Assembly: GCA_003609755.1 (NCBI GenBank)
Contig: AP017991.1
Span: 3,521,001 to 3,585,000, forward strand
DNA: 64,000 bases
Direction: 5' to 3'
Source: Planktothrix agardhii NIES-204
GTDB lineage: Bacteria; Cyanobacteriota; Cyanobacteriia; Cyanobacteriales; Microcoleaceae
Shown here: piece after piece, positions 1 through 64,000 of the stretch
Layout of the letters: each line of letters starts with the position of its first letter
Numbering within the stretch: the first letter of the stretch is position 1
Program-made: the position numbers and the translations under genes
Notes under the pieces: model-generated
Told to the model about the DNA's origin: nothing
What the model saw: the letters and a program-made list of their open reading frames with translations, nothing else
The model's database searches: none

Positions 1-1
1 A

Positions 2-307
2 ACCTATGACATTGTTGAAATGTCAGCAGGAGAACAGTCTGTTTTTCCGATGTTATATGAAATCGTTAGACAGCAAATCGCATACTCAATTGTTTTGGTA
101 GACGAAATTGATCTAAACCTACATCCACCTGTAGCACAACTTTTAGTTAATCAACTTCCTAAAATTGCCCCTACCTGTCAATTTATGCAGATTATACTGC
201 GGCTAGAATTGCGCTGTCTCTTTCTCGTCAACGACTTTTACCACTTCAGAACTGTTGGGGAAATACAGGGGGTCAACACCCATTTCCAGATGCTCTCAGC
301 GAGTTAG
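2..307 (+). pseudogene. AAA-family ATPase, C-terminal remnant
   Basis: The reading frame is open from the window edge, so the gene starts upstream. It encodes an ABC-type signature (MSAGEQS) and about 25 residues later a Walker B box (VLVDEIDLNLHPP), in the arrangement of AAA_21/OLD-like ATPases. These proteins normally continue from the CQF stretch into a 'TTHS' sensor segment. Here the frame instead runs into unrelated residues (MQIILRLELRC) and stops. The family match breaks near base 180, where a different frame becomes protein-like. I read this as a deletion that removed the end of the ATPase and joined it out of frame to a second gene. AAA_21 ATPases of this kind are common in defence and accessory loci, but the missing 5' part prevents assignment. 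Confidence 0.6.
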
Positions 308-630
308 ACTGCCGTACTGGAATACAAAATATTGTGAATAACTATGAGCAAAATCAAATTGTTAGAGTAGAAGATGTTCTGCATTCTTTTGAACAATTAC
401 TTTCAACCTGCCACCCTGGGAGACATCGGTTTCAACACTTTCTAACTTTCTTTTCTGGTAAAGATCTACTTTGTGGAATGAGAGCAGCATTAATAGATTT
501 CACACTTGGGGAGCCTTTTATTTTTAGAGAACGGGTTGTTAAAGGAATTGAGAACTCAACAGAAGATGTTTGGACTTGGTTGCCAGAATGGGAGGAACTT
601 AGGCAACAGGTTCAAAACTTTAGTTATTGA
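163..630 (+). pseudogene. Companion gene remnant fused out of frame to the ATPase
   Basis: A second frame opens at 163 after a stop at 160 and runs to 630. From about base 184 it has normal amino-acid composition, starting YADYTAARIALSLSRQ. A GTG at 334 could start a 98-residue product, but the protein-like sequence clearly extends upstream of it, so the real N-terminus has been lost. I do not recognise the family. Position directly behind an AAA_21 ATPase is compatible with the small partner proteins that often follow such ATPases (inference). Spontaneous reuse of the GTG is possible but not supported by a visible ribosome-binding site. Confidence 0.45.
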
Positions 631-653
631 GTTAGTTTCTCTGATAATAACCT

Positions 654-821
654 TCAAATATCTTTAGACACAGAACGCCGTTTTCTGATTCCTTTGGTTA
701 AAATTGCTAATAAAAATCCTGTTAAAAATGATAATTCTAAAGCCGGATTTTGAGTAGTTAACAGGAAAGACCCAACAATTGAAATAGCAGCTACCGTGTA
801 AACAATCTGTTTGGGTTTCAT
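654..821 (-). CDS. Small two-helix membrane protein, unknown
   Basis: This 55-residue product starts MKPKQIVYT. It has two hydrophobic stretches (about residues 6-22 and 30-45) and ends in a basic tail (KGIRKRRS), so it is probably an inner-membrane hairpin. A GTG-type start at 854 would add 11 residues; the internal ATG at 821 places the first helix in the usual position. It is divergent from miaB, and the two 5' ends share about 100 bp. No family is recognised. The coding potential is modest and it could be a chance open frame. Confidence 0.45.
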   Translation of the reverse strand: MKPKQIVYTVAAISIVGSFLLTTQNPALELSFLTGFLLAILTKGIRKRRSVSKDI

Positions 822-927
822 TTTTTTAACCTTAAAGATCACAAAACTAGACAAAATGAATTATAATAAACTCTGTAGAAAGGCTAAATTTAACCTTTCT
901 CAAGAGATAGGAGACTTCTAAAATTCG

Positions 928-2286
928 ATGACTACAAATTCCCAACGTTATCATATTACAACTTTCGGCTGTCAGATGAACAAAGCCGACTCAGAACGCA
1001 TGGCTGGCGTTTTAGAAGAAATGGGCTTTGATTTTACCGAAGATCCCAATGATGCTAATGTGATTCTTTATAATACTTGTACAATTCGAGATAATGCCGA
1101 ACAAAAGGTTTATTCCTATTTAGGAAGACAGGCAAAACGCAAACAAAAAGAACCGAATTTAACCATTATTGTCGCCGGATGTGTTGCCCAACAGGAAGGA
1201 GAAACCTTACTGAGTCGGGTTCCTGAAATAGATTTAGTCATGGGGCCACAACACGCCAACCGTTTACAAGACCTATTAGAACAGGTATTTCAAGGCAATC
1301 AAATTGTTGCCACAGAACCCATAGAAATCATCGAAGATATTACTAAACCCCGTCGAGATAGTGAGGTAACAGCCTGGGTTAATGTAATTTATGGTTGTAA
1401 TGAACGGTGTACTTATTGTGTGGTTCCCAATGTACGCGGGATTGAACAATCGCGCCGACCGGAAGCTATTCGGGAAGAAATCGAAGAATTAAGCCGTTTG
1501 GGGTATAAAGAAATCACCTTATTAGGGCAAAATATTGATGCCTACGGCCGCGATTTACCCGGTTCAAGTCCTGGCGGTCGGAATTTATATAATTTCACGG
1601 ATTTATTATATTTTATTCATGATGTTCCTGGCATCGAACGGATTCGATTTGCCACCAGTCACCCCCGTTATTTTACAGAAAGATTGATTCGGGCTTGTGC
1701 GGAATTACCGAAAATTTGTGAACATTTTCATATCCCCTTTCAATCGGGAGATAATCAGCTTTTGAAGGCAATGGCGCGGGGCTATACTCAAGAAAAATAT
1801 CGCCAAATTATTCATACCATTCGGGAATATATGCCCGATGCTTCTATTAGTGCGGATGCGATTGTGGGATTTCCAGGGGAAACCGATGAACAGTTTGAAA
1901 ATACGATGAAATTAGTCGATGATATTGGCTTTGATTTATTAAATACAGCCGCCTATTCTCCCCGTCCTGGGACTCCGGCGGCGTTGTGGGAAAATCAACT
2001 CAGTGACGAGATAAAAGCCGATCGTTTACAACAGTTAAATCGCTTAGTTTCTGTGAAGGCGGCCGAACGTTCCCAGCGTTATTTAGGCAGAATTGAAGAA
2101 GTATTAGTCGAGGGAACAAATTCTAAAGATACTTCTCAAGTTATGGGACGCACAAGGGGAAATCGTTTAACCTTTTTCTCAGGAAATTTAGCGGAATTGA
2201 AAGGTCAACAGGTGAAAGTGAAAATAACCCAGGTAAGACCCTTTAGTTTAACTGGGGAACCTGTTGAGTTGTGTATACCTGTATGA
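928..2286 (+). CDS. miaB: tRNA-2-methylthio-N6-dimethylallyladenosine synthase MiaB
   Basis: MiaB is the radical-SAM methylthiotransferase that converts i6A37 to ms2i6A37 in tRNAs reading UNN codons. The protein has 452 residues, normal for the family. An N-terminal UPF0004 domain carries the three Cys of the auxiliary cluster (C15 in TFGCQMN, C51 in NTCTIRD, C85 in VAGCVAQ). The radical-SAM CxxxCxxC follows at C157, C161 and C164 ([10 protein letters not shown]), and a C-terminal TRAM domain covers about residues 385-450. The N-terminal TFGCQMN and the TRAM domain favour MiaB over MtaB or RimO. The stop codon overlaps the ATG of the next gene (ATGA), suggesting coupled translation. Nothing is truncated. 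Confidence 0.97.
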
Positions 2287-2891
2287 CCGCTAAAAATGAT
2301 TTGAGATTGGTGATTTTATCCTTGGGTTTGGGGTTGGTATTAACGGGGATGGGCGTCCGGGCGATCGCCTGTCAAAATTCGTCGAATAGACCCCCCCAAC
2401 CCCCCCTTACCAATGGGGGGCTAAGTTCTGACTCTAACTCTCTTAACAATGGGGGGCTAAGTTCTGACTCTCTTAACAATGGGGGGCTAAGTTCTGATTT
2501 TCCTCCCTTTACCAAGGGGGGGACACAGGGGGGGTCTATTCCCCAACCACAAGCAAATGGAGATTATCGGAGATCGCCCCATTCTTCCTGGAAAATAACC
2601 CAATCTAATCCTCAAGGAATTGATTGTCGGATGTTAGGAAATACCAATTATTCGCAATTAGAAAATCCTAGCAATAAAACCGAATTAAATATTGAAAATT
2701 GGCCTGTGGTGGGAAAACTTCCCGCAGGACAAGACTTTGAAATCAATTTAGGCCCGGCGGGGTTTGGTGTGGTTTACGATACTAAACAGCAACCTTGGAT
2801 TTATGTTGAAAAAACCGATCAAACTAGCGATCCTTCCCATTGTTTTGTGCGAGCTAATCGGCAGTTTGTACAACCAATTTCTGGTAATTAG
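2283..2891 (+). CDS. Secreted or lipoprotein SH3-like protein with an in-frame repeat
   Basis: The start is the ATG overlapping the miaB stop, giving 202 residues. An N-terminal hydrophobic segment (about residues 8-27, ending VRAIACQ) is a signal peptide; the Cys could be a lipobox, though the fit is imperfect. Residues about 35-90 are low-complexity (Asn/Gly/Ser/Pro) and encoded by a G-rich DNA repeat. The C-terminal half (about 105-195) contains a GIDCR segment and WIYVEKT, which resembles the SH3-like domains of cyanobacterial periplasmic proteins. The function is unknown. ATGA overlap suggests co-expression with miaB, although a functional link is not implied. Confidence 0.7.
2386..2540 (+). 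repeat. G-rich interspersed repeat inside a coding region
   Basis: C-rich then G-rich tracts enclose three imperfect direct copies of a unit of about 30-35 bp beginning CAATGGGGGGCTAAG (about 2411, 2447 and 2477). The insert keeps the frame open and contributes the repeated peptide NNGGLSSDS. The same 'CCCCCCTTACCAATGGGG' style of sequence lies between genes elsewhere in the window, for example near 26240 and 54965. It looks like an intergenic repeat that entered a gene. Confidence 0.75.
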
Positions 2892-2901
2892 ATTATACCA
2901 T

Positions 2902-2916
2902 AAAAACCTGGTTTTT
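2902..2916. terminator. Small A/T-rich hairpin between convergent genes
   Basis: AAAAACC and GGTTTTT form a short inverted repeat followed by more T residues, located between the convergent ends of the secreted-protein gene and the kinase gene. It could act as a weak bidirectional terminator. The stem is only 7 bp and the loop one base, so support is weak. Confidence 0.3.
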
Positions 2917-3023
2917 TTTAACAATACCGTAGTCTTTTTTTTATTAACCACAAAGGTACAAAGACACTAAGAAGGATAATCAAGGTTAAGGTATTCTTGG
3001 AAAGACTGGGTTTTTATTCATTA

Positions 3024-4670
3024 CTAATTAATTTTACAACTTGCTAATTTTTCGGCTAAAATTTCTAGGTTTTTCCACCATTTTCCGGTGCTAACTATCC
3101 AATTGCGGGTGGGTAAATGTCCAGTGGGGGCGGATGTTTTATATTCGATGCCATAATCAGGATTATTGGGATTATAGGTTAACCATCCCACCTGCTGACA
3201 AAATTTTCCATAGTCTCCTTCCACTGTTTGATAAATTTGATTTTGGATACTAAATCCAAACCGACTATTACTATATTTTACCCAAAGATGATTAATTGTT
3301 TGTAGATCTTCACAGGGTAAATTGGCTAAATCCTGGGCGTATAAATAGGTTTTTTTAGATTTTTTTAGGGCTTGACAGAGGACAAACCAAGTTTCTTGAT
3401 CCGCTTGTTTCCAACGTTTTTGAGCTAAGAGGGTTTGGAGTTGAGTATAATCGACTCCCACGGCGGATTTTAAAGGATCATTTAAGGGCTGATAGCCTAA
3501 GTTTTGTTTAATTCTCTCTAATAAATTAGGCGTTTTAGCTGGAGTTTGGACGACTTTTGCAGATGTTTTTTTAATCGGAATAACCGGTTTAACTGCTATA
3601 TTTACAGGCGTTTCAGAAGATTGAATTGCTGTTAAGACTTCTTCGGCGGATTTATAACGTTGATTAATGGCGATCACAATTAATTTATTTAAAACGGTTT
3701 CTAAGCGATCGCTAATAATTTGTTGCGGGATTAAATAACTTCGCCAATTCCATTTTTCATCATAATCATCATATAATTTTCCAGGGGAAATTCCCGTGAT
3801 TAAATATAAACAAGTTAGCCCTAAACTATATAAATCACTAGCGGGATAAACGGTTCCTCTCATTTGTTCAGGAGCCATAAATTCCGGTGTTCCGACAATA
3901 GTTCCACTGTGGAGTAAAGCGGTTCCTGTTAACAGTTTGGAAATCCCAAAATCTATTAAAACAATATCATTTTTATTAAAATCCGTGCTTGTTTGAAGGT
4001 CGGAATTTTCTGGGGATAAAATAGGATAAATAGTTGATTTGAGTTTAGCACTAATTTGAGCCTGTTCCTGATCTCTCATTGGAATAGTAGGCGGAATTTG
4101 GGTTAAATCTACAACCGTATCTAAGGAGTTTTCACCAGAGGAGGGGAGAGAACAACGCCGCATCAAATTAGCAGGTTTAATATCTCGATGAATAATATTT
4201 TGTTCATGAATAAATTGTAAAATAGGGAGAATTTGTTTTAAAACTTGCCAAATTTTTTGTTCTGTAAATAATCCATCTTGTTTTAATTCATCAAATAGGG
4301 TTTTTCCCTGAATATATTCTTGAATAATAAACAATTGTTTGTTTTGTTCAAAATGTGCTAATAGTTGAGGAATTTGAGGGTGTTTTCCCAATTGATCTAA
4401 ACGGACTGCTTCCTGACGAAATAATTTAGCGGCGGTTTGATAATCCTGGGGGTTTTCATATTGCACAAAGAATTGTTTAATTACACAATGGGGATGGGAA
4501 GGAATTTGTTGATCAATTGCCAAAAATGTCCGACCAAAACCGCCTCTACTTAAAGGTTTTATGGCGAGATAACGGTTTTGAAGTAATAGAAATTGACCAC
4601 AACCTTGACAATATTCGGCTGAGTTGAGATTTTCTGGATGAGAACATCCTACGGTCATACAATAACTCAT
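3024..4670 (-). CDS. Serine/threonine protein kinase with N-terminal zinc ribbon and C-terminal GUN4 domain
   Basis: This is a cytoplasmic Hanks-type kinase. I start it at MSYCMTVGCS, the usual N-terminus of this cyanobacterial group, giving 548 residues. C4/C9 and C21/C24 form a zinc-ribbon-like knuckle. The kinase core has a glycine loop GGFGRT (43-48), Lys65 (VIKQ), HRDIKPAN (161-168), DFG (240-242) and a later APE box. About 70 residues, rich in Ser/Thr/Pro, are inserted between HRDxxxxN and DFG, where most kinases have about 15. The last ~140 residues are a GUN4 domain (SAVGVDY near its start, GDYGKFCQQVGW later). GUN4 proper binds porphyrins and stimulates Mg-chelatase, so this fusion may link tetrapyrrole status to phosphorylation (inference). 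A palindromic repeat lies just upstream. Confidence 0.92.
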   Translation of the reverse strand: MSYCMTVGCSHPENLNSAEYCQGCGQFLLLQNRYLAIKPLSRGGFGRTFLAIDQQIPSHPHCVIKQFFVQYENPQDYQTAAKLFRQEAVRLDQLGKHPQIPQLLAHFEQNKQLFIIQEYIQGKTLFDELKQDGLFTEQKIWQVLKQILPILQFIHEQNIIHRDIKPANLMRRCSLPSSGENSLDTVVDLTQIPPTIPMRDQEQAQISAKLKSTIYPILSPENSDLQTSTDFNKNDIVLIDFGISKLLTGTALLHSGTIVGTPEFMAPEQMRGTVYPASDLYSLGLTCLYLITGISPGKLYDDYDEKWNWRSYLIPQQIISDRLETVLNKLIVIAINQRYKSAEEVLTAIQSSETPVNIAVKPVIPIKKTSAKVVQTPAKTPNLLERIKQNLGYQPLNDPLKSAVGVDYTQLQTLLAQKRWKQADQETWFVLCQALKKSKKTYLYAQDLANLPCEDLQTINHLWVKYSNSRFGFSIQNQIYQTVEGDYGKFCQQVGWLTYNPNNPDYGIEYKTSAPTGHLPTRNWIVSTGKWWKNLEILAEKLASCKIN

Positions 4671-4719
4671 CGCAGGTGAGGGAATATATTGTTGAGTCGA
4701 TAATAACACAACTGTGAGT

Positions 4720-4738
4720 GTTGTTGCGCTTAAGCGCA
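4720..4738. repeat. Short palindromic repeat, GTTGTTGCGC family
   Basis: GTTGTTGCGCTTAAGCGC sits about 50 bp upstream of the kinase start, with CAACAACAAC following at about 4757. The same core occurs at 28395, 28442, 41284, 41981, 42668 and 43871 (inverted). It is a palindromic interspersed element of unknown mobility. Confidence 0.7.
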
Positions 4739-4775
4739 CTCTTACAAGAGGTCTTAGCAACAACAACAAACACCA

Positions 4776-5552
4776 TTATAAATTAAAAACTTTCGCAATT
4801 TGACAAAATCCTTCAACTTCTAAACCTGCGGTAATATAACGGGGTTTATGGGTTAATTGATCCCTATATTCTAAGAGATTAGCAACTCCAATAGACTGAG
4901 GAAATAACTCAGAATTAAATAGAGTTTGATCATTAGGACTATCGCCAATAGTAAGAATTTGTTCTGGGGTTAACTCTGACCAATATTGTTGAATAACCTT
5001 TAATAATCCCGTGGCTTTGTCTTGGTTTTTAGGTTTAATATGACCTTGAACAGTGCTATAGGTAAATCCCCAACCCAATTCTGCACAGAGTTCTGTTAAT
5101 TGTTGAATTTCTGATAAACTAATATTTTGAATATCAAATGTCCAATCCGTAAACCGAAAAGGATTATCTTCGGAAGCCTGGAGATGGGGATACTGAACTT
5201 GGAGAATTTGAAACGCTTGGGCTAAATTTTTACGATGTTGGGAGATAGAATTTAAAGAGATTAAAAATTGTGGCTGATCAGACTCCAAGGGATAATATAA
5301 ACCGCCATTCTCGGCGATCGCACCTGTCACCGGAAGATAATTTTTTAAGGCTTGTACCCATCCCGCCGACCGTCCTGTAATTAAAATTACCGGAATTTTA
5401 GCCTGTTTTAATGCAAACAAAGCCTGGAATAAATCCGAGGTAAATTTTCCGTTTTGGGTTAAAGTTCCATCAATATCCGTTGCAATTAAACGAGTATTAT
5501 CGAGTGCATTGGCTTCTATGGCTTCGCTCAATGGCATTAAGGACATGGACAC
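4776..5552 (-). CDS. HAD-superfamily (Cof/IIB type) phosphatase
   Basis: The product has 258 residues. HAD motif I is DIDGTLT (about 25-31) with both catalytic Asp residues. Motif II is LITGRS, motif III is the KPKNQDKATGL region, and motif IV is GDSPND. The cap between motifs II and III is of the IIB type. The family contains sugar-phosphate and mannosyl-3-phosphoglycerate or sucrose-6-phosphate phosphatases; the substrate cannot be told from the sequence. The gene lies 105 bp downstream of the kinase start on the same strand, separated by the palindromic repeat. An alternative start at M3 or M6 would change little. Confidence 0.88.
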   Translation of the reverse strand: MSMSLMPLSEAIEANALDNTRLIATDIDGTLTQNGKFTSDLFQALFALKQAKIPVILITGRSAGWVQALKNYLPVTGAIAENGGLYYPLESDQPQFLISLNSISQHRKNLAQAFQILQVQYPHLQASEDNPFRFTDWTFDIQNISLSEIQQLTELCAELGWGFTYSTVQGHIKPKNQDKATGLLKVIQQYWSELTPEQILTIGDSPNDQTLFNSELFPQSIGVANLLEYRDQLTHKPRYITAGLEVEGFCQIAKVFNL

Positions 5553-5602
5553 AACCCCCCTATCAATGATTCAAGTATTTTAATGATCGGGGGCGGAAAA
5601 AA

Positions 5603-5692
5603 CGGAGAGGGTGGGATTCGAACCCACGAGGAACCGTAAAGCCCCTAACACATTTCGAGTGTGTCGCATTCGACCAACTCTGCCACCTCTCC
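5603..5692 (-). tRNA. tRNA-Ser (anticodon CGA)
   Basis: Read on the minus strand, the acceptor stem GGAGAGG pairs with CCTCTCC, followed by discriminator G as expected for tRNA-Ser. The anticodon loop CTCGAAA gives anticodon CGA for UCG codons. The T arm is the standard GGTTCGAATCC type, and a long variable arm gives a total of 90 nt, the class II shape typical of serine. The 3' CCA is not encoded. Confidence 0.95.
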
Positions 5693-5740
5693 AAGTTAGA
5701 AATGATCTATATCTAATTCTAAACCACTTTTTGAATTATA

Positions 5741-8191
5741 TCAGAGAAGGGAACCATCTGTTTGATCAAAATCTAAAGTTGTTTCAAAACCCTGGGTCGG
5801 CGTCCATTTTAAAGCCCCATCTCGACCCGTCCAGAAGATTTGAGTTTGCTGTTGATTCAGGGTTTCTACTGTTTTCGGATCAATAGAATTGGAAGAAGCG
5901 ATCGCAATTTTAGGCCTTAATACGGATAAAAGTTCCGGGGTTAAGGATTCTCCCGACCACCATAATACCTGAGTTGACCTGACCTTTTGAATTAACTGTT
6001 GTTGTTGGAAGGCGGAAGTTTCTCCTAGTAATGTCCAAAGATTTTGATCAATTTTAAATTGAATTACTGGAGGTTGAGCATTTAATAATTCCAGTTCTAC
6101 AGAACCTAACATAATTGGTTGACCAACAGTTAGGGAAACATAATTTCCTTTTTGTTGGGCTAAGGCTTTTAGAATGATTTCATTGGTGGCTTGATAGTTT
6201 TTTTTCGGAGTAGGATTATCATAAAAAGTTTGAATCGGAATATTTTCTAAAATCAACGGCCAACCAATACTTAAACCCAGTTGGGAATGGGTAGCTACGG
6301 CGTTATTAATAGCATTAATCCCTTGGGCATTTAAAAAGGGTAAAATTGCAAATTTAGCGGTGTTCTGACTCCCACTATTGATTAAGGTAACTTGTCCTTT
6401 TTCTTCAATCACTAAAATCGGTTCTTGAGGAGTATTGAGAAGGTTGGCTTGAAACCCTAGGGTTTTAGTATACCAACTGGGGATAATCACAATCAATAGG
6501 GCTAAGGTGACGGCAAAGAGAACAGGAATAAATTGGGTTTTTGATCGGGAAAATTTGGGGTTTGATGCCGGATTAATCCAGGTAAAATAAACCCAAATTA
6601 TCACAATTAAACTATAGAGAGTTATTAATTGAATCAGGGAAATACTCCCAACTGCAATCGAATTTCCTGGCAGTTGACTAAAATATTTGGCGATTTCAAT
6701 TAAACCTAAAATTGGATAATAGAGAAATTGGGCGATCGCACTTCCCAAACTGGGTACTAATAAGGCGGATAAAGCACTCGCCATCCCTCCCAATGTAATA
6801 ATAGAAATCAGGGGAGATGCGATAATATTAACCAGAATACTATAGGGAGATAATACTTTAAAAAAATAGAGTTGCAAAGGTAATGTCCAGATTAGTGCTG
6901 ATAAAGGAACAGCAATTAAAGATGCGAAGAAAGGGGGCATCCAATTTAATCTTTCCATTAAGGCAGGAACCGTAACCATTAATCCTAAAGTTGCTAAAAA
7001 ACTGAGTTGAAATCCAATATCAAAAATCCAAGTTGGATTAGCAATTAATAATAAGATAGCAACAATTAATAATACGTTTAAAGGTTTAGTTTGCCGTTGG
7101 CTTAACAGAGCAATTAATACCGCCAAACCCATTAATGTTGCTCGTAATACCGAAGGAGAAATCCCTGTTAATCCCAAATAAATCAGTAAGGTTAATAATC
7201 CCAAACTAAATCTTATCCTGGGAGAAAACTTTTGAGTAATCGCTAAAATAACTCCCAATAAAAATGATACTTGAAATCCTGAAGCTGCTAAAATATGAGC
7301 CAGTCCAACTTGAACAAAAATATCTCTAATATCGTAGGGTAAATCAACAGCTAAACGTCCTAAGACCATCGCGCTTAATAGGGAACCTTTGGGAACTCCT
7401 AATAATTGAGCTTGAGCGCGGGTAATCCGTTGGCGAATTTTCCATAGTCCCCAAGGAGGGGGTTGACTATCATCATGACTAATATAACGTCCTCGAAGTC
7501 CGGTAAATGATCCCTGTTGAGCGAGATAGTTTTGAAAATCAAATCCCCCCGGGTTAGAAGGGGGTTGAGGTTTGTATAAACTTCCAGTAATTGCTATACT
7601 TTCCCCCGGATATAATCCCGTAGCTTTTAATAGGGGAACAGTCACATAAACCAAACCACTAACATCTTTACTAACGGCAATGGTCGTATTATTATTAGTA
7701 ATTTCATTAACTTGATTCACCTCTAGCCAAAATTGTCCCCGTCCTGAACGAGTTAACCGAGGAATACTGCTAACTTCTCCCCGAACCGTAATTAATAAAT
7801 CTTGGCTATTTCCACTATTAATAATTAACTGACTAATATCATTTGTCGCGGGTTGAGGCGTTCTGATTTGTAAATAAACACTGGCTAAAAAAGCAATAAT
7901 TCCGGCTAATAACCACACCCAAAAGGGAATTTTAGGACGGGGAATTTTAGGGATTTTATCTACAAATTCAATCGGATCAGTTAGGGCATCTTTGCGGGTT
8001 TGTTTTTGCCGAGTAAATTGTTTAATTCGAGCTTGACGGGATTGTTTTTGTTGATAAACTTGTTTTAGGGCGGTGGCTATTGCCAATATAATTCCTAAAC
8101 CTAATATTGCATAATTTCCCCCAGGAATTACACCCACTAGCAAACCTAAGAGATAAGCAAAAGCCAGAATTAAAATCACCGTCTGATTCAT
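5741..8191 (-). CDS. comEC: ComEC/Rec2-family DNA-uptake channel
   Basis: ComEC is the inner-membrane channel that carries single-stranded DNA into the cytoplasm during transformation. With the start at MNQTVILIL the protein has 816 residues. It shows N-terminal helices and a soluble DUF4131 region (about 130-250), then the hydrophobic Competence domain with the conserved ILAASGFQVS region. The last ~200 residues occupy the position of the metallo-beta-lactamase-like domain but lack its HxHxDH metal motif: the corresponding segment reads ATHSQLGLSIG. The hydrolase half is therefore probably inactive. A MITE-like element ends two bases before the start codon, so the ribosome-binding site lies inside the element. 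An in-frame extension upstream exists but would be encoded by the repeat. Confidence 0.88.
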   Translation of the reverse strand: MNQTVILILAFAYLLGLLVGVIPGGNYAILGLGIILAIATALKQVYQQKQSRQARIKQFTRQKQTRKDALTDPIEFVDKIPKIPRPKIPFWVWLLAGIIAFLASVYLQIRTPQPATNDISQLIINSGNSQDLLITVRGEVSSIPRLTRSGRGQFWLEVNQVNEITNNNTTIAVSKDVSGLVYVTVPLLKATGLYPGESIAITGSLYKPQPPSNPGGFDFQNYLAQQGSFTGLRGRYISHDDSQPPPWGLWKIRQRITRAQAQLLGVPKGSLLSAMVLGRLAVDLPYDIRDIFVQVGLAHILAASGFQVSFLLGVILAITQKFSPRIRFSLGLLTLLIYLGLTGISPSVLRATLMGLAVLIALLSQRQTKPLNVLLIVAILLLIANPTWIFDIGFQLSFLATLGLMVTVPALMERLNWMPPFFASLIAVPLSALIWTLPLQLYFFKVLSPYSILVNIIASPLISIITLGGMASALSALLVPSLGSAIAQFLYYPILGLIEIAKYFSQLPGNSIAVGSISLIQLITLYSLIVIIWVYFTWINPASNPKFSRSKTQFIPVLFAVTLALLIVIIPSWYTKTLGFQANLLNTPQEPILVIEEKGQVTLINSGSQNTAKFAILPFLNAQGINAINNAVATHSQLGLSIGWPLILENIPIQTFYDNPTPKKNYQATNEIILKALAQQKGNYVSLTVGQPIMLGSVELELLNAQPPVIQFKIDQNLWTLLGETSAFQQQQLIQKVRSTQVLWWSGESLTPELLSVLRPKIAIASSNSIDPKTVETLNQQQTQIFWTGRDGALKWTPTQGFETTLDFDQTDGSLL

Positions 8192-8193
8192 GA

Positions 8194-8341
8194 TATAGCA
8201 GGGAACAGGGAACAGGGAACAGGAGCCCCCCAAACCCCCGTGCACGGGGGGCTAGGGGGGGAGGGAACACCGGGGGAAAATACTTCACTGTCTGGGTTAC
8301 AAGATCCGTCTGGTGTCCTAACTGCCTTGGCGGTTGCTATA
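8194..8341 (-). mobile_element. MITE-like element, copy A
   Basis: 148 bp bounded by terminal inverted repeats TATAGCA and TGCTATA. Inside are three copies of the heptamer GGGAACA (8201-8221), a CCCCCC...GTGCACGGGGGG palindrome, and a unique arm ending GCCTTGGCGGTTGC. Read on the minus strand it matches the element at 10891-11030 almost base for base, so the two are inverted. There is no coding capacity. One end abuts the comEC start codon. Confidence 0.8.
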
Positions 8342-8398
8342 TGACAAAATAGGGATCAGGGGGAGTTTCTTGGTTTCAATAGCCAACCGTCAACAATA

Positions 8399-8875
8399 TT
8401 AGATAGACAATCCTAACTTTAAACCTAAAAAGGTATGGACTAACATTAATCCTAAGATAACGGTTCCAATATAAGCATGGGTCGCCCTAAAACCAGAGTT
8501 ATCTTTGTTAAATCCGGTAAAAGCAATCAGACTATTAGTTAATAACAATCCTAATAATATTGTTCCTGTCCAGAAGTGGGGACTTTCTAAAATGGGTTCT
8601 TTTTGCATTACTAAAGATAATAAACCTCCCGTGTAGCCTAATGCCAAAAACAAAAACATTAAAGGGGCGAGTTTTCGGTGGTCAGCACGATTTTTTAAGG
8701 CGACTTCCTTATCTGCTGCGAGACGCCCGCGCCATCCCGTCCAACCCACATAACTCCCCATCGTAAAAATAACAGTTCCCATCATCACCGGATGTCCCCA
8801 ATGGGTGATAGGTTCGGGAATACCTAAACCCCGAAATAGATTAGCAATGGGTTCTAAAAGTTCAACTAAACTCAT
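8399..8875 (-). CDS. DUF4079 four-helix membrane protein
   Basis: The 158-residue product has four hydrophobic helices (about 32-48, 70-88, 100-118, 135-153). Conserved His residues sit in or beside the helices (THWGHP near 25-30, DHRK near 65, THAYIG near 130, VHTF near 147). The pattern is that of the cyanobacterial and plastid DUF4079 family, which resembles small cytochrome-b-like proteins; haem binding is inference. The biochemical role is unknown. The gene lies alone between a GT39 gene and the MITE-like element. Confidence 0.85.
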   Translation of the reverse strand: MSLVELLEPIANLFRGLGIPEPITHWGHPVMMGTVIFTMGSYVGWTGWRGRLAADKEVALKNRADHRKLAPLMFLFLALGYTGGLLSLVMQKEPILESPHFWTGTILLGLLLTNSLIAFTGFNKDNSGFRATHAYIGTVILGLMLVHTFLGLKLGLSI

Positions 8876-8944
8876 ATTTTTTGTTCAAAAGCCGATTAGA
8901 TTTCCATAGTTTAGTTTAGGACAATTAGGTACCGAATTGCTAGA

Positions 8945-10798
8945 TTACGTTTTATGAACCCGAATGAGTTGATAAGCACCCGCTTGATCCATAATTTGAT
9001 ATTGATCGGGTTTTAATCCTAGATCAATTAATTCTTGGGGATGTGCCAAAATTAAAAGGGTTTGGGGAGGAGATTTTTGCACCAATGGAGTTTGAATATA
9101 GGCGATCGCATCCCGGGGGTCAGGACGGTATTGCACTCGATGTTGAGTATAAAAAACTAAACTGGGTTTTTTGAAACCAATCATAATTAATTCTTCCCCT
9201 AATTTTCGCTGTTGTACGACGGTTTGGGCTAGGTGTCGTAAGGGTTCTTGTCGATGTTGATCGAGTAAACTATAGGTGGGAGTTACCGCCACAATAAAAA
9301 AAACAATAAATCCCAAAATATTAACTATAAAAATAGATGAAATTCGACCTTTCCACCAACTTAGGACTATTCCTAATGTTGTGATCACCCAAATCAAAGC
9401 CGATATATTTGGAATCCCAGAGGCTTGTAAATCCCCTCTAAAATCCGGCATATCTGCATCATATCCAATTAAATTTTTACTAAAATAACTGCCAATAGAT
9501 GCCAAAAAAACAAATAAAATATTAATAAAAATTGCAATATTTAGGGAATTAAATTTATTTTTTTGAAAGCTATTTTTAGAGATGATATTATTCCAAAATA
9601 AAGATACTAATAAAACTGAGGCAGGAATCAGGGGCAAAATATAACTGGGAAGCTTAGTAACCGCTAGGGTGAAAAATATAAAAATTCCGCCAAACCAAAA
9701 AACAGCAAATAATTGGAGTTGTTTAATTCGAGTTTGATGTTGCCAATAGCGACGTTTCCAGAATTTTGTTGAAGCGATCGCCGGAGGTAAATACACAGAA
9801 AATGGTGCAAATCCGACTAAAACTACAATAAAATAGAAATACCAAGGAGCAGAATGGTGATTCACAACCGTTGTAAATCGTTGAAAATTATGATAACCAA
9901 AAAAAGAGTTAATATAGTTTTGACCATTAACTAAAATTACTAAAACATACCAAGAAATTGTAATTACTAAAAAAATTAAACTTCCCTTTAATAAATCCAT
10001 TTCTTTTAAAACTTTGCGCCCTTCTCCCAAATAAATTAAAAATGAACCAATAATTAAAATCGGTAAAACAATCCCCACCGGGCCTTTGGTTAAAACAGCT
10101 AAAGCGGTTAAAATATAAAAAGCCAAATACCAAATTTTATAAGAATTAAAACCTGGAGGTAAATCTTGCCCTTCCTGTAATTCTGACTTTGCATATCCCA
10201 GAAAAAAAGCTAATAACGCCGAACCCAAACACCCAGTTAATAACATATCGGAAACCCCAATTCTTGCCCAAGCCAGAATCCCCGGATTAAATGCGATTAA
10301 TAAAGCCCCCATCCAAGGTAAAGGATGTAAAATAATCTTTCTAAAACCTGGTTGAACCAATGGAGAAATAAAATCTTGTTTTTGATTATCTTTTATAGTA
10401 TAAAATTGGGTCTGTTGGACGTAATAACTTAAAGTATAAAATCCTAAACAAACGAGAAGAAAACCAGAAAATGCCGAAGGAAGACGGACTCCCCATTCAT
10501 TCACCCCAACTATCTGATAGGAAATTGCCATTAACCAATAAATTAATGGCGGCTTATCGAAACGGGTTTCCTGATTAAAATAGGGAGTAATCCAATCTCC
10601 ATTTACCAACATTTGACGCGCAGATTCCGCAAATAAAGGTTCTGTTTCATCGAGTAAACCTGAAGTTCCTAAGTTCCAAAAAAAAGCCAGAAAACCGATT
10701 AAACCTAAACCTAAAATAAAAACTAGCCAAGGGAACCCAGGTGTTTTGAGTAGAGGTAAAAAAAAGCTGGGAATTTTTCGATTTGAACTTGATTTCAT
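8945..10798 (-). CDS. GT39-family (ArnT/PMT-like) membrane glycosyltransferase
   Basis: The 617-residue product has about a dozen hydrophobic helices. The first periplasmic loop contains the DETEPLFAESAR segment (about 51-62), whose acidic pair matches the catalytic and metal-binding D/E of ArnT/PMT enzymes. It is followed by RFDKPPLIYW, the standard FxKPPL motif. The C-terminal ~120 residues form a soluble periplasmic domain. The enzyme should transfer a sugar from a polyprenyl-phosphate donor; acceptor and sugar are unknown. It precedes the DUF4079 gene on the same strand with a 69-bp gap. Both genes lie between the two inverted MITE copies. Confidence 0.9.
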   Translation of the reverse strand: MKSSSNRKIPSFFLPLLKTPGFPWLVFILGLGLIGFLAFFWNLGTSGLLDETEPLFAESARQMLVNGDWITPYFNQETRFDKPPLIYWLMAISYQIVGVNEWGVRLPSAFSGFLLVCLGFYTLSYYVQQTQFYTIKDNQKQDFISPLVQPGFRKIILHPLPWMGALLIAFNPGILAWARIGVSDMLLTGCLGSALLAFFLGYAKSELQEGQDLPPGFNSYKIWYLAFYILTALAVLTKGPVGIVLPILIIGSFLIYLGEGRKVLKEMDLLKGSLIFLVITISWYVLVILVNGQNYINSFFGYHNFQRFTTVVNHHSAPWYFYFIVVLVGFAPFSVYLPPAIASTKFWKRRYWQHQTRIKQLQLFAVFWFGGIFIFFTLAVTKLPSYILPLIPASVLLVSLFWNNIISKNSFQKNKFNSLNIAIFINILFVFLASIGSYFSKNLIGYDADMPDFRGDLQASGIPNISALIWVITTLGIVLSWWKGRISSIFIVNILGFIVFFIVAVTPTYSLLDQHRQEPLRHLAQTVVQQRKLGEELIMIGFKKPSLVFYTQHRVQYRPDPRDAIAYIQTPLVQKSPPQTLLILAHPQELIDLGLKPDQYQIMDQAGAYQLIRVHKT

Positions 10799-10890
10799 TG
10801 GCTAAAAATGCAGATATTAACGATTGAGATATTGACAGTTTACTGTTAATGTGTTATCTAACTAACACCTAATTCAATATATCAATTAGT

Positions 10891-11030
10891 TATAGCAACC
10901 GCCAAGGCAGTTAAGACACCAGACGGATCTTAGAACCCAGACGGTAAAGTGTTTCCCCCGGTGTTCCCTCCCCCCCAAGCCCCCCGTGCACGGGGGGTTT
11001 GGGGGGGCTGTTCCGGTGTTCCCTGCTGTA
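10891..11030 (+). mobile_element. MITE-like element, copy B
   Basis: 140 bp from TATAGCA to TGCTGTA (a one-base decay of TGCTATA). It is an inverted, near-identical partner of the element at 8194-8341, carrying the same GCAACCGCCAAGGCAG arm and GTGCACGGGGGG palindrome. It makes up much of the 310-bp gap between the GT39 gene and the next gene. I see nothing coding in the rest of that gap. Confidence 0.8.
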
Positions 11031-11108
11031 TTATCGTACATGGAAGCATAAATACTCACATCATTAGGAAGATTGCTGCTTGAGTCAATTCTACAATGAT
11101 TGATTTCT

Positions 11109-11675
11109 TCATGGGGTCGGTTTAATTACCAATTCCCATTCCTGGTCTTGAGGATTCCAAGCTGGAAGGGAAGTTTCCCCGACAATATACGGCCCCCAGT
11201 AATAGCGAGAACCATCAGGAGCAAAAACCACCAGAATATCACCAGATTTGAGGATTAAATTTTCTTGGGGAAGGGATAAAATCAGACCCTCCCTACTACC
11301 CTCGGCGGGGGCAAAATCCCAGTGAACAGGTTCCGTGATATTCGGCGCCGAACGACTGAGTAGGGCCACACGCACCGGATGTTCCGTCAGGTTACTGACT
11401 CGAAATGACCCTCGGCGATAGTTTGTGGACAGTGGAGGCAAAGACGGGGAAATCATCTCAGATTTCAAGGGAAGACTAATATTCGGGGGGGATGGTTGCG
11501 GAATAGAGATTTTAGGAAAAGTTGTAGATAGGGAACTATGGGCAGATAAGACCATCTGTTCGGCGGGTTTTCGCTCCGTTTGGACACAATAGCGAAACAG
11601 AAATTGCCTTAAACTAATTAAAGTTAATAAAATTATTCCAGTAATTAGAAAGGCTGGATAAAGTTTATCTTTCAT
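11109..11675 (-). CDS. Membrane-anchored hypothetical protein
   Basis: The 188-residue product has one N-terminal hydrophobic helix (about 8-27), then a Ser/Pro-rich linker (about 45-85). A C-terminal globular domain of about 100 residues starts YRRGSFRVSNLTEHPVRV and contains RYYWGPY near its end. The shape suggests a periplasmic beta-rich domain tethered to the membrane. I do not recognise the family. It is divergent from ycf20, with only 54 bp between the starts, so the two probably share a regulatory region. Confidence 0.65.
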   Translation of the reverse strand: MKDKLYPAFLITGIILLTLISLRQFLFRYCVQTERKPAEQMVLSAHSSLSTTFPKISIPQPSPPNISLPLKSEMISPSLPPLSTNYRRGSFRVSNLTEHPVRVALLSRSAPNITEPVHWDFAPAEGSREGLILSLPQENLILKSGDILVVFAPDGSRYYWGPYIVGETSLPAWNPQDQEWELVIKPTP

Positions 11676-11729
11676 AATCTTTTGCTTTAAATTAGATCAT
11701 TAATCCCACTAAAATTCACACTCTGTTTT

Positions 11730-12062
11730 ATGCAAAATACCCGTCTGAATAGACTTGTCAATGTAATTAATGCCCAGGTAGGGCGATTGTTAATGAATCC
11801 TTGGCGACGGATTTCGCTGCTAATTATTAGTCTACTGTTTGGGATATTCCTAGCCGTGGCTATTTCTGGGATAACCGGACAAAGGGGGCGTTTAGATGTG
11901 ACGGTGGCTTTAGTAATATCTATCTTTGTCGAAGGGGTTAACTGGTTAGCTTACAATCGTTCTCCTCGTTTACGACAATCTTTTTGGGTAGAAAATCTAA
12001 ATGCCCTCAAAATTGGTTTGAGTTATGGGTTATTTTTGTTAGCCTCAATGTTAGGTTCATGA
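11730..12062 (+). CDS. ycf20: Ycf20 (DUF565) family protein
   Basis: The 110-residue product is the right length for Ycf20. It has the basic N-terminus MNPWRR, two hydrophobic helices (about 28-45 and 55-72) and a third near the C-terminus (93-108). RLNRLVNVIN near the start and INWLAYNR-like sequence (here VNWLAYNRSPR) are hallmarks of the family. Ycf20 proteins are found in cyanobacteria and plastids; in plants and algae, relatives affect non-photochemical quenching. The molecular function is not established. The glycerate kinase gene begins 32 bp downstream, so the two are likely co-transcribed. Confidence 0.88.
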   Translation: MQNTRLNRLVNVINAQVGRLLMNPWRRISLLIISLLFGIFLAVAISGITGQRGRLDVTVALVISIFVEGVNWLAYNRSPRLRQSFWVENLNALKIGLSYGLFLLASMLGS

Positions 12063-12094
12063 TAGAAATTCATTGAATAAAATTAGGATGGTCT

Positions 12095-13129
12095 ATGATT
12101 GAAATTCTCAAGGCTTGGAAGACTGGACAAAAGCCCCAGCCCACAGATTTAGAAGTTTTAGAAGAATGGGAACTGTCTGATCATCAACGTTCAACTGCTT
12201 TTGGAATCACACCGGAAAATGTTATGGTGAACATAGAAGCCCGATCCCGTCTATTCTGTCAACTTCAACAGAAAAAGATTGAGTTTCCTCTGTTATTTGA
12301 ACAGCTAGAAACCCTGTGGAAATTTTGGCTACCTTTAGCGGCCCAACTGGCTGAACATCGTCAACGCTTGGGTCGTCCTCTGGTTCAAGGAATATTAGGA
12401 GGGCAAGGCACAGGAAAAACAACTCTAGGGAAAGTCTTAACTTATATTTTGTCTCTGTTCCACTATGACACACTTAGCTTGTCCTTAGATGATCTCTATA
12501 AAACTTATTCGGAACGTCAACAATTACAAAAAGCTGATCCGCGTTTAATTTGGCGAGGGCCACCCGGAACCCACGATCTTGAATTAGGAATCCAGGTTTT
12601 AGATCAATTGCGTCAACCTTTGCCTGATCAAACCATTGCCATTCCTCGGTTTGATAAGTCATTATGGCAGGGGGCAGGCGATCGCATTTCACCGGAATTC
12701 GTGACCGGAATTGATATTATTTTATTTGAAGGTTGGTTTGTAGGCTGTAGACCAATTAACCCCCAACTCTTTGATTCTGCCCCAGTTCCGATTATTACTC
12801 CCTCGGATAAAAAATTTGCTAGGGACATGAATAAACAGTTAAATGGGTATATTTATTTATGGGAAAAATTAGATCGGTTGCTAATTTTAAATCCTGTAGA
12901 TTATCGCCTATCAAAACAGTGGCGAATCCAAGCCGAACATGATATGATTAAAACAGGAAAATCGGGAATGACTGATGTAGAAATTAGTCAATTTGTTGAT
13001 TATTTCTGGAAAGCCTTACATCCCGAATTGTTTATAAACTCCTTGATGGAAAATCCCGAATTTGTGGATTTAATTATAGAGATTAATCCCGATCATTCTA
13101 TCGGGAATGTTTATCAGGTTAATCTATGA
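12095..13129 (+). CDS. glyK: Plant-type D-glycerate 3-kinase (P-loop kinase)
   Basis: The 344-residue P-loop kinase has Walker A GGQGTGKT (102-109), a substrate-site SLDDLYKT segment, RGPPGTHD and a LFEGWFVG box. This is the signature of the GLYK/phosphoribulokinase-uridine-kinase-like glycerate kinases of plants and cyanobacteria. They phosphorylate D-glycerate to 3-phosphoglycerate, the last step of the photorespiratory C2 cycle. The N-terminal ~90 residues are the usual alpha-helical extension. It follows ycf20 closely on the same strand. No anomaly is seen. Confidence 0.9.
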   Translation: MIEILKAWKTGQKPQPTDLEVLEEWELSDHQRSTAFGITPENVMVNIEARSRLFCQLQQKKIEFPLLFEQLETLWKFWLPLAAQLAEHRQRLGRPLVQGILGGQGTGKTTLGKVLTYILSLFHYDTLSLSLDDLYKTYSERQQLQKADPRLIWRGPPGTHDLELGIQVLDQLRQPLPDQTIAIPRFDKSLWQGAGDRISPEFVTGIDIILFEGWFVGCRPINPQLFDSAPVPIITPSDKKFARDMNKQLNGYIYLWEKLDRLLILNPVDYRLSKQWRIQAEHDMIKTGKSGMTDVEISQFVDYFWKALHPELFINSLMENPEFVDLIIEINPDHSIGNVYQVNL

Positions 13130-13168
13130 TTACCTCCGAGATTAGATCCCCCTAAATCTCCCTTTCCA

Positions 13169-13282
13169 ATGAGGATTACGCAGATTAACATTGAAAGTAG
13201 CTTTAATACAAAATTAGTACGTTATAATTTAGAATATTGGGATGGAATTTGGAAAATTGCCAACTCTCAAGTTATGAGTTAA
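13169..13282 (+). pseudogene. Possible 3' gene remnant behind a repeat
   Basis: A 37-codon frame ends VRYNLEYWDGIWKIANSQV and stops at 13280-13282. The ending has the look of a beta-strand protein C-terminus, whereas its 5' side is repeat-like sequence (GATCCCCCTAAATCTCCC at about 13145). It may be the tail of a gene destroyed by repeat insertion. The evidence is composition only, and chance is not excluded. Confidence 0.2.
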
Positions 13283-13328
13283 AGGTTTTAAGAATTAAAA
13301 ATAGCGATCGCATTTGCAGAAATTCACT

Positions 13329-13838
13329 ATGGTACAAGAACTGATTGATTTAAGAACTTGCATCGAAGAACAACGCTATGACCAAGCGTTAATGATTATT
13401 GATGAATTGGAAGGAATGGGAAAACAAGCTATTTTACGCAATATTCAGTCTTATTTACTTAGACTGTTGATTCATTTAATTAAAAATCAAATTGAAGAAA
13501 GGTTAACAAATTCTTGGGCAGCTTCTATCCGAGGTTCTATTCGAGAAATCCAAAAACTCAATCTTAAAGATAATAAAAAATCCTATTATATTCAACAAGA
13601 TGAATGGCAAACTTGGTTAGAAGATAGCTTGGAAGATGCCATTCGAGATGCCAGTGTTGAAGTCATGAATGGAACCTATACCCCGTTTAAATTATCAGAA
13701 ATAGTAGAACGAGATTCAATTTTAATGAGGGCTCAAATCTTACTCGATTTAACCTATCGTTATCCGGCTAAAGAATTAGCGTCTCAAGTTGATCAAACCT
13801 TAATAGAATTACCCGGAGGAAATGCTTGGAAAGATTAA
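13329..13838 (+). CDS. DUF29-like protein
   Basis: The start is the ATG at 13329 (MVQELIDLRT); an upstream TTG at 13314 is less likely. The product has 169 residues, soluble, mostly helical and acidic. The pattern of a helical N-terminus, a LLIHLIKNQIE helix and a central EWQTWLEDSLEDAI segment resembles the cyanobacterial DUF29 family, members of which often occur in many copies per genome. A clearer DUF29 gene lies at 57198. The role is unknown. Confidence 0.6.
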   Translation: MVQELIDLRTCIEEQRYDQALMIIDELEGMGKQAILRNIQSYLLRLLIHLIKNQIEERLTNSWAASIRGSIREIQKLNLKDNKKSYYIQQDEWQTWLEDSLEDAIRDASVEVMNGTYTPFKLSEIVERDSILMRAQILLDLTYRYPAKELASQVDQTLIELPGGNAWKD

Positions 13839-13853
13839 TAATCCGATAAAAAA

Positions 13854-13910
13854 GGCGGGTTTAGTACAATCAATGATTACTATGATAAATTTTTGCGAAC
13901 CCGCCCCTAC
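13854..13910. repeat. GGCGGGTTT hairpin element, copy 1
   Basis: GGCGGGTTT at the left and GAACCCGCCCCTAC at the right form the stem of a ~57-bp inverted repeat with an A/T-rich loop. Related copies lie at 15029, 31630 and 43687. This one sits between the convergent DUF29-like gene and pdhA and could also act as a terminator. Confidence 0.65.
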
Positions 13911-13950
13911 AGAAATAATATGCCGTTTTAATGTCTCAATTTAAAGTTTA

Positions 13951-14982
13951 TTAATCATCGGCATAAATATAACGATACAACTCTTTAGGATCAGGTTCCG
14001 GGCTACTTTGGGCAAATTCTACCGCATCATCAATAATGGCTTGAACTTGCTGATCAATAGCTTTCAATTCCTCATGGGTTGCCAAATTATGTTCGGTTAA
14101 ATGAGCCGCAAATTTTTTAATCGGATCACGAGCAAACCAAAATTCCTTCTCATCTTTATCGCGTAATTCATCGGGATCGGCCAAAGAATGTCCACGAAAA
14201 CGATAGGTTAAAGCTTCAACTAAAGTTGGGCCTTCACCCGCCCGGGCGCGAGCAACGGCCTTTTTAGCCACTTCCCTAACCGCCAAAACATCCATCCCAT
14301 CCACTTCATAACCAGGCATTCCAAAAGCCGGGCCTTTTTTGTAGATTTCCGGGTCAGAAGTTGCCCGGTCATGGGCCATGCCGATCGCCCATTTATTATT
14401 TTCCACCACATAAATAATTGGCAAATTCCATAATGCCGCCATATTCAAACATTCATAGAATTGGCCGTTATTACAAGCGCCATCCCCAAAGAAACACATA
14501 GTTACCTGATCGGCATTCGGATCATTGATCGCTTCCCTGCGGTATTTGGTTTGAAAAGCCGCCCCTGTAGCCACCGGAATCCCCTCAGCAACGAAGGCAA
14601 ACCCCCCTAATAAATTATGGGCCGAGGAGAATAGGTGCATCGAGCCGCCCCGACCCTTAGAACAACCTGTGGCCTTACCAAATAATTCCGCCATAACTTC
14701 CCGGGGTGGAACCCCCGCACTCAAAGCATGAACGTGATCCCGATAGGTACTACAAACATAATCCTCATCCCGACGACCCGCCCGGATCATCCCCGTAGCC
14801 ACGGCTTCTTGACCGTTGTACAGGTGGACAAAACCGAACATTTTGCCCCGATAATACATCTCGGCACATTTATCTTCAAATAGCCGCCCCAGCACCATAT
14901 CCTCATACAGCATTAACCCTTCATCGCGGGTTACAGCATTTGCATCCGCCTTAAACGTCGGTAACGTGCGTTCCTGTACCAT
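13951..14982 (-). CDS. pdhA: Pyruvate dehydrogenase E1 component, alpha subunit
   Basis: E1-alpha, with E1-beta, decarboxylates pyruvate using thiamine diphosphate in the pyruvate dehydrogenase complex. With the start at [10 protein letters not shown] the protein has 343 residues, normal for the family. The TPP motif runs from [12 protein letters not shown] to VVENN. The RGGSMHLF loop and the YRFRGHS phosphorylation-loop region are intact. A TTG three codons upstream is an alternative start. It is monocistronic here, with the usual cyanobacterial separation from pdhB. A GGCGGGTTT hairpin element lies on each side of the gene. Confidence 0.96.
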
Positions 14983-15028
14983 TTTTTCCAATTACCTTTA
15001 CCAATTTGAGATTCTATTTTACAGGTTG

Positions 15029-15087
15029 GGGGCGGGTTTATTAAAATTTCTGCTAATTAACAAATATTGACCCGAACCCGCCCCTAC
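15029..15087. repeat. GGCGGGTTT hairpin element, copy 2
   Basis: GGGGCGGGTTTATT and CCCGAACCCGCCCCTAC bracket an A/T-rich centre of about 30 bp. It lies in the pdhA promoter region, between pdhA and the next gene on the same strand, so it could affect transcript ends (inference). Confidence 0.65.
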
Positions 15088-15125
15088 GGTCTGGGTAATA
15101 TTAAGATAATTAGGGGGATTTAGAA

Positions 15126-16310
15126 TCAATCTGATTGATCATTACTAAAAGGCAAATCCTGATTAACATGATCAATTTCCTGTTGTTCCATTTCGTTAAT
15201 TCGTCCTATATAAGACTTTAAAATCTGAGCTAAACGTTGATCATAGAATCTATGCAAACTATAATTTGGTGTGGCGGGAAAACCACGACGTTTTTTATGA
15301 CGACCTCCCGCACCCGGATCAAACAGAGAAATTTTGTTTTCAATTGCCCATTCAATCGGAGAATAATAACAGGCATCAAAATGTAAACAATCAATATCTT
15401 GAACACTTCCCCAATAGCGACCATATAAACGATCGCCTTTAGTTAAACAAAACGACATTCCCATCGGTTGATGTTGGGTAGTATCATCAAAAGCCGCGAC
15501 AAAGACCACCCGATGCCGATAATTATGATGCAATTGTTCAAAAAATCTGCGGGTTAAATATTTACTTCCCCACCAACCAAACTTATCACAGGTACTAGCA
15601 TAAAATTGATACATTTCCGAAAAAAACGCTTTCGGAATTTGATCACCCGTGTGAGTTTTTAGTTGTAATCCCGCTTGAGTAACTGCTTTACGTTCCCGCT
15701 TAATATTCCGCCTCTGATTAGCATTAAAACCTTTTAAATAATCATCAAAAGTTTCATATTCTTGATTTTTCCAAATATAACTATGATGTAACCAAGAAGC
15801 AAACCCAAACTTTTCTAACATCGGTTTCCATTCGGGATCAACATAGAGAAAATTACAGCCAGAGATTTTATTTTCAATACAAAATTGATCAATTGAATGC
15901 ACCATTAACCCCGTAATTTCTTCTTCATCTTCTCCGGGTGCAATCATAAATCTATAGCCTTCTGCTGGAGTAAAAGGCGACATTCCTAATAGCTTAGGAT
16001 AATATTCAATGCCTAATTGATGGGCAACATCCGCCCATTGATTATCAAAAACAAATTCCCCGCGACTATGCCCTTTAAGATATAAAGGTGCAATTCCTAC
16101 TAACTGTTGATCCCGCCATACGGTTAAATGATGGGGTAACCAACCCGTGCGTCCAGTAGCACTTCCCGATGATTCAATGTTATGCAACCAATCCCACTCA
16201 AAAAAGGGCGTAATTAAAGGTTGGGCTAGGTTATCCCAGGCTGTTTGAGGGACTTCAGCAACCGTATTAATCCAACGGGTCGAATAGGAGGAGGTTAAGG
16301 GTTTTACCAT
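15126..16310 (-). CDS. FemAB-like GNAT-fold acyltransferase (PF04339 type)
   Basis: The 394-residue product matches the 'peptidogalycan biosynthesis/recognition' family, a group of double GNAT-fold proteins related to FemAB/FemX aminoacyltransferases. Features include an N-terminal TPFFEWDWLHNIE segment, APLYLKGHSRGEF, a RNIKRERKAV segment, and the C-terminal FDPGAGGRHKKRRGF block that is highly conserved in this family. It is cytoplasmic with no membrane helix. Substrates are not known. The last ~25 residues are acidic and poorly conserved. Confidence 0.82.
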   Translation of the reverse strand: MVKPLTSSYSTRWINTVAEVPQTAWDNLAQPLITPFFEWDWLHNIESSGSATGRTGWLPHHLTVWRDQQLVGIAPLYLKGHSRGEFVFDNQWADVAHQLGIEYYPKLLGMSPFTPAEGYRFMIAPGEDEEEITGLMVHSIDQFCIENKISGCNFLYVDPEWKPMLEKFGFASWLHHSYIWKNQEYETFDDYLKGFNANQRRNIKRERKAVTQAGLQLKTHTGDQIPKAFFSEMYQFYASTCDKFGWWGSKYLTRRFFEQLHHNYRHRVVFVAAFDDTTQHQPMGMSFCLTKGDRLYGRYWGSVQDIDCLHFDACYYSPIEWAIENKISLFDPGAGGRHKKRRGFPATPNYSLHRFYDQRLAQILKSYIGRINEMEQQEIDHVNQDLPFSNDQSD

Positions 16311-16389
16311 ATTATTTCAAAAATGATGATAGACGCATTCTTCAATATTTAGGGTAATCTAATTTTTACAAAAATGGGAAATAACATAA

Positions 16390-17091
16390 TTATTCGCCAG
16401 TTAATACTTGATAATGTAAAAATACTTCTTGTCCTATGGTTTGTACCTCCAATAATTGCAAACGGGGGGCGACGGCGGATAAAAAACCCTCTCCATCGGC
16501 GGGGCTGGGGGAATTTCTACCACTTAAAATTAAGGGACAAATGGTTAACCAGAATTGATCAATCAGGTTTTGTTTTAAAAGGGAAGCAACCAGTTGACCA
16601 CCTCCTAATATTCCTAACTTATTTAAGCCTAATTTTTGGAATTGTTCAAAAGCCATACTCCAGTTAATTTGATTGGAATTATGATCAGTAATAATTATAT
16701 TTTCAAACCCTTCTGTATTATTCCATAATTCTTGACCCTGATTTGTGGTCAGTAACCAATGGGGAACAGATTGTTGAAAAAAACGTAAATTCGGATTAAT
16801 ATTTCCCGAAGCAGATACAACTATTTGTATGGGTTGAGGGGGTTTTCCGTGCCGTTTTCGGTATTTTAATAATTCAGGATCAGTAATTTTGATAGTAGTT
16901 TGATAGGCGTTTAATGTTCCCGCACCGAATAAAACCCCGTCCATTTGTGCCACTTGTTTTTCTAAATGTAGTTTATCTTGTTCTGAACCAAAACGGGCGG
17001 GCGATCGCATTTGATCAGAAATTTTACCATCCGCACTCATCGCTAAAATTACCGTCGTTTGAGGTCGGTTAACACCGGGTTGAGGAGTCAT
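16390..17091 (-). CDS. RibD-like reductase-domain protein
   Basis: The 233-residue product has the dihydrofolate-reductase-like fold of the RibD C-terminal domain. It starts RPQTTVILAMSADGKISD (the family's NxAxSLDGKIA box), then DGVLFGAGTLNAY, and near the end GGGQLVASLL with the Gly-rich nucleotide site. There is no deaminase domain. It could reduce a pyrimidine intermediate of riboflavin synthesis or another NADPH-linked substrate. Residues about 195-212 (SPSPADGEGFLSAVAP) look like an insertion. It is followed by a 'CTTAGTGTCTTTGTGG' interspersed repeat. Confidence 0.82.
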   Translation of the reverse strand: MTPQPGVNRPQTTVILAMSADGKISDQMRSPARFGSEQDKLHLEKQVAQMDGVLFGAGTLNAYQTTIKITDPELLKYRKRHGKPPQPIQIVVSASGNINPNLRFFQQSVPHWLLTTNQGQELWNNTEGFENIIITDHNSNQINWSMAFEQFQKLGLNKLGILGGGQLVASLLKQNLIDQFWLTICPLILSGRNSPSPADGEGFLSAVAPRLQLLEVQTIGQEVFLHYQVLTGE

Positions 17092-17166
17092 AAATTAAAT
17101 TCGCAACAAGCACCAATAATACACCCACAGTAAGCATTACTTAAGTGTTTACAACTTCTTGATATT

Positions 17167-17191
17167 CTTTGTGTCTTAGTGTCTTTGTGGT
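17167..17191. repeat. Interspersed 'CACAAAGACACTAAGACACAAAG' repeat
   Basis: TTTGTGTCTTAGTGTCTTTG is an interspersed sequence common between cyanobacterial genes. Related copies occur near 2949-2970 and 43773-43798 in this window. No function is evident. Confidence 0.5.
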
Positions 17192-17227
17192 TAAATTAGG
17201 TTTTAAAATCCTTAACAGTTTAGCTAA

Positions 17228-19192
17228 TTAACTAACCAGATGATTTTTAGCATTTCTCAATTCTTTTTGAATAGAAATCGCTTTTCCTAAAGAAGAAATT
17301 GCTTCAGGATATTGTTTTAACTTAGACAATAAAGAACCTCTATAACGCCAGGTTTGCGCATCATCAGACTGACAGGAAAGAGCCGCATCATAGGACGCTA
17401 AAGCTTCAGGATATTGTTCTAATTTTTCTAAACATAACCCTTTAGATCGCCATGCTTCTGATGAATCGGGTTTTAAATTAATCGCTTGTTCATAAAGGGC
17501 GATCGCTTCTGAATATTTTTGTAGTTTAACTAAAATTTCTCCACATTCAAAACAAGTTTCATAACTATCAGGTTTAATTTCTATGGCTTTTTTATAGGAA
17601 TTTAATGCCTCTTGATTTTGGTTTAATTTCCCTAAAGTATTTCCTTGAATTTTGAATAATTCAAAATTATTAGGATTTAAACTCAATGCTTTTTCCAAGG
17701 ATTTTAATGCTTCTTCATGGCGTTGTAAAGCTAATAAAGCATTGGCTTGATTTAACCATAATTCTGATTTATTGGGATTAAGTTTGATCGCTTGTTCGTA
17801 GGATGCGATCGCTTCTTCATACCGTTGTAATTTTGCTAAAACATTGCCTCTATTATGCAGAGTTTCATATTTATCGGGAGCAATTTCTAAGGCTTTATTA
17901 TAGGATTCTAATGCTTCATCAAACCGTTTGAATTTTCTCAATAATGCCCCACGATTGTGCCAAGATTCATAATCATTAGGTTTAATTTTAATAGCTTGGT
18001 TATAGGATTCAATTGCTTCTGCATACCGTTGTAACCGCACTAAAATATTGCCTCGATTATACCAAATTTCATATTTTTGCGGTTGTAAACTCAGACATTG
18101 ATCATAAGTTAATAACGCCTCTTGATACCGTTGTAATTTAACTAAAACGCCCGCTTTTTTATACCAGGCTTGATCTAAATTAGCATTGGCTTCAATTGCC
18201 TTTTCTAAATATTTTAAAGCCGGGTCTAACTGACCTTCTATAATTAAAGATTCTGCTTTTTTTAAGTAATCATCAGCAATCATTAACTCGGAAACTGGCT
18301 GGGATTTAACAGCCATGGATATCGGAGAAATTACTAATTTTTCTGGCTCGGAAAATTTTGATAACCCATTCAAAGAGACTAATTTTTTATCGGGTAATTC
18401 GGGGATATTTTTGGGAATTTCTAAGGTTTGTTCCTTTAATTCTTTTAAAGACTGCTCTTTAATCTCTTGTACTTCAGAAATCATGGCTTGTAACCGGAAT
18501 ACAAATTGAGATTTAAGGGTTTCTACTTGTTCAATAGAAGACTGAGAAAGTTTAGCTTCTCGGCTTAAAAAATCAAGAGATTCCTGGGCGGTTCCCATTT
18601 GTACCTCTAATTCTTTAATTAACTGTTGATAACGCTGTTTAGAGGCTTTTAATTGTGCTTCTAAATTATCAATTCGGTTCAACTGCTTTTGCGCTTGAGT
18701 CACAATCTCTTTAACTATCAAACGACGCACTAACCAAAAGAATAAAATTGTTACACTGGGGATTAATGTGGCGACAATTAATAAGGTATTTAATAAAGTA
18801 ATTGTCTGACTAAATTCATAATTTAATGCAGAAGCTGGGCTAATTTGTGCGACGGAAATGGGGGTTGTAATTTTGCTTTGGGCTTCACCCTGAACAATTT
18901 TAACTAATTTCGCTAACCAAGTTTGATCCAGAACATTAGTCATTGATAATGATGCCAGTTCTGTTGAGGAATATTCCGCATCGCTAAAAGATGGACTACC
19001 GATCATTTCCGGCATACTGACTGCTAAACTAGGAGCTAATGCAATCATCTCAACCGCATCAGCCGACCGACCCGCCTCGGAAGCATTGGGTAGAGGATTT
19101 GGAGATTGTTCAGGAATAGAACTCGCTTCAACACAGGAGTCCTGAGCAACAAGGGCTGCTAAGGTTAAAAGGGTAACTGTCGATAACCGCAT
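17228..19192 (-). CDS. Membrane-anchored TPR-repeat protein
   Basis: Starting at MRLSTVTLL, the product has 654 residues. An N-terminal signal peptide (cleavage near VEA-SS) is followed by a Ser-rich linker. A transmembrane helix follows (TLLIVATLIPSVTILFFW, about 130-150), then a coiled coil (about 165-225), a linker, and from about residue 305 to the C-terminus roughly ten TPR units of 34 residues. These carry strong consensus such as AWYKKAGVL, AIESYNQAIKIKPN and LHNRGNVLAKL. TPR arrays are protein-docking scaffolds; the partner is unknown. The signal-peptide-plus-TM topology would put the array in the cytoplasm or against the membrane face (inference). An upstream in-frame TTG at 19201 is an alternative start. 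Confidence 0.88.
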   Translation of the reverse strand: MRLSTVTLLTLAALVAQDSCVEASSIPEQSPNPLPNASEAGRSADAVEMIALAPSLAVSMPEMIGSPSFSDAEYSSTELASLSMTNVLDQTWLAKLVKIVQGEAQSKITTPISVAQISPASALNYEFSQTITLLNTLLIVATLIPSVTILFFWLVRRLIVKEIVTQAQKQLNRIDNLEAQLKASKQRYQQLIKELEVQMGTAQESLDFLSREAKLSQSSIEQVETLKSQFVFRLQAMISEVQEIKEQSLKELKEQTLEIPKNIPELPDKKLVSLNGLSKFSEPEKLVISPISMAVKSQPVSELMIADDYLKKAESLIIEGQLDPALKYLEKAIEANANLDQAWYKKAGVLVKLQRYQEALLTYDQCLSLQPQKYEIWYNRGNILVRLQRYAEAIESYNQAIKIKPNDYESWHNRGALLRKFKRFDEALESYNKALEIAPDKYETLHNRGNVLAKLQRYEEAIASYEQAIKLNPNKSELWLNQANALLALQRHEEALKSLEKALSLNPNNFELFKIQGNTLGKLNQNQEALNSYKKAIEIKPDSYETCFECGEILVKLQKYSEAIALYEQAINLKPDSSEAWRSKGLCLEKLEQYPEALASYDAALSCQSDDAQTWRYRGSLLSKLKQYPEAISSLGKAISIQKELRNAKNHLVS

Positions 19193-19284
19193 AAGTGTCA
19201 ATTCGTTTAGGGGGAGTGCTGTTCTATCTTACGAATTGACACCGCTTGATCAGGATTTTGCAGCAGAAACCCGATTTCCAATTT

Positions 19285-20157
19285 TTAAACCTGAGCTAAA
19301 ACAGGGTGTTGGATTTGAGAGACTGTAGACTCAGATTTCGTATTTGTACAATACACTTCACAGGAATTATTCGGGCTTTCAATCAGTTTGATTTTATGTA
19401 ATTGCGCCCCTAAATTATGAATTGGTTTTTGCAATAAATTTTGGATATGAACCGCAATATTTTCCGCCGTTGGTACAACTTTAGAAAAGTAGGGAATATC
19501 TTTATTTAAAAACGTATGATCAAAGGGTTCCACAACATAATTATTAATCACTCTTTGTAACCCTTCTAAATCTACAATCATCCCCGTCTGAGGATCAACT
19601 TCCCCTTTAACAGTTACTTCTAAATGGTAATTATGACCATGACCGTTAGGACGGGCGCATTTGCCATAAATTTCAAAATTGTCCTCAAAACTGAGGTCAG
19701 GATGAGCCAGCCGATGGGCGGCACTAAAATGTGTACTAATTGTCAGATAGGCTTCCATACTGTTTCCTTGATATTCTGCCCAGAGTTCGGGATGTTCAAA
19801 TAGTTGAATTTTGGTCAGGGGAAGATGGGGGGCCAACCGATGCCAAATCGCCTGGGCCAGAGCTTCCGTTGTCGGTAAGGTTTGCTGAAATTCCGGCCAA
19901 ACATCATTCAGGTAGGAAAAGTCTAAATGGTCGGTGACTTCCCGTTTCAAGGTGTGTTTGACGTCGGACAGGTTTAAGACCATACCATATTCATTGAGTT
20001 CTCCGACCATGGACACATACAAAACATAGTTATGTCCATGTCCAGGGGCGCGAGATGTGGGGCCAAACCGCTTCAGGTTCTCGGTGGCGCTCAATTCGGG
20101 CAACCAATACCGATGACTGGCGGAAAATTGCGCCCGACGGGTGATCACGCATTCCAT
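19285..20157 (-). CDS. Tandem 6-pyruvoyl-tetrahydropterin synthase/QueD-family protein
   Basis: The 290-residue protein is two PTPS/QueD domains in a row (about 1-135 and 136-270). Both keep the three zinc-binding His: ASHRY plus GHGHNY in the first, AAHRL plus GHGHNY in the second. Only the second has the catalytic Cys before the HGH motif (GKCARPNGHGHNY); the first has Ser at the equivalent place (TSRAPGHGHNY). These enzymes act on 7,8-dihydroneopterin triphosphate to give 6-carboxy- or 6-pyruvoyl-tetrahydropterin, for queuosine or pterin synthesis. The first domain may be structural or have altered chemistry (inference). The single-gene double domain is seen in cyanobacteria. Confidence 0.88.
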   Translation of the reverse strand: MECVITRRAQFSASHRYWLPELSATENLKRFGPTSRAPGHGHNYVLYVSMVGELNEYGMVLNLSDVKHTLKREVTDHLDFSYLNDVWPEFQQTLPTTEALAQAIWHRLAPHLPLTKIQLFEHPELWAEYQGNSMEAYLTISTHFSAAHRLAHPDLSFEDNFEIYGKCARPNGHGHNYHLEVTVKGEVDPQTGMIVDLEGLQRVINNYVVEPFDHTFLNKDIPYFSKVVPTAENIAVHIQNLLQKPIHNLGAQLHKIKLIESPNNSCEVYCTNTKSESTVSQIQHPVLAQV

Positions 20158-20254
20158 AAAATCTGAGCCAGAGGGATGTTGTTAATTTATATGAACTTAA
20201 TTTTAAGCTTTTTTGATGATAATTTCAACTTTGATTTAATAAAAACCCGCACTG

Positions 20255-20388
20255 TCAATCATTCCGGTCTGTGATGTATTGCCTAATAACAGCAGGTAAA
20301 TAATAAAAATGGTCTTGCTTTTCTAGCCAACACCGTCTTCTGATAAGCCACTGGCTTTTATAATTTCATCTGAAACTAACATACTCAT
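20255..20388 (-). pseudogene. UPF0175-type antitoxin remnant
   Basis: On the minus strand a ribosome-binding-like GGAAC precedes ATG at 20388, and the frame reads MSMLVSDEIIKASGLSEDG, then stops at 20323. That N-terminus matches the start of UPF0175 antitoxins (MSxLISExILxATxLSExEL). Another frame, ending at 20255, then reads WLEKQDHFYYLPAVIRQYITD. I read the locus as a broken small gene. The family call rests on about 19 residues. Confidence 0.4.
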
Positions 20389-20440
20389 GGTTGTTCCTAA
20401 AGTTTGGTTTAAAATATAACTATTTTAGTATTTCTATATT

Positions 20441-21034
20441 TTAACCGATATTCCAAATTTCTTGTAAATCTAATACAAAACCCGGAAGCACATCTTCTCC
20501 CGATATATTAACAGGAGATTGTAAAATTTCTACTTCTTTTCCTAAATGATAAATTTCTACGCGCTGATTTTGAGGATCAATTAACCAACCGAGTTGAGTC
20601 CCATTTTCCAAATACTCTTGCATTTTGTTTCTTAGGGTTTTGAGAGTATCTGTTTCTGAACGTAACTCAATCACAAAATCTGGACAAAGAGGCAAAAATT
20701 TCTTTTTTTGTTCTGGGTTTAAGGCATTCCATCTCTCTAATTTCACCCAAGACAAATCCGGCGCTCGATCTGCACCATTGGGGAGTTTAAAACCTGTTGA
20801 AGAATCAAATGCTAATCCAAGTTTTGTTTGTTGATTCCAGATGCCAAACTTCACTGCTAGGTTAAAGTTCCGATTTCCGGTTTCACCTCCTGTTGGTGAC
20901 ATAATAATTAATTCTCCTGTTGCTGATCGCTCAAATTTATAATATCGGTTATTTTGACAAAGTTGAAAATACTGTTCATCGGTTAAGTCGATTTGCAATT
21001 CTAGGGGATTAGGTAAAGAAATTATTGTATCCAT
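20441..21034 (-). CDS. Uma2-family (DUF820) PD-(D/E)XK nuclease-like protein
   Basis: Starting at MDTIISLPNPLELQ, the product has 197 residues, typical for Uma2. The restriction-endonuclease-like core is visible: RAPDLSWVKLERW supplies the Asp and PDFVIELRSETD the E-x-K-like position, here E-x-R. The GELIIMSPTGGETG segment and the C-terminal GWLIDPQNQRVEIY strand are family hallmarks. Uma2 proteins occur in tens of copies in filamentous cyanobacteria and their role is not settled. An upstream ATG at 21067 would add 11 residues. Confidence 0.88.
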   Translation of the reverse strand: MDTIISLPNPLELQIDLTDEQYFQLCQNNRYYKFERSATGELIIMSPTGGETGNRNFNLAVKFGIWNQQTKLGLAFDSSTGFKLPNGADRAPDLSWVKLERWNALNPEQKKKFLPLCPDFVIELRSETDTLKTLRNKMQEYLENGTQLGWLIDPQNQRVEIYHLGKEVEILQSPVNISGEDVLPGFVLDLQEIWNIG

Positions 21035-21087
21035 AACCGTTGCAATAGGCTCAAAATATAATTTCAATTATAACACCTTTTTAGTTC

Positions 21088-21768
21088 TTAGGAAATCTTT
21101 TTCATTTCCTCCTGGGCTTCTCGACGGGAACTGGATGCCATTCTAAACATTTCTTGTCCCGTATGTAGAGACGAATAATCATAATTAAGGGTAAAGGTTT
21201 CTAATTCATTTAGTCCATCTTCTAAATGATTCAGGGTATAATAAATATGGGCAGCAACTCCAGCAACGGGTGAGGGATTTTTTCGAGAACGAAATAGGTT
21301 TTGAGCTTGATTTAAACAGTTTTTACAAAGTTCAATATAGGCTTGAAACTCCTCCATTAATTGATCATCAAAGGGATCGGCTGATAGTTTATTGACTTCG
21401 GATTTTAAGGGTTTTAAAATTTGATTTATAGAACGATTAATTGGTTTATAAACTTTATTAATCCAAATCGTTAGTTCCGCATCCGCTTCCGTTGCTTGTT
21501 TTTTGGCTTTGGCAACAAAGGGTTTTACGGAGTCGAAATTGGGATTTTTACCCAAACCCAGTTCCCGATCATGGGATTGACGTTTTTGTGGATCACTTAA
21601 TATTTCGTAAGCTGCATTAATCTGAATAATTTGGTTATGATCAGCCGATTGAGTTTGACTATCAGGGTGGAATATTTTTGCTAATCGACGATAGGCTTGT
21701 TTAATTTCTGTAGCCGTCGCTGCGGGGTTAACTTGTAAGGTACTGTAGTAGTTTTTGAGCGTAGTCAT
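21088..21768 (-). CDS. J-domain (DnaJ-like) co-chaperone
   Basis: The 226-residue product has an N-terminal J domain (about 5-70) with the HPD tripeptide in KIFHPDSQ, which stimulates Hsp70 ATPase. A basic linker and a helical C-terminal region (about 95-226) of unknown fold follow. It has no Gly/Phe region, zinc fingers or CTD, so it is a type III J protein. A DnaK partner is not encoded nearby. The C-terminal region probably gives client or location specificity (inference). Confidence 0.88.
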   Translation of the reverse strand: MTTLKNYYSTLQVNPAATATEIKQAYRRLAKIFHPDSQTQSADHNQIIQINAAYEILSDPQKRQSHDRELGLGKNPNFDSVKPFVAKAKKQATEADAELTIWINKVYKPINRSINQILKPLKSEVNKLSADPFDDQLMEEFQAYIELCKNCLNQAQNLFRSRKNPSPVAGVAAHIYYTLNHLEDGLNELETFTLNYDYSSLHTGQEMFRMASSSRREAQEEMKKIS

Positions 21769-21916
21769 ACCGATTGATCTAAGATTAATTGGGGATTTCT
21801 ATAATATGGTTTTCAGACCCTATTGATTATAGCGCGATCGCGATTGACAATGGCTAGTATTTTTTTTCTGGGCTATAGATTATTATTAATAGTATGAATT
21901 ATGGTTCAGGGTCAAT

Positions 21917-22747
21917 ATGAAATTAAGTAAAGTATCAGGATCGAATATTTTACGGTATTTGGGTATCGGGTTTGCTGTTTTCCTGACTTTAACCGGATGT
22001 CAAACTCTGTTTAAACCGCCAACAGCATCGGATATTCATTTAAAACTGGGAAACCCAAGTCAAGCGAAATCCGATCCTCAAAATCCTACTAATTTTTTGA
22101 TAGAAAAACCGGAATTTGTTCTATCTTATAATAGCACAACCGGAACAGCAAATTGGGTGAGTTGGCAACTTAATTCATCTTGGGTAGGAATAGTAAAACG
22201 TCAAAATAATTTTAGACCGGATGAGACTTTACCCCCAGGTTGGTATCAAGTTCAGTCCAATGATTATCGGGGTACAGGTTATGATCGAGGTCATTTAGTT
22301 CCTTCGGGCGATCGCACTAATAACCTTGACCAGAATAGCACAACTTTTCTGATGACGAATATTATTCCTCAAGCCCCGGAATTAAATCGCGGGATTTGGA
22401 GTGATTTAGAAAAAGAATGTCGAGAATGGATCAAAAAAGGCAAGGAATTGTATATAATTGCTGGAGGTGAAGGTAAACGAAAAACCATTGCCAAAGGTAA
22501 AGTAACTGTTCCGAAATGGAATTGGAAAGTTATTGTTATTTTAGATAAACCGAATCAAAAGATTACGGAAAATACGCAAATTATTGCGGTGAGAATGCTT
22601 AACTCTAATTCCTTGACAAAAACAAATAATTGGCGAGATTATCGAGTTTCCGTCGATGAAATTGAACAAAATACAGGACTAGATTTTTTAACCAATATTC
22701 CTAAGAATATTCAAGATAAACTAGAGGGTAAAGTTGATTACCGTTAG
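21917..22747 (+). CDS. nucA: Secreted DNA/RNA non-specific endonuclease (NUC family)
   Basis: The 276-residue product begins with a lipoprotein-like signal ending LTLTGCQTL, whose Cys is a good lipobox. The nuclease domain carries the DRGHLVPSGDRT active site (His general base). The metal-binding Asn lies in NIIPQAPELNRGIW. The family includes Anabaena NucA and Serratia nuclease, which degrade DNA and RNA outside the cytoplasm. No cognate inhibitor such as NuiA is seen next to it. Being anchored outside the cytoplasm, it would not need one (inference). Confidence 0.92.
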   Translation: MKLSKVSGSNILRYLGIGFAVFLTLTGCQTLFKPPTASDIHLKLGNPSQAKSDPQNPTNFLIEKPEFVLSYNSTTGTANWVSWQLNSSWVGIVKRQNNFRPDETLPPGWYQVQSNDYRGTGYDRGHLVPSGDRTNNLDQNSTTFLMTNIIPQAPELNRGIWSDLEKECREWIKKGKELYIIAGGEGKRKTIAKGKVTVPKWNWKVIVILDKPNQKITENTQIIAVRMLNSNSLTKTNNWRDYRVSVDEIEQNTGLDFLTNIPKNIQDKLEGKVDYR

Positions 22748-22820
22748 TTTAATTTGTTGAGTATTTAAACAGTAAGCTGTTAACCTTCTAAATTTGGCAT
22801 TTAGAAATTGTAAAACCCCT

Positions 22821-22889
22821 GTAATGCGAGCGTCCTCGCTCGCTAGATGGGGAGAGGAATATTCTAGCGAGCGGGGACGCTCGCACTAC
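22821..22889. repeat. Long inverted repeat, GCGAGCG hairpin
   Basis: The arms GTAATGCGAGCGTCCTCGC... (22821-22847) and ...GCGGGGACGCTCGCACTAC (22863-22889) pair over about 26 bp with few mismatches, leaving a ~15-nt loop. It occupies the 287-bp gap between the nuclease and SIMPL genes and could terminate transcription of the nuclease gene. It resembles palindromic repeats dispersed in many cyanobacteria. Confidence 0.75.
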
Positions 22890-23034
22890 CAGAGCGTTAA
22901 GTTATGGTGCAGATCATCCTGAATCCTAGGATAATATACCGAAATTGAGGAACAGCCAGGGTAAAAATAACTTCTAAATAGTAGTTAATATCCTGATAGT
23001 TATACCCCTTTCTCACTCTCAAAGGACGTCTACA

Positions 23035-23766
23035 ATGTCTTTACATCAATCTTCTTCGATCAATCCCTGGAGCCTGATTACCGCGTTATCCTTAAGTTTG
23101 GGATTAGTGAGTATTCCCTTCATTGCTCCAGTTTTCGCCCAGGAACAACGGATCAGAACCTTAACGGTCAGTGGTCAAGGGGTAGTTACCATTCCAACTA
23201 CCCAAACCCAAGTTCAATTAGGAGTTGAAGTTTTGGGGAAAACCGCCGAGGAAGTTCAAACAGAAGCCGCTAAACGGACTGCTGCGGTGATAGAATTACT
23301 GCGATCGCGCAATGTTGAGAAACTCGAAACCACAGGAATTCGTCTCAACCCCACCTACAGTTATGCTAATGATCAACAACGATTAACCGGATATTCCGCC
23401 ACCAATACCGTCAGTTTCAGATTAAACACCGAAAAAGTCGGAAGTCTGCTTGATGATGCCGTGAAAGCCGGAGCAACCCGCATTGACGGAATTAGTTTTG
23501 TTGCCTCCGATCCCGAAATTAACGCCGCCCAACAACAGGCTTTAAAACTCGCCACCCAAGAAGCAGAAAGTCAAGCTAACGCCGTATTAAGTGCCCTCAA
23601 TTTAACCCGTCGAGAAATTATCGGAATTCAAGTTAATAATGCCAGTGCCCCTGTTCCCATGGCTGTCATGTACAGAACAAATACTGTAGCCGCAGCCCCA
23701 GCCACCCCCGTTGTCGGCGGAGAACAGGAAGTTAGGGCTTCCGTCACCTTGCAAATTAGTTATTAG
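23035..23766 (+). CDS. SIMPL-domain (DUF541) periplasmic protein
   Basis: The 243-residue product has a signal peptide of about 35 residues ending PVFAQE. It is followed by a SIMPL domain: TLTVSGQGVVTIPTTQT at the start, LGVEVLGKTAEEVQ, TTGIRLNPTYSY, GYSATNTVSFRL and a VTLQISY C-terminal strand. Family members are periplasmic or outer-membrane-associated, and oligomeric channel-like structures have been described. Physiological roles are poorly defined. No operon partner is adjacent. Confidence 0.9.
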   Translation: MSLHQSSSINPWSLITALSLSLGLVSIPFIAPVFAQEQRIRTLTVSGQGVVTIPTTQTQVQLGVEVLGKTAEEVQTEAAKRTAAVIELLRSRNVEKLETTGIRLNPTYSYANDQQRLTGYSATNTVSFRLNTEKVGSLLDDAVKAGATRIDGISFVASDPEINAAQQQALKLATQEAESQANAVLSALNLTRREIIGIQVNNASAPVPMAVMYRTNTVAAAPATPVVGGEQEVRASVTLQISY

Positions 23767-23811
23767 TTGACACTCCCACCCCTGAAAAAGAGGTTCAATT
23801 CCCCTCTGTTC

Positions 23812-23839
23812 CCCATTACCCATTACCCATTACCCATTA
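23812..23839. repeat. STRR-type heptanucleotide repeat (CCCATTA)4
   Basis: Four perfect copies of CCCATTA in tandem lie between the SIMPL and carA genes. Heptanucleotide short tandemly repeated repetitive (STRR) sequences are a known feature of heterocystous and filamentous cyanobacteria. Copy number is likely variable between strains. Confidence 0.8.
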
Positions 23840-23932
23840 CTTAAAGTCATGTAATGACAACACGGGACAAGATCCATGCCTTAGTCTGGAATAATATTGA
23901 GGTGATTCCAGATTCAAGGTAGATTAAATAAA

Positions 23933-25084
23933 ATGTCCCTGACCTCTGCACAACCAGCTTTACTTGTCCTTGCTGATGGAACCGCCTACACTGGCTGGTC
24001 ATTCGGCGCTCCAGGAACCGTGATTGGAGAAGTTGTCTTTAATACGGGTATGACCGGATATCAAGAAGTATTGACCGACCCTAGCTATTGCGGACAAATT
24101 GTTACCTTTACCTATCCAGAGTTAGGCAATACTGGCGTTAACCCCGAAGATGAAGAATCAACCCATCCCCATGTTCGGGGGGCGATCGCCCGTAATATTT
24201 CTAGCCGTCCCAGTAATTGGCGTTCCACTCAGTCCCTACCCGACTATTTAAAACAGCACCATATCCCCGGTATTTATGGCATTGATACCCGCGCCCTAAC
24301 TCGCAAAATTCGTACCGTTGGGGCGATGAATGGGGCAATTTCCACGGAAATTTTAGATCCGGGTGAACTAAGAACTTTAGTTGAACAAGCCCCTAGTATG
24401 GCTGGGTTGAACCTAGTTAAAGAAGTCACCACCAAGCAACCCTATGAATGGTTGGAACCCACAGAAACCGCTTGGGAGTTTAGTAATTCTGCCACCGGAG
24501 ATCAAGAACCCCGCTATACCGTTGTCGCCTTAGACTTTGGGGTGAAACGCAATATTTTGCGACGGTTAGCTAGTTATGGCTGTCGGGTGATTGTGGTTCC
24601 AGCTAATACCTCCCCAGAGGAGATTCTTAAATATAATCCCGATGGAATTTTCCTCTCTAATGGCCCTGGTGATCCCTCGGCCGTTACCGAAGGCATTGCC
24701 ATCACAAAAGAATTAGTTAAGGCGGAAAAACCCGTATTTGGGATTTGTATGGGCCATCAAATTTTAGGCTTATCCCTAGGGGCTGAAACCTTTAAGCTCA
24801 AATTTGGTCATCGCGGCTTAAATCAACCCGCAGGTCTGGCACAGCAGCAAGTGGAAATTACCAGTCAAAATCATGGGTTTGCGATTGATCCAGATACGTT
24901 GGCTTCAGATGTCCAAATTACTCACCTGAATCTGAATGATCGCACCGTGGCGGGCTTGAAACACAAAACTTTACCTCTATTTTCGGTTCAATATCACCCC
25001 GAAGCCAGTCCTGGCCCACATGATGCTGATTATCTGTTTGAGCGCTTTGTTCAAGCGATGCAGCAACAGCAAGAACAGAACTAA
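23933..25084 (+). CDS. carA: Carbamoyl-phosphate synthase small subunit
   Basis: CarA is the glutaminase subunit that feeds ammonia to CarB for carbamoyl phosphate, used in arginine and pyrimidine synthesis. It has 383 residues. The N-terminal CPSase_sm_chain domain starts [18 protein letters not shown]. The class-I glutamine amidotransferase domain (about 195-380) has the nucleophile Cys in [11 protein letters not shown] and the His/Glu pair in [11 protein letters not shown]. All catalytic residues are present. It is not next to carB, as is usual in cyanobacteria. Confidence 0.97.
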
Positions 25085-25261
25085 TATCCTTTTGTCCCTC
25101 CTAACTTACCTTAAACAGCAAGAAGGCTCACACTGTACCTTTACTCAGGTCAGTGTTGAGATAGTGACTAGACAATTTCTTGAAAAGCCCTTATACTGGA
25201 TCGGCGATGTCAAGCTTTATGTAGTTAGGAGGGTATCATTTCTGAGCCACTGAATTTAACC

Positions 25262-25606
25262 GTGAGCCTGCGGGGTACACGGGATGTCAAAGACAACTAT
25301 CAGATCTTTCGGCTAACTGGATTGATGGATGCTTTCTCAGAAGGCACTTTTAGGAAGCTGGTCAGTATTTATATAGAACAAGGCCCCAAGCACATTATAT
25401 TGGATCTCTCTCAGATAGATTTTGTAGACAGTTCTGGATTAGGGGCGCTAGTTCAGCTTGTAAAAAAAGCTAAACAGAGCGACGGAACTTTACAGATTGT
25501 TTCCAATCCTCGTGTAACTCAAACTGTTAAATTGGTTCGCTTGGAAAAGTTTCTCTCTTTACGGCCATCTGTAGAAGATGCGATAGAAAACATCAAAAAC
25601 CCCTAG
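25262..25606 (+). CDS. STAS-domain anti-sigma-factor antagonist
   Basis: The 114-residue product is a single STAS domain. The conserved phosphorylation-site loop is intact (FVDSSGLGALV, with Ser in DSSG). SpoIIAA/RsbV-like proteins bind anti-sigma kinases when unphosphorylated. The start is a GTG at 25262 directly after an in-frame region with no ATG, and it fits the family's length. No cognate kinase or phosphatase gene is adjacent. Cyanobacteria use such proteins in partner-switch regulation, but the target here is unknown. Confidence 0.88.
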   Translation: MSLRGTRDVKDNYQIFRLTGLMDAFSEGTFRKLVSIYIEQGPKHIILDLSQIDFVDSSGLGALVQLVKKAKQSDGTLQIVSNPRVTQTVKLVRLEKFLSLRPSVEDAIENIKNP

Positions 25607-25745
25607 GTGTGAACGTCAATTGGGTAGTGCCACCCCCGATAAGGTGAGGATACTGAGTCAATGGGATCATGGTGGAACAATCTTTACGACGACCTTTTAA
25701 CGACTAGCGAGTTAATCTGTTGCCTAGTCTCTACCTTTGGATCAA

Positions 25746-26141
25746 ATGCTCGATCAAAGCCTATCACCAGAACAAGTTCAACGGATTTCTCCTGCGTCTT
25801 GGGCCTATTTAGGAGATGCCGTTTATGAACTCTACATTCGTAGTTTTTATCTGATGCCCCCAAAGCGATCGCATTTGTATCATCAGTTAGTCGTGTCTCA
25901 AGTTCGCGCCGAAAGTCAAGCTCGTCACTTGCGATCGCTAGAACCTCACCTTACCGAAACTGAATTAGAAGTTTTAAAGCGGGGTCGAAATGCCGCTTTT
26001 GGTTATCCCAAAAGACTCGATCCCAAAACTTACCAGCAAGCCACCAGTTTAGAAGCATTATTCGGGTATTTGTATTTAACGAATCCGCAACGTTTAGATG
26101 AATTGTTTAATTATCTTGAGCTTGATTCTAAAGATTGTTGA
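25746..26141 (+). CDS. mrnC: Mini-ribonuclease III
   Basis: The 131-residue product is an RNase III catalytic domain without the double-stranded RNA-binding domain. It has the AYLGDAVYELYIR signature (first acidic residues) and the C-terminal ATSLEALFGYLYL block (second acidic box). Mini-III matures the termini of 23S rRNA in bacteria and cyanobacteria. A TTG nine bases upstream (25737) is an alternative start. Confidence 0.92.
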   Translation: MLDQSLSPEQVQRISPASWAYLGDAVYELYIRSFYLMPPKRSHLYHQLVVSQVRAESQARHLRSLEPHLTETELEVLKRGRNAAFGYPKRLDPKTYQQATSLEALFGYLYLTNPQRLDELFNYLELDSKDC

Positions 26142-26433
26142 TTGTTGATTGCTCAATGATACGTGAATGCCTATCAACTTAAGTCAAAAATTCCTAATTA
26201 CAGCCTAGATCAGATCGCCCCTAAAACTCGAAAACGATCCCCCCTAACTCCCCTTAACAATGGAGGAAACCGATTTCAAAGTCACCCTTTTTAATGCGAT
26301 GCCCTGAGCTTGCCGAAGGGAGGATTTAAGGGGATCAGATATAAAAGAAGAACAGGGATTTTAGGCTGTCGTTGACGTTAATTAATGAAACTCCCATCTC
26401 TACACCCATCTATTTCCTATCTCGCTAATTATT

Positions 26434-27906
26434 ATGCCAAAGTTTAGTCGTTCCAATTCTCCATCGAGATCTTCTAAAAAACCATCGATTCGCTCTAAGT
26501 TTAATTCTAAATCTGGAGAACGAGATAACAGCAAACCTTCTCGATTTTCAGATGACAGAAAACCTTCTCGATTTTCAGATGACAGAAAACCTTCTCGATT
26601 TTCAGATGACAGAAAACCTTCTCGATTCTCAGATGATAGAAAACCTTCTCGATTCTCAGATGATAGAAAACCTTCTCGATTCTCAGATGACAGAAAACCT
26701 TCTCGATTCTCAGATGATAGAAAACCTTCTCGATTTTCAGATGATAGAAAACCTTCTCGATTTTCAGATGACAGAAAACCTTCTCGATTCTCAGATGATA
26801 GAAAACCTTCTCGATTCTCAGATGATAGAAAACCTTCTCGATTCTCAGATGATAGAAAACCTTCTCGATTTTCAGATGATAGAAAACCTTCTCGATTTTC
26901 AGATGACAGAAAATCCTACCGATTTTCTGATGAGCAATCCGACAAATATCGGGAATTTTCTAAAGAAAGAAAAGAATCTTTTTCTACTTCCAAACCTGAA
27001 CAAATAACAAGAGAAAAACCGAGCAAATTCTTAGATAAACGCCAACCAAAAGAAGACCAAAATTATTTACCCTATCCTCAAAGAAGTCAGCGATTTATCG
27101 AAGAAACCAAACCAGAATTTGCCGATGAATATATCGAATCCTTAGATGTTGAAAATGAATTAATTTATGGACGACGTACCGTTCAAGCCGCTTTAGAAAA
27201 TGAGCGATCGCTAAGTCGAATTTGGGTGGTTTCCCAAGTCAAATCCGATCCCCGATTTTACAAGTTATTGCAAGAAGCAAAAGCCAACGGTGCGATTCTT
27301 GATGAAGTCACTTATCAACGCTTAGATCAACTCACCCAAGGCGCTAATCATCAAGGTGTGGCGGCTCAGATTTCTCCATACACTTATAAAGACCTGAGTG
27401 ATTTAATTGAAAGTGCTCAAGCTGCTAGTGCTCAACCCGTGATTCTTGTTGCCGATGGGATTCATGATCCCCATAATTTAGGTGCTATCATTCGGACAGC
27501 AGAAGCCATTGGAGCACAGGGTTTAATCATACCCCAACGTCGGGCTGTGGGTATTACCTCAACGGTGATGAAAGTTGCCGCAGGTGCATTAGAAACTTTC
27601 CCCGTCGCCAGAGTGGTTAATCTGAGTCGGGCTTTAGAAGACCTCAAAGCCGCTGGATTTTGGATTTATGGTACTTTAGCCACCGCCCAACAATCCTTAC
27701 CTACTGTGGCTTTTAATGGTGCGATCGCCCTAGTTGTTGGGAATGAAGGCGAAGGTTTAAGTCATTTAATTGAACAAAACTGTGATGTTTTAGTTTCAAT
27801 TCCCCTATCAGGAGAAACCGCTAGTTTAAATGTTTCCGTAGCAACGGGAATGGCGCTGTATGAAATTTATCGTCAAAGACAATTTCCCGCACCCAATTTG
27901 AGTTAA
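26434..27906 (+). CDS. rlmB: TrmH-family rRNA 2'-O-methyltransferase (RlmB-like) with a repetitive N-terminal extension
   Basis: The C-terminal ~260 residues (from about 230) are an RlmB-type enzyme. They comprise a SpoU substrate-binding domain ([15 protein letters not shown]) and a SPOUT knot with motifs [28 protein letters not shown] and [22 protein letters not shown]. Family members methylate the ribose of G2251 in 23S rRNA. The N-terminal ~230 residues are disordered and basic or acidic. Residues 34-159 are 14 identical copies of KPSRFSDDR, followed by a degenerate copy. Most RlmB proteins lack this. The extension may bind RNA or ribosomal particles (inference). The array is the obvious place for strain-to-strain length change. 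Confidence 0.93.
26533..26937 (+). repeat. 27-bp coding tandem repeat, 15 units
   Basis: Fourteen 27-bp units encode KPSRFSDDR exactly, with synonymous T/C and A/G changes between copies. A fifteenth degenerate unit (26911-26937) encodes KSYRFSDEQ. Because the unit is divisible by three, a second frame is also open through the array, but that is a consequence of periodicity and not a gene. Confidence 0.97.
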
Positions 27907-27994
27907 AAAAAGTATAAACGGATGCTTTAGGGTTGGAATTGTTTAAATAAAATATTCAATAACAACCTTATTGAATTTGGACTGCATAACTACA

Positions 27995-28045
27995 GAGTTT
28001 TCAGATAATTTACATCTAAAAAATTTAACTTTTCCCTGAAAACTC
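27995..28045. promoter_or_regulatory. Inverted repeat in the leader before the DUF1816 gene
   Basis: GAGTTTTCAG (27995-28004) and CTGAAAACTC (28036-28045) pair perfectly over 10 bp, with a 31-nt A/T-rich centre. They lie about 120 bp before the DUF1816 start and about 90 bp after rlmB. It could be an rlmB terminator, a leader structure or an operator. There is no T tract directly after it. Confidence 0.3.
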
Positions 28046-28167
28046 TCTCGCCTATTCTGAGCAATCAAAGTATTTGTTTAATCTAAAATTCATTTGATCG
28101 GGGTTGATTTTTACAGATAAAGACTTTGCTCAGTTTATTGAAAAAATCAAGATCATTGATAGTGAAT

Positions 28168-28392
28168 ATGAAAGAACTTCTGATTAGCCTACTCAACGTT
28201 TTTGGATGTGCTTTCTGGGTAGAAATTCTGACAGAAACTCCAAACTGTACCTACTATTTCGGGCCATTTATCAGCCAACAAGAGGCTCGAACTTCTCAAT
28301 TTGGTTATCTCGAAGACCTAGAAGCAGAACACGCACAAGGAATTAAAGTTAAGATTAAACGCTGTAAACCCGATACCCTAACCATTGCATAG
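28168..28392 (+). CDS. DUF1816-domain protein
   Basis: The start at ATG 28168 (MKELLISLLNVFG) gives 74 residues. The core WVEIxTxxPxCTYYFGPF followed by EARxxxxGYxEDLxxEGA-like sequence matches the small cyanobacterial DUF1816 family, whose fold resembles CpcD-like linker domains. Some members are linked to phycobilisome or stress responses, but a role here is not shown. The stop codon is followed within a few bases by the tandem palindromic repeat. Confidence 0.85.
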   Translation: MKELLISLLNVFGCAFWVEILTETPNCTYYFGPFISQQEARTSQFGYLEDLEAEHAQGIKVKIKRCKPDTLTIA

Positions 28393-28394
28393 AA

Positions 28395-28482
28395 GTTGTT
28401 GCGCTTTAGCGCTCCAGGTATGGGCGATCGCCTAACAGTTTGTTGTTGCGCTTTAGCGCTCCAGGTATGGGCGATCGCCTAA
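28395..28482. repeat. Two tandem copies of a GTTGTTGCGC palindromic repeat
   Basis: A 41-bp unit (28395-28435) recurs at 28442-28482 with identical sequence and 47-bp period. Each starts GTTGTTGCGCTTTAGCGC and ends in a HIP1-containing GGGCGATCGCC. The second copy overlaps the 3' end of the minus-strand hydrolase gene and encodes its last residues and stop codon. Confidence 0.9.
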
Positions 28483-29283
28483 TGATAATTCAGCGATCCA
28501 ATCATCAATATCTGTAAGTATAAGTTGAGGAATTTCCCAAGGGAATAAATGGGCGGTATTTGGATAACAATAAAATTGAGAATTGGGTAATAATTGCGCT
28601 GTTTCTTGACTGGATACGGCGGTAATATGGCGATCGCATTCTCCCGCTAAAACTAAAGCCGGACAATCAATCTTTTGTAAGTATTCTAAGCGATTATAGC
28701 CAGATTTTAAGGCTTGATTTAAGGCTTGAGTTGCAAACCCAGAAGTTTGAATAAAAGCTGGAATTGCTGCTTTTGCTAAATAGTGGTAGGCGCTGGAATT
28801 ATGTTGTTGAATTAAATAGCGAAATAGCGATCGCTTTCCCAAGGTTTCAATATTCCATCGCCAACAGGGAAATACCCAATTAATAATTCCAGCTAAACCC
28901 GTATAAACATAATCTAAATTAGAAATTGGAGGATGATTTCCCCTGGGTTTTGCCGCCGAAGCAATTAAGATTAAACCCTTAACTTTTTCGGGAAATTTTA
29001 GGGCTAATTCTAATGCTAAAATTCCCCCTAATGACCATCCCAAAACCAAACATTGATCAATATTAAATTCTTGAAAAAGTGTTTCTAAATCCTGCAAATG
29101 ATCCCCCATTTCAAACCCTTGACGGGTGCGACTGTTTCCATACCCTCTTAAATCCGGTGCGAGGGTAAAATACCGTCGGGAAAGATGGTTAGTAAAAACA
29201 GACATACATTGACCCGAACCCGGATGTCCATGTAAACAAATAATCGGAAATCCTTGACCTTGAATTTGGGTATTTAACCGCAA
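28453..29283 (-). CDS. Alpha/beta-fold hydrolase
   Basis: The 276-residue product has the alpha/beta hydrolase fold: oxyanion-site HGHPGSG, nucleophile elbow GWSLGG, Asp in AGECDRH and His in NTAHLFPWE. This completes a Ser-Asp-His triad. It most resembles small esterases and lactonases of the MenH/BioH-like group; the substrate is unknown. The last nine residues (LGDRPYLER) and the stop codon are encoded by the palindromic repeat, so the ancestral C-terminus has probably been replaced. The start codon is well placed, with no signal peptide, so the enzyme is cytoplasmic. Confidence 0.9.
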   Translation of the reverse strand: MRLNTQIQGQGFPIICLHGHPGSGQCMSVFTNHLSRRYFTLAPDLRGYGNSRTRQGFEMGDHLQDLETLFQEFNIDQCLVLGWSLGGILALELALKFPEKVKGLILIASAAKPRGNHPPISNLDYVYTGLAGIINWVFPCWRWNIETLGKRSLFRYLIQQHNSSAYHYLAKAAIPAFIQTSGFATQALNQALKSGYNRLEYLQKIDCPALVLAGECDRHITAVSSQETAQLLPNSQFYCYPNTAHLFPWEIPQLILTDIDDWIAELSLGDRPYLER

Positions 29284-29398
29284 TTGCTAACCTCCTAAAT
29301 TTGTTTTTTATAGATTAGCATTAAGTTCACCCATTAGATCGACGGCTAGAAGTGATAAAATATTAATATTGAGCAAAAAATAAATTTAAGAATTGGCT

Positions 29399-29629
29399 AT
29401 GAGTATACAAGATGAAACCATCACTAAAATCAAACACCTTCCTGATGAGCTTGTTAAAAAAGTTAATAACTTTATAGACTTTTTATTAATTAATTTTAAC
29501 AAAAATTCTTCTGATTTTGACCCGATTTTAAATGAGGATTTAGAGATTTCAGAGTCAGATTTTTCTGACTATCTCAAAAATTTAGAAGACTATGAAGAAC
29601 GTTTAGCACAGGGCGAAATTAAATGGTAG
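29399..29629 (+). CDS. Antitoxin of a PemK/MazF-type module (DUF2281-like)
   Basis: The start is the ATG at 29399 (an in-frame TTG lies two codons earlier), giving 76 residues. The N-terminal helix IKHLPDELVKKVNNFIDFLL is the DUF2281 pattern; the C-terminal half is acidic and likely disordered, ending EERLAQGEIKW. The stop overlaps the toxin start (ATGGTAG), the usual arrangement for antitoxin-toxin pairs. It should neutralise the toxin by wrapping its active site and may autoregulate (inference). The sequence is short, so the family call is moderate. Confidence 0.75.
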   Translation: MSIQDETITKIKHLPDELVKKVNNFIDFLLINFNKNSSDFDPILNEDLEISESDFSDYLKNLEDYEERLAQGEIKW

Positions 29630-29982
29630 AGATTTATCGCGGAGATGTTGTTTTGTGCGATCTCAATCCAGTCATGGGTACAGAACAAGCAGGAATAAGA
29701 CCTAGTGTAATTCTACAAATTGATCGGGCTAATGCTGTTAGTCCTCATACAATTATTGCTCCATTTACAACAAAAATTAGGAGTGTAATCTTACCTTCTC
29801 ATGTCTTCGTTCCAGCAGGTACAGGAGGATTAAATCAAGATTCGGTGCTTCTCTGTGAACAAATTAGAGTTATTGATAAATCGAGAATTATTAAAGTGCT
29901 GGGAAAATTAAATCCAGAAAATTTGCCAGAAATATTAAGAGCTTTGTCTACAATTTTAGGTTTAACTATAGATCGCTTTTAA
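29623..29982 (+). CDS. PemK/MazF-family mRNA interferase toxin
   Basis: The 119-residue product shows the PemK/MazF beta-barrel signatures: YRGDVVLCDLNPVMGTEQAGIRPSVIL at the start, APFTTKI in the middle and DSVLLCEQIRVIDKSRI with the catalytic region. These toxins cleave mRNA at short sites and arrest growth. The gene overlaps the antitoxin by 7 bp and the start is the ATG embedded in the antitoxin's last codon. No truncation is seen, so the pair appears intact. Confidence 0.9.
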   Translation: MVEIYRGDVVLCDLNPVMGTEQAGIRPSVILQIDRANAVSPHTIIAPFTTKIRSVILPSHVFVPAGTGGLNQDSVLLCEQIRVIDKSRIIKVLGKLNPENLPEILRALSTILGLTIDRF

Positions 29983-30126
29983 CAATGCTTCACTGATATT
30001 TGCATTCTACCATAAAATTGATTAACATTTTTGGGTTTTGAGGTGCGTGTATTGGCACTTACACACCCTACAAACGAACTATACCTGTGGTATTAAGTTC
30101 AATTAATTAGGTTAAAAAATAACTGA

Positions 30127-31437
30127 TTAAAGTTGCCCATTCTCAACAATATATTCAGCTATTTTATGAATGCTCTTGCTAATTTGGGGAACATTAGCTG
30201 TATTATTATCAATAGCGGTAATAATATATTTTTCTCCATTAATTTGAGCCGCGACTGTTGTTCCAATTACCCTAGAATTTTGACCGGTTTTTTCTCCTAA
30301 CCATTGGGTTTTAGGTAATCCTTGTAAACCCGCATAACCAATAACTCGATCATATTGACGATTTAAGGCATCAATTAATACCTGGGATGAGGGTTGTTCA
30401 TAATTATAAATCTGTACCATCATTTCCGTGAGTTCATTACTGGTTAATCTATTTCTTCCAGTTCCCGGTCGCCAAGGCATAATCCGATCGCCCATTAATT
30501 TAAAATTAACTTTGGTGAATTTATAGCCTTGGGATTCTAAATATTTATTAATATAATCGGAACCTAAATAGTCAATTAATTGATTCGTAGCAATATTACT
30601 ACTATGATCAATCATTTGTCCCATTAAGTCTTTTAAAGAGTAGGATTGACGAGCTTGAATAGATGAAGCATCTTCGGTAAAATTGCCTCCCACAACCAGA
30701 ACTTTTTGCTCTAAACTAATTTTTTCCTCGCCTGTTTTATGTAAAAGTGCGATCGCTACGGGAACTTTAATTAGACTCGCAGGACTCGCCGGAGGTTCAT
30801 TTCCTCGTAAATTAACGCAGTCTCTTTTTAAGGTACAAACTGTTAACATGGCTTGACGAGTTAAGCCACTTTCTTGACGAATTTGTTCTAATATTTTTGA
30901 TCTAGCATCCAGTAATTCATCGGTAATTTCTGACAGACTGAATTTGTATTCTTTAATTTTGTTAGAAGTTTTACGAGCTAATAAAGAATGGGGGGAAATT
31001 TCCTCTAAATTATTAATTGCTTTTTCCCAAAGTTCTTGAACTTGTTTTCGCTGTTGGGGAGAAGGATTATTAGGATTAGCAATTTTTTGTGCTTGGGTTA
31101 CTAAACGGCTGGCTTGTTGCCAATTATCTTCGGCTCGTTGTTCAACTAACATTTGAATCTCAACAGTTTTTAATTTTTGAAGTAAAACTTCATTGGGTTC
31201 AAATTTCAGGGGATCGGTAAATAAAGAGTTAAAAAAATTCGGTTCGGGTTTATTTTTCGGAGGTGTTTCTAACTCTTGAATTAAGCGATCGCGCAGGTTG
31301 ATTAACTCTTTTAAAGAACCAGCCCCATACAATTCCGAAGCCGTCCCCAGGGAAGGAAGTGTCTGGGTCAGTCCCAGACCCAAGATCATTGCCATAGTAC
31401 CTGTTACTGTTGTAGCCCAACGCCAGACTTGACGCAT
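30127..31437 (-). CDS. Class-A beta-lactamase-type serine hydrolase
   Basis: The 436-residue product has a signal peptide or membrane anchor (about 10-30), a helical linker and a C-terminal domain of class-A beta-lactamase fold. The SxxK motif is SLIK, the SxN motif is SSN and the KTG motif is EKTGQ. A long N-terminal region (about 35-190) with helices precedes the core. Such proteins are widespread in cyanobacteria; whether they hydrolyse beta-lactams or act on peptidoglycan is unknown. The normal Omega-loop Glu could not be placed, which argues against a classic lactamase. Confidence 0.85.
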   Translation of the reverse strand: MRQVWRWATTVTGTMAMILGLGLTQTLPSLGTASELYGAGSLKELINLRDRLIQELETPPKNKPEPNFFNSLFTDPLKFEPNEVLLQKLKTVEIQMLVEQRAEDNWQQASRLVTQAQKIANPNNPSPQQRKQVQELWEKAINNLEEISPHSLLARKTSNKIKEYKFSLSEITDELLDARSKILEQIRQESGLTRQAMLTVCTLKRDCVNLRGNEPPASPASLIKVPVAIALLHKTGEEKISLEQKVLVVGGNFTEDASSIQARQSYSLKDLMGQMIDHSSNIATNQLIDYLGSDYINKYLESQGYKFTKVNFKLMGDRIMPWRPGTGRNRLTSNELTEMMVQIYNYEQPSSQVLIDALNRQYDRVIGYAGLQGLPKTQWLGEKTGQNSRVIGTTVAAQINGEKYIITAIDNNTANVPQISKSIHKIAEYIVENGQL

Positions 31438-31629
31438 CTTTAAAACTCCTCAAACACACGCTTTATCGGTTTATAGACGTTATATCAAACGTCTGTTTGT
31501 CAGCAAAAAAACATTTTTGCCAAAGGTCTGAAATGGATAAGATACCTAATTAGATTACCATGATTATCAATCGTCAGATAAATTTTATATTGGGACGAAA
31601 AATTGGCAACTAGATCATAAATAGTGATT

Positions 31630-31686
31630 GGGGCGGGTTCGAGACAATATTTATTAATTAGCATAAATCTAAATAAACCCGCCCCA
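31630..31686. repeat. GGCGGGTTT hairpin element, copy 3
   Basis: GGGGCGGGTTCG at the left and AAACCCGCCCC at the right pair as a stem with an A/T-rich loop. It sits in the 292-bp gap between the serine hydrolase and sucD, both on the minus strand. I see nothing coding in that gap. Confidence 0.65.
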
Positions 31687-31729
31687 ACCAATTAATAATT
31701 ACCAGAAACAGGGTGAAATATAAAATCGG

Positions 31730-32632
31730 TTATTTCTTGGTTTTTTTTATCACTTTTTTAACTAATATTGGAATTTCTGAGGGTTGTTTAGCAACAAGAA
31801 CTTCAGCATTTTTAAAAGCAGAAACTTTACTTTCAACCGTTCCAGGATCGACCATATTCTTAACCACTTTTGAAGTCATTAATAGACTAGCATGACCCAA
31901 AAGTTTAGTAGTCGGAGCGTGTAACCCAGCAACATAAGCAATAACGGGTGTATCAATAGATTCCGCAATATAAGAAGCCGCTTCTTCTTCGCTAGTTCCC
32001 CCCATTTCTCCCACTAAAACAATAACATCTGTATTTTCATCCTCATCCAAAATTTCTAACCATTGCAGAAACGAAGATCCCACAATAAAATCACTGCCAA
32101 TACTAACAGCAACTGATTGACCTAATCCTCCTTGAGTTAACTCCGCCGCCACTTCATAGGTTAGGGTACTACTGCGACTTAATAATCCCACATTTCCGGG
32201 TCGATAAAATTCAACCGGATGGGTTCCTAATAACAATTTATCAGGAATAATAATTCCCGAACAATTGGGGCCCACCACTAAAGTTTCTGTAATTTCCGCC
32301 TTCCGAACTAAATGCACCATATCCAAAGGGGGCATTCCCTCTGTCACAATAATTAATTGACGAATTCCTGCCGCCATTGCTTCTAATGCCGCATCTAAAA
32401 CTTGATAGGGGTGAACAAAAATTACACTAATATCAATTTCACCCACATTTGTAATTACTTGTTCTACCAAATCAAAGATCGGAATTTCACTTAATTCCCG
32501 TCCTCCCTGACCCGGACAGACACAGGCGACAACACGAGTTTTGTATGTTTTCATTTGCACCGCTGCATGAGTTAAGGAGGGTGATATTGTAGTACCCTGT
32601 ATAATGACTTTACTATCAGGAGTTAAATTCAT
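31730..32632 (-). CDS. sucD: Succinate-CoA ligase, alpha subunit
   Basis: The alpha subunit of succinyl-CoA synthetase binds CoA and carries the phosphorylated His. Starting at MNLTPDSKV it has 300 residues. It begins with the Rossmann-like CoA-binding domain (VIIQGTT) and has GPNCSGIIIP in the ligase domain. The active-site His lies in LLGHASLLM. A start ten codons earlier is possible. The gene follows sucC by 35 bp on the same strand and the two should be an operon. The product completes the oxidative branch of the cyanobacterial TCA pathway together with the usual bypass enzymes. Confidence 0.93.
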   Translation of the reverse strand: MNLTPDSKVIIQGTTISPSLTHAAVQMKTYKTRVVACVCPGQGGRELSEIPIFDLVEQVITNVGEIDISVIFVHPYQVLDAALEAMAAGIRQLIIVTEGMPPLDMVHLVRKAEITETLVVGPNCSGIIIPDKLLLGTHPVEFYRPGNVGLLSRSSTLTYEVAAELTQGGLGQSVAVSIGSDFIVGSSFLQWLEILDEDENTDVIVLVGEMGGTSEEEAASYIAESIDTPVIAYVAGLHAPTTKLLGHASLLMTSKVVKNMVDPGTVESKVSAFKNAEVLVAKQPSEIPILVKKVIKKTKK

Positions 32633-32667
32633 AATTCGAGAAAATTTTACACAGTTAATCAAAAAAA

Positions 32668-33822
32668 CTATTTGGCTAAATTAATAGCCGCAGTCACAGC
32701 TAAATCCAACCGATCAAATAAATTTACAGGTAAATCAGTAAACTGTTCTATATCTGATTCGGGTTTAATTCCAGCCAACATCAGAACAAATTTAGGTAAA
32801 TTACTGGTTCTAGCTTTTCGTTTCAAATATCCGGCAATTTCCACTAATAAAGAAGAACGAATAATCGGTTGAACCCAAAGATTAATAATCACAACCTTAA
32901 CTTGTTTAGATTGGGTAATTCGATCAATTCCTTGATATAAACGTTGGCGAAAATTGTCTGTAATTTCATAGTGATCTGCCCCACCTAGATTTAAGAAATT
33001 AGCAGGTTTTCCCGATGATTGCATGACTAAATCTAAAGTTGCCATCGTTAAACCTGCACCATTGCATAAAATCCCAATATTACCTTGTAATTCGACTAAA
33101 TTCAGTTCAGGGTGAAACAATTGATCGGAAATTATCGGTAGGGAGAGAGAACTACATTTTTGTTGAGCTTTAAGTAAAGTAATTAAGTCTTCATGGCGTC
33201 CTAATGCTCCATCATTCGCAATTACTTTCCCATCCAATGCCATCACTTCTCCCGTGGGACTAATCCCCAAGGGATTAATTTCTACGAGATCCAAATCTTT
33301 CTGGACAAATAGACGATACATTTTTTCCACAATGGCACTGACCAAGAGAATTAAATCTCCCTTTAATCCCATTTTTAGAATTAATCTTCTAGCATAAAAA
33401 GGAGAAAAATCTTGGTCAACAATGACTTGCTGAATTTTGGAAAGGGTTGCTTCCACATTCACCCCGCCCTGTTGCGATCCCAATAATACCGGACGTCGTG
33501 ACCCGGAATCCAAGGTGACAGCTAAGTATAATTCCCGATCCGCATCATATTTGGCTTCTGCTAACAGGACTTGGGGACATTCACCCCGAATCGGTAAATT
33601 AAAAATCATTTGAGCCGCAGCAACCGCATCAATGGTATTTTCCGCAAAGCGAATTCCTCCGGCTTTTCCCCTACCTCCAGCCCGGACTTGGGATTTCAAC
33701 ACCACCGGATAGGGAATTTTTAAACCCTTTAAATCTTGAGCATTGTTAATGCTTTGTGAGGGTAAAACCGGAATCCCCATCTCACGAAATAAGGTTTTAG
33801 CTTGATACTCTAGCAAATCCAT
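32668..33822 (-). CDS. sucC: Succinate-CoA ligase, beta subunit
   Basis: The 384-residue beta subunit has an N-terminal ATP-grasp domain: MDLLEYQAKTLF, KSQVRAGGRGKAGGI with the nucleotide-binding Lys residues, and VEINPLGISPTGEVMALDGKV with metal and nucleotide contacts. The C-terminal CoA-ligase domain has CNGAGLTMATLD and NLGGADH. It precedes sucD in the same direction. Tandem 'ATCAGTTATCAGT' sequence fills the short gap upstream. No anomaly is seen. Confidence 0.95.
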   Translation of the reverse strand: MDLLEYQAKTLFREMGIPVLPSQSINNAQDLKGLKIPYPVVLKSQVRAGGRGKAGGIRFAENTIDAVAAAQMIFNLPIRGECPQVLLAEAKYDADRELYLAVTLDSGSRRPVLLGSQQGGVNVEATLSKIQQVIVDQDFSPFYARRLILKMGLKGDLILLVSAIVEKMYRLFVQKDLDLVEINPLGISPTGEVMALDGKVIANDGALGRHEDLITLLKAQQKCSSLSLPIISDQLFHPELNLVELQGNIGILCNGAGLTMATLDLVMQSSGKPANFLNLGGADHYEITDNFRQRLYQGIDRITQSKQVKVVIINLWVQPIIRSSLLVEIAGYLKRKARTSNLPKFVLMLAGIKPESDIEQFTDLPVNLFDRLDLAVTAAINLAK

Positions 33823-33872
33823 AATCAGTTATCAGTGTAAGAGGTATCATTTATCAGTTATCAGTTGACCGA

Positions 33873-35450
33873 TTACTGATTATTGCCTTGATGAACGGTC
33901 TTGACCCACTTGAGTTGTTTGGGACGAATTCCCATCCGAATCGTTGTACTCCCCACCACTAACAACCAATGGAGCATATATACCGTACCCCGCAGGGTAT
34001 CAATCCCAATGGTCAATTTTTCCCAGAGGGGAGGCGATGTCTTGCTGCTATGGGTTGAACCCAATTCAGGACTAACATTAACCATTGTCCCTTGTGTTTG
34101 ACGAATCCTTCGTAATCCTAAGAACATTCCCAATAGGGATAGAGTTAGGGTAAAACAGGTTAAGGGTGTGGTTAAGGGTAAACTGCCTTGAATCAGCGAT
34201 AGCACCAAATCGGGAACTACCGCCGTTGGTAAAATATATTGGGTGATCCAAAAGCAAAACAAATCTAGGGTTTTTTGAGTTCCCATCCGGTTGCTCAGAA
34301 TCAACTGCCAATAGTCTAAATAGCGTTGATAGCCGCCTTCTGCCCAACGGTTGCGTTGATGCCAAAGGGCTTTAAAATTGGTGACTCCTTCCTCATAAAT
34401 CGGGGGAAAGGATAAACATTCAATATCCCATTGATCCAAATGCAACCGAATGGTTAGATCTAAATCATCGGTAATGGTTTCTTCATTCCAACCGCCACAG
34501 CTTAACAGGGCTTCCCGTCGGACAAACTGGCCATTTCCCCGCAGTTCTCCAATTCCGCCCATACTAATCCGTTTTTCTTGGAAATAGGCATCTAAAGCCA
34601 TTTCTGCGGCTTGGGAGCGAGTCCAAAAATTTTCGGAAGCATTATTAATCGCTTTTCGCACTTGCACAGCGCCGACTGATTCTGGATAGAATATGGGAAC
34701 AATATGGCGTAACATATCCGGTGCAATTTGAGCATCGGCATCAAAGACCCCGATAATTTCTCCTTGAGTTAAGGCTAAAACTTGATTTAAGGCGCCTGAT
34801 TTTCCCCCACTGGCATTAGCTGACCGCTGTAATACTTTGAGTTGTGGATAGTCTTGGCTGAGTTTTTCCAAAACTATCGGGGTTTTATCACTACTATTAT
34901 CGTCAACTATCCACGATTCATAACAATCACTGGGATAATCTAAGTTACATAAATTTTTAACTAATTGACTAATAACGGCTTCTTCGTTTTTAGCTGCTAC
35001 TAATAGGGAAATATAGGGCCAATTATGTTGGGGTTGTACTGGTTTGGTTAACTGTAGGGAAGGTATTTTAGCTGAGAAAATTCTGATAGCGTGAATCGAC
35101 AATAGACCCGTCAAACCCAGGATCAACCCCATCCCCCAGGAAACAAAATGCAGGGCAGTGATCCCGCCCCAAATTAAAGTTAAGGCAAGGGCAGCTTTCC
35201 ATCTGCGGCCTTGATACCAATTAGGGCAAACCTGCAAATTTGAGTGGTTTTGATTCTCGCGGATAGGGTGCAATGGGTCATTTATAACCGAAGGATAAAG
35301 CCTAGATGATCCAGTCTCACGGTATTGACTTTCCTCCTGATTTGGTTGAGATGTGGGAGCCGGAGATTCACCAGGGGACTCTTGATCACGGGTGAGCTTC
35401 TTGATATTACTGTTGTCAGCATCCTGTTCTGGCCAAGACTGTTTTGGCAT
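33873..35450 (-). CDS. mgdA: GT2 glycosyltransferase, likely beta-monoglucosyldiacylglycerol synthase
   Basis: The 525-residue product has an acidic disordered N-terminus, two membrane helices (about 85-125), a GT2 catalytic domain and three or four C-terminal helices. Catalytic motifs are IVDDNSSDKT, FDADAQ, TDDLDL and QRNRWAEGG. The length, topology and C-terminal RPKQLKWVKTVHQG tail match cyanobacterial MgdA (Synechocystis Sll1377 type), which makes glucosyl-diacylglycerol, precursor of the main thylakoid galactolipid. Another processive GT2 cannot be excluded, but the C-terminal tail is quite characteristic. Confidence 0.8.
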   Translation of the reverse strand: MPKQSWPEQDADNSNIKKLTRDQESPGESPAPTSQPNQEESQYRETGSSRLYPSVINDPLHPIRENQNHSNLQVCPNWYQGRRWKAALALTLIWGGITALHFVSWGMGLILGLTGLLSIHAIRIFSAKIPSLQLTKPVQPQHNWPYISLLVAAKNEEAVISQLVKNLCNLDYPSDCYESWIVDDNSSDKTPIVLEKLSQDYPQLKVLQRSANASGGKSGALNQVLALTQGEIIGVFDADAQIAPDMLRHIVPIFYPESVGAVQVRKAINNASENFWTRSQAAEMALDAYFQEKRISMGGIGELRGNGQFVRREALLSCGGWNEETITDDLDLTIRLHLDQWDIECLSFPPIYEEGVTNFKALWHQRNRWAEGGYQRYLDYWQLILSNRMGTQKTLDLFCFWITQYILPTAVVPDLVLSLIQGSLPLTTPLTCFTLTLSLLGMFLGLRRIRQTQGTMVNVSPELGSTHSSKTSPPLWEKLTIGIDTLRGTVYMLHWLLVVGSTTIRMGIRPKQLKWVKTVHQGNNQ

Positions 35451-35529
35451 AGATAATCTGATTTACCCCTCAATATTCGTCCAATCTGCTACCAGTGTAT
35501 CTAATATTGTGACCAAAAAATGGGATACA

Positions 35530-35697
35530 AGCTTCGCCCTTCTAGGGCGACTTTAAAAAGCCATTAATAAATTAGGCAGGACACACCTTAATATAAGTAG
35601 GAAGCAGTTAACCTCTACTGTTTTAGGTGTAAACCTATTGCAGCAAGCCGAGTCATTGAACGAAGAATCCTCGTCGCTTTAGCGCGAGGAGTGTCAA
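35530..35697 (+). ncRNA. Relic of an IS200/IS605-type right end / omega-RNA, without tnpB
   Basis: This stretch looks like the 3' end of a cyanobacterial IS200/IS605 unit. A hairpin TCGCCCTTCTAGGGCGA (35534-35550) and a conserved-looking middle lead into AGCCGAGTCATTGAACGAAG. A terminal hairpin CCTCGTCGCTTTAGCGCGAGG (35669-35689) ends in AGTGTCAA. In such elements this region is both the transposon right end and the scaffold of the RNA guide used by TnpB. No tnpA or tnpB frame lies nearby. It occupies most of the 341-bp gap upstream of ebsA. I recognised it by pattern memory; no alignment was run. Confidence 0.55.
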
Positions 35698-35791
35698 TAA
35701 ACAAAGCCAAAATATTAGAATTCTTTTTGAGGATTGGATGACAACTGGGCTAAATTGAGAGTAGTAATCCGATCGCGGGAGTAACAAATCT

Positions 35792-36181
35792 ATGACTGAC
35801 ACCACAGTGGCTCTGACCCAACTAAAAGCGGCTGAGAAACGGGAAATTGGGGTCTACCTGCCCTACTATGATGAGAAGAAGCGCAAATACTTAGCCTATT
35901 CGATTAGTCTATATAAAGAGAAAAGTTTGGAAGGCGCTCGCAATATTGATGGTGGGGATGGAATTCCTTTTGTGGCAACTTGGAATGTTTCTTCTTTACC
36001 CGCCGATTTAACCCGTTGTCGAGTACAGTTTGATGGCAATGCCGATCTCAGTTATGAAGTCATCCTGTCCAACCACGAGTTTATTAAGTATTTAATTGAA
36101 GTTCTGCAAAATTTTAGCCGGACTCGTACCGTTGATTTTTCTCAAGATTTCTACAAGAAACTTTTGCATTTGGATCATTAA
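35792..36181 (+). CDS. ebsA: EbsA-like protein (type IV pilus/secretion related)
   Basis: The 129-residue soluble protein contains EIGVYLPYY, GARNIDGGDGIPFVATW, PADLTRCRVQFDG and SYEVILSNHEFIKYLIEVL. This matches a conserved cyanobacterial family that includes EbsA of Synechococcus elongatus, a protein needed for type IV pilus assembly and for biofilm self-suppression. The identification is from memory of the family. It is followed 155 bp downstream by a BioD/DRTGG protein on the same strand. The promoter region holds a transposon-end relic. Confidence 0.65.
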   Translation: MTDTTVALTQLKAAEKREIGVYLPYYDEKKRKYLAYSISLYKEKSLEGARNIDGGDGIPFVATWNVSSLPADLTRCRVQFDGNADLSYEVILSNHEFIKYLIEVLQNFSRTRTVDFSQDFYKKLLHLDH

Positions 36182-36336
36182 ATAAGGATTCACTCTACAA
36201 TAGAAAGGCTAGGGTCAAACCCTGAGAATTTCTTCTGAAAAGACTGATAACTAAAAGTATTTTAAGGATTCAGTCTAACGGGGGAAAATATCATAATTTT
36301 TTGAATTAATCGATAACAAATTGAGGAGTAAATTTC

Positions 36337-37431
36337 GTGACTGAGTTTGGAAAGTCTATATTAATCGGGTCAACAGAGCCTTACACCGGTAAATCAGCAA
36401 TCGCCTTGGGTCTGGGTCATCTGTTTCAGGATAAAGGGTTAAAGATAGTTTATGGTAAGCCTTTAGCTACCGATATCAGTGACGACGATGAATCCTTTGA
36501 TACTGATCTTCAGTTTGTGGCTCAAACCTTAAAATTATCTCAAGAGCAATTGCGATTTCCGATTTTGACCTTGGATGAAACCACAATTTATCGGCGTTTA
36601 CAGGGGGAAGATTCAGTCAAATATATTGAATCCCTGACTTCCTATCAACAAACATCCTCTGCTGATTTGATTTTACTCGAAGGGCCAAGAACCTTACAAG
36701 AGGGGCTGTTATTTGGTTTATCTGTTCCTCAAATTGCGGATCAACTAGACGCGTCAGTTTTGTTAGTGACCCGTTTGCATTCCCATTTGGCATTAGATGA
36801 TTTACTGTACGCTCAACAACGTTTAGGCGATCGCTTATTAGGTATTATTATTAATGATGTTCCCCCCGAAGAACTAGAAGTTACAACCACTTGTATCCAA
36901 CCATTTTTGGAAGCACAAGGGATTCCAGTATTTGGAGTTTTACCCAGAAATCCTATTTTACGAAGTGTCACGGTCAAAGAGTTAGTTAAACAGTTGAAGG
37001 CCCAGGTTCTTTGTGGTCGGGAACGCTTAGATTTGATGGTGGAAAGTCTAAGTGTTGGGGCGATGAATGTGAGTTCCGCGATGAAGTATTTTGATAAATC
37101 CGTGAATATGGCTGTGGTTACCGGAGGTGATCGCACGGATATTCAACTTGCTGCTTTAGAAAAATCTACTAACTGTTTAATTCTAACTGGTCAACTTCCC
37201 CCCGCGCCAATGGTATTAAGTCGGGCTGAAGATTTAGAAGTTCCCGTCCTTTCGGTTGATTTAGACACCTTATCAACGGTAGAAATTATTGATCGAACTT
37301 TTGGTCAAGTTCGTCTCCATGAGCCAATCAAAGTTGCTGCTGTGAATCAACTCATGGACAAACATTTTGAACTGGATCGTTTTATTCAATGGTTAGGAAT
37401 TTCCCTACCTGTGTCAGCAAGCCCGAATTAA
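36337..37431 (+). CDS. BioD-like P-loop plus DRTGG protein (Pta N-terminal type)
   Basis: The 364-residue product has an N-terminal dethiobiotin-synthetase-like P-loop domain with Walker A GSTEPYTGKSA and ILLEGPRTLQEG. It is followed by a DRTGG domain (about 220-330; GGDRTDIQLAALE). This is the regulatory front half of long phosphotransacetylases, but the catalytic PTA_PTB domain is absent and the protein ends soon after the DRTGG domain. It should not be called a phosphotransacetylase. The function is unknown; a nucleotide-sensing role is inference. Confidence 0.85.
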   Translation: MTEFGKSILIGSTEPYTGKSAIALGLGHLFQDKGLKIVYGKPLATDISDDDESFDTDLQFVAQTLKLSQEQLRFPILTLDETTIYRRLQGEDSVKYIESLTSYQQTSSADLILLEGPRTLQEGLLFGLSVPQIADQLDASVLLVTRLHSHLALDDLLYAQQRLGDRLLGIIINDVPPEELEVTTTCIQPFLEAQGIPVFGVLPRNPILRSVTVKELVKQLKAQVLCGRERLDLMVESLSVGAMNVSSAMKYFDKSVNMAVVTGGDRTDIQLAALEKSTNCLILTGQLPPAPMVLSRAEDLEVPVLSVDLDTLSTVEIIDRTFGQVRLHEPIKVAAVNQLMDKHFELDRFIQWLGISLPVSASPN

Positions 37432-37467
37432 GAATTAAGAAAAGAAGTTCTCCTAATTCTTAATTCT
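37431..37467. terminator. Bidirectional A/T-rich hairpin between convergent genes
   Basis: AGAATTAAGA (37431-37440) pairs with TCTTAATTCT (37458-37467) across a 17-nt loop, at the end of the DRTGG gene and just past the stop of the convergent SdrD-repeat gene. The position and A/T ends fit a shared terminator. The stem has no GC-rich core. Confidence 0.45.
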
Positions 37468-37478
37468 ACCCACTCTAA

Positions 37479-39221
37479 CTAAGCAGGTAATGGGGGAACG
37501 GTTTGAACCCATCCGGGTTGTTGAACTTCCCGCAACACATAATTACCAGGAGGAACGTTAGTAAAGGTATAACTACCATTTGCTCCCGTTACGGTTGTGG
37601 GTTCGGTGGGGTCAATAACGCCGTTACCATTGCCATCAATATAAATTGTCCAACCCTGCAAAGGGGTTTCAGCTGCATCAAACAAACTATTGGCATTCGC
37701 ATCATTGAACTTTATGCCGCTGATAGAACCGAATTGACGGTTGCCAAAGTTAACAATAGCATTCGTGCCACCAGTGATGCCAACGGGGCCAGGGTTAGGA
37801 GTCGTTTGTGTCCATCCAGGTTGCTGTACTTCCCGCAGGGTGTAATTTCCTACGGGAACATTCGCAAAGGAGTAGCGACCATCCGCACCTGTAACGGCAG
37901 CTGCTTCTGTGGCTTCAAGCCTGCCATTGCCGTTGGCATCAATAAAAATCGTCCACCCGGGTAGGGGGGCTTCACCGGCATCCAGTAGGGCATTACCGTT
38001 GTTATCACTAAACTTTAAACCGGTGATGTTTCCTAATTGGTTGTTACCAAAGTTAATTCCAGTGATATTAGCTCCCCCAGTTAGGTTCACCGGGCCAGGG
38101 TTCGGGGTGGTTTGTGTCCATCCAGGTTGCTGGACTTCTCGAAGACTATAGTTACCCGGGGGAATATTCGCGAAAGCATAAGCACCCGTGGCATTCGTTA
38201 CCGCAGTTGGTTCTGTGGTTTCCAGGGTGCCATTGCCATTGGCATCAATAAAAATCGTCCATCCTGCCAAGCCTACTTCCCCTGTATCGAAGGTGGCATT
38301 GCTATTGAGATCATCAAATTTGATCCCACTAATCGAACCAAACTGACGGTTACCAAAGTTAATAATGGCATTAGTTCCACCCGTGACTCCAACAGCACCG
38401 GGGTTGGGTGTGGTTTGTGTCCATCCGGCTTGCTGTACTTCTCGAATGGTATAACTAGCTGGTGGAAGATTACCGAAGGTATAACGACCATCAGCGCCTG
38501 TCACGGCTGTTCCTTCTCCGGCATCAAGAATGCCATTAGCATTACCATCGGCAAAAATTGTCCAGCCCTGTAATGGGGTTTCCCCGGCATCAAATAAAGC
38601 GTTACCGTTATTATCGTTGAATTTAATCCCTGTAATCGTCCCAGATTGGTTGTTACCAAAGTTAATTCCAGTAATATTGGCTCCTCCAGTCACACCCACT
38701 GGGGCGGGGTTAACTGTAGTTTGTACCCATCCAGGCTGCTGTACTTCTCGGATGGTATAGTTGCCTGGAGTTAAGTTACCGAAAGCATAAGCACCCGTGG
38801 CATTCGTTACCGTGCTGGGTTCTGTTGCTTCGAGGGTTCCATTATTGTTGGCATCAATAAAGATATTCCATCCGGCTAAAGCGGGTTCCCCCGTTGTTAG
38901 CAGGCTATCACGATTGAGATCGTTAAATTTAATTCCACTGATGGAGCCTAATTGAGTATTCCCGAAGTTAATACCGTTGAGGTTTTGTCCTGAAGCTAAT
39001 GAAACAGGAGCCGGGTTTTGGCGACCTTCCCTAGTAATCGTGTCAATATTAGGGTCTACAGGTACTGTGAGATCCTGGGTTTCTAATATGGTAACCGGGA
39101 TCGCAGGAACTAGGCCACCAGCACTCAAACCCAAGGAAGGGGGCAGTTCTAATGGTTGCTCTCCACTAAAAAGAGGAATCGCGGTAGCGGATGGTGAATC
39201 AAGTGAAAATACAGCGTCCAT
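37479..39221 (-). CDS. SdrD B-like repeat protein, surface/extracellular type
   Basis: The 580-residue protein is almost entirely five ~100-residue SdrD_B/Cna-B-like domains (about 91-191, 192-290, 291-391, 392-490, 491-580). Each begins GSISGIKFND- or GTITGIKFND-like, carries an EF-hand-like DANGNGTLEATE calcium loop, then YTIREVQQPGWVQT. Repeats 1 and 3 end NITGINFGNNQ and repeats 2 and 4 end TNAIINFGNRQ, giving a period-two superrepeat. The fifth unit is cut after PGWVQTVPP. No signal peptide is visible, so export may use a type I-like route (inference). The N-terminal 90 residues are Ser/Pro-rich. Confidence 0.85.
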   Translation of the reverse strand: MDAVFSLDSPSATAIPLFSGEQPLELPPSLGLSAGGLVPAIPVTILETQDLTVPVDPNIDTITREGRQNPAPVSLASGQNLNGINFGNTQLGSISGIKFNDLNRDSLLTTGEPALAGWNIFIDANNNGTLEATEPSTVTNATGAYAFGNLTPGNYTIREVQQPGWVQTTVNPAPVGVTGGANITGINFGNNQSGTITGIKFNDNNGNALFDAGETPLQGWTIFADGNANGILDAGEGTAVTGADGRYTFGNLPPASYTIREVQQAGWTQTTPNPGAVGVTGGTNAIINFGNRQFGSISGIKFDDLNSNATFDTGEVGLAGWTIFIDANGNGTLETTEPTAVTNATGAYAFANIPPGNYSLREVQQPGWTQTTPNPGPVNLTGGANITGINFGNNQLGNITGLKFSDNNGNALLDAGEAPLPGWTIFIDANGNGRLEATEAAAVTGADGRYSFANVPVGNYTLREVQQPGWTQTTPNPGPVGITGGTNAIVNFGNRQFGSISGIKFNDANANSLFDAAETPLQGWTIYIDGNGNGVIDPTEPTTVTGANGSYTFTNVPPGNYVLREVQQPGWVQTVPPLPA

Positions 39222-39415
39222 AAAATAAATTGTCCTTTTATGACAAGTAATTGACGACTCTTTATGATTTTTCGGATAAAAACTAGGAATCTGGCTATCA
39301 TGCTACCCTATATTTTCATTTTCATCTAGTTTAGAAGTTAGAGAATTTAATTTCGGGAGAGGGAATAGGGCATGGGGAATATTGCTACAGTTATCGAAAA
39401 AATGGGTTTAAAACC

Positions 39416-39432
39416 CCGTCCTTCTAGGACGG
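39416..39432. repeat. CGTCCTTCTAGGACG hairpin in a 355-bp intergenic gap
   Basis: CCGTCCTTCTAGGACGG is a perfect palindrome with flanks TTTAAAACC and CTTTAT, like the first hairpin of cyanobacterial IS200/IS605 right ends (compare 35534). Nothing else of that element is present. The remaining gap 39222-39576 holds the divergent upstream regions of the SdrD-repeat gene and malQ. No other feature was seen there. Confidence 0.45.
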
Positions 39433-39576
39433 CTTTATATTGGGTTGTCTATTGACATCTATTTTTTAGAACTATTTTTGTCAAAGCCTAACATTTTTCA
39501 GCAGTTCCCTATCTTTAGAAAGATGCAATGGGTTTTAATTTATGGTAATTTCGTAAAAATAAAAAATTAGCCTAAT

Positions 39577-41091
39577 ATGACCATGTTATTTCAACGTTCT
39601 AGTGGGATTTTACTTCATCCTACTTCTTTTCCCAGTCAACATGGAATTGGAGACCTAGGAAAATCCGCTTATGAATTTATTGATTTTTTACAACAAAGTG
39701 GTTATAAATTGTGGCAGATATTACCCCTGGGGCCAACAGGAGAAGAACATTCTCCTTATATTATGAATTATAGTACCTTTGCGGGTAATCCGTTAATGAT
39801 TAGTTTAGAAGAATTAGCCCAGGAAAGATTATTAGAAACTGAAGAAATTATTCCCTTAGAGGGGAGAGACCCTAACCAGGTTAATTTTGAAGCGGTTATT
39901 CCCCACAAAACCTTATATCTCAAAAAAGCCTACACTCGCTTTCAAGAACAATTAGACCAACACCCTTCTCCTGGCTTTGAAAAATTTTGTCAAAAACACG
40001 CTTCTTGGTTAAATGATTATGCCCTATTTATGGCTTTATTAGAAGCCCATGGGGGTCAAAGCTGGAATAATTGGGAACCCGCTTTAGCCCATCGAGATCC
40101 CGATGCGTTAAAAGTCAAAACCGAAGAATTAAAAGAAGCCATAGCTTATCAAAAATTTCTGCAATTTATCTTTTTCAAACAATGGGAAAAATTGCGTCAA
40201 TATGCCAATAAAAAAGGAATAAAAATTATTGGAGATATTTCTATTTATGTATGTTATAATAGTGTCGAAGTTTGGTCAAATCCTAATTTATTTCAACTAG
40301 ATTCTGAAACTTTAGAACCCATTTATATTGCCGGAGTTCCCCCGGATTTCTTTAGTGAAACCGGACAATTATGGGGGAATCCAATTTATAATTGGGAGGA
40401 ACTAAAAAACACAAAATTTGCTTGGTGGATTGAACGATTTAAAGCTACCTTGGAATATGCAGATTATGTTCGGATTGACCATTTTCGAGCCTTTGAAGCC
40501 TATTGGCGGGTTCCTGGTTACGAAAAAAATGCGATTAAGGGTGAATGGATTAAAGCACCAGGTTATGAATTTTTTGATACCCTCAAACAACAGTTAGGAG
40601 ATTTACCAGTTTTAGCAGAAGATTTGGGAATTATTACCCCAGAAGTGGAACAATTGCGAGATCATTATAATTTCCCAGGAATGAAAATTTTACAATTTGC
40701 TTTTGGTGGGGATGCCAATAATGTTTATCTTCCCCATCATTATATTCAAAATTGTTTGGTTTATACAGGAACCCATGATAATGATACGGCTATCGGTTGG
40801 TGGGAAACTGCCAGTCCCGCAGAAAAACAACATTTTGCTGAATATTTGGGTTATGCTTCTCCCGATGAAATCACTAATATTAACTGGGTGTTAATTCGTT
40901 TAGCCTTAAGTTCCCTTGCCAGTTTAGCGATTATTCCTCTCCAAGATATTCTTAATTTAGGGCATGATGCCAGAATGAATGATCCGAGTCATAATCATGG
41001 AAATTGGCGCTGGCGTTATCAAAGTTCAGAATTATTAACTCAGGAATTAAGCGATCGCTTATTCAAGTTAAATCAACTTTATAGCCGATAA
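39577..41091 (+). CDS. malQ: 4-alpha-glucanotransferase (amylomaltase, GH77)
   Basis: MalQ (DPE1 type) transfers maltooligosaccharide units during glycogen breakdown. The product has 504 residues, normal for GH77. The start ssGILLHPTSFPS (here SGILLHPTSFPSQHGIGDLG) is the family signature. Catalytic residues are the nucleophile Asp in VRIDHFRAFEAYW, the acid/base Glu in LAEDLGI and the stabilising Asp in YTGTHDNDT. It is monocistronic. The last base is followed by a broken gene on the other strand. Confidence 0.96.
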   Translation: MTMLFQRSSGILLHPTSFPSQHGIGDLGKSAYEFIDFLQQSGYKLWQILPLGPTGEEHSPYIMNYSTFAGNPLMISLEELAQERLLETEEIIPLEGRDPNQVNFEAVIPHKTLYLKKAYTRFQEQLDQHPSPGFEKFCQKHASWLNDYALFMALLEAHGGQSWNNWEPALAHRDPDALKVKTEELKEAIAYQKFLQFIFFKQWEKLRQYANKKGIKIIGDISIYVCYNSVEVWSNPNLFQLDSETLEPIYIAGVPPDFFSETGQLWGNPIYNWEELKNTKFAWWIERFKATLEYADYVRIDHFRAFEAYWRVPGYEKNAIKGEWIKAPGYEFFDTLKQQLGDLPVLAEDLGIITPEVEQLRDHYNFPGMKILQFAFGGDANNVYLPHHYIQNCLVYTGTHDNDTAIGWWETASPAEKQHFAEYLGYASPDEITNINWVLIRLALSSLASLAIIPLQDILNLGHDARMNDPSHNHGNWRWRYQSSELLTQELSDRLFKLNQLYSR

Positions 41092-41094
41092 AAA

Positions 41095-41236
41095 TAGCGA
41101 TAAAATTCCAATCATTAACAACTTCTCCTTGCAAGAAATGTATCCAAGTCTCAATATTGCGCTTAGGAATAAAGATAGCAATAGCTTCATCAGATCGACG
41201 CTCTGGCTGGGAATCTTCACTAAGAGAATTTGTTAA
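41095..41236 (-). pseudogene. C-terminal or internal gene fragment
   Basis: On the minus strand a ~45-codon frame reads LSEDSQPERRSDEAIAIF, then IPKRNIETWIHFLQGEVVN, and runs into the end of malQ. The composition is that of a real protein and the frame is bounded by a stop at 41239. It resembles fragments of TOPRIM-like accessory proteins, but I would not name the family. It is likely a remnant left by deletion. Confidence 0.35.
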
Positions 41237-41305
41237 CTAATTTAGTCGCTCCTGCAATTTTAAAAAAATCCTATTAAAAACCCGTTGTTGCGCGAAGCGC
41301 TATAA

Positions 41306-41941
41306 TTACTGATTTAAGGTTTGGCGAAATGATTTGGCGGCAACTAAAGGATTAGGATGTTGTACATATTCTGCCAATATTGTTAAATTGATATCGGGGA
41401 GAATTTCACTATTATTGATTAATTCATAGCCTGATGTTTGCTGAAATTGTTCGACATTTTCAGACCGAAAATGATAAACTAAAAACCGATTATTTTGCCA
41501 AAACCAAACCTCACGGACTCCCAATCTTTGATAAACTTCTAAACGATTAATTCCCCCACTGGTAATTACAACTTCAATTGCTAAATCAGGAATTTCCTGA
41601 TTACTTCCAATACAATAACTTTCATCGGGTTCGGTTCCCCCACGTTGTTCTGGGTTTCGCAATGTCATCGAACCTGTGGGATAATATTCCGTATCCGTTT
41701 CCAAAAAATAAATCAGTAATAAATCTCCAATTAGAGTTTTAATCCTTTCATGGTTGCGACTTGGTGACATAACTTCTAAAATTCCATCCAAATAGGTTAA
41801 GCGAAATTCCAAACTATCCCCTAATTGAGTTAATAGGGTTTCATAATATTCCCAACTCACCTTATCCGTGATATAACGAACTTCTGAATCTTGCAGGTTT
41901 TCATCAGGATTAAGTAAAGTTTCCAGTTGATTAGCTAACAT
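41306..41941 (-). CDS. Uma2-family protein, tandem copy 1
   Basis: The 211-residue product has the Uma2/DUF820 core: LTYLDGILEVMSPSRNHERI, TEPDESYCIG and IPDLAIEVVITSGGINRLEVY. The nuclease-like Asp and Glu lie in PDLAIEV. The protein is nearly identical to the gene at 42003, differing mainly at about residues 18-20, 68-76 and 167-168. A palindromic GTTGTTGCGC repeat lies just after the stop. Uma2 proteins may act as nucleases, but this is unproven. Confidence 0.9.
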   Translation of the reverse strand: MLANQLETLLNPDENLQDSEVRYITDKVSWEYYETLLTQLGDSLEFRLTYLDGILEVMSPSRNHERIKTLIGDLLLIYFLETDTEYYPTGSMTLRNPEQRGGTEPDESYCIGSNQEIPDLAIEVVITSGGINRLEVYQRLGVREVWFWQNNRFLVYHFRSENVEQFQQTSGYELINNSEILPDINLTILAEYVQHPNPLVAAKSFRQTLNQ

Positions 41942-42002
41942 AGTTATTTCTCCTATTTAAAAAAATTAAATCAAAAACCCGTTGTTGCGCGAAGCACTAT
42001 AA

Positions 42003-42638
42003 TTATTGATTTAAGGTTTGGCGAAATGATTTGGCGGCAACTAAAGGATTAGGATGTTGTACATATTCTGCTAATATTGTTAAATTGATATCGGGAAGAA
42101 TTTCACTATTATTGATTAATTCATACCCTGATGTTTGCTGAAATTGTTTGATATTTTCAGACCGAAAATGATAAACTAAAAACCGATTATTTTGCCAAAA
42201 CCAAACCTCACGGACTCCCAATCTTTGATAAACTTCTAAACGATTAATTCCCCCACTGGTAATTACAACTTCAATTGCTAAATCAGGAATTTCCTGATTA
42301 CTTCCAATACAATAACTTTCATCGGGTTCGGTTCCCCCACGTTGTTCTGGGTTTCGCAACGTCATCGAACCTGTGGGATAATATTCCGTATCTGTTTCCA
42401 AAAAATAGATTTCTAAAAGGGTTCCAATTTGGGTTTTAATCCTTTCATGGTTGCGACTTGGTGACATAATTTCTAAAATTCCATCCAAATAGGTTAAGCG
42501 AAATTCCAAACTATCCCCTAATTGAGTTAATAGGGTTTCATAATATTCCCAACTCACCTTATCCGTGATATAACGAACTTCTGAACCTGGTAGGTTTTCA
42601 TCAGGATTAAGTAAAGTTTCTAGTTTACTCGCCAACAT
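42003..42638 (-). CDS. Uma2-family protein, tandem copy 2
   Basis: The 211-residue paralogue lies 697 bp from copy 1, on the same strand, with a 61-bp spacer. The two share the flanking 'AAAAACCCGTTGTTGCGC' repeat on both sides, indicating unequal recombination between repeats. Differences are a handful of residues clustered in the helix after HERIKT (TQIGTLLEIYFLE here, TLIGDLLLIYFLE in copy 1). Both are intact. Confidence 0.9.
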   Translation of the reverse strand: MLASKLETLLNPDENLPGSEVRYITDKVSWEYYETLLTQLGDSLEFRLTYLDGILEIMSPSRNHERIKTQIGTLLEIYFLETDTEYYPTGSMTLRNPEQRGGTEPDESYCIGSNQEIPDLAIEVVITSGGINRLEVYQRLGVREVWFWQNNRFLVYHFRSENIKQFQQTSGYELINNSEILPDINLTILAEYVQHPNPLVAAKSFRQTLNQ

Positions 42639-42730
42639 AATTAGTTCTCCTCTTATATCAAAAACCCGTTGTTGCGCTTCAGCGCATCCTAAAACTTCTC
42701 ATTAAAAAAATTAACCCCCTAATTCCTATC

Positions 42731-43672
42731 CTAACTTAATTTTAAAACATCCGTAAAAGTTGAACAATGGGCTGGTAAATCATAAACCCCAGGATGGATA
42801 GGATTTTGATAATTAAAATGGCGATAATCTAAGCAAAAACGATCCCAATCTGCCATTTGGATTCTAAATAACCAGATAAAAAAGTTAGCCAAACCCGGAG
42901 ATAAATTAAACCTAAAATAAATCCGTTTATGGTAATATTCACAAGCTGTTTCTACCAATTGATTTAAAGTAATTGCCGGATTTCCTAAAACAAATTGTTC
43001 CGTTTCTTGAGAAATTGGAGGATGATTAACCAAATAATACACCACTTGAGCAATATCGGCAGAATGAATAAAATGAAAACTCGAATCTGCTTGAAACCAA
43101 CGAATTAAATTCATCCATTTCACCACATCAGAAATACCCCCAGATAAATGAGAATAGGGTTTATTGGGTTCTCCTCCTAAAACTAAAGTCGGAAATAATA
43201 CCCTTAAATGCGGTAAATTAGGAGCTATTTTTAATAATTCCTGTAAACATTCATATTTAGTTCTAATATAATCCGTGCCAATTTCTCCCGCTTCCGGTAA
43301 TAAATTATTATTTCTATCTAAAATACTAGCAGTTGAAAAATATAAAATTTGTTCGCAAATTTGAGGATTTAATAATTTCACTAACTCCAAATTTGCCTTA
43401 ACATTAACCTCTAAAACCTCTTGATATCCTCCCCAAGCGGTAGCAATTAAAATCACCGTATTAATTGTAGGTAATAAATCTTTGAATTGATCAATTTCTC
43501 TTAAATCCCCCTGAATAATATGAATACCCGGACGACTCTGATAATCAAATCCTAATTTTTCGGGATTTCTGACGAGTAGAAATAATTCATCTTCGGTATT
43601 TTGAATTAGTTTTTCGACAAGATAATGACCAATACAACCACTCGCACCAGTAACAAAAATTCGTTTTTTCAT
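42731..43672 (-). CDS. NAD-dependent epimerase/dehydratase (extended SDR)
   Basis: The 313-residue product begins with the Rossmann motif TGASGCIGHYL. It has the adenine-binding GDLRE and a STASILDR segment with the catalytic Ser and a YxxxK-like pattern (DYIRTKYECL, Tyr and Lys present). This is an atypical extended SDR. The substrate is unknown; nucleotide-sugar or lipid-linked substrates are typical. The C-terminal third has an unusual aromatic-rich stretch (FFIWLFRIQMADWDRF) that could be membrane-associated. The gene is upstream of the Uma2 pair and downstream of hemE on the same strand. Confidence 0.82.
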   Translation of the reverse strand: MKKRIFVTGASGCIGHYLVEKLIQNTEDELFLLVRNPEKLGFDYQSRPGIHIIQGDLREIDQFKDLLPTINTVILIATAWGGYQEVLEVNVKANLELVKLLNPQICEQILYFSTASILDRNNNLLPEAGEIGTDYIRTKYECLQELLKIAPNLPHLRVLFPTLVLGGEPNKPYSHLSGGISDVVKWMNLIRWFQADSSFHFIHSADIAQVVYYLVNHPPISQETEQFVLGNPAITLNQLVETACEYYHKRIYFRFNLSPGLANFFIWLFRIQMADWDRFCLDYRHFNYQNPIHPGVYDLPAHCSTFTDVLKLS

Positions 43673-43686
43673 ATTATTAATAATTA

Positions 43687-43746
43687 GGCGGGTTTAGTTA
43701 ATTTGTTGGTGGGGGTATTCAAGATTGATTTGAACTCTCCCCTACA
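43687..43746. repeat. GGCGGGTTT hairpin element, copy 4 (degenerate)
   Basis: GGCGGGTTTAGTTAATTTG at the left and GAACTCTCCCCTAC at the right resemble the other copies, but the right arm has decayed. A CACAAAGACAC interspersed repeat and an inverted GCGCTTAAGCGCAACAAC (43871-43888) follow before hemE. I see nothing coding in 43673-43910. Confidence 0.5.
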
Positions 43747-43910
43747 ACCTCTATAAATCTTGAATATATCCTCTTTGTGTCTTCGTGTCTTTGTGTTTTT
43801 TTTCAGAAAATCAACAATACCAAAAACTTCCAATATGGGATTTCTAGGGCGGGGAAACCCAACCCTAGATGCGCTTAAGCGCAACAACAGCGCAACAACA
43901 GAATTAAGGA

Positions 43911-44969
43911 TTAACCTTTTAATAATTGATCCGCTTGTTTTGCCGTTTCAAAGAAATAGGCAACGTTTTCTTCTGGAGTATTTTGGAGAACACCATGCCC
44001 TAAATTGAGGATATGACCTTGATTTCCAGCTTTTCTAATGGTATCTAAAATCCGATCCCGGATATTTTCTTTAGACCCGAATAAAATACAGGGATCAAGA
44101 TTACCCTGAACCCCAATATTTTGACCCAGACGTTGACGTGCATCAGCCATATCAACCATCCAGTCTACACTAATAAAATCAAACCCAGTTTTAGCCATCC
44201 GTTCTAATAATCCCGAACCGCCACTAATATAAAGAATTAAAGGCGTATCAGGGTGGGTTTGTCTAACTTGATCAACCACCCGTTTTTGATAGGGAAGGGC
44301 AAAAACATCATAATCTTGGGGACTTAATTGACCCGCCCAAGAATCAAACATTTGAATTACTTGGGCCCCGGAATCAATTTGATAACGGACATAAACAGCG
44401 ATCGCATCGGCAATTTTTTCTAAGAATTTATGCAGAATTAAAGGCTCAGAAAATGCCATTTTTTTAATAATCGTATAATCCTTAGAACTCTTACCTTCAA
44501 CCGCATAGGCCGCCAACGTCCAAGGAGCACCCACAAACCCTAATACAGTGGCTTGATTTCCTACTTCCCGACGTAAAGTTTGCAGAATTTCTCGAATAAA
44601 AGGAAGTTTTTCTTCCGGTTCAATTGGATGCAGTTTTTCAATTTGTTCTAAACTACGAATGGGAGGATTAATAATCGGCCCTTTGCTTTCGATAATATCA
44701 AAATCAATCCCAATTCCAGGTAAAGGCGTTAGAATATCAGAAAACAAAATCACCCCATCTGGTTGAAAAGCCCGGAAAGGTTGGAGGGAAATCTCAACAG
44801 CAATATCCGTTTTTTCAGATCGGTCACGGAAGGAAGGATATTTTTCTCGCAGATCACGATAGGCTTTCATATAGCGACCCGCCTGGCGCATCATCCATAC
44901 GGGGGGACGATCTAGTTTTTCACCACGAGTAGCACGCAACAAATAAGGAACTTGGGTCGATTCGGTCAT
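43911..44969 (-). CDS. hemE: Uroporphyrinogen decarboxylase
   Basis: HemE decarboxylates the four acetate chains of uroporphyrinogen III to give coproporphyrinogen III, a shared step of haem and chlorophyll synthesis. The 352-residue protein has both family signatures: [13 protein letters not shown] near the N-terminus and [16 protein letters not shown] in the middle. The catalytic Asp lies in FSDILTP. The start is the first ATG, and it is monocistronic. Confidence 0.97.
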
Positions 44970-45091
44970 TTTAACGTTACTAAAGTTTAAAAAAGTTTTT
45001 AGGCCAATCCTTAGCTTACCACTGAAGGGGGTTGACTGTTGAGGTTTGACCGTTCACCCTCGTCTCTCCCCTTCCCTATAATCACCTTGTC

Positions 45092-47245
45092 CTATTTTTT
45101 GCCTTTTGCGGAGGGACAGTTGGGGTGAATACCGCCTTGAGAGCAGATATATTGAATTTGGTTAGAATCCAAATTAAGGGAATTACTAAAATCCACCTTT
45201 TTCAGACGGATGGATTGAACCGTTTCATCGGATTTAGCAATAAATTGATCAGCTTTATTTTGTTCAGAAGCTACAAAGATTGCCCCTTTAAAATTTGCCC
45301 CGTCTAATTTTGCTCCTTGGAAATTAACTAAACTTAAATTAGCACTTTTGAAATTAGCATCTTGCAATCGGGAATTTTTAAAATTTGAACCCGTAAGTTT
45401 AGCGGAGCTAAAATCTGTCCCTTGTGCATTTATTCCTGAGAAATTTACCGCAGAAACATCGGCATTTTTAAAGTTAGTTTGTCTTAAATCTCCTCCTTGA
45501 AAATTTGCACCTGGGGCTTTAGCTTCAGTAAAACGAGCCTTTTTTAAATTAGCGTTAGACAAATCAGCACTGGCTAATTCCGCCCCGGTGAATTTAGCAT
45601 CGGTGAGGTTAGCTTGTTGTAAATTGGAACCTAATAATTGAGCGTTGCTGAAATTAGCTCCGGTTAAATCGGCTTTAGATAAATTGGCTTTATTCAGATT
45701 TGCCTTTAAAAAATTAGTATATTTTAATAGGGTATTACTCAAGAAAGCTCCGGTTAAATCAGCCTCGGTTAAATCCGCGCCACTTAAATCAGAAATCCAA
45801 TCATCGAAGGTTTCTAATCGTCCATCATTCCCTGGACTGGCGAAGCGACTATTTTTTAAATTAGCTTGATTGAGGTTCGTGTTTTTAAAGCTAATTCCTG
45901 ATAAATCCGTTTGTTCTAAAACCAAGGTAAATTGCATCGGCGGGGTTAAATTTTGGCCTAAATCAATCCGACTTAAATCAGTATTATGGATAAATCCCCC
46001 ATAAACTTTTAGAATTTTAGAGATCGCTCTTTGAGTTGCTTGTAGTCTTCGCCCTGCCAACTGTTTTTCTTTGTTTTCTGCCCCAAACTTCATCGAATCT
46101 AAATCATTTTTTAGGGCTTGATTTAATCGTCTTAAATGGGGTAAGGCTTCAGGCCCGGTACTCACCAAGGCTTGTTGAGTTACATCAATTAAGACAGGGT
46201 TTTCTTCCTGAGCTAATACGTCCACTAATAGGGGAATTGCCCGGGGATCTTTAATCGCCCCTAACGCTAAAATTGCCCCGCGTTTTTGGGTAACATCCGT
46301 GGCAGCATTGGGGGATAATTTATTAACTAAAGCTAGAAAAACCTGATTATCTTGTTGTTGAAATTCCCGACGGTTAGCTTGGTTTTGAATATAAATTTGA
46401 GTACCAACAAAAGTTCCTAATACCGCCACCAGACTAGCACTACTAACAATAACTAAAGTTAAACCAGGATGTTGACGCATCCATGCCCATAAATTAAACT
46501 CCAGTTTTGGTGTTTCCGTACTGATAACTAGGCTATGAACCGCATTATCTTCATTCACCCAATCGTAATTTGTAAAGGGGTTAAACACCAAGATTCTAGG
46601 AACGTCCTGTACCAAAGTTCCTGCTAATAAATCATGTCCCGTCCGACCTTGAAATCGTTTCGCAATCAGAGCATCTCCGAGGAAAGTCGCACTAGATAAA
46701 ACCCCTAAAATTAATAAATTAGGATAGGCTCCCGTCACTTGCCAAAGACCGTAGGCAATGCCCAGGGGGATACCCCAACGACCAATTAATTCTCGACGAA
46801 ATGCCCGTCCCCATCCCGGGGCTGAACCATTAGGACTCACGACCTGAACTCCAAACCAAAGTTTGGGTAAGGTTTGACCCCGTTTAGCTAACAAATAAAA
46901 TTGCCATCCTCCCACCACTAGGGGCAGAAGTAGCGCACCTGACCAAAATAGATTGGTTAATGGGGCGACTTTCGGACTGCGATCGCGTACAGGAATTCCC
47001 AACGTAGCCGCAACGGTTTCCGAAGTGACTCGCACCACCGGATTGAGAGGAACCGGTTGGGGACTGCGGTTAAAGACAGAGCCCAGGGTAAAAGGAATTA
47101 AGCCACTCGCCGCCACTAAAGATACTTCCGCCACAAACGCCCCCCATCGACGCATCCAAAAGGGCAATGGCTTCGAGGAGACATTATGCCAGGATGAAGG
47201 AGATTGAGATTGATCTGTTTCTCTATCTACAGTAGGGTTTGCCAT
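45092..47245 (-). CDS. RDD-domain, HEAT and pentapeptide-repeat membrane protein
   Basis: The 717-residue protein has an N-terminal RDD membrane domain (about 25-220; MRRWGAFVAEVSLVAASGL, QTLPKLWFGVQVV, FQGRTGHDLLAGTLV). A further transmembrane helix follows near 255-280, then a HEAT-like segment (about 300-380; GAILALGAIKDPRAIPLLVDVL) and about 35 pentapeptide repeats A(D/N)LxX from 425 to about 670. The pentapeptide solenoid is soluble and its side of the membrane is uncertain. A C-terminal IQYICSQGGIHP is conserved in cyanobacterial proteins of this kind. No enzymatic site is seen, so a scaffold role is inferred. Confidence 0.88.
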   Translation of the reverse strand: MANPTVDRETDQSQSPSSWHNVSSKPLPFWMRRWGAFVAEVSLVAASGLIPFTLGSVFNRSPQPVPLNPVVRVTSETVAATLGIPVRDRSPKVAPLTNLFWSGALLLPLVVGGWQFYLLAKRGQTLPKLWFGVQVVSPNGSAPGWGRAFRRELIGRWGIPLGIAYGLWQVTGAYPNLLILGVLSSATFLGDALIAKRFQGRTGHDLLAGTLVQDVPRILVFNPFTNYDWVNEDNAVHSLVISTETPKLEFNLWAWMRQHPGLTLVIVSSASLVAVLGTFVGTQIYIQNQANRREFQQQDNQVFLALVNKLSPNAATDVTQKRGAILALGAIKDPRAIPLLVDVLAQEENPVLIDVTQQALVSTGPEALPHLRRLNQALKNDLDSMKFGAENKEKQLAGRRLQATQRAISKILKVYGGFIHNTDLSRIDLGQNLTPPMQFTLVLEQTDLSGISFKNTNLNQANLKNSRFASPGNDGRLETFDDWISDLSGADLTEADLTGAFLSNTLLKYTNFLKANLNKANLSKADLTGANFSNAQLLGSNLQQANLTDAKFTGAELASADLSNANLKKARFTEAKAPGANFQGGDLRQTNFKNADVSAVNFSGINAQGTDFSSAKLTGSNFKNSRLQDANFKSANLSLVNFQGAKLDGANFKGAIFVASEQNKADQFIAKSDETVQSIRLKKVDFSNSLNLDSNQIQYICSQGGIHPNCPSAKGKK

Positions 47246-47390
47246 AGTTCAAAAAATTCCAGGTAGGTCGTTAGGATGGAAAAAACGGAAAAAAATCAAA
47301 ATGCTTTGTTAGAGTTTATAACTAAATATAGGTCTTTCCCCCTGTCTCCTGTATTAAGTAGTTGCACAAAATAAATTACCTAGTTGAGAG

Positions 47391-47512
47391 AGGGAACACC
47401 GGAACAACAGCCCCCCCCAAACCCCCCGTGTGGGGCTAGGGGGGGAGGGAACGCCGGATCTCGGAACAGCCCCCCCAAACCCCCCGTGTGGGGCTAGGGG
47501 GGGAGGGAACAG
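47391..47512. repeat. Duplicated G-rich element related to the MITE
   Basis: Two tandem units (starting AGGGAACACCGG and AGGGAACGCCGG) each contain CCCCCCCAAACCCCCCGTGTGGGGCTAG-type sequence, split by about 55 bp. The same core is in the MITE-like copies at 8194 and 10891, so it appears to be a partial or rearranged copy. It lies in the gap between the RDD gene and tRNA-Gly. Confidence 0.75.
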
Positions 47513-47547
47513 GGTGGAGGATGTGTAATTAATTTTGTTTAGGTACT

Positions 47548-47653
47548 TATAGCAAGAGGCAATAGGGAATAGGCAATCTCGCTATAGGTAAATACTTACT
47601 GTGAGCAGCTTTTAGCCTTCAAGAATGTCCTAATAGATGTGGCGACTGCTATA
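47548..47653. mobile_element. Small MITE-like element with TATAGCA/TGCTATA ends
   Basis: TATAGCAAGAGGC (left) and GGCGACTGCTATA (right) bound 106 bp, with the same terminal heptamers as the larger MITE copies but different interior sequence. It could be an internally deleted or unrelated relative. The 532-bp gap 47246-47777 holds this, the previous G-rich element and no gene. Confidence 0.45.
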
Positions 47654-47777
47654 TCTCTACACAGGCAAAATACTACTGCACTTTGCTCAAAAAAGAGGGG
47701 ATTACACATTAAGTAAAAACCCTACACCGTATGTAATGCAGGAGTTCTAACTATTGTCTATGTGTAGTATTTGAAGA

Positions 47778-47848
47778 AGCGGGTGGCGGGAATCGAACCC
47801 GCATTAATAGCTTGGAAGGCTATAGTTTTACCACTAAACTACACCCGC
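47778..47848 (-). tRNA. tRNA-Gly (anticodon UCC)
   Basis: Minus-strand acceptor GCGGGTG pairs with CACCCGC, with discriminator U as expected for bacterial tRNA-Gly. The anticodon loop CTTCCAA gives UCC, reading GGA and GGG. The T loop GGTTCGATTCC is standard. The CCA end is not encoded. Confidence 0.95.
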
Positions 47849-47892
47849 GTTTTGCTGTCACAATTTCCAACTATAGCATAAACCTCAGAAAT

Positions 47893-47936
47893 GTAAACCC
47901 CCAGTTCTCAAAGTTTTTTTTGAGGACTGGGTTTAC
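47893..47936. terminator. Strong hairpin after the GTPase gene
   Basis: GTAAACCCCCAGTTCTCAAA and TTTGAGGACTGGGTTTAC form an ~18-bp near-perfect stem with a short T-rich loop. It sits 17 bp downstream of the GTPase stop on the minus strand and before tRNA-Gly, so it likely ends the GTPase transcript. Confidence 0.7.
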
Positions 47937-47952
47937 ACCACCGGGACATCAG

Positions 47953-49413
47953 CTAAGACGCAGAGGATTCAACGGTTTGCTTGGGTTTGAACTGCACCGA
48001 TAGATAGTTTATGGCTTGTTTAGCAAAGGACTGTAACAAATTGGCCTGTTGATTCTGCTGGAATACGGTTTGTAGGGTTTTCTTGAGACTATCCCAATTC
48101 AAACTCGGATTGTCGGTGGCTTCTAACAGTATGGACTGGGCTTGAAAATATTCAATTAAACTCAACCCGGCAATTCGGGTTAAATAGGCCGCACTCACCC
48201 CCTGTACCAAACTTCCCGCCATAAATGTTACCGTATTTGTTTTTAATAACGAGGTTAAGGTTTGGGTAGAGATTTCCACAAACCCCAATTTCAACATCTG
48301 GGTGCTAATAGTTGTGGCAACGTCTTGACCTTGTTTTAGGGAAAATTTCTGTTGATAAATTGCCCCTAAATCCATCACCAATTGGGCATTAACGGCCGCC
48401 GTTGCTAACATATCTAAAGCCGGAACTGGATTGGCTACCGTTGCTGCCGCCGCAATCCATTGATATTTTTCAATCAGAGGTAAAGCCTGTTCTCGACGTA
48501 ATTGATTGAAAATTTCTTTCGCTTGCCGTTGCAATTCTAAGGCTTCCCGATAGGTTGTTGCTAATACTAACTTTTGCTGTTCTTGAGTTAAAATAGTATT
48601 AAGACGGTTGACTACAGAATCAAGGATAGGTAATTGGGGTTCTAACCATTCTTGAATTGTACCATCATCTTGATGTTGACGGACTTTGACCGGATTGGGA
48701 GAAGCTGCGATCGCCACAATATCATCCGGGGATAATACCCCCGTTAATGTGGTTTTTAACTGCTGCAAAATCACAGGTTGATCTCCAATTAAATATTGAT
48801 CTTGCTTATTCCAAGCTAAAATTAAATAATGGTTATTAGCCACCAATTCAGATATAGTTTTAAATTCGGGGTCGGTTAAATCTCCGGCGGTGACAAATAA
48901 AACCACATCCGCCGTGATTAAATTGGGGAGGGCAGAATCGAGTTCTGGGGTGGAAATTTCCGTTAAACTTAATATCTGAGGTTGTTGGGATAGCCCGTCA
49001 GACTCTAACCTTTGTAATAAGGCGGTTTTCCCCGTACCTTTGTGACCCGCAATTGCTACCCGCAGGGCTGTGCGTTGTAGTTGGCCGTTGAGTTGCTCCC
49101 CTTGCTGTTTTAGGGCCTCTAAACGGCTATTCTGAGTTGGGGATTCTGTGGCTAAACGATCAATCAGACTTTGAGTTTGGGCGATCGCCTTTTCTACTTT
49201 ATCCTGATTTAAAGGTTCTGGAGGCGGCGACAATTCCAGGGATTCTGTCCTTTGTTGCTTAAACCACCACAGTCCAGCACTACTGAAGGCTAAACCAAAT
49301 AGCACTATTTGTCCGAGTTCAGAAGCTGAATGCTGAACACTTTCCAACAACCATAGACCGAAAGAAAGTCCGACCCCCCCAATTAAAATTGGGCGTTCCA
49401 ATTTAACTGCCAT
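47953..49413 (-). CDS. DUF697-containing GTPase with membrane anchor
   Basis: I start at MAVKLERPIL: the ribosome-binding sequence GGAGG lies about 8 nt upstream and would be inside the coding region if the TTG at 49428 were used. The product has 486 residues. Two N-terminal hydrophobic helices (about 8-45) precede a Ras-like G domain with Walker A GHKGTGKTALL (G1) and WNKQD (G4, an NKxD variant). A helical DUF697-like C-terminal domain has a VANPVPALDMLATAAVNAQLVMDLGAIY segment. Such proteins are common in cyanobacteria and plastids. The role is unknown but probably membrane-linked. Confidence 0.85.
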   Translation of the reverse strand: MAVKLERPILIGGVGLSFGLWLLESVQHSASELGQIVLFGLAFSSAGLWWFKQQRTESLELSPPPEPLNQDKVEKAIAQTQSLIDRLATESPTQNSRLEALKQQGEQLNGQLQRTALRVAIAGHKGTGKTALLQRLESDGLSQQPQILSLTEISTPELDSALPNLITADVVLFVTAGDLTDPEFKTISELVANNHYLILAWNKQDQYLIGDQPVILQQLKTTLTGVLSPDDIVAIAASPNPVKVRQHQDDGTIQEWLEPQLPILDSVVNRLNTILTQEQQKLVLATTYREALELQRQAKEIFNQLRREQALPLIEKYQWIAAAATVANPVPALDMLATAAVNAQLVMDLGAIYQQKFSLKQGQDVATTISTQMLKLGFVEISTQTLTSLLKTNTVTFMAGSLVQGVSAAYLTRIAGLSLIEYFQAQSILLEATDNPSLNWDSLKKTLQTVFQQNQQANLLQSFAKQAINYLSVQFKPKQTVESSAS

Positions 49414-49618
49414 TTTGTCCTCCGCCAACGCATCAATTAACCCTAATTTCTATGGTACTTCGACTAGGGCAATTTGTGTAATTTTAGCTCAAAATCACCG
49501 CCACTGATCGGCTTGTTAGCATTCAGGATCTTGATTAATTTAAACTTACTATATTAAGTATTTTTTTCAAAACCAATTTATCTGAATCAATAATTAATAA
49601 AAAGCTGTTTAAACATTC

Positions 49619-49637
49619 GTTAACCTTAATTTTACCC
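49619..49637 (+). promoter_or_regulatory. Possible Pho-box half-sites upstream of ppk1
   Basis: GTTAACCT and TTTTACCC, spaced by 3 bp, resemble the 8-bp direct repeats (CTTAACCT) of the cyanobacterial Pho box. The site lies about 100 bp upstream of the ppk1 start. A TACAAT at about 49686 could be the -10 box. With only two degenerate repeats, this is a candidate only. Confidence 0.25.
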
Positions 49638-49735
49638 CAATTTCTCAATATTGACTAAATTTTTTCCAATTTTAACCATTTAGAATTACAATAGAGATCG
49701 AGTATAACTTACATCCACCTACCTAGCCTCAAATT

Positions 49736-51892
49736 ATGTCCAAAGCTAAAAAAACAGAGCCAAAAATTACTAAAGACATTAATCTTCAAGATCCCCAATA
49801 TTATTTGAGTCGGGAACTTAGTTGGTTAGAATTTAACCGTCGGGTCTTAGCAGAAGCCTTAGATCCTCAAAATCCTCTGTTAGAAAGGTTAAAATTCATA
49901 GCTATTTTTAGTTCTAATTTAGACGAATTTTTTATGGTGCGAGTAGCTGGAATTAAGAGACAAATTGAAGCCCAAGTCAATAAAGTTACCGCCGATGGTC
50001 GGACTCCACAAGAGCAACTAAATGCTATCCATGAACGATTGTTACCAATGGTTACGGAACAGCACCAATATTTTGAACAACAAATTAGACCCGAATTAGC
50101 TCAAAATGGGATTCATTTATTAAGTTATATTGATCTAAATCAAGAACAAAGAAATTATTTAAAACATTATTTTGATGAAGGAATTTTTCCAGTTTTAACC
50201 CCCTTAGCCATTGACCGTAGCCATCCCTTTCCCTATTTATCTAATCTGAGTTTAAATTTAGCCGTGGTTCTCAAAAATCCTGAAACCAAAGAAGAATTAT
50301 TTGCTAGGGTGAAAGTACCGAGTTCTTTACCTCGATTTATTTCCTTACCCAAGGAATTACGAGTCCAAGAAAATGGAGAATTTTCCCCTTGGGTTGGTAT
50401 TCCTATTGGTCAAGTAATTGCCCATAATTTAGAATCCCTATTCCCAGGAATGGATATTCAAGATTATTATATTTTTAGGATTACCCGCGATGCTGATTTA
50501 GCCGTGCAAGAAGATGAGGCGGATGATTTATTATTAGCAATTGAACAAGAATTACGCAAACGTCGAGTCGGTGGGTCTGTGGTGCGTCTGGAAATTAATA
50601 GTTCAATCCCGGACTATTTACGCGATTTATTGGTAGATGAATTAGAGTTAGAATCTGAAGATATTTATACCGTAGATGGGTTGATGGGTTTACGGGATTT
50701 AATGTTTTTTATCAGTTTACCCTTACCCGAATTAAAAGATAAACCTTGGACTGCTGTTTTACCCCGTTGGATGAAAGAGAGTGAAGATATTATTGCGTCT
50801 AATCCAGAAACAGATGAAAAAGATATTTTTGCGATTTTACGACAAAAAGATGTCTTAGTTCATCACCCATACCATTCATTTTCTGCAACAGTTCAACAGT
50901 TTATTAATCAAGCAGCCCATGATCCCAATGTCTTAGCAATTAAAATGACATTATACCGCACTTCCGGGGATTCTCCGATTGTTACTTCTTTAATTGATGC
51001 GGCGGAAAATGGCAAACAGGTGGCAGTTTTAGTAGAACTTAAAGCTCGATTTGATGAAGAAAATAATATTCAATGGGCAAAAAAACTAGAACAAACTGGG
51101 GTTCATGTTGTTTATGGTTTAGTGGGTTTAAAAACCCATACAAAAATTGTCATGGTCGTGCGTCAGGAACAGGATAAAATTCGCCGTTATGTTCATATTG
51201 GCACGGGAAATTATAATCATAAAACTGCTAAATTATATACGGATTTAGGATTATTAAGTGCCTGTCCAGATTTAGGAGCAGATTTAACAGATTTATTCAA
51301 TTTCTTAACCGGATATTCTCGTCAACAGTCCTATCGTAAACTGTTAGTTGCTCCGGTGAATATGCGAAAACGATTTTTAGAGTTAATTCGTCGGGAAATC
51401 GAACAGGCAAATCAAGGGAAAACCGGGCGCATTGTGGTTAAACTTAATTCCTTAGTTGACCCGGAAATTATTGCCAGATTATATGAGGCATCTCAAGCGG
51501 GAGTTGGGATTGATTTAATTATCCGGGGAACCTGTAGTTTGCGTCCGGGTTTAGAGGGAATTAGTGATAATATTAAGGTGATTAGTATTATCGGAAGATT
51601 CTTAGAACATTCTCGGATTTTCTATTTTTATAATGGTGGACAGGAGGAGGTTTATATTGGTTCAGCAGATTGGATGTCTCGCAACTTAAATCGTCGGGTT
51701 GAAGCGGTAACTCCGATTAAAGATCCTGATATTGCTAAGGAGTTAGAAGAAATTTTAGGGATTATGTTATCGGATAATCGCAAAGCTTGGGATTTACAGC
51801 CCGATGGTCAATATATTCAACGTCATCCGCCAGAAAATACTCCAGAATTAATCGCCCATGATATCTTCATGGAAAATGCTTTAAAGAGTTAA
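49736..51892 (+). CDS. ppk1: Polyphosphate kinase 1
   Basis: PPK1 makes polyphosphate from ATP, reversibly. The 718-residue protein has the N-terminal domain (SRELSWLEFNRRVL), head domain and two catalytic PLD-like domains. Motifs include the SNLDEFFMVRVAG segment and GLKTHTKIVMVVR with the catalytic His. HIGTGNYNHKTAKLYTD and LEHSRIFYFYNGG carry the second His. All are intact. The EVE-domain gene starts 6 bp downstream, so the two probably share a transcript. Confidence 0.97.
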   Translation: MSKAKKTEPKITKDINLQDPQYYLSRELSWLEFNRRVLAEALDPQNPLLERLKFIAIFSSNLDEFFMVRVAGIKRQIEAQVNKVTADGRTPQEQLNAIHERLLPMVTEQHQYFEQQIRPELAQNGIHLLSYIDLNQEQRNYLKHYFDEGIFPVLTPLAIDRSHPFPYLSNLSLNLAVVLKNPETKEELFARVKVPSSLPRFISLPKELRVQENGEFSPWVGIPIGQVIAHNLESLFPGMDIQDYYIFRITRDADLAVQEDEADDLLLAIEQELRKRRVGGSVVRLEINSSIPDYLRDLLVDELELESEDIYTVDGLMGLRDLMFFISLPLPELKDKPWTAVLPRWMKESEDIIASNPETDEKDIFAILRQKDVLVHHPYHSFSATVQQFINQAAHDPNVLAIKMTLYRTSGDSPIVTSLIDAAENGKQVAVLVELKARFDEENNIQWAKKLEQTGVHVVYGLVGLKTHTKIVMVVRQEQDKIRRYVHIGTGNYNHKTAKLYTDLGLLSACPDLGADLTDLFNFLTGYSRQQSYRKLLVAPVNMRKRFLELIRREIEQANQGKTGRIVVKLNSLVDPEIIARLYEASQAGVGIDLIIRGTCSLRPGLEGISDNIKVISIIGRFLEHSRIFYFYNGGQEEVYIGSADWMSRNLNRRVEAVTPIKDPDIAKELEEILGIMLSDNRKAWDLQPDGQYIQRHPPENTPELIAHDIFMENALKS

Positions 51893-51897
51893 AAAAC

Positions 51898-52347
51898 ATG
51901 AATTATTGGTTAATTAAATCTGAGCCGGATGTGTATAGTATTGAGGATTTAAAACGTGATAGGACTTCGATTTGGGACGGAGTGAGAAATTATCAAGCTC
52001 GAAATTTCCTCCAACAAATGCAAGTCGGAGATTTAGCGTTTTTTTATCATTCTAATACTAAACCTCCGGGGATTGTGGGATTAGCTAAAATTATTGAAAA
52101 TAACCAAATTGACCCGACCCAATTTGATGTTAATAGTCCCTATTTTGATCCTCAAGCAACGCCAAATTCTCCCCGATGGTATACGGTAAAAGTGGAATTT
52201 TTGGAACAATTTTCTGCTATTATTAGTTTGGAGAGTCTGAAACAAACCTTTAATTCCGAGGAATTTGGCGTTGTCAAACGGGGAAATCGCTTATCAGTAA
52301 TGCCTGTTTTACCATCCATTGCTGAGAGAATTTTAAAGTTGAAATAA
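51898..52347 (+). CDS. EVE-domain protein
   Basis: The 149-residue product is a single EVE domain (PUA-like fold): NYWLIKSEPDVYSIEDL at the start, DGVRNYQARNFLQQM, GDLAFFYHS, then PRWYTVKVEF. EVE domains bind modified bases in DNA or RNA; human THYN1 is the well-known relative. In bacteria they are sometimes linked to modification-dependent restriction, but no nuclease gene is adjacent here. The gene follows ppk1 directly. Confidence 0.92.
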   Translation: MNYWLIKSEPDVYSIEDLKRDRTSIWDGVRNYQARNFLQQMQVGDLAFFYHSNTKPPGIVGLAKIIENNQIDPTQFDVNSPYFDPQATPNSPRWYTVKVEFLEQFSAIISLESLKQTFNSEEFGVVKRGNRLSVMPVLPSIAERILKLK

Positions 52348-52512
52348 TGATCACGGATTTAAGAGGATTTCACGGATTTCACGGATTTTAATCTGTGTTA
52401 ATCGGCGTAATCCTATTAAATCTGATAACTGATTATTTGAGGATTGCGGAAAATACCAAAAACGGTTACAATGATGTAGTATTTAAACATTACACTTTTA
52501 AATCTTGAGGCA

Positions 52513-54936
52513 TTGATTCAAACAGAAACCTTAGAACTACTGGAATGGCAACGGTTATGTCGTCATTTATCCACCTTTACGGCGACAAAACTGGCTGCTG
52601 TGGCGGCGCAGCATTTACACATTCCGACAACTCCCGCAGAAACTTTGCAATTATTAGCACAAACTCAAGAAACTTACAAATTAGAACTGCGACAAAATGG
52701 TTTAAAATTTGAAGGAATTGAAGACATTAGTGTTTATTTAGAACGGGTAGAACGCCATGGAATGTTATCAGGAAATGAACTATTAGCGATTGCCACAACC
52801 TTAGCCGGAGCGAGACAATTACGGCGAATTATTAATAACCATTCCGATATTCCTATTATAACAGAATTTGTCTCAGAATTAAGAACCTATCCCGAACTAG
52901 AGCAGGAAATTTATCACTGTATTGATGAACGGGGAGATGTTGCAGATCGAGCTAGTGTTAAATTAGGGGGAATTAGAGGACAATTACGAAGTATTAGAGA
53001 TCGGGTTTATGAGATTTTGCAACATATTATTCAACGCAAATCTAACGCCGTTCAAGAACAATTAATTACTCAAAGAAGTGATCGCTTTGTAATTCCAGTT
53101 AAAGCATCTCAAAAAGATGTAATTCCTGGGATTGTTCATGATAGCTCAACAACGGGAGCGACCTTATACATTGAACCGAAATCAACAATTGATCTCAATA
53201 ATCAACTCCGACAAATTCAACGGCTAGAAAAAGCTGAAGAAGATATTATTTTACAGGGATTAAGTGAACAAATTGGGGCAGTTAAACCGGATTTAGAACG
53301 ATTATTAATGATTGTAACTACTCTTGATTTAGCTGTTGCTAAAGCTCGTTATAGTCTGTGGTTAGAAGCCAATCCTCCCCGTTTTATTGATTTAGAATCA
53401 TCAGAAGATTCAACCTTAAATTCCATCAATTTAAGACAACTCCGCCATCCTTTATTAGTTTGGCAACAACAACATGAACAGGGATTTCCCGTTGTTCCTA
53501 TTGATGTTATAGTTAATCCTAAGATTAGAGTTGTAGCGATTACCGGGCCGAATACCGGAGGCAAAACCGTTACTTTAAAAACTATTGGATTAGCGGCATT
53601 AATGGCAAAAGTCGGGTTATTTATTCCCGCTAGAGAACCCGTTGAAATACCTTGGTTTGATCAGGTTTTAGCTGATATTGGAGATGAACAATCCATTGAA
53701 CAAAACCTCTCGACTTTCTCGGGTCATATTCGCAGAATTAGCCGAATCTTAGAAGCGATTAATCCTCAAACCGAAAACCGTTTTTCTAGTTTAATTTTAC
53801 TAGATGAAGTGGGCGCAGGAACCGATCCCACCGAAGGAAGTGCCTTAGCGATCGCCTTATTACAATATTTGGCCGATCATGCTTTATTAACTATAGCAAC
53901 TACTCACTTTGGAGAACTAAAATCCTTAAAATATGAAGATGAAAGATTTGAAAATGCCTCCGTTGAATTTAACGAACAATCCTTACAACCCACCTATAGA
54001 TTATTATGGGGCATTCCAGGGCGTTCTAATGCCTTAACTATCGCCAAACGGTTAGGATTAAACCCAGAAATCATAGAAAAAGCGACGGGTTATGTGGGGG
54101 AAACTTCCGAGGAAGTTAATCAAGTAATTGCCGGGTTAGAAGCACAACGTCGTCAACAGGAAACCAAAGCTCAAGCCGCAGGTCAATTATTAAAAGATAC
54201 GGAACGTTTGCATCAGGAATTAGCTCAAAAATCAGCAAATTTAAAAGAACGAGAACGGGAGTTAAAACAAATTCAAGAAAAGGCAATTCAAGAAACATTA
54301 ATTCAAGCTAAATCTGAAATTGCCAAAGTAATTCATCGCTTACAACAGGGGACACCAAAGGGTCAAGATACCAGCCAAGCAACGGAAGCTTTAAACCAAA
54401 TTGCCGGGCAGTATTTACCCTCTAAAAAAACTACCCCAAAACTACCCCCAGAATTTAAACCCAAGGTGGGAGATCGGATTAGAATACCCCGTTTTGGTCA
54501 AACCGCAGAAGTCTTAAGTGAACCCACTCCAGAAGGTCAAATTACCGTCCGATTTGGGATGATGAAAATGACCGTTAGTTTAGGAGAAATTGAATCCTTA
54601 GATGGTTTAAAACCTGTTATTCCTAAAGCTAAAGAACATAAAAAAGAACCCATTCCCGCAAAAGAAACCAAACCCGAAAGACCGATTGTTAGAACTTCTA
54701 ATAATACCATTGATCTCAGAGGAAAACGCACTTCAGAAGCAGAAAGTGAACTAGATCGAATGTTAGGTCAAATTCATGATTTTGGAGCAATTTGGATTAT
54801 TCATGGTAAGGGAACAGGACAACTTAGAAAAGGAGTTCATGAATTTTTGACAAACCATCCTTTAGTCGAACGATTTGAATTAGCACCGCCTAATGATGGC
54901 GGAATTGGTGTTACAATTGCTTATTTAAGGAATTAA
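52513..54936 (+). CDS. mutS2: MutS2 endonuclease, Smr-type
   Basis: The 807-residue MutS2 lacks the mismatch-binding domain and acts in recombination suppression and ribosome rescue. It starts at TTG 52513, with TTGAGG as a ribosome-binding site a few bases upstream; no ATG lies near. The ATPase domain has Walker A GPNTGGKTVTLK, LLDEVGAGTDPTEGSALA, and TTHFGELKSLKY. A coiled coil (about 530-600) is followed by a KOW-like segment. A C-terminal Smr domain has IDLRGKRTSEAESELD and IIHGKGTGQLRKGV. Nothing is missing. The TTG start may lower translation. Confidence 0.95.
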   Translation: MIQTETLELLEWQRLCRHLSTFTATKLAAVAAQHLHIPTTPAETLQLLAQTQETYKLELRQNGLKFEGIEDISVYLERVERHGMLSGNELLAIATTLAGARQLRRIINNHSDIPIITEFVSELRTYPELEQEIYHCIDERGDVADRASVKLGGIRGQLRSIRDRVYEILQHIIQRKSNAVQEQLITQRSDRFVIPVKASQKDVIPGIVHDSSTTGATLYIEPKSTIDLNNQLRQIQRLEKAEEDIILQGLSEQIGAVKPDLERLLMIVTTLDLAVAKARYSLWLEANPPRFIDLESSEDSTLNSINLRQLRHPLLVWQQQHEQGFPVVPIDVIVNPKIRVVAITGPNTGGKTVTLKTIGLAALMAKVGLFIPAREPVEIPWFDQVLADIGDEQSIEQNLSTFSGHIRRISRILEAINPQTENRFSSLILLDEVGAGTDPTEGSALAIALLQYLADHALLTIATTHFGELKSLKYEDERFENASVEFNEQSLQPTYRLLWGIPGRSNALTIAKRLGLNPEIIEKATGYVGETSEEVNQVIAGLEAQRRQQETKAQAAGQLLKDTERLHQELAQKSANLKERERELKQIQEKAIQETLIQAKSEIAKVIHRLQQGTPKGQDTSQATEALNQIAGQYLPSKKTTPKLPPEFKPKVGDRIRIPRFGQTAEVLSEPTPEGQITVRFGMMKMTVSLGEIESLDGLKPVIPKAKEHKKEPIPAKETKPERPIVRTSNNTIDLRGKRTSEAESELDRMLGQIHDFGAIWIIHGKGTGQLRKGVHEFLTNHPLVERFELAPPNDGGIGVTIAYLRN

Positions 54937-54964
54937 TAGGAAACTTCCCTTTTTGATTCCCATG

Positions 54965-55095
54965 ACCCCTAACCCCCCTAACCCCCCTTGGTAAGGGGAG
55001 AATTAGATTAAACTCCTCCTTTTTAATGCAAGGAATTAGATTAAACTCCTCCTTTTTAATGCAAGGAATTAGCTCAAAGTCCCACTTTTTAAGGG
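54965..55095. repeat. Tandem 33-bp intergenic repeat
   Basis: After C-rich sequence (CCCCTAACCCCCC), a 33-bp unit AATTAGATTAAACTCCTCC... (55001-55033) recurs at 55034-55066. A third, diverged unit follows at 55067. It belongs to the 'CCCCTAACCCCCCTTAACAAGGGG' class seen elsewhere in the window. The rest of 54937-55140 holds no gene. Confidence 0.75.
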
Positions 55096-55140
55096 GGATT
55101 TAGGGGAATCTGATCTCGGATATAATAAGTGGTCTTGAAA

Positions 55141-55698
55141 ATGCTGCATTCAAATTCTATTAATGATCAAAAATCCAATACAAATAGATATGATTTAGAA
55201 CCGGAACCCAAACCCGAACAAAGGGGAAAAATCACGGTTCAACTTCAGGTATTATTACTGGCAATTGAAGCTTTAATTGGTATTCCCTTAGAAACAATTT
55301 TACAAGTCGGAAATCTGCTAAAATTAGAGCCTAATGTTCCCGACCGAATTGAATTATTGCAAAAAAAATCAGAAGAAAATCCCTTATCCCTTGAAGAAAT
55401 GCGATCGCTAGTGCCAATTATTTGTTATATTGCTCAACAGGATCAAATTTTAATTCGTCGAGCCCTGGGTTTAGTTGAACAAATGGCACAGCAAAAAACC
55501 GATTTTCGTCAAGTCACCTTGCTGCGGGAATATTTGGATACATTTAACGAAAGTTATCAACAGTGGATGACCCGACATCCTCAAACCCCCCTAGACCTTG
55601 ACACCCTAGCGATTAAATTACTAATTGACTTATTATTTTATAGTAAACCCAATAGCCATCAACAATTATGGTTAACATTAATTGATTCTCCATTCTAA
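55141..55698 (+). CDS. DUF3038 protein
   Basis: The start is the ATG at 55141 (an in-frame GTG at 55129 is an alternative), giving 185 residues. It has an acidic disordered N-terminus (about 1-30), then a helical domain with VQLQVLLLAIEALIGI, NVPDRIELL and LVPIICYIAQQDQIL. That pattern matches cyanobacterial DUF3038. The gene is followed 24 bp later by a DUF4335 gene, an arrangement I recall as conserved. The function is unknown; no membrane segment is visible. Confidence 0.7.
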   Translation: MLHSNSINDQKSNTNRYDLEPEPKPEQRGKITVQLQVLLLAIEALIGIPLETILQVGNLLKLEPNVPDRIELLQKKSEENPLSLEEMRSLVPIICYIAQQDQILIRRALGLVEQMAQQKTDFRQVTLLREYLDTFNESYQQWMTRHPQTPLDLDTLAIKLLIDLLFYSKPNSHQQLWLTLIDSPF

Positions 55699-55722
55699 TC
55701 TATCATTAACGGTCAACTTATT

Positions 55723-57192
55723 ATGATGATTATTCGACGCTATACTCCCCCAACTTGTACCTTAGAAGTCCAGGCGAAACGTCCTTTTATCTCTCGCCCG
55801 AAACAACAACCTATTTTAAAACAGTTTAAATTTAAACTCTGCTTTGATGATCCTCGTTTACCCGATGCCGATCATATTACCATTGAAGGCGATCGCAATC
55901 AACTAGAAACTCTCTCTCAAGTCATCAAAAATTATATTCAAAATCTGCTTAATTTTGCCCAAATATCAACCCATGAACCCGCAACACTTTCCCTAAAATC
56001 TTCCACTGAAAACACCCCATCATTTGTTATTTTTGACGAAACCAACTTAGAAATTAAAATTAAACCCGATGGCTTATTATACCATGATTTATTCCTAGGA
56101 AACTTATCTAAAAACTCTACTAACTTATTTATTCATCTCAGCGTTTTACAACTATTTGACCTCTCGGCTGCTTTAGAAGAATATATAACAGAATCCGAAA
56201 ATTTATCCAATCTAAAATCCCTAGAAAAAACCACCCCCGAATGGTTAAAAACAATTTTATTTATTATTATTTCTATTGGCTGTTTAACCGGGACAATTAA
56301 ACTAATAAATCTCTATCGACAACCCCAAAATCAAACCGCCACCCAACCCGCACAAACCGTTAAAATTCCGCCCCCAAATCTGGTTCCCTTACCCCCTCCA
56401 CCCAAGTTAGCACCGCTTCCCGTCCCGTCTGCACCCCCGATTCAGATTAAAGTCGTTCCCAATTTACCCCCCGTCAATACCGCCCCCCTGCCCATTCCCG
56501 CCCCTCTGTTTCCGAACCCGACAACCCCCCAAGCCATACCCGACCTGCAACCCCCACCCGATGGGTTCGTTATTATTCCCCAGGACTCTCCGGTGACAGA
56601 TGGGTCTGTACCCCCCGCACCGCCGCCCTTAACGGCCACCGTACCCCCGCCCCCACCCCGCCTAGCCGTGGCTCCAACCCAAGCGCTGCCCCCATCTCCG
56701 CCCGTAATTTTTGCACCCCAAACTATTGAATTACCCACCTTAAAAAATGCGGCTCCTCCGGTTATTTTAAACGTACCTTCTGCGGAAAATTCCTCAAATT
56801 CTTCGCCAGAAAATCCCGACCCAGATAAACAGAATTATTTGGCTCAACTGAATAAACGTCCCCCCACAATTGCCGCCACTCGTCAACAGGATACCACCCT
56901 ATTTGATCAAATTCCTCAAGTCAGTGAAGTCAGAAACTATTTTCAAAAAATCTGGTATCCTCCTAAAAATTTACAACGCACCTTACAATATAGTTTAAAA
57001 CTCAATTCGGATGGATCTTTGCAGAGTATTACGCCTGTTGGTCAACCTGCGGTTAATCGTCAAAAACAACTAGATTTTCCAGAAATTGGGAAACCTTTTG
57101 TTTCTCCCTTGGCGTCAGGAAAAACCCCTAAAATTCGTTTAGTTTTACAACCGGATGGGAGTGTTCAAGCGTTTTTAGAATCGTTGAATTAG
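55723..57192 (+). CDS. DUF4335 protein with proline-rich linker
   Basis: The 489-residue product begins IIRRYTPPTCTLEVQAK, the DUF4335 hallmark. A globular domain occupies about 1-175, followed by one transmembrane helix (about 181-205; TILFIIISIGCLTGTIKL). A Pro-rich linker covers about 210-345 and the compact C-terminal domain about 400-489. That last domain (YFQKIWYPPKNLQRTLQYSLKLNSDGSL) resembles the C-terminal domain of TonB-like proteins. The layout of soluble domain, membrane helix, Pro-rich spacer and TonB-like end suggests an envelope-spanning protein (inference). It is paired with DUF3038. Confidence 0.8.
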   Translation: MMIIRRYTPPTCTLEVQAKRPFISRPKQQPILKQFKFKLCFDDPRLPDADHITIEGDRNQLETLSQVIKNYIQNLLNFAQISTHEPATLSLKSSTENTPSFVIFDETNLEIKIKPDGLLYHDLFLGNLSKNSTNLFIHLSVLQLFDLSAALEEYITESENLSNLKSLEKTTPEWLKTILFIIISIGCLTGTIKLINLYRQPQNQTATQPAQTVKIPPPNLVPLPPPPKLAPLPVPSAPPIQIKVVPNLPPVNTAPLPIPAPLFPNPTTPQAIPDLQPPPDGFVIIPQDSPVTDGSVPPAPPPLTATVPPPPPRLAVAPTQALPPSPPVIFAPQTIELPTLKNAAPPVILNVPSAENSSNSSPENPDPDKQNYLAQLNKRPPTIAATRQQDTTLFDQIPQVSEVRNYFQKIWYPPKNLQRTLQYSLKLNSDGSLQSITPVGQPAVNRQKQLDFPEIGKPFVSPLASGKTPKIRLVLQPDGSVQAFLESLN

Positions 57193-57197
57193 GGTTT

Positions 57198-57650
57198 TTA
57201 TAGCGGTGTTTCCCAAAATTTCCCAGTTAATAAAATGTCTATATCCTGGGGAAATGGACAAACAGCAGGAAATACTGCATCATATTCAATTTGCATATTT
57301 CCCAAAGCTTCCTGATAACAATCGAGATAAATTTCTTGTAAATAATTCCTCAAACTCGGAGAGTCCCTTAGCTGTTTTTTAATATCCTGTTGCGTTCGAT
57401 AAATCGTTACTTCCCAACCTCGATAACAATCGGGTAACAGAACATAACACCGTTTTAAAGCGTGTTCAAACAACGTTGTTAACCGACTTTCTAATTCCCG
57501 TTTATCCCGCTTCCCCAAAGATTCGATCTCCTCAATTAAATTGTCCCAATCTAAATTTTCAATATTTCGAGATTTTAACTGATTAACCGTATCTTCAATC
57601 CAGAGTGCAAAATCAATATCATAAAGTGTTTTTAACGAAGTTTTGGTCAT
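57198..57650 (-). CDS. DUF29-domain protein
   Basis: The 150-residue product matches DUF29: LYDIDFALWIEDTVNQLK at the start, LDWDNLIEEIESLGKRDKRELESRL in the middle, then YRGWEVTIYRTQQ and PFPQDIDILL near the end. The family is small, soluble and abundant in cyanobacteria, with no known function. It is convergent with the DUF4335 gene, with a 5-bp gap. The 116-bp gap after it leads to the unknown operon. Confidence 0.9.
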   Translation of the reverse strand: MTKTSLKTLYDIDFALWIEDTVNQLKSRNIENLDWDNLIEEIESLGKRDKRELESRLTTLFEHALKRCYVLLPDCYRGWEVTIYRTQQDIKKQLRDSPSLRNYLQEIYLDCYQEALGNMQIEYDAVFPAVCPFPQDIDILLTGKFWETPL

Positions 57651-57766
57651 AATTATAACCTACATTTTGATTAGGATTTAATTTTAACGTAGTTGAAAAG
57701 CGATCGCCCCTGGATTTATCAATTCCCTGGTTATAGTACAGATTCGCTAAGTTGCTTAATTACAAC

Positions 57767-60124
57767 TTAACTTGCTTGGATCATTCCGTCAATATCGGAT
57801 TGAGACGCTTTTCCTTCAATTAGTTCGGCGAATAGTTTATTTAAAGATTTTTTTTGACTCACTTGGTTTAACATCACTTTTTCATTTTCAAAGTGTTTAA
57901 TTACTTGAATTGATTGTTGTTTTTCTTGAGAATCTTCTTTAAAAAAATCTTGATCAATTTCTTGAAATGTCAGCAAATAACATAAAGATAAAAAGGTATT
58001 TTGTTTATATTGATCAGTAAATTGGTTAGCGGGTTTACTCAGGAGATAGTTAGTTATTAACAAAAAATGATTTTTATAGTTAAAATTTTCAGCCTTTGAT
58101 TGAAAGTTATAATACCACAATAAAATTCGAGCATATCCCCATAAATATTGATTATTTGAGGAGAGATAATGAGAATCAAATAGACTAAAATATTGTTGCT
58201 GTTGAGATTCATTCATAGCTGTTCTCGCCAAAGTTTGTAGATATTTATAATTAAAACCACTATGATTTAAAATATTGGTATTGTTTTTAAAATCTTCAAA
58301 TTTATCATATAAAGATAAATTTTCTGAAAAACTATAAATTTTTCCAATAAATTTTATAGATTCATGAATAAACTGGTTCTGTCTAGGATAGGATTGAATA
58401 ATCAAAGCAGGAATTGTTTTTAAACTCGGATTGTTAAACATTTGTCTTAACTCTTGGATTTCAGCTTCAGAAGAAAAAACATTGATATATTGAAGACAAT
58501 CAATACCTTGAATTTTTCCGGGAATAGCTATATTAACTTGTTGTATTTTTTGAGTAATAGTGTTATAATTAATAGGTCTGGATGGATTATTAGCAAACAT
58601 TTCTAACTCAGTAAATATTTGCTCTAAAACTGGTTTTAATCTAGCAATTAGATGACTCTCACTAAATCTTTGAATTTGTTTTAAAGATTTTTCTTTTCTA
58701 GTCAAATCAATCTGTTGAGAAGGAATATAACCAAAAGATTTAACTTCTTTTTCTTTTCGATCTACCAGTTTAGAGGTAATTTTATAAGTTTCGCTAATAT
58801 CACTTACTTTAAGTTGAGGAGGTGCATCAGGTTTGAGAATAAATTTAATTTCAATATCAATATCTTCTGTACCCGGAAAGTTTTCAATAAAAATTTCATA
58901 ACTTTGAGGAACTTGATTTTTTAAATAGTCTTTACCATTAACTCGGATGGGAAGTGTTGCTGGATTAGTATTTTTAGGAATACGGAATACTTTTTCATTG
59001 GTTTCGGGGATAATTCCTGTTAATGTTTGTTGAACACCTTCATAGGAAATAGCTTGATCTGATAATTTTATCCACTGGGTGATGGGATTATTATTTTTAT
59101 CTTTGTTTCCAATTGCAAATTCAATGGTATCTAAATAAATCCCAAATAAGGGAAAATTAGAGTTTTGTTTCATTTCCCACACTCTAGGAAAAATTTGATG
59201 ATCAGAACTTACACATAAAAATTGCGGAAGTCGCTGTTTAATAATCGGAAACCGATTATATTGAGAAATTAAAATCCAGTGATAATTAGGATATGCTAGT
59301 TGTAGTTGTTCTAAAGCATAAAAATTAACTCTATTATTAATAATAATATTAATATCTGCAAGATTTAACTGGACTTGTTTATAATAAATTTGCTCAGAAT
59401 ACATAATTTCAACGATAATAGACATTGATTCTGTATTTGATTCTGAAGGTATTTGTTCAAATATTGAGATTTTTTGTAAATATTTTTGTAGATGGGCGAT
59501 CGCACTTTCTTCTAAATTACTATTCGGGAAAAAGTTAGTTAAAATTTTGATAGCAATATCTCTACAAATTTGATTGTATGTTTCAACACTATTAAAAGGC
59601 GTTTGAATCAATAACGGTTCTCTTGTATTAAGAATAGGAATTTTATTCTGATCTCGTTTCTGATCTCGTTGAATTGGAATTAAGCGATCGCATTCAAAAC
59701 AATCTAAATCTATAAATATTAACGGTTTATCAGGATTTAGATGTTTCAGTTGTTGATAATAATTCCAATAATAATAGGCACTTTGATATAAATAAGTTTC
59801 TTGGTAATTTAAAAATTGACTGGTACTTAAAGTTAATAAATCAATTGTATCTATAATAATAAATAACCGTTGTATTTCTGTTGAGGTTAACTCCTCACCC
59901 AGAAAATTATTTTTATTAGTTTTAACTTCTAACCGTTGACTACGATGATTTGAAATAACGGGATCAACTCGATAGGAAGTCATTCCATATTCTGTGATTA
60001 ATTCTTGTTTATATCTTCTGGGTAAGTTTCCCTGAGAATGAATTAACTCATCAGGATTTTGATCAAACTGATAAGCATATTGACATAATTTAATATAGGA
60101 TTCTAAATTAAATAGTTGAGTCAT
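57767..60124 (-). CDS. 785-residue protein of unknown function, last gene of the coupled operon
   Basis: I do not recognise this protein. It is soluble with no signal peptide or membrane helix. The N-terminal half is rich in aromatic residues and Gln (about 100-145, YLYQSAYYYWNYYQQL). A middle segment (about 385-470) is beta-strand-like, with IRVNGKDYLKNQ and EIFIENFPG. A helical C-terminal half ends KASQSDIDGMIQAS. No Walker, HKD, PD-(D/E)XK or HTH motif could be placed. Its ATG overlaps the stop of the PLD gene (ATGA), so it is translated with it. The DNA is noticeably A/T-rich. It is probably the sensor, scaffold or effector-specificity subunit of the module (inference). Confidence 0.85.
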   Translation of the reverse strand: MTQLFNLESYIKLCQYAYQFDQNPDELIHSQGNLPRRYKQELITEYGMTSYRVDPVISNHRSQRLEVKTNKNNFLGEELTSTEIQRLFIIIDTIDLLTLSTSQFLNYQETYLYQSAYYYWNYYQQLKHLNPDKPLIFIDLDCFECDRLIPIQRDQKRDQNKIPILNTREPLLIQTPFNSVETYNQICRDIAIKILTNFFPNSNLEESAIAHLQKYLQKISIFEQIPSESNTESMSIIVEIMYSEQIYYKQVQLNLADINIIINNRVNFYALEQLQLAYPNYHWILISQYNRFPIIKQRLPQFLCVSSDHQIFPRVWEMKQNSNFPLFGIYLDTIEFAIGNKDKNNNPITQWIKLSDQAISYEGVQQTLTGIIPETNEKVFRIPKNTNPATLPIRVNGKDYLKNQVPQSYEIFIENFPGTEDIDIEIKFILKPDAPPQLKVSDISETYKITSKLVDRKEKEVKSFGYIPSQQIDLTRKEKSLKQIQRFSESHLIARLKPVLEQIFTELEMFANNPSRPINYNTITQKIQQVNIAIPGKIQGIDCLQYINVFSSEAEIQELRQMFNNPSLKTIPALIIQSYPRQNQFIHESIKFIGKIYSFSENLSLYDKFEDFKNNTNILNHSGFNYKYLQTLARTAMNESQQQQYFSLFDSHYLSSNNQYLWGYARILLWYYNFQSKAENFNYKNHFLLITNYLLSKPANQFTDQYKQNTFLSLCYLLTFQEIDQDFFKEDSQEKQQSIQVIKHFENEKVMLNQVSQKKSLNKLFAELIEGKASQSDIDGMIQAS

Positions 60125-61827
60125 GATTTTGAACCTCTTAATGTGTTAATAATTTGATTAATTTCTTGAGAATCTGTAGTTTTATACATTAAATCATAAC
60201 TTCCTTGATGTTTCAGAGAAAAATTAAAGTTAATTCCGCCGATATAAGCGATTTTCTTTCCTAATAGTGTGATTTTGGCGTGGAGGTTTTTCCGTTTTTC
60301 AATATTGATAGTCGAATCTAAAAATCTCATTTCTTGGTCAATATAAATTATAGTATTTAAACGCTGTAATTGAGATTTTAATTCAGCAGTTGCTTGAAAA
60401 CTACGACTAAAAATTATGACTTTCCCTTCAAAACTACTTAACTCTTTTAAAAGATCATTATAATATTGAGAGGGAGTTAGTAAATTAGAATAAACTGGAT
60501 AAGATCCTTGACGATAACGTTTGACAGTTCGCAATTCAAACCCATCAAAACCCAATACAGGAATTACATGATCTCGACTAGAACATTCCCAAAAATAACG
60601 AAATACATTAATTAGTTGTTGGTGAGTTTCATTATTTTCACAGATAATTCCTGACTCTAAATTAACATCTAAACTGCCCCTTGTCAAATTCACTGATCCT
60701 AAGTAACCATAATTTTCAGAAATGCAAGTTTTTAAATGAAATGCACCGCTTCTGATCTTAACTTTAGCATCTAATAATTGACGTAGACAATCTTTTTTGC
60801 GTTCATCAGCACGTTTAAAATGTTCAGGTAAATACTTAGAAATCGTCACTTGTTGATCAATTCTATCCACAACTTCATCCCGCAAATCTGTTAATATCAA
60901 GACTCCTTGCGGTAGAGTTGCTGATTTTTCACAAATTTGATTAATTAATGCTTCATCTTCGAGGATATAGCTAGAAATTAGTAAAAAATTCTCCGCTTGA
61001 GCAATTATTTTTTGAAATAGGTCACGATTTTTTCGACTGATAATAACTTTATTGATAGGAGAAAGATTAGATTTTAGAGTCATAGTTTCAGGAAAATGAC
61101 TAACAATAATTTTATAATGCTCTTGATATTCTTGAATCAATTGTTGAGTTGATTCTGACTGATCAGAAATATCCGTATTTCCTGCTCGTAAACTGATCAT
61201 TGCTTCCCTTAAACTCAAGGGTAATTCTTGCCAATTTATCCCTAATCTTAATTGGTGATTAATTCTAAAAACTGCCTCCTGAGTATCAACGTTTCTCAAG
61301 AAGCGATCAATTTTTTGATAATTGGGTAAATTCTGCCAAAAAGTTTCCGCTTCTTGCCATATTTTTTCAGCTATTTCTAATGATAACCCCGGATAATAAG
61401 GTTGATCTAAAATAACAGTATAACGACCCTCCTGTTGAGTTTCATTGCCATTAAACAGAGGAAATTGAGGATCATCTGCTAACAAGTCCAAGGTAATTTC
61501 TGAACTAATAAATTTATAAATATAACGGTTAGCAACGCATTTTTTTAAGTTAGACTCCCTAGGAAATAATAGTTTTAAACTAGAAAATTGATAAAGTTGA
61601 TCATCTTGAGTGACTCCATTAGCAATTTTTAATAAATCCGTTAAGACTGAATTAGGGATGAATTGTAACCCAAAAGATTGACGTAAAAGCTGCGGTGTTC
61701 GTCGATGAGTTTGGGTAGCAACTGCTTGAATTTCTTGTAATAATTGCCATAAAGATACATCGGATAAAAGGTTTCCTTCTACCAACTGACGGTAAAATGT
61801 TCCCTGAATTTGATAATGGATTTTCAT
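60121..61827 (-). CDS. Phospholipase-D-fold protein with two HKD-like motifs
   Basis: The 568-residue product has an N-terminal region of no known family (1-260) and a C-terminal PLD-fold half. Motif one is H364-L-K366, followed by GSVNLTRGSL, with Glu in place of the usual Asp. Motif two is H516-A-K518, followed by GGINFNF. PLD enzymes of this kind include bacterial nucleases (Nuc) and defence proteins such as DrmC. Two motifs in one chain would make a complete active site. The gene overlaps its upstream helicase neighbour by 4 bp and its downstream neighbour by 4 bp. Nuclease activity is inference. Confidence 0.85.
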   Translation of the reverse strand: MKIHYQIQGTFYRQLVEGNLLSDVSLWQLLQEIQAVATQTHRRTPQLLRQSFGLQFIPNSVLTDLLKIANGVTQDDQLYQFSSLKLLFPRESNLKKCVANRYIYKFISSEITLDLLADDPQFPLFNGNETQQEGRYTVILDQPYYPGLSLEIAEKIWQEAETFWQNLPNYQKIDRFLRNVDTQEAVFRINHQLRLGINWQELPLSLREAMISLRAGNTDISDQSESTQQLIQEYQEHYKIIVSHFPETMTLKSNLSPINKVIISRKNRDLFQKIIAQAENFLLISSYILEDEALINQICEKSATLPQGVLILTDLRDEVVDRIDQQVTISKYLPEHFKRADERKKDCLRQLLDAKVKIRSGAFHLKTCISENYGYLGSVNLTRGSLDVNLESGIICENNETHQQLINVFRYFWECSSRDHVIPVLGFDGFELRTVKRYRQGSYPVYSNLLTPSQYYNDLLKELSSFEGKVIIFSRSFQATAELKSQLQRLNTIIYIDQEMRFLDSTINIEKRKNLHAKITLLGKKIAYIGGINFNFSLKHQGSYDLMYKTTDSQEINQIINTLRGSKS

Positions 61828-63392
61828 GATAATACTCCTTGACGAATTCTAGGTAATCTCATTCGTTTTAATAGGGAAACTGCATGAGTCCATTTTTCAT
61901 AGTCTCCCCATAAAATCAAGTAACTTTGTCCTCTGGTTAAGGCAATTTTCCAATGTTCTATAGGAATAAGTTTAGGGTTTCCACTACAACAAATTAAGAC
62001 AATAGATGCTTCTTTTCCTTGCCATTCTGTAACAGTTTTAATCATAACAGAAGTATACTCGATCGGACAATTGGCAATTAACTGATCTCGCTGAATTTCC
62101 GAAAAGGTTAATATTCCTATTTTTGGAATTAATTCTAAATCAAAAGTTTTTAAAAATTCTAATATTTTTTCTCCTTCCTGTTGATTAGGAATATCTTCCC
62201 ACCATAACCGATATTCCCACTGTGGAAAATAATCACTCATCTGTTGAAAATTTGTTGATATCCATTCCGAGGAAAACCTATCATAAATTGTAGTTGCTAG
62301 TTCGGGATGTAAACGAAATTGTTCTGACAGTTGTAGGGTATAAGCAGGAAGTAAATATTGCAATAACCAAGGAAAACCATAGAGAACACGCTGGAAAAAG
62401 TTTCGATTCCGAGAAGCAGGAATAAACCCGGTATTTCCATCACCTAATAATACTAATTTATTGGTTAATCCTGAGATTAAGATTAATTCTAACCAGGTTA
62501 ACTGTTGAGCATCTTCAATAATAATTAAATCATAGAAATTTTCCCAGAGGGTTTGACCATCAACACCTAGAAATTCTTTAACAGTTGCTAAACAGGGATT
62601 AAGAGGATTTTGACTTAAATATTGCTCCAGAGTTACTATGGCATTTTTTGATAGATTTTGGTAGGATTGAACTAGAATAAGTTGCTGTTTTAATAATGGT
62701 TCTAGGCGTTTCAATTGATAAGCAAACCAGTTTAACCTTGCTGTACTTAAATCGGGAAATTCTAAACTCAAAGTTTGGGTGAGTTGCGGGATAGATTGGG
62801 TGGTAATTAAGGGTAAATATCTTTCTAGTTTTGCAGGCGATCGCAACTTTTCTAATTCAGTATCAGGTAAACAGTAAAGCGGTAAATAATCTAGTTGTGG
62901 TTGTGCTAAATGATCGCGCTGAAGACGTTCAATTATTGCTGATTGATTCCCCGATCTTTCCGACAATAAATAAGGATATCCAGGTAATTGTTGATAAATG
63001 CTTAATGTACTCGGATAATGACTTAAAATTAAAATGCGTTTTTCATCTTTAATTCCAGCATCCGCAAGATTAAACGCTATTCGAGTTTTTCCGGTTGCGG
63101 GTAAACCAGAAATCACCGTAATCGGACTATTAGATAATCCCATTTCTAAAGATTGGATTTGTTGAGGAGAAAGCGGTAAAACAGGATTAATCGCGGTAAA
63201 ATTAAGTTGTGATCGCTCTTGTAAATAAACCGCACAATTACATATTGTTTCGACAATTAATTCCGTCGGTAATGTTAACTCAGTTTGAGTTTTAACCAAC
63301 TGTTCTAACAACCCTAAACGCCATTCTGGGTCGCTTCCAGAATCGTTAATTTGTGCTTTTAATCCTTGCCAAAATTGTTGTTTATTGATCAT
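61824..63392 (-). CDS. Superfamily 1 (Upf1-like) helicase
   Basis: The 522-residue product has a full set of SF1 motifs: Walker A GLPATGKT (96-103), motif II EDAQQ (293-297), motif III LLGDGNTGF (315-323), LSEQFRLHPEL (355-365), ILTFSEIQRDQL (427-438), motif V TEWQGKEASIV (455-465) and motif VI ALTRGQSYLIL (484-494). The order and wording match Upf1/DNA2-type helicases (SF1B). The chain is short, with no additional domain beyond an N-terminal helical region of 90 residues. The substrate may be DNA or RNA. Start and stop overlap both neighbouring genes, by 11 and 4 bp. Confidence 0.92.
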   Translation of the reverse strand: MINKQQFWQGLKAQINDSGSDPEWRLGLLEQLVKTQTELTLPTELIVETICNCAVYLQERSQLNFTAINPVLPLSPQQIQSLEMGLSNSPITVISGLPATGKTRIAFNLADAGIKDEKRILILSHYPSTLSIYQQLPGYPYLLSERSGNQSAIIERLQRDHLAQPQLDYLPLYCLPDTELEKLRSPAKLERYLPLITTQSIPQLTQTLSLEFPDLSTARLNWFAYQLKRLEPLLKQQLILVQSYQNLSKNAIVTLEQYLSQNPLNPCLATVKEFLGVDGQTLWENFYDLIIIEDAQQLTWLELILISGLTNKLVLLGDGNTGFIPASRNRNFFQRVLYGFPWLLQYLLPAYTLQLSEQFRLHPELATTIYDRFSSEWISTNFQQMSDYFPQWEYRLWWEDIPNQQEGEKILEFLKTFDLELIPKIGILTFSEIQRDQLIANCPIEYTSVMIKTVTEWQGKEASIVLICCSGNPKLIPIEHWKIALTRGQSYLILWGDYEKWTHAVSLLKRMRLPRIRQGVLS

Positions 63393-64000
63393 GATTTAAT
63401 AAATTATCCTTAATTAAACGACTGATTAATTCTAAGAGTTGATAAAGTCCCTGTTCTAACAGAAGATCAGGAACTTGACGTACCCAGATTTTTTGACGAC
63501 TAACTTCTTCAATTTTGCTAGGTTGTAATTGACAATTCGGAGGAGTCTGTAAATAAAATACAAGTCCCGATTGAATATTTTTTTTTCTTGTCAATTTATG
63601 CAGATATAAAATAGCTTGTTTCCAAGTTTCCTTAGAAGGAAAATACCAAAATACCCAGACCGGAAACTGCAATTTTGTAAATTCTAGCGTCCGTGAATTT
63701 AAATCGTGAATTTCTACAGTTATTAACCAATCTCCTAAACGAATATCTTCTGGATGTTTAATCTCAAATACATAAACTTTATCTTGTAAATAAACCCGAA
63801 TTTTAGGAGAACAATGCTGGGACGGTTGCAAATATTCTCCCTGCTTGGGGGTTAGAAAACCCGTTAAATAGCTTAAAGCTTCAACATTAGAATCTTTAAA
63901 TCGCAAAAATGTTGTGGTAAATGCTAAATAAATCACATCCTTTAACAGTTGATTTCTGACTCTCCATAACTTCTCTTTTTCTGACCGTTCGGCAATATAA
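63382..64000 (-). CDS. First visible gene of the operon, truncated at its 5' end by the window
   Basis: The frame stays open past a GTG at 63936 to the window edge with normal codons (EKEKLWRVRNQLLKD...), so the gene extends beyond 64000. The visible ~206 residues contain a beta-rich core (KIRVYLQDKVYVFEIKHPED; LGDWLITVEIHDL) and end in a helical segment (LYQLLELISRLIKDN). I recognise no family. The EIKH and VEIHD segments are loosely reminiscent of PD-(D/E)XK nuclease strands, which is only a thought. It overlaps the helicase start by 11 bp. Confidence 0.7.
   Translation of the reverse strand, partial: YIAERSEKEKLWRVRNQLLKDVIYLAFTTTFLRFKDSNVEALSYLTGFLTPKQGEYLQPSQHCSPKIRVYLQDKVYVFEIKHPEDIRLGDWLITVEIHDLNSRTLEFTKLQFPVWVFWYFPSKETWKQAILYLHKLTRKKNIQSGLVFYLQTPPNCQLQPSKIEEVSRQKIWVRQVPDLLLEQGLYQLLELISRLIKDNLLNHDQ

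Follow-up and report, generated by a model that had tools for sequence, protein, structure and literature searches.

The minus-strand operon at the end of the window, which is the whole 64,000-nucleotide stretch of Planktothrix agardhii NIES-204 DNA that was analysed, is very probably a five-gene Type III-C CoCoNuT with the order cnuB-cnuC-cnuH-cnuE-cnuD, as judged from sequence comparisons. CoCoNuTs, or coiled-coil nuclease tandems, are a branch of the McrBC Type IV restriction systems (Bell et al., eLife 2024, PMC11090510; what is said here of the published family refers to the available sections of that article). Type III-C is described there as occurring mainly in Cyanobacteriota and as encoding, in this order, a GTPase, an McrC-like protein, a UPF1-like helicase, a PLD protein with two motifs and a separate CnuD, without TerY-P. 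The five-gene set has already been described from sequence, and the Planktothrix operon is a further member of a published family, the most likely role of which in this bacterium would be defence against phages or plasmids. An earlier note on the window had described an unrecognised, four-gene helicase-PLD operon. The sequence beyond position 64000 adds a fifth gene, the McrB-like AAA+ gene cnuB, and with it the layout agrees with that published for Type III-C except on one point, the Hsp70 nature of CnuD.

Operon layout and encoded proteins

The four minus-strand genes of the window and their overlaps (4, 4 and 11 bp), which the earlier note had reported, were confirmed in the list of open reading frames. 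The start of cnuC lies 980 bp past the window end, and cnuB sits 40 bp upstream of cnuC (Table 1). Inspection by eye of the translated neighbours, some of which were also scanned against Pfam, revealed no TerY-P genes. The DUF29 gene at 57198-57650 was considered as a sixth member and rejected, as it adjoins the empty site in a genome of the same species. A promoter scan returned 42 sites against 41.5 expected, and tRNA genes were absent from locus L002. All five genes are under purifying selection (dN/dS 0.16-0.59, three pairs).

Table 1. Features of the operon; positions are those of the window unless given for locus L002
Feature	Position	Strand	Basis and remarks
785-aa protein at the cnuD position, final gene	57767..60124	-	ORF; homologs elsewhere; Hsp70-like only by position and published type description
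cnuE, PLD-family protein, 568 aa	60121..61827	-	ORF; PLDc_2/PLDc matches
cnuH, UPF1-like SF1 helicase, 522 aa	61824..63392	-	ORF; Walker A and VI motifs retained, EDAQ at motif II
cnuC, 3' part (open ORF 63382-63999)	63382..64000	-	DUF2357; full gene 532 aa, L002 9383-10981
cnuB, 745 aa, coiled coil and NxD McrB-like GTPase	L002 11022-13259, outside the window		AAA_5
Portion, inside the window, of the 9,673 bp that another genome of the species lacks	57718..64000		Stretch ends at L002 13391

CnuB matches AAA_5 of Pfam (3.6e-7), and its NxD motif, GTMNEDE, is present in all 17 cyanobacterial rows of the alignment. Residues ~116-379 give SMC-like coiled-coil matches, none of which attains its curated cut-off; this resembles the published Type III-C CnuB, an McrB-like NxD GTPase fused to a long coiled coil (PMC11090510). 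In PADLOC, the protein matches the phage-defence candidate PDC-M26A (2e-43). Two further groups of loci were labelled by their gene content as III-B-like (plasmids L038, L039 and L071 and viral contig L036) and III-A-like (Caballeronia L107, Phytobacter L120, Photobacterium L121 and Klebsiella L040). The N-terminus of CnuB is hydrophobic in the III-C and III-B-like rows and not in the III-A-like rows, according to hydropathy computed on reading frames that were extended to the earliest start codon following a stop, and the proteins may in reality begin further downstream. A tree was built without the short GTPase rows L089, L094, L095 and L096 and included no labelled published III-C sequence. 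It unites all 17 cyanobacterial CnuB sequences in a single clade (90/97), separate from the III-B-like and III-A-like ones; the fork is unstarred and flagged for a long branch.

The gene truncated by the window, which had been thought to lack any recognisable domain, encodes at full length a protein with a DUF2357 match (6.4e-7; 29.3 bits, cut-off 23.3) and is McrC-like because of it. The sequence F-E-I-K in Planktothrix CnuC suggested an active McrC nuclease; this was rejected, since E-x-K stands at the likely nuclease site, judged by eye, in only one of 12 aligned rows and is therefore not conserved. The published Type III-C CnuC likewise lacks the PD-(D/E)xK catalytic motif, retains the inactive fold and has an immunoglobulin-like N-terminal domain (PMC11090510). 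The C-terminal end of CnuC is hypervariable within the genus.

The earlier assignment of CnuH as a Upf1-like SF1 helicase with intact motifs holds for the family, the Walker A motif and motif VI, and fails at motif II, which reads E-D-A-Q in place of D-E. The match to AAA_12 (4.4e-6) scores 26.8 bits, the curated cut-off being 27, and that to an IGHMBP2-type helicase model (2.4e-6) lies far below the cut-off of the model. The canonical D-E is missing from motif II in 15 of 15 III-C rows; the motif pattern found no match in L106, which was read from its translation, nor in L038 and L040, which are not counted. About 185 residues separate Walker A from motif II, and a large helical insertion after Walker A has been described for the Type III-C helicase (PMC11090510).

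CnuE, encoded directly after cnuH, was correctly recognised as a PLD-fold protein with two motifs (PLDc_2, 1e-19; PLDc, 7.7e-5). The first motif is HxKx4E followed by GSxN (H364, K366, E371), the second HxKx4G (H516, K518), and the catalytic residues are invariant in all nine aligned rows, which comprise the intact copies and omit the broken ones. Two PLD domains and a distorted winged helix at the N-terminus are published for the Type III-C protein (PMC11090510). CnuE is the sole protein of the operon in which conserved nuclease catalytic residues were found and is thus its putative nuclease.

For the 785-aa protein, the earlier statement that it has no recognisable domain still stands: neither the protein nor its alignment gave a family above cut-off in Pfam, or any in NCBIfam, PADLOC or PDB sequence searches, and the PDB searches with III-A-like and III-B-like relatives gave nothing useful for it. 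In Types III-B and III-C, CnuD is published as a separate gene, and for III-C it is described with Hsp70-like NBD/SBD and HEAT-like repeats (PMC11090510). An Hsp70 fold would be expected from the published type, and the profile comparisons for it are marginal or negative. In both shuffling controls, one of the 60 shuffles reached the score against an Hsp70 set, and against DnaK alone the reversed template scored higher than the forward one (18.7 and 17.3). The scores against the III-B-like CnuD and the III-A-like set were reached by 45 and 49, and by 20 and 24, of 60 shuffles, respectively; the III-A-like template also scored higher reversed (19.4) than forward (16.0). For CnuD, 28 sequences were gathered; a search of viral contigs for it found none. 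The middle of the protein is hypervariable within the genus.

Distribution and competing interpretations

Of the 17 loci read, which had been picked for a CnuD or CnuH match, 14 hold pieces of all five genes in this order. That other genomes share the five genes in unchanged order shows that the arrangement is more than chance. Five of these 14 loci are broken; L106 carries B-C-H-E with only a remnant of CnuD, a further locus has cnuB alone, and another only B and C. The operon behaves as an accessory element. The 785-aa protein occurs in 15 of 386 cyanobacterial genomes (33 of 388 with fragments included), a genome of the same species has 218 bp in place of the 9,673 bp, leaving a clean empty site, and plasmid pSYSX of Synechocystis PCC 6803 carries a complete copy within a duplicated stretch.

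A reading in which these genes form a housekeeping complex for RNA decay or DNA repair, which the earlier note held to be equally possible, would suit the pairing of a UPF1-like helicase with a nuclease, the purifying selection and the surroundings of the operon. Across five loci, one of the ten flanking proteins scanned matches PADLOC, and three of those scanned against Pfam belong to metabolic families. Nevertheless, such a role is very improbable, because of the patchy distribution and the clean same-species empty site; the plasmid copy, the broken loci and the hypervariable regions also speak against it. Still harder to credit is a DISARM-like or Mokosh-like system. The best PADLOC matches, DrmC for CnuE (2.1e-8) and, weakly, MkoA for CnuH (4.1e-6), point in this direction, but the partners are McrB- and McrC-like, the helicase and the PLD protein are encoded by separate genes, and no DUF1998 or DrmA/DrmB match was found in the proteins scanned. 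The earlier view of a nucleic-acid-acting, probably defensive operon distinct from both systems is upheld.

The identity of the last protein bears on a further alternative, a separate McrBC-derived cyanobacterial NxD system outside the published III-C, in which the 785-aa protein would be an unrelated sensor in the place of CnuD. It would account for the lack of an Hsp70 match in the Pfam, NCBIfam and PDB sequence searches and of significant similarity to the III-B-like CnuD. However, the protein is a separate gene, as published for CnuD of III-B and III-C (PMC11090510), it stands where the III-B-like protein stands in its operon and is almost as long (786 aa for the latter), and its best match to the Hsp70 set was rarely equalled by the shuffles. 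This alternative is therefore considered unlikely, and membership in Type III-C is preferred.

Proposed mechanism and its relevance

As a member of Type III-C, the operon might work as follows. CnuB, by homology, would form an McrB-like GTPase ring, which its hydrophobic N-terminus and long coiled coil may hold at the membrane. CnuC would dock on this ring and activate it through DUF2357, as McrC does; where McrC has its nuclease, CnuC has a variable C-terminal end. This end and the variable middle of CnuD could sense foreign nucleic acid, alone or in a complex, as suggested by their variability and by the RNA binding proposed in PMC11090510. CnuH, with Walker A kept and motif II abnormal, may be an ATP-gated clamp or adaptor rather than a fast helicase and would couple recognition to CnuE, which in turn would destroy phage or host nucleic acid. 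Tentatively, and with rather less than even confidence, III-B and III-C can be pictured as a membrane-anchored sub-branch in which a coiled-coil-tethered GTPase ring surveys nucleic acid coming in at the membrane; the III-C helicase would be a poorly hydrolysing ATP-binding switch, and the specificity of a PLD nuclease effector would be set by swappable modules, the CnuC end and the CnuD middle.

The hydrophobic N-terminus of CnuB, the altered motif II of CnuH and the hypervariability of the CnuC end and the CnuD middle were not found stated in the available sections of PMC11090510, and they lead to predictions on location, energy use and recognition, respectively. The same source states that NxD McrB GTPases were still uncharacterised at the time, and no experimental papers on CoCoNuT Types I-III are among the matches listed. 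Since Synechocystis PCC 6803 is a model cyanobacterium with a complete copy on pSYSX, and one genome of a same-species pair carries the operon while the other lacks it, a first experimental test is practical.

Comparison with known systems

With McrBC of E. coli, the operon shares an McrB-type AAA+ protein and a DUF2357 partner, whereas the E. coli system has NxxD and an active McrC nuclease (PMC11090510); the NxD motif and the lack of a conserved E-x-K in the Planktothrix operon type led to the rejection of a canonical McrBC. The PLD protein resembles DrmC of DISARM, but DrmA, DrmB and DUF1998 had no match among the operon proteins scanned. The helicase weakly resembles MkoA of Mokosh, yet in Planktothrix helicase and PLD are unfused and accompany an McrBC-type core.

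Among CoCoNuTs, the III-A-like loci have in common with the operon the NxD coiled-coil GTPase, the UPF1-like helicase and the DUF2357 protein. They differ in their TerY-P-type genes (L107), in a CnuB without a hydrophobic N-terminus and in long DUF2357 proteins (1104-1348 aa; L107, L120, L121). The III-B-like loci are similar in the hydrophobic CnuB N-terminus, the DUF2357 protein and the separate last protein of ~785-796 aa; unlike the operon, they have a long helicase protein (1047-1052 aa in three of four), the canonical D-E in motif II where it was found (three of four), and an extra coiled-coil gene, and nothing in them matched the PLD profile. From the published Type III-C, as far as the available sections go, the operon departs in the hydrophobic CnuB N-terminus and the non-canonical CnuH motif II; the published CnuD is Hsp70-like, and the Planktothrix 785-aa protein is placed there by gene position. 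It agrees with this type in the NxD coiled-coil GTPase, the DUF2357 protein in which no nuclease motif is conserved, the UPF1-like helicase, the two-PLD protein, the separate fifth protein, the lack of visible TerY-P and the cyanobacterial host.

A five-gene operon running past the window

The minus-strand operon at the end of the window is very probably a member of the Type III-C CoCoNuTs, a branch of McrBC Type IV restriction. The four genes described in the earlier note are present, with overlaps of 4, 4 and 11 bp, and the extension past position 64000 proposed there completes the gene at the window edge and adds a fifth. The edge gene, cnuC, was thought to encode no recognisable domain, and in its full length it matches DUF2357; cnuB lies 40 bp upstream of it on the same strand. 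The genes next after cnuB, in opposite orientation, are metabolic and encode an ARD-family protein and a RuBisCO-like protein.

Genes of the operon (L002, a stretch running beyond the window; L002 coordinate = window coordinate - 53,999)
Feature	Coordinates	Strand	Match
Window	G000:C1:3521001-3585000		
CnuB, 745 aa	L002 11022-13259	minus	AAA_5, 3.6e-7
CnuC, 532 aa	L002 9383-10981	minus	DUF2357 (McrC N-terminal domain), 6.4e-7
CnuH, 522 aa	window 61824-63392	minus	UPF1/IGHMBP2-like SF1 helicase, modest matches
CnuE, 568 aa	window 60121-61827	minus	PLD protein
CnuD, 785 aa	window 57767-60124	minus	

Residues ~116-379 of CnuB give SMC-like coiled-coil matches, every one below the curated cut-off, its sensor motif GTMNEDE, of the NxD form, is found in 17/17 cyanobacterial rows, and it matches the candidate PDC-M26A (2e-43) in PADLOC, a defence-system profile set. 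The C-terminus of this copy reads ...GSRFWSV, against ...GSRSGQFEWKGLIYPEEE in three close relatives, with ~12 residues missing here. In CnuE, motif 1 (H364, K366, E371) and motif 2 (H516, K518) are invariant across the nine intact rows aligned. Family searches with CnuD gave no match above cut-off, in agreement with its earlier description as a protein without recognisable domain.

The likeness of CnuD to Hsp70 was examined by profile comparison only, using two controls of 60 shuffles each. CnuD scores 22.0 with a mixed Hsp70 set, a value reached by 1/60 shuffles in either control; the scores of the CnuCD of III-A-like relatives and the CnuD of III-B-like relatives (labels by gene content) against the same set are reached by 0/60 and 1/60, and by 7/60 and 19/60, respectively. 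The III-B score against III-A is reached by 1/60 and 1/60 shuffles, that of the present CnuD against III-B by 45/60 and 49/60 and against III-A by 20/60 and 24/60, and with DnaK alone the true template is outscored by the reversed control. Judged by eye, an I-S-x-Y-N-x-F block in CnuD might be read as the Hsp70 adenosine motif.

Distribution and genomic surroundings

CnuD is found in 15/386 cyanobacterial genomes (with short remnants in G172 and G078 and a broken gene in G121) and, by profile, in 33/388 genomes of the order, fragments counted. CnuB occurs in 15/386 at 60% identity or more and in 25/386 with any match at 1e-10, CnuE in 31/386 at 0.001 (13 of these at 1e-33 or better), and CnuB and CnuD together in 12 genomes. 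Among 17 loci, all selected for matching CnuD or CnuH, 14 preserve at least part of each of the five genes in identical order, nine with one ORF per gene and five interrupted by stops or insertions; the other three are one contig end and two remnants. In the CnuB and CnuD searches, CnuB appears without CnuD as cnuB alone (G109), as B and C only (G229) and as B-C-H-E with a CnuD remnant (G070), and CnuD appears without CnuB at a contig end (G131) and as the remnants in G172 and G078. The lone cnuB lies at L104 8875-11520; the cnuB-cnuC pair (L105 8851-12703) shows no helicase, PLD or CnuD matches and has a kinase matching PD-T4-6 nearby. A complete operon is carried by pSYSX of Synechocystis sp. 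PCC 6803 (NC_005232.1, SGL_RS01425-RS01445, 11,348-20,500), a record in which CnuD and CnuB have two match places each; its region 4,092-27,731 is reported to be completely duplicated at 58,810-82,449 (PMC10899382, as far as its available text goes), which would include the operon.

Within the genus, the interval between the DUF29 and ARD genes (after window 57650; L149-L153) is a variable site. The same-species genome G255 keeps both flanks, with 218 bp in place of 9,673 bp (L002 3719-13391). The flanks were sought in nine genomes of the genus, of which cnuD is present in G157, G388 and G390 and was not found in G255, G262, G386, G387, G391 and G389, the last being 73% complete with its flanks on separate contigs. 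In G386 the contents of the same interval include NB-ARC and TPR proteins as well as a PDC-M06B-like gene, and in G391 an AAA_35-WD40 protein, so the site accepts alternative cargo; in G262 a GlcNAc-2-epimerase-like gene lies there, together with a gene that, by eye, is related to the PDC-M06B-like one.

On the enrichment beside known defence genes raised in the earlier note, 1/10 flanking proteins at five III-C loci matched PADLOC at 1e-5 (PDC-S01), and III-C neighbourhoods give no clear defence-island signal. One rhizobial III-B-like relative has a Shedu gene and restriction genes among its neighbours. In G002, a gene resembling Csx21, which PADLOC lists as Type III CRISPR-associated, adjoins the operon upstream of cnuB (L029 16677-17432); this gene and the G229 kinase are neighbours picked by eye. 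The IMG/VR viral contig L036 carries a III-B-like CoCoNuT and, by eye, an apparent integrase gene nearby (3157-4260), which suggests mobile-element carriage. A 21-kb Jannaschia plasmid encodes a CnuD-like protein (L119 9001-11319) with 34% identity to a rhizobial III-B-like CnuD, one gene away from a nitric oxide synthase oxygenase gene; the 17 kb of this plasmid that were viewed contain no annotated McrBC gene.

Features not found in the available published text

Three testable features, namely the CnuB N-terminus, CnuH motif II and variable regions in CnuC and CnuD, were not found described in the available parts of PMC11090510, which give only coiled coils for the N-terminus of Type II and III CnuB and mention a transmembrane domain for a different group, the CoCoPALMs. 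Scored by hydropathy only, as the best 19-residue Kyte-Doolittle mean, the III-C CnuB N-terminus reaches at least 1.28 in 16/17 rows (all but L032, whose gene is broken) and at least 1.79 in 14/17, the III-B-like rows give 2.44-3.08 (4/4), the III-A-like rows at most 0.05 (4/4), and, among 13 other McrB-like rows, L092 gives 1.72 and the others at most 1.39. These rows are not independent, because the GTPase domains of L040 and L120 are identical and those of L039 and L071 nearly so. The extra coiled-coil gene of III-B-like loci (L036 8403-9878, L071 6658-7998) has, by eye, a hydrophobic stretch at its start.

The helicase motifs had been called intact, which holds for Walker A and motif VI, retained in 15/15 III-C rows, and not for motif II, where the canonical D-E is absent in all 15 (ED, EE, AD, EN or ES), four of these rows being close relatives from a single genus. 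D-E is found in 3/4 III-B-like and 1/2 III-A-like rows, those where the search pattern matched.

Within the genus, dN/dS is 0.16-0.59 (three pairs), so the five genes are under purifying selection. In CnuC, pN is 0.24-0.34 in the last two full 60-codon blocks versus 0.00-0.16 in earlier ones, and the middle of CnuD stands out with pN up to 0.50, clearest against L022; pS is also elevated in these regions, which points to allele swapping and not to selection alone.

Comparison with Type III-C CoCoNuTs

The likeliest role of the operon is defence against phages or plasmids. Among the literature matches listed, none is an experimental test of the system's function; the available text of a 2025 preprint (PMC12458937) counts Druantia Types I and II among the CoCoNuTs, as Type IV, their CnuB being inactivated, and cites phage protection by Druantia. 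The earlier proposal of an unrecognised system gives way to a known kind. In the available parts of Bell et al. (2024; PMC11090510), Type III-C, whose primary home is Cyanobacteriota, has a coiled coil and an NxD motif in CnuB; DUF2357, an immunoglobulin-like domain and an inactivated PD-(D/E)xK domain that retains the nuclease fold in CnuC; an insertion following Walker A in the UPF1-like CnuH; two PLD domains and a distorted winged helix in CnuE; and a separately encoded Hsp70-like CnuD, with TerY-P absent. For the operon of this window, an Hsp70 nature of CnuD, the CnuH insertion and a place with Type III-C in the published tree are possible points of agreement, as are the winged helix of CnuE and the immunoglobulin-like domain and retained nuclease fold of CnuC. 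Its gene-level features are those of Type III-C.
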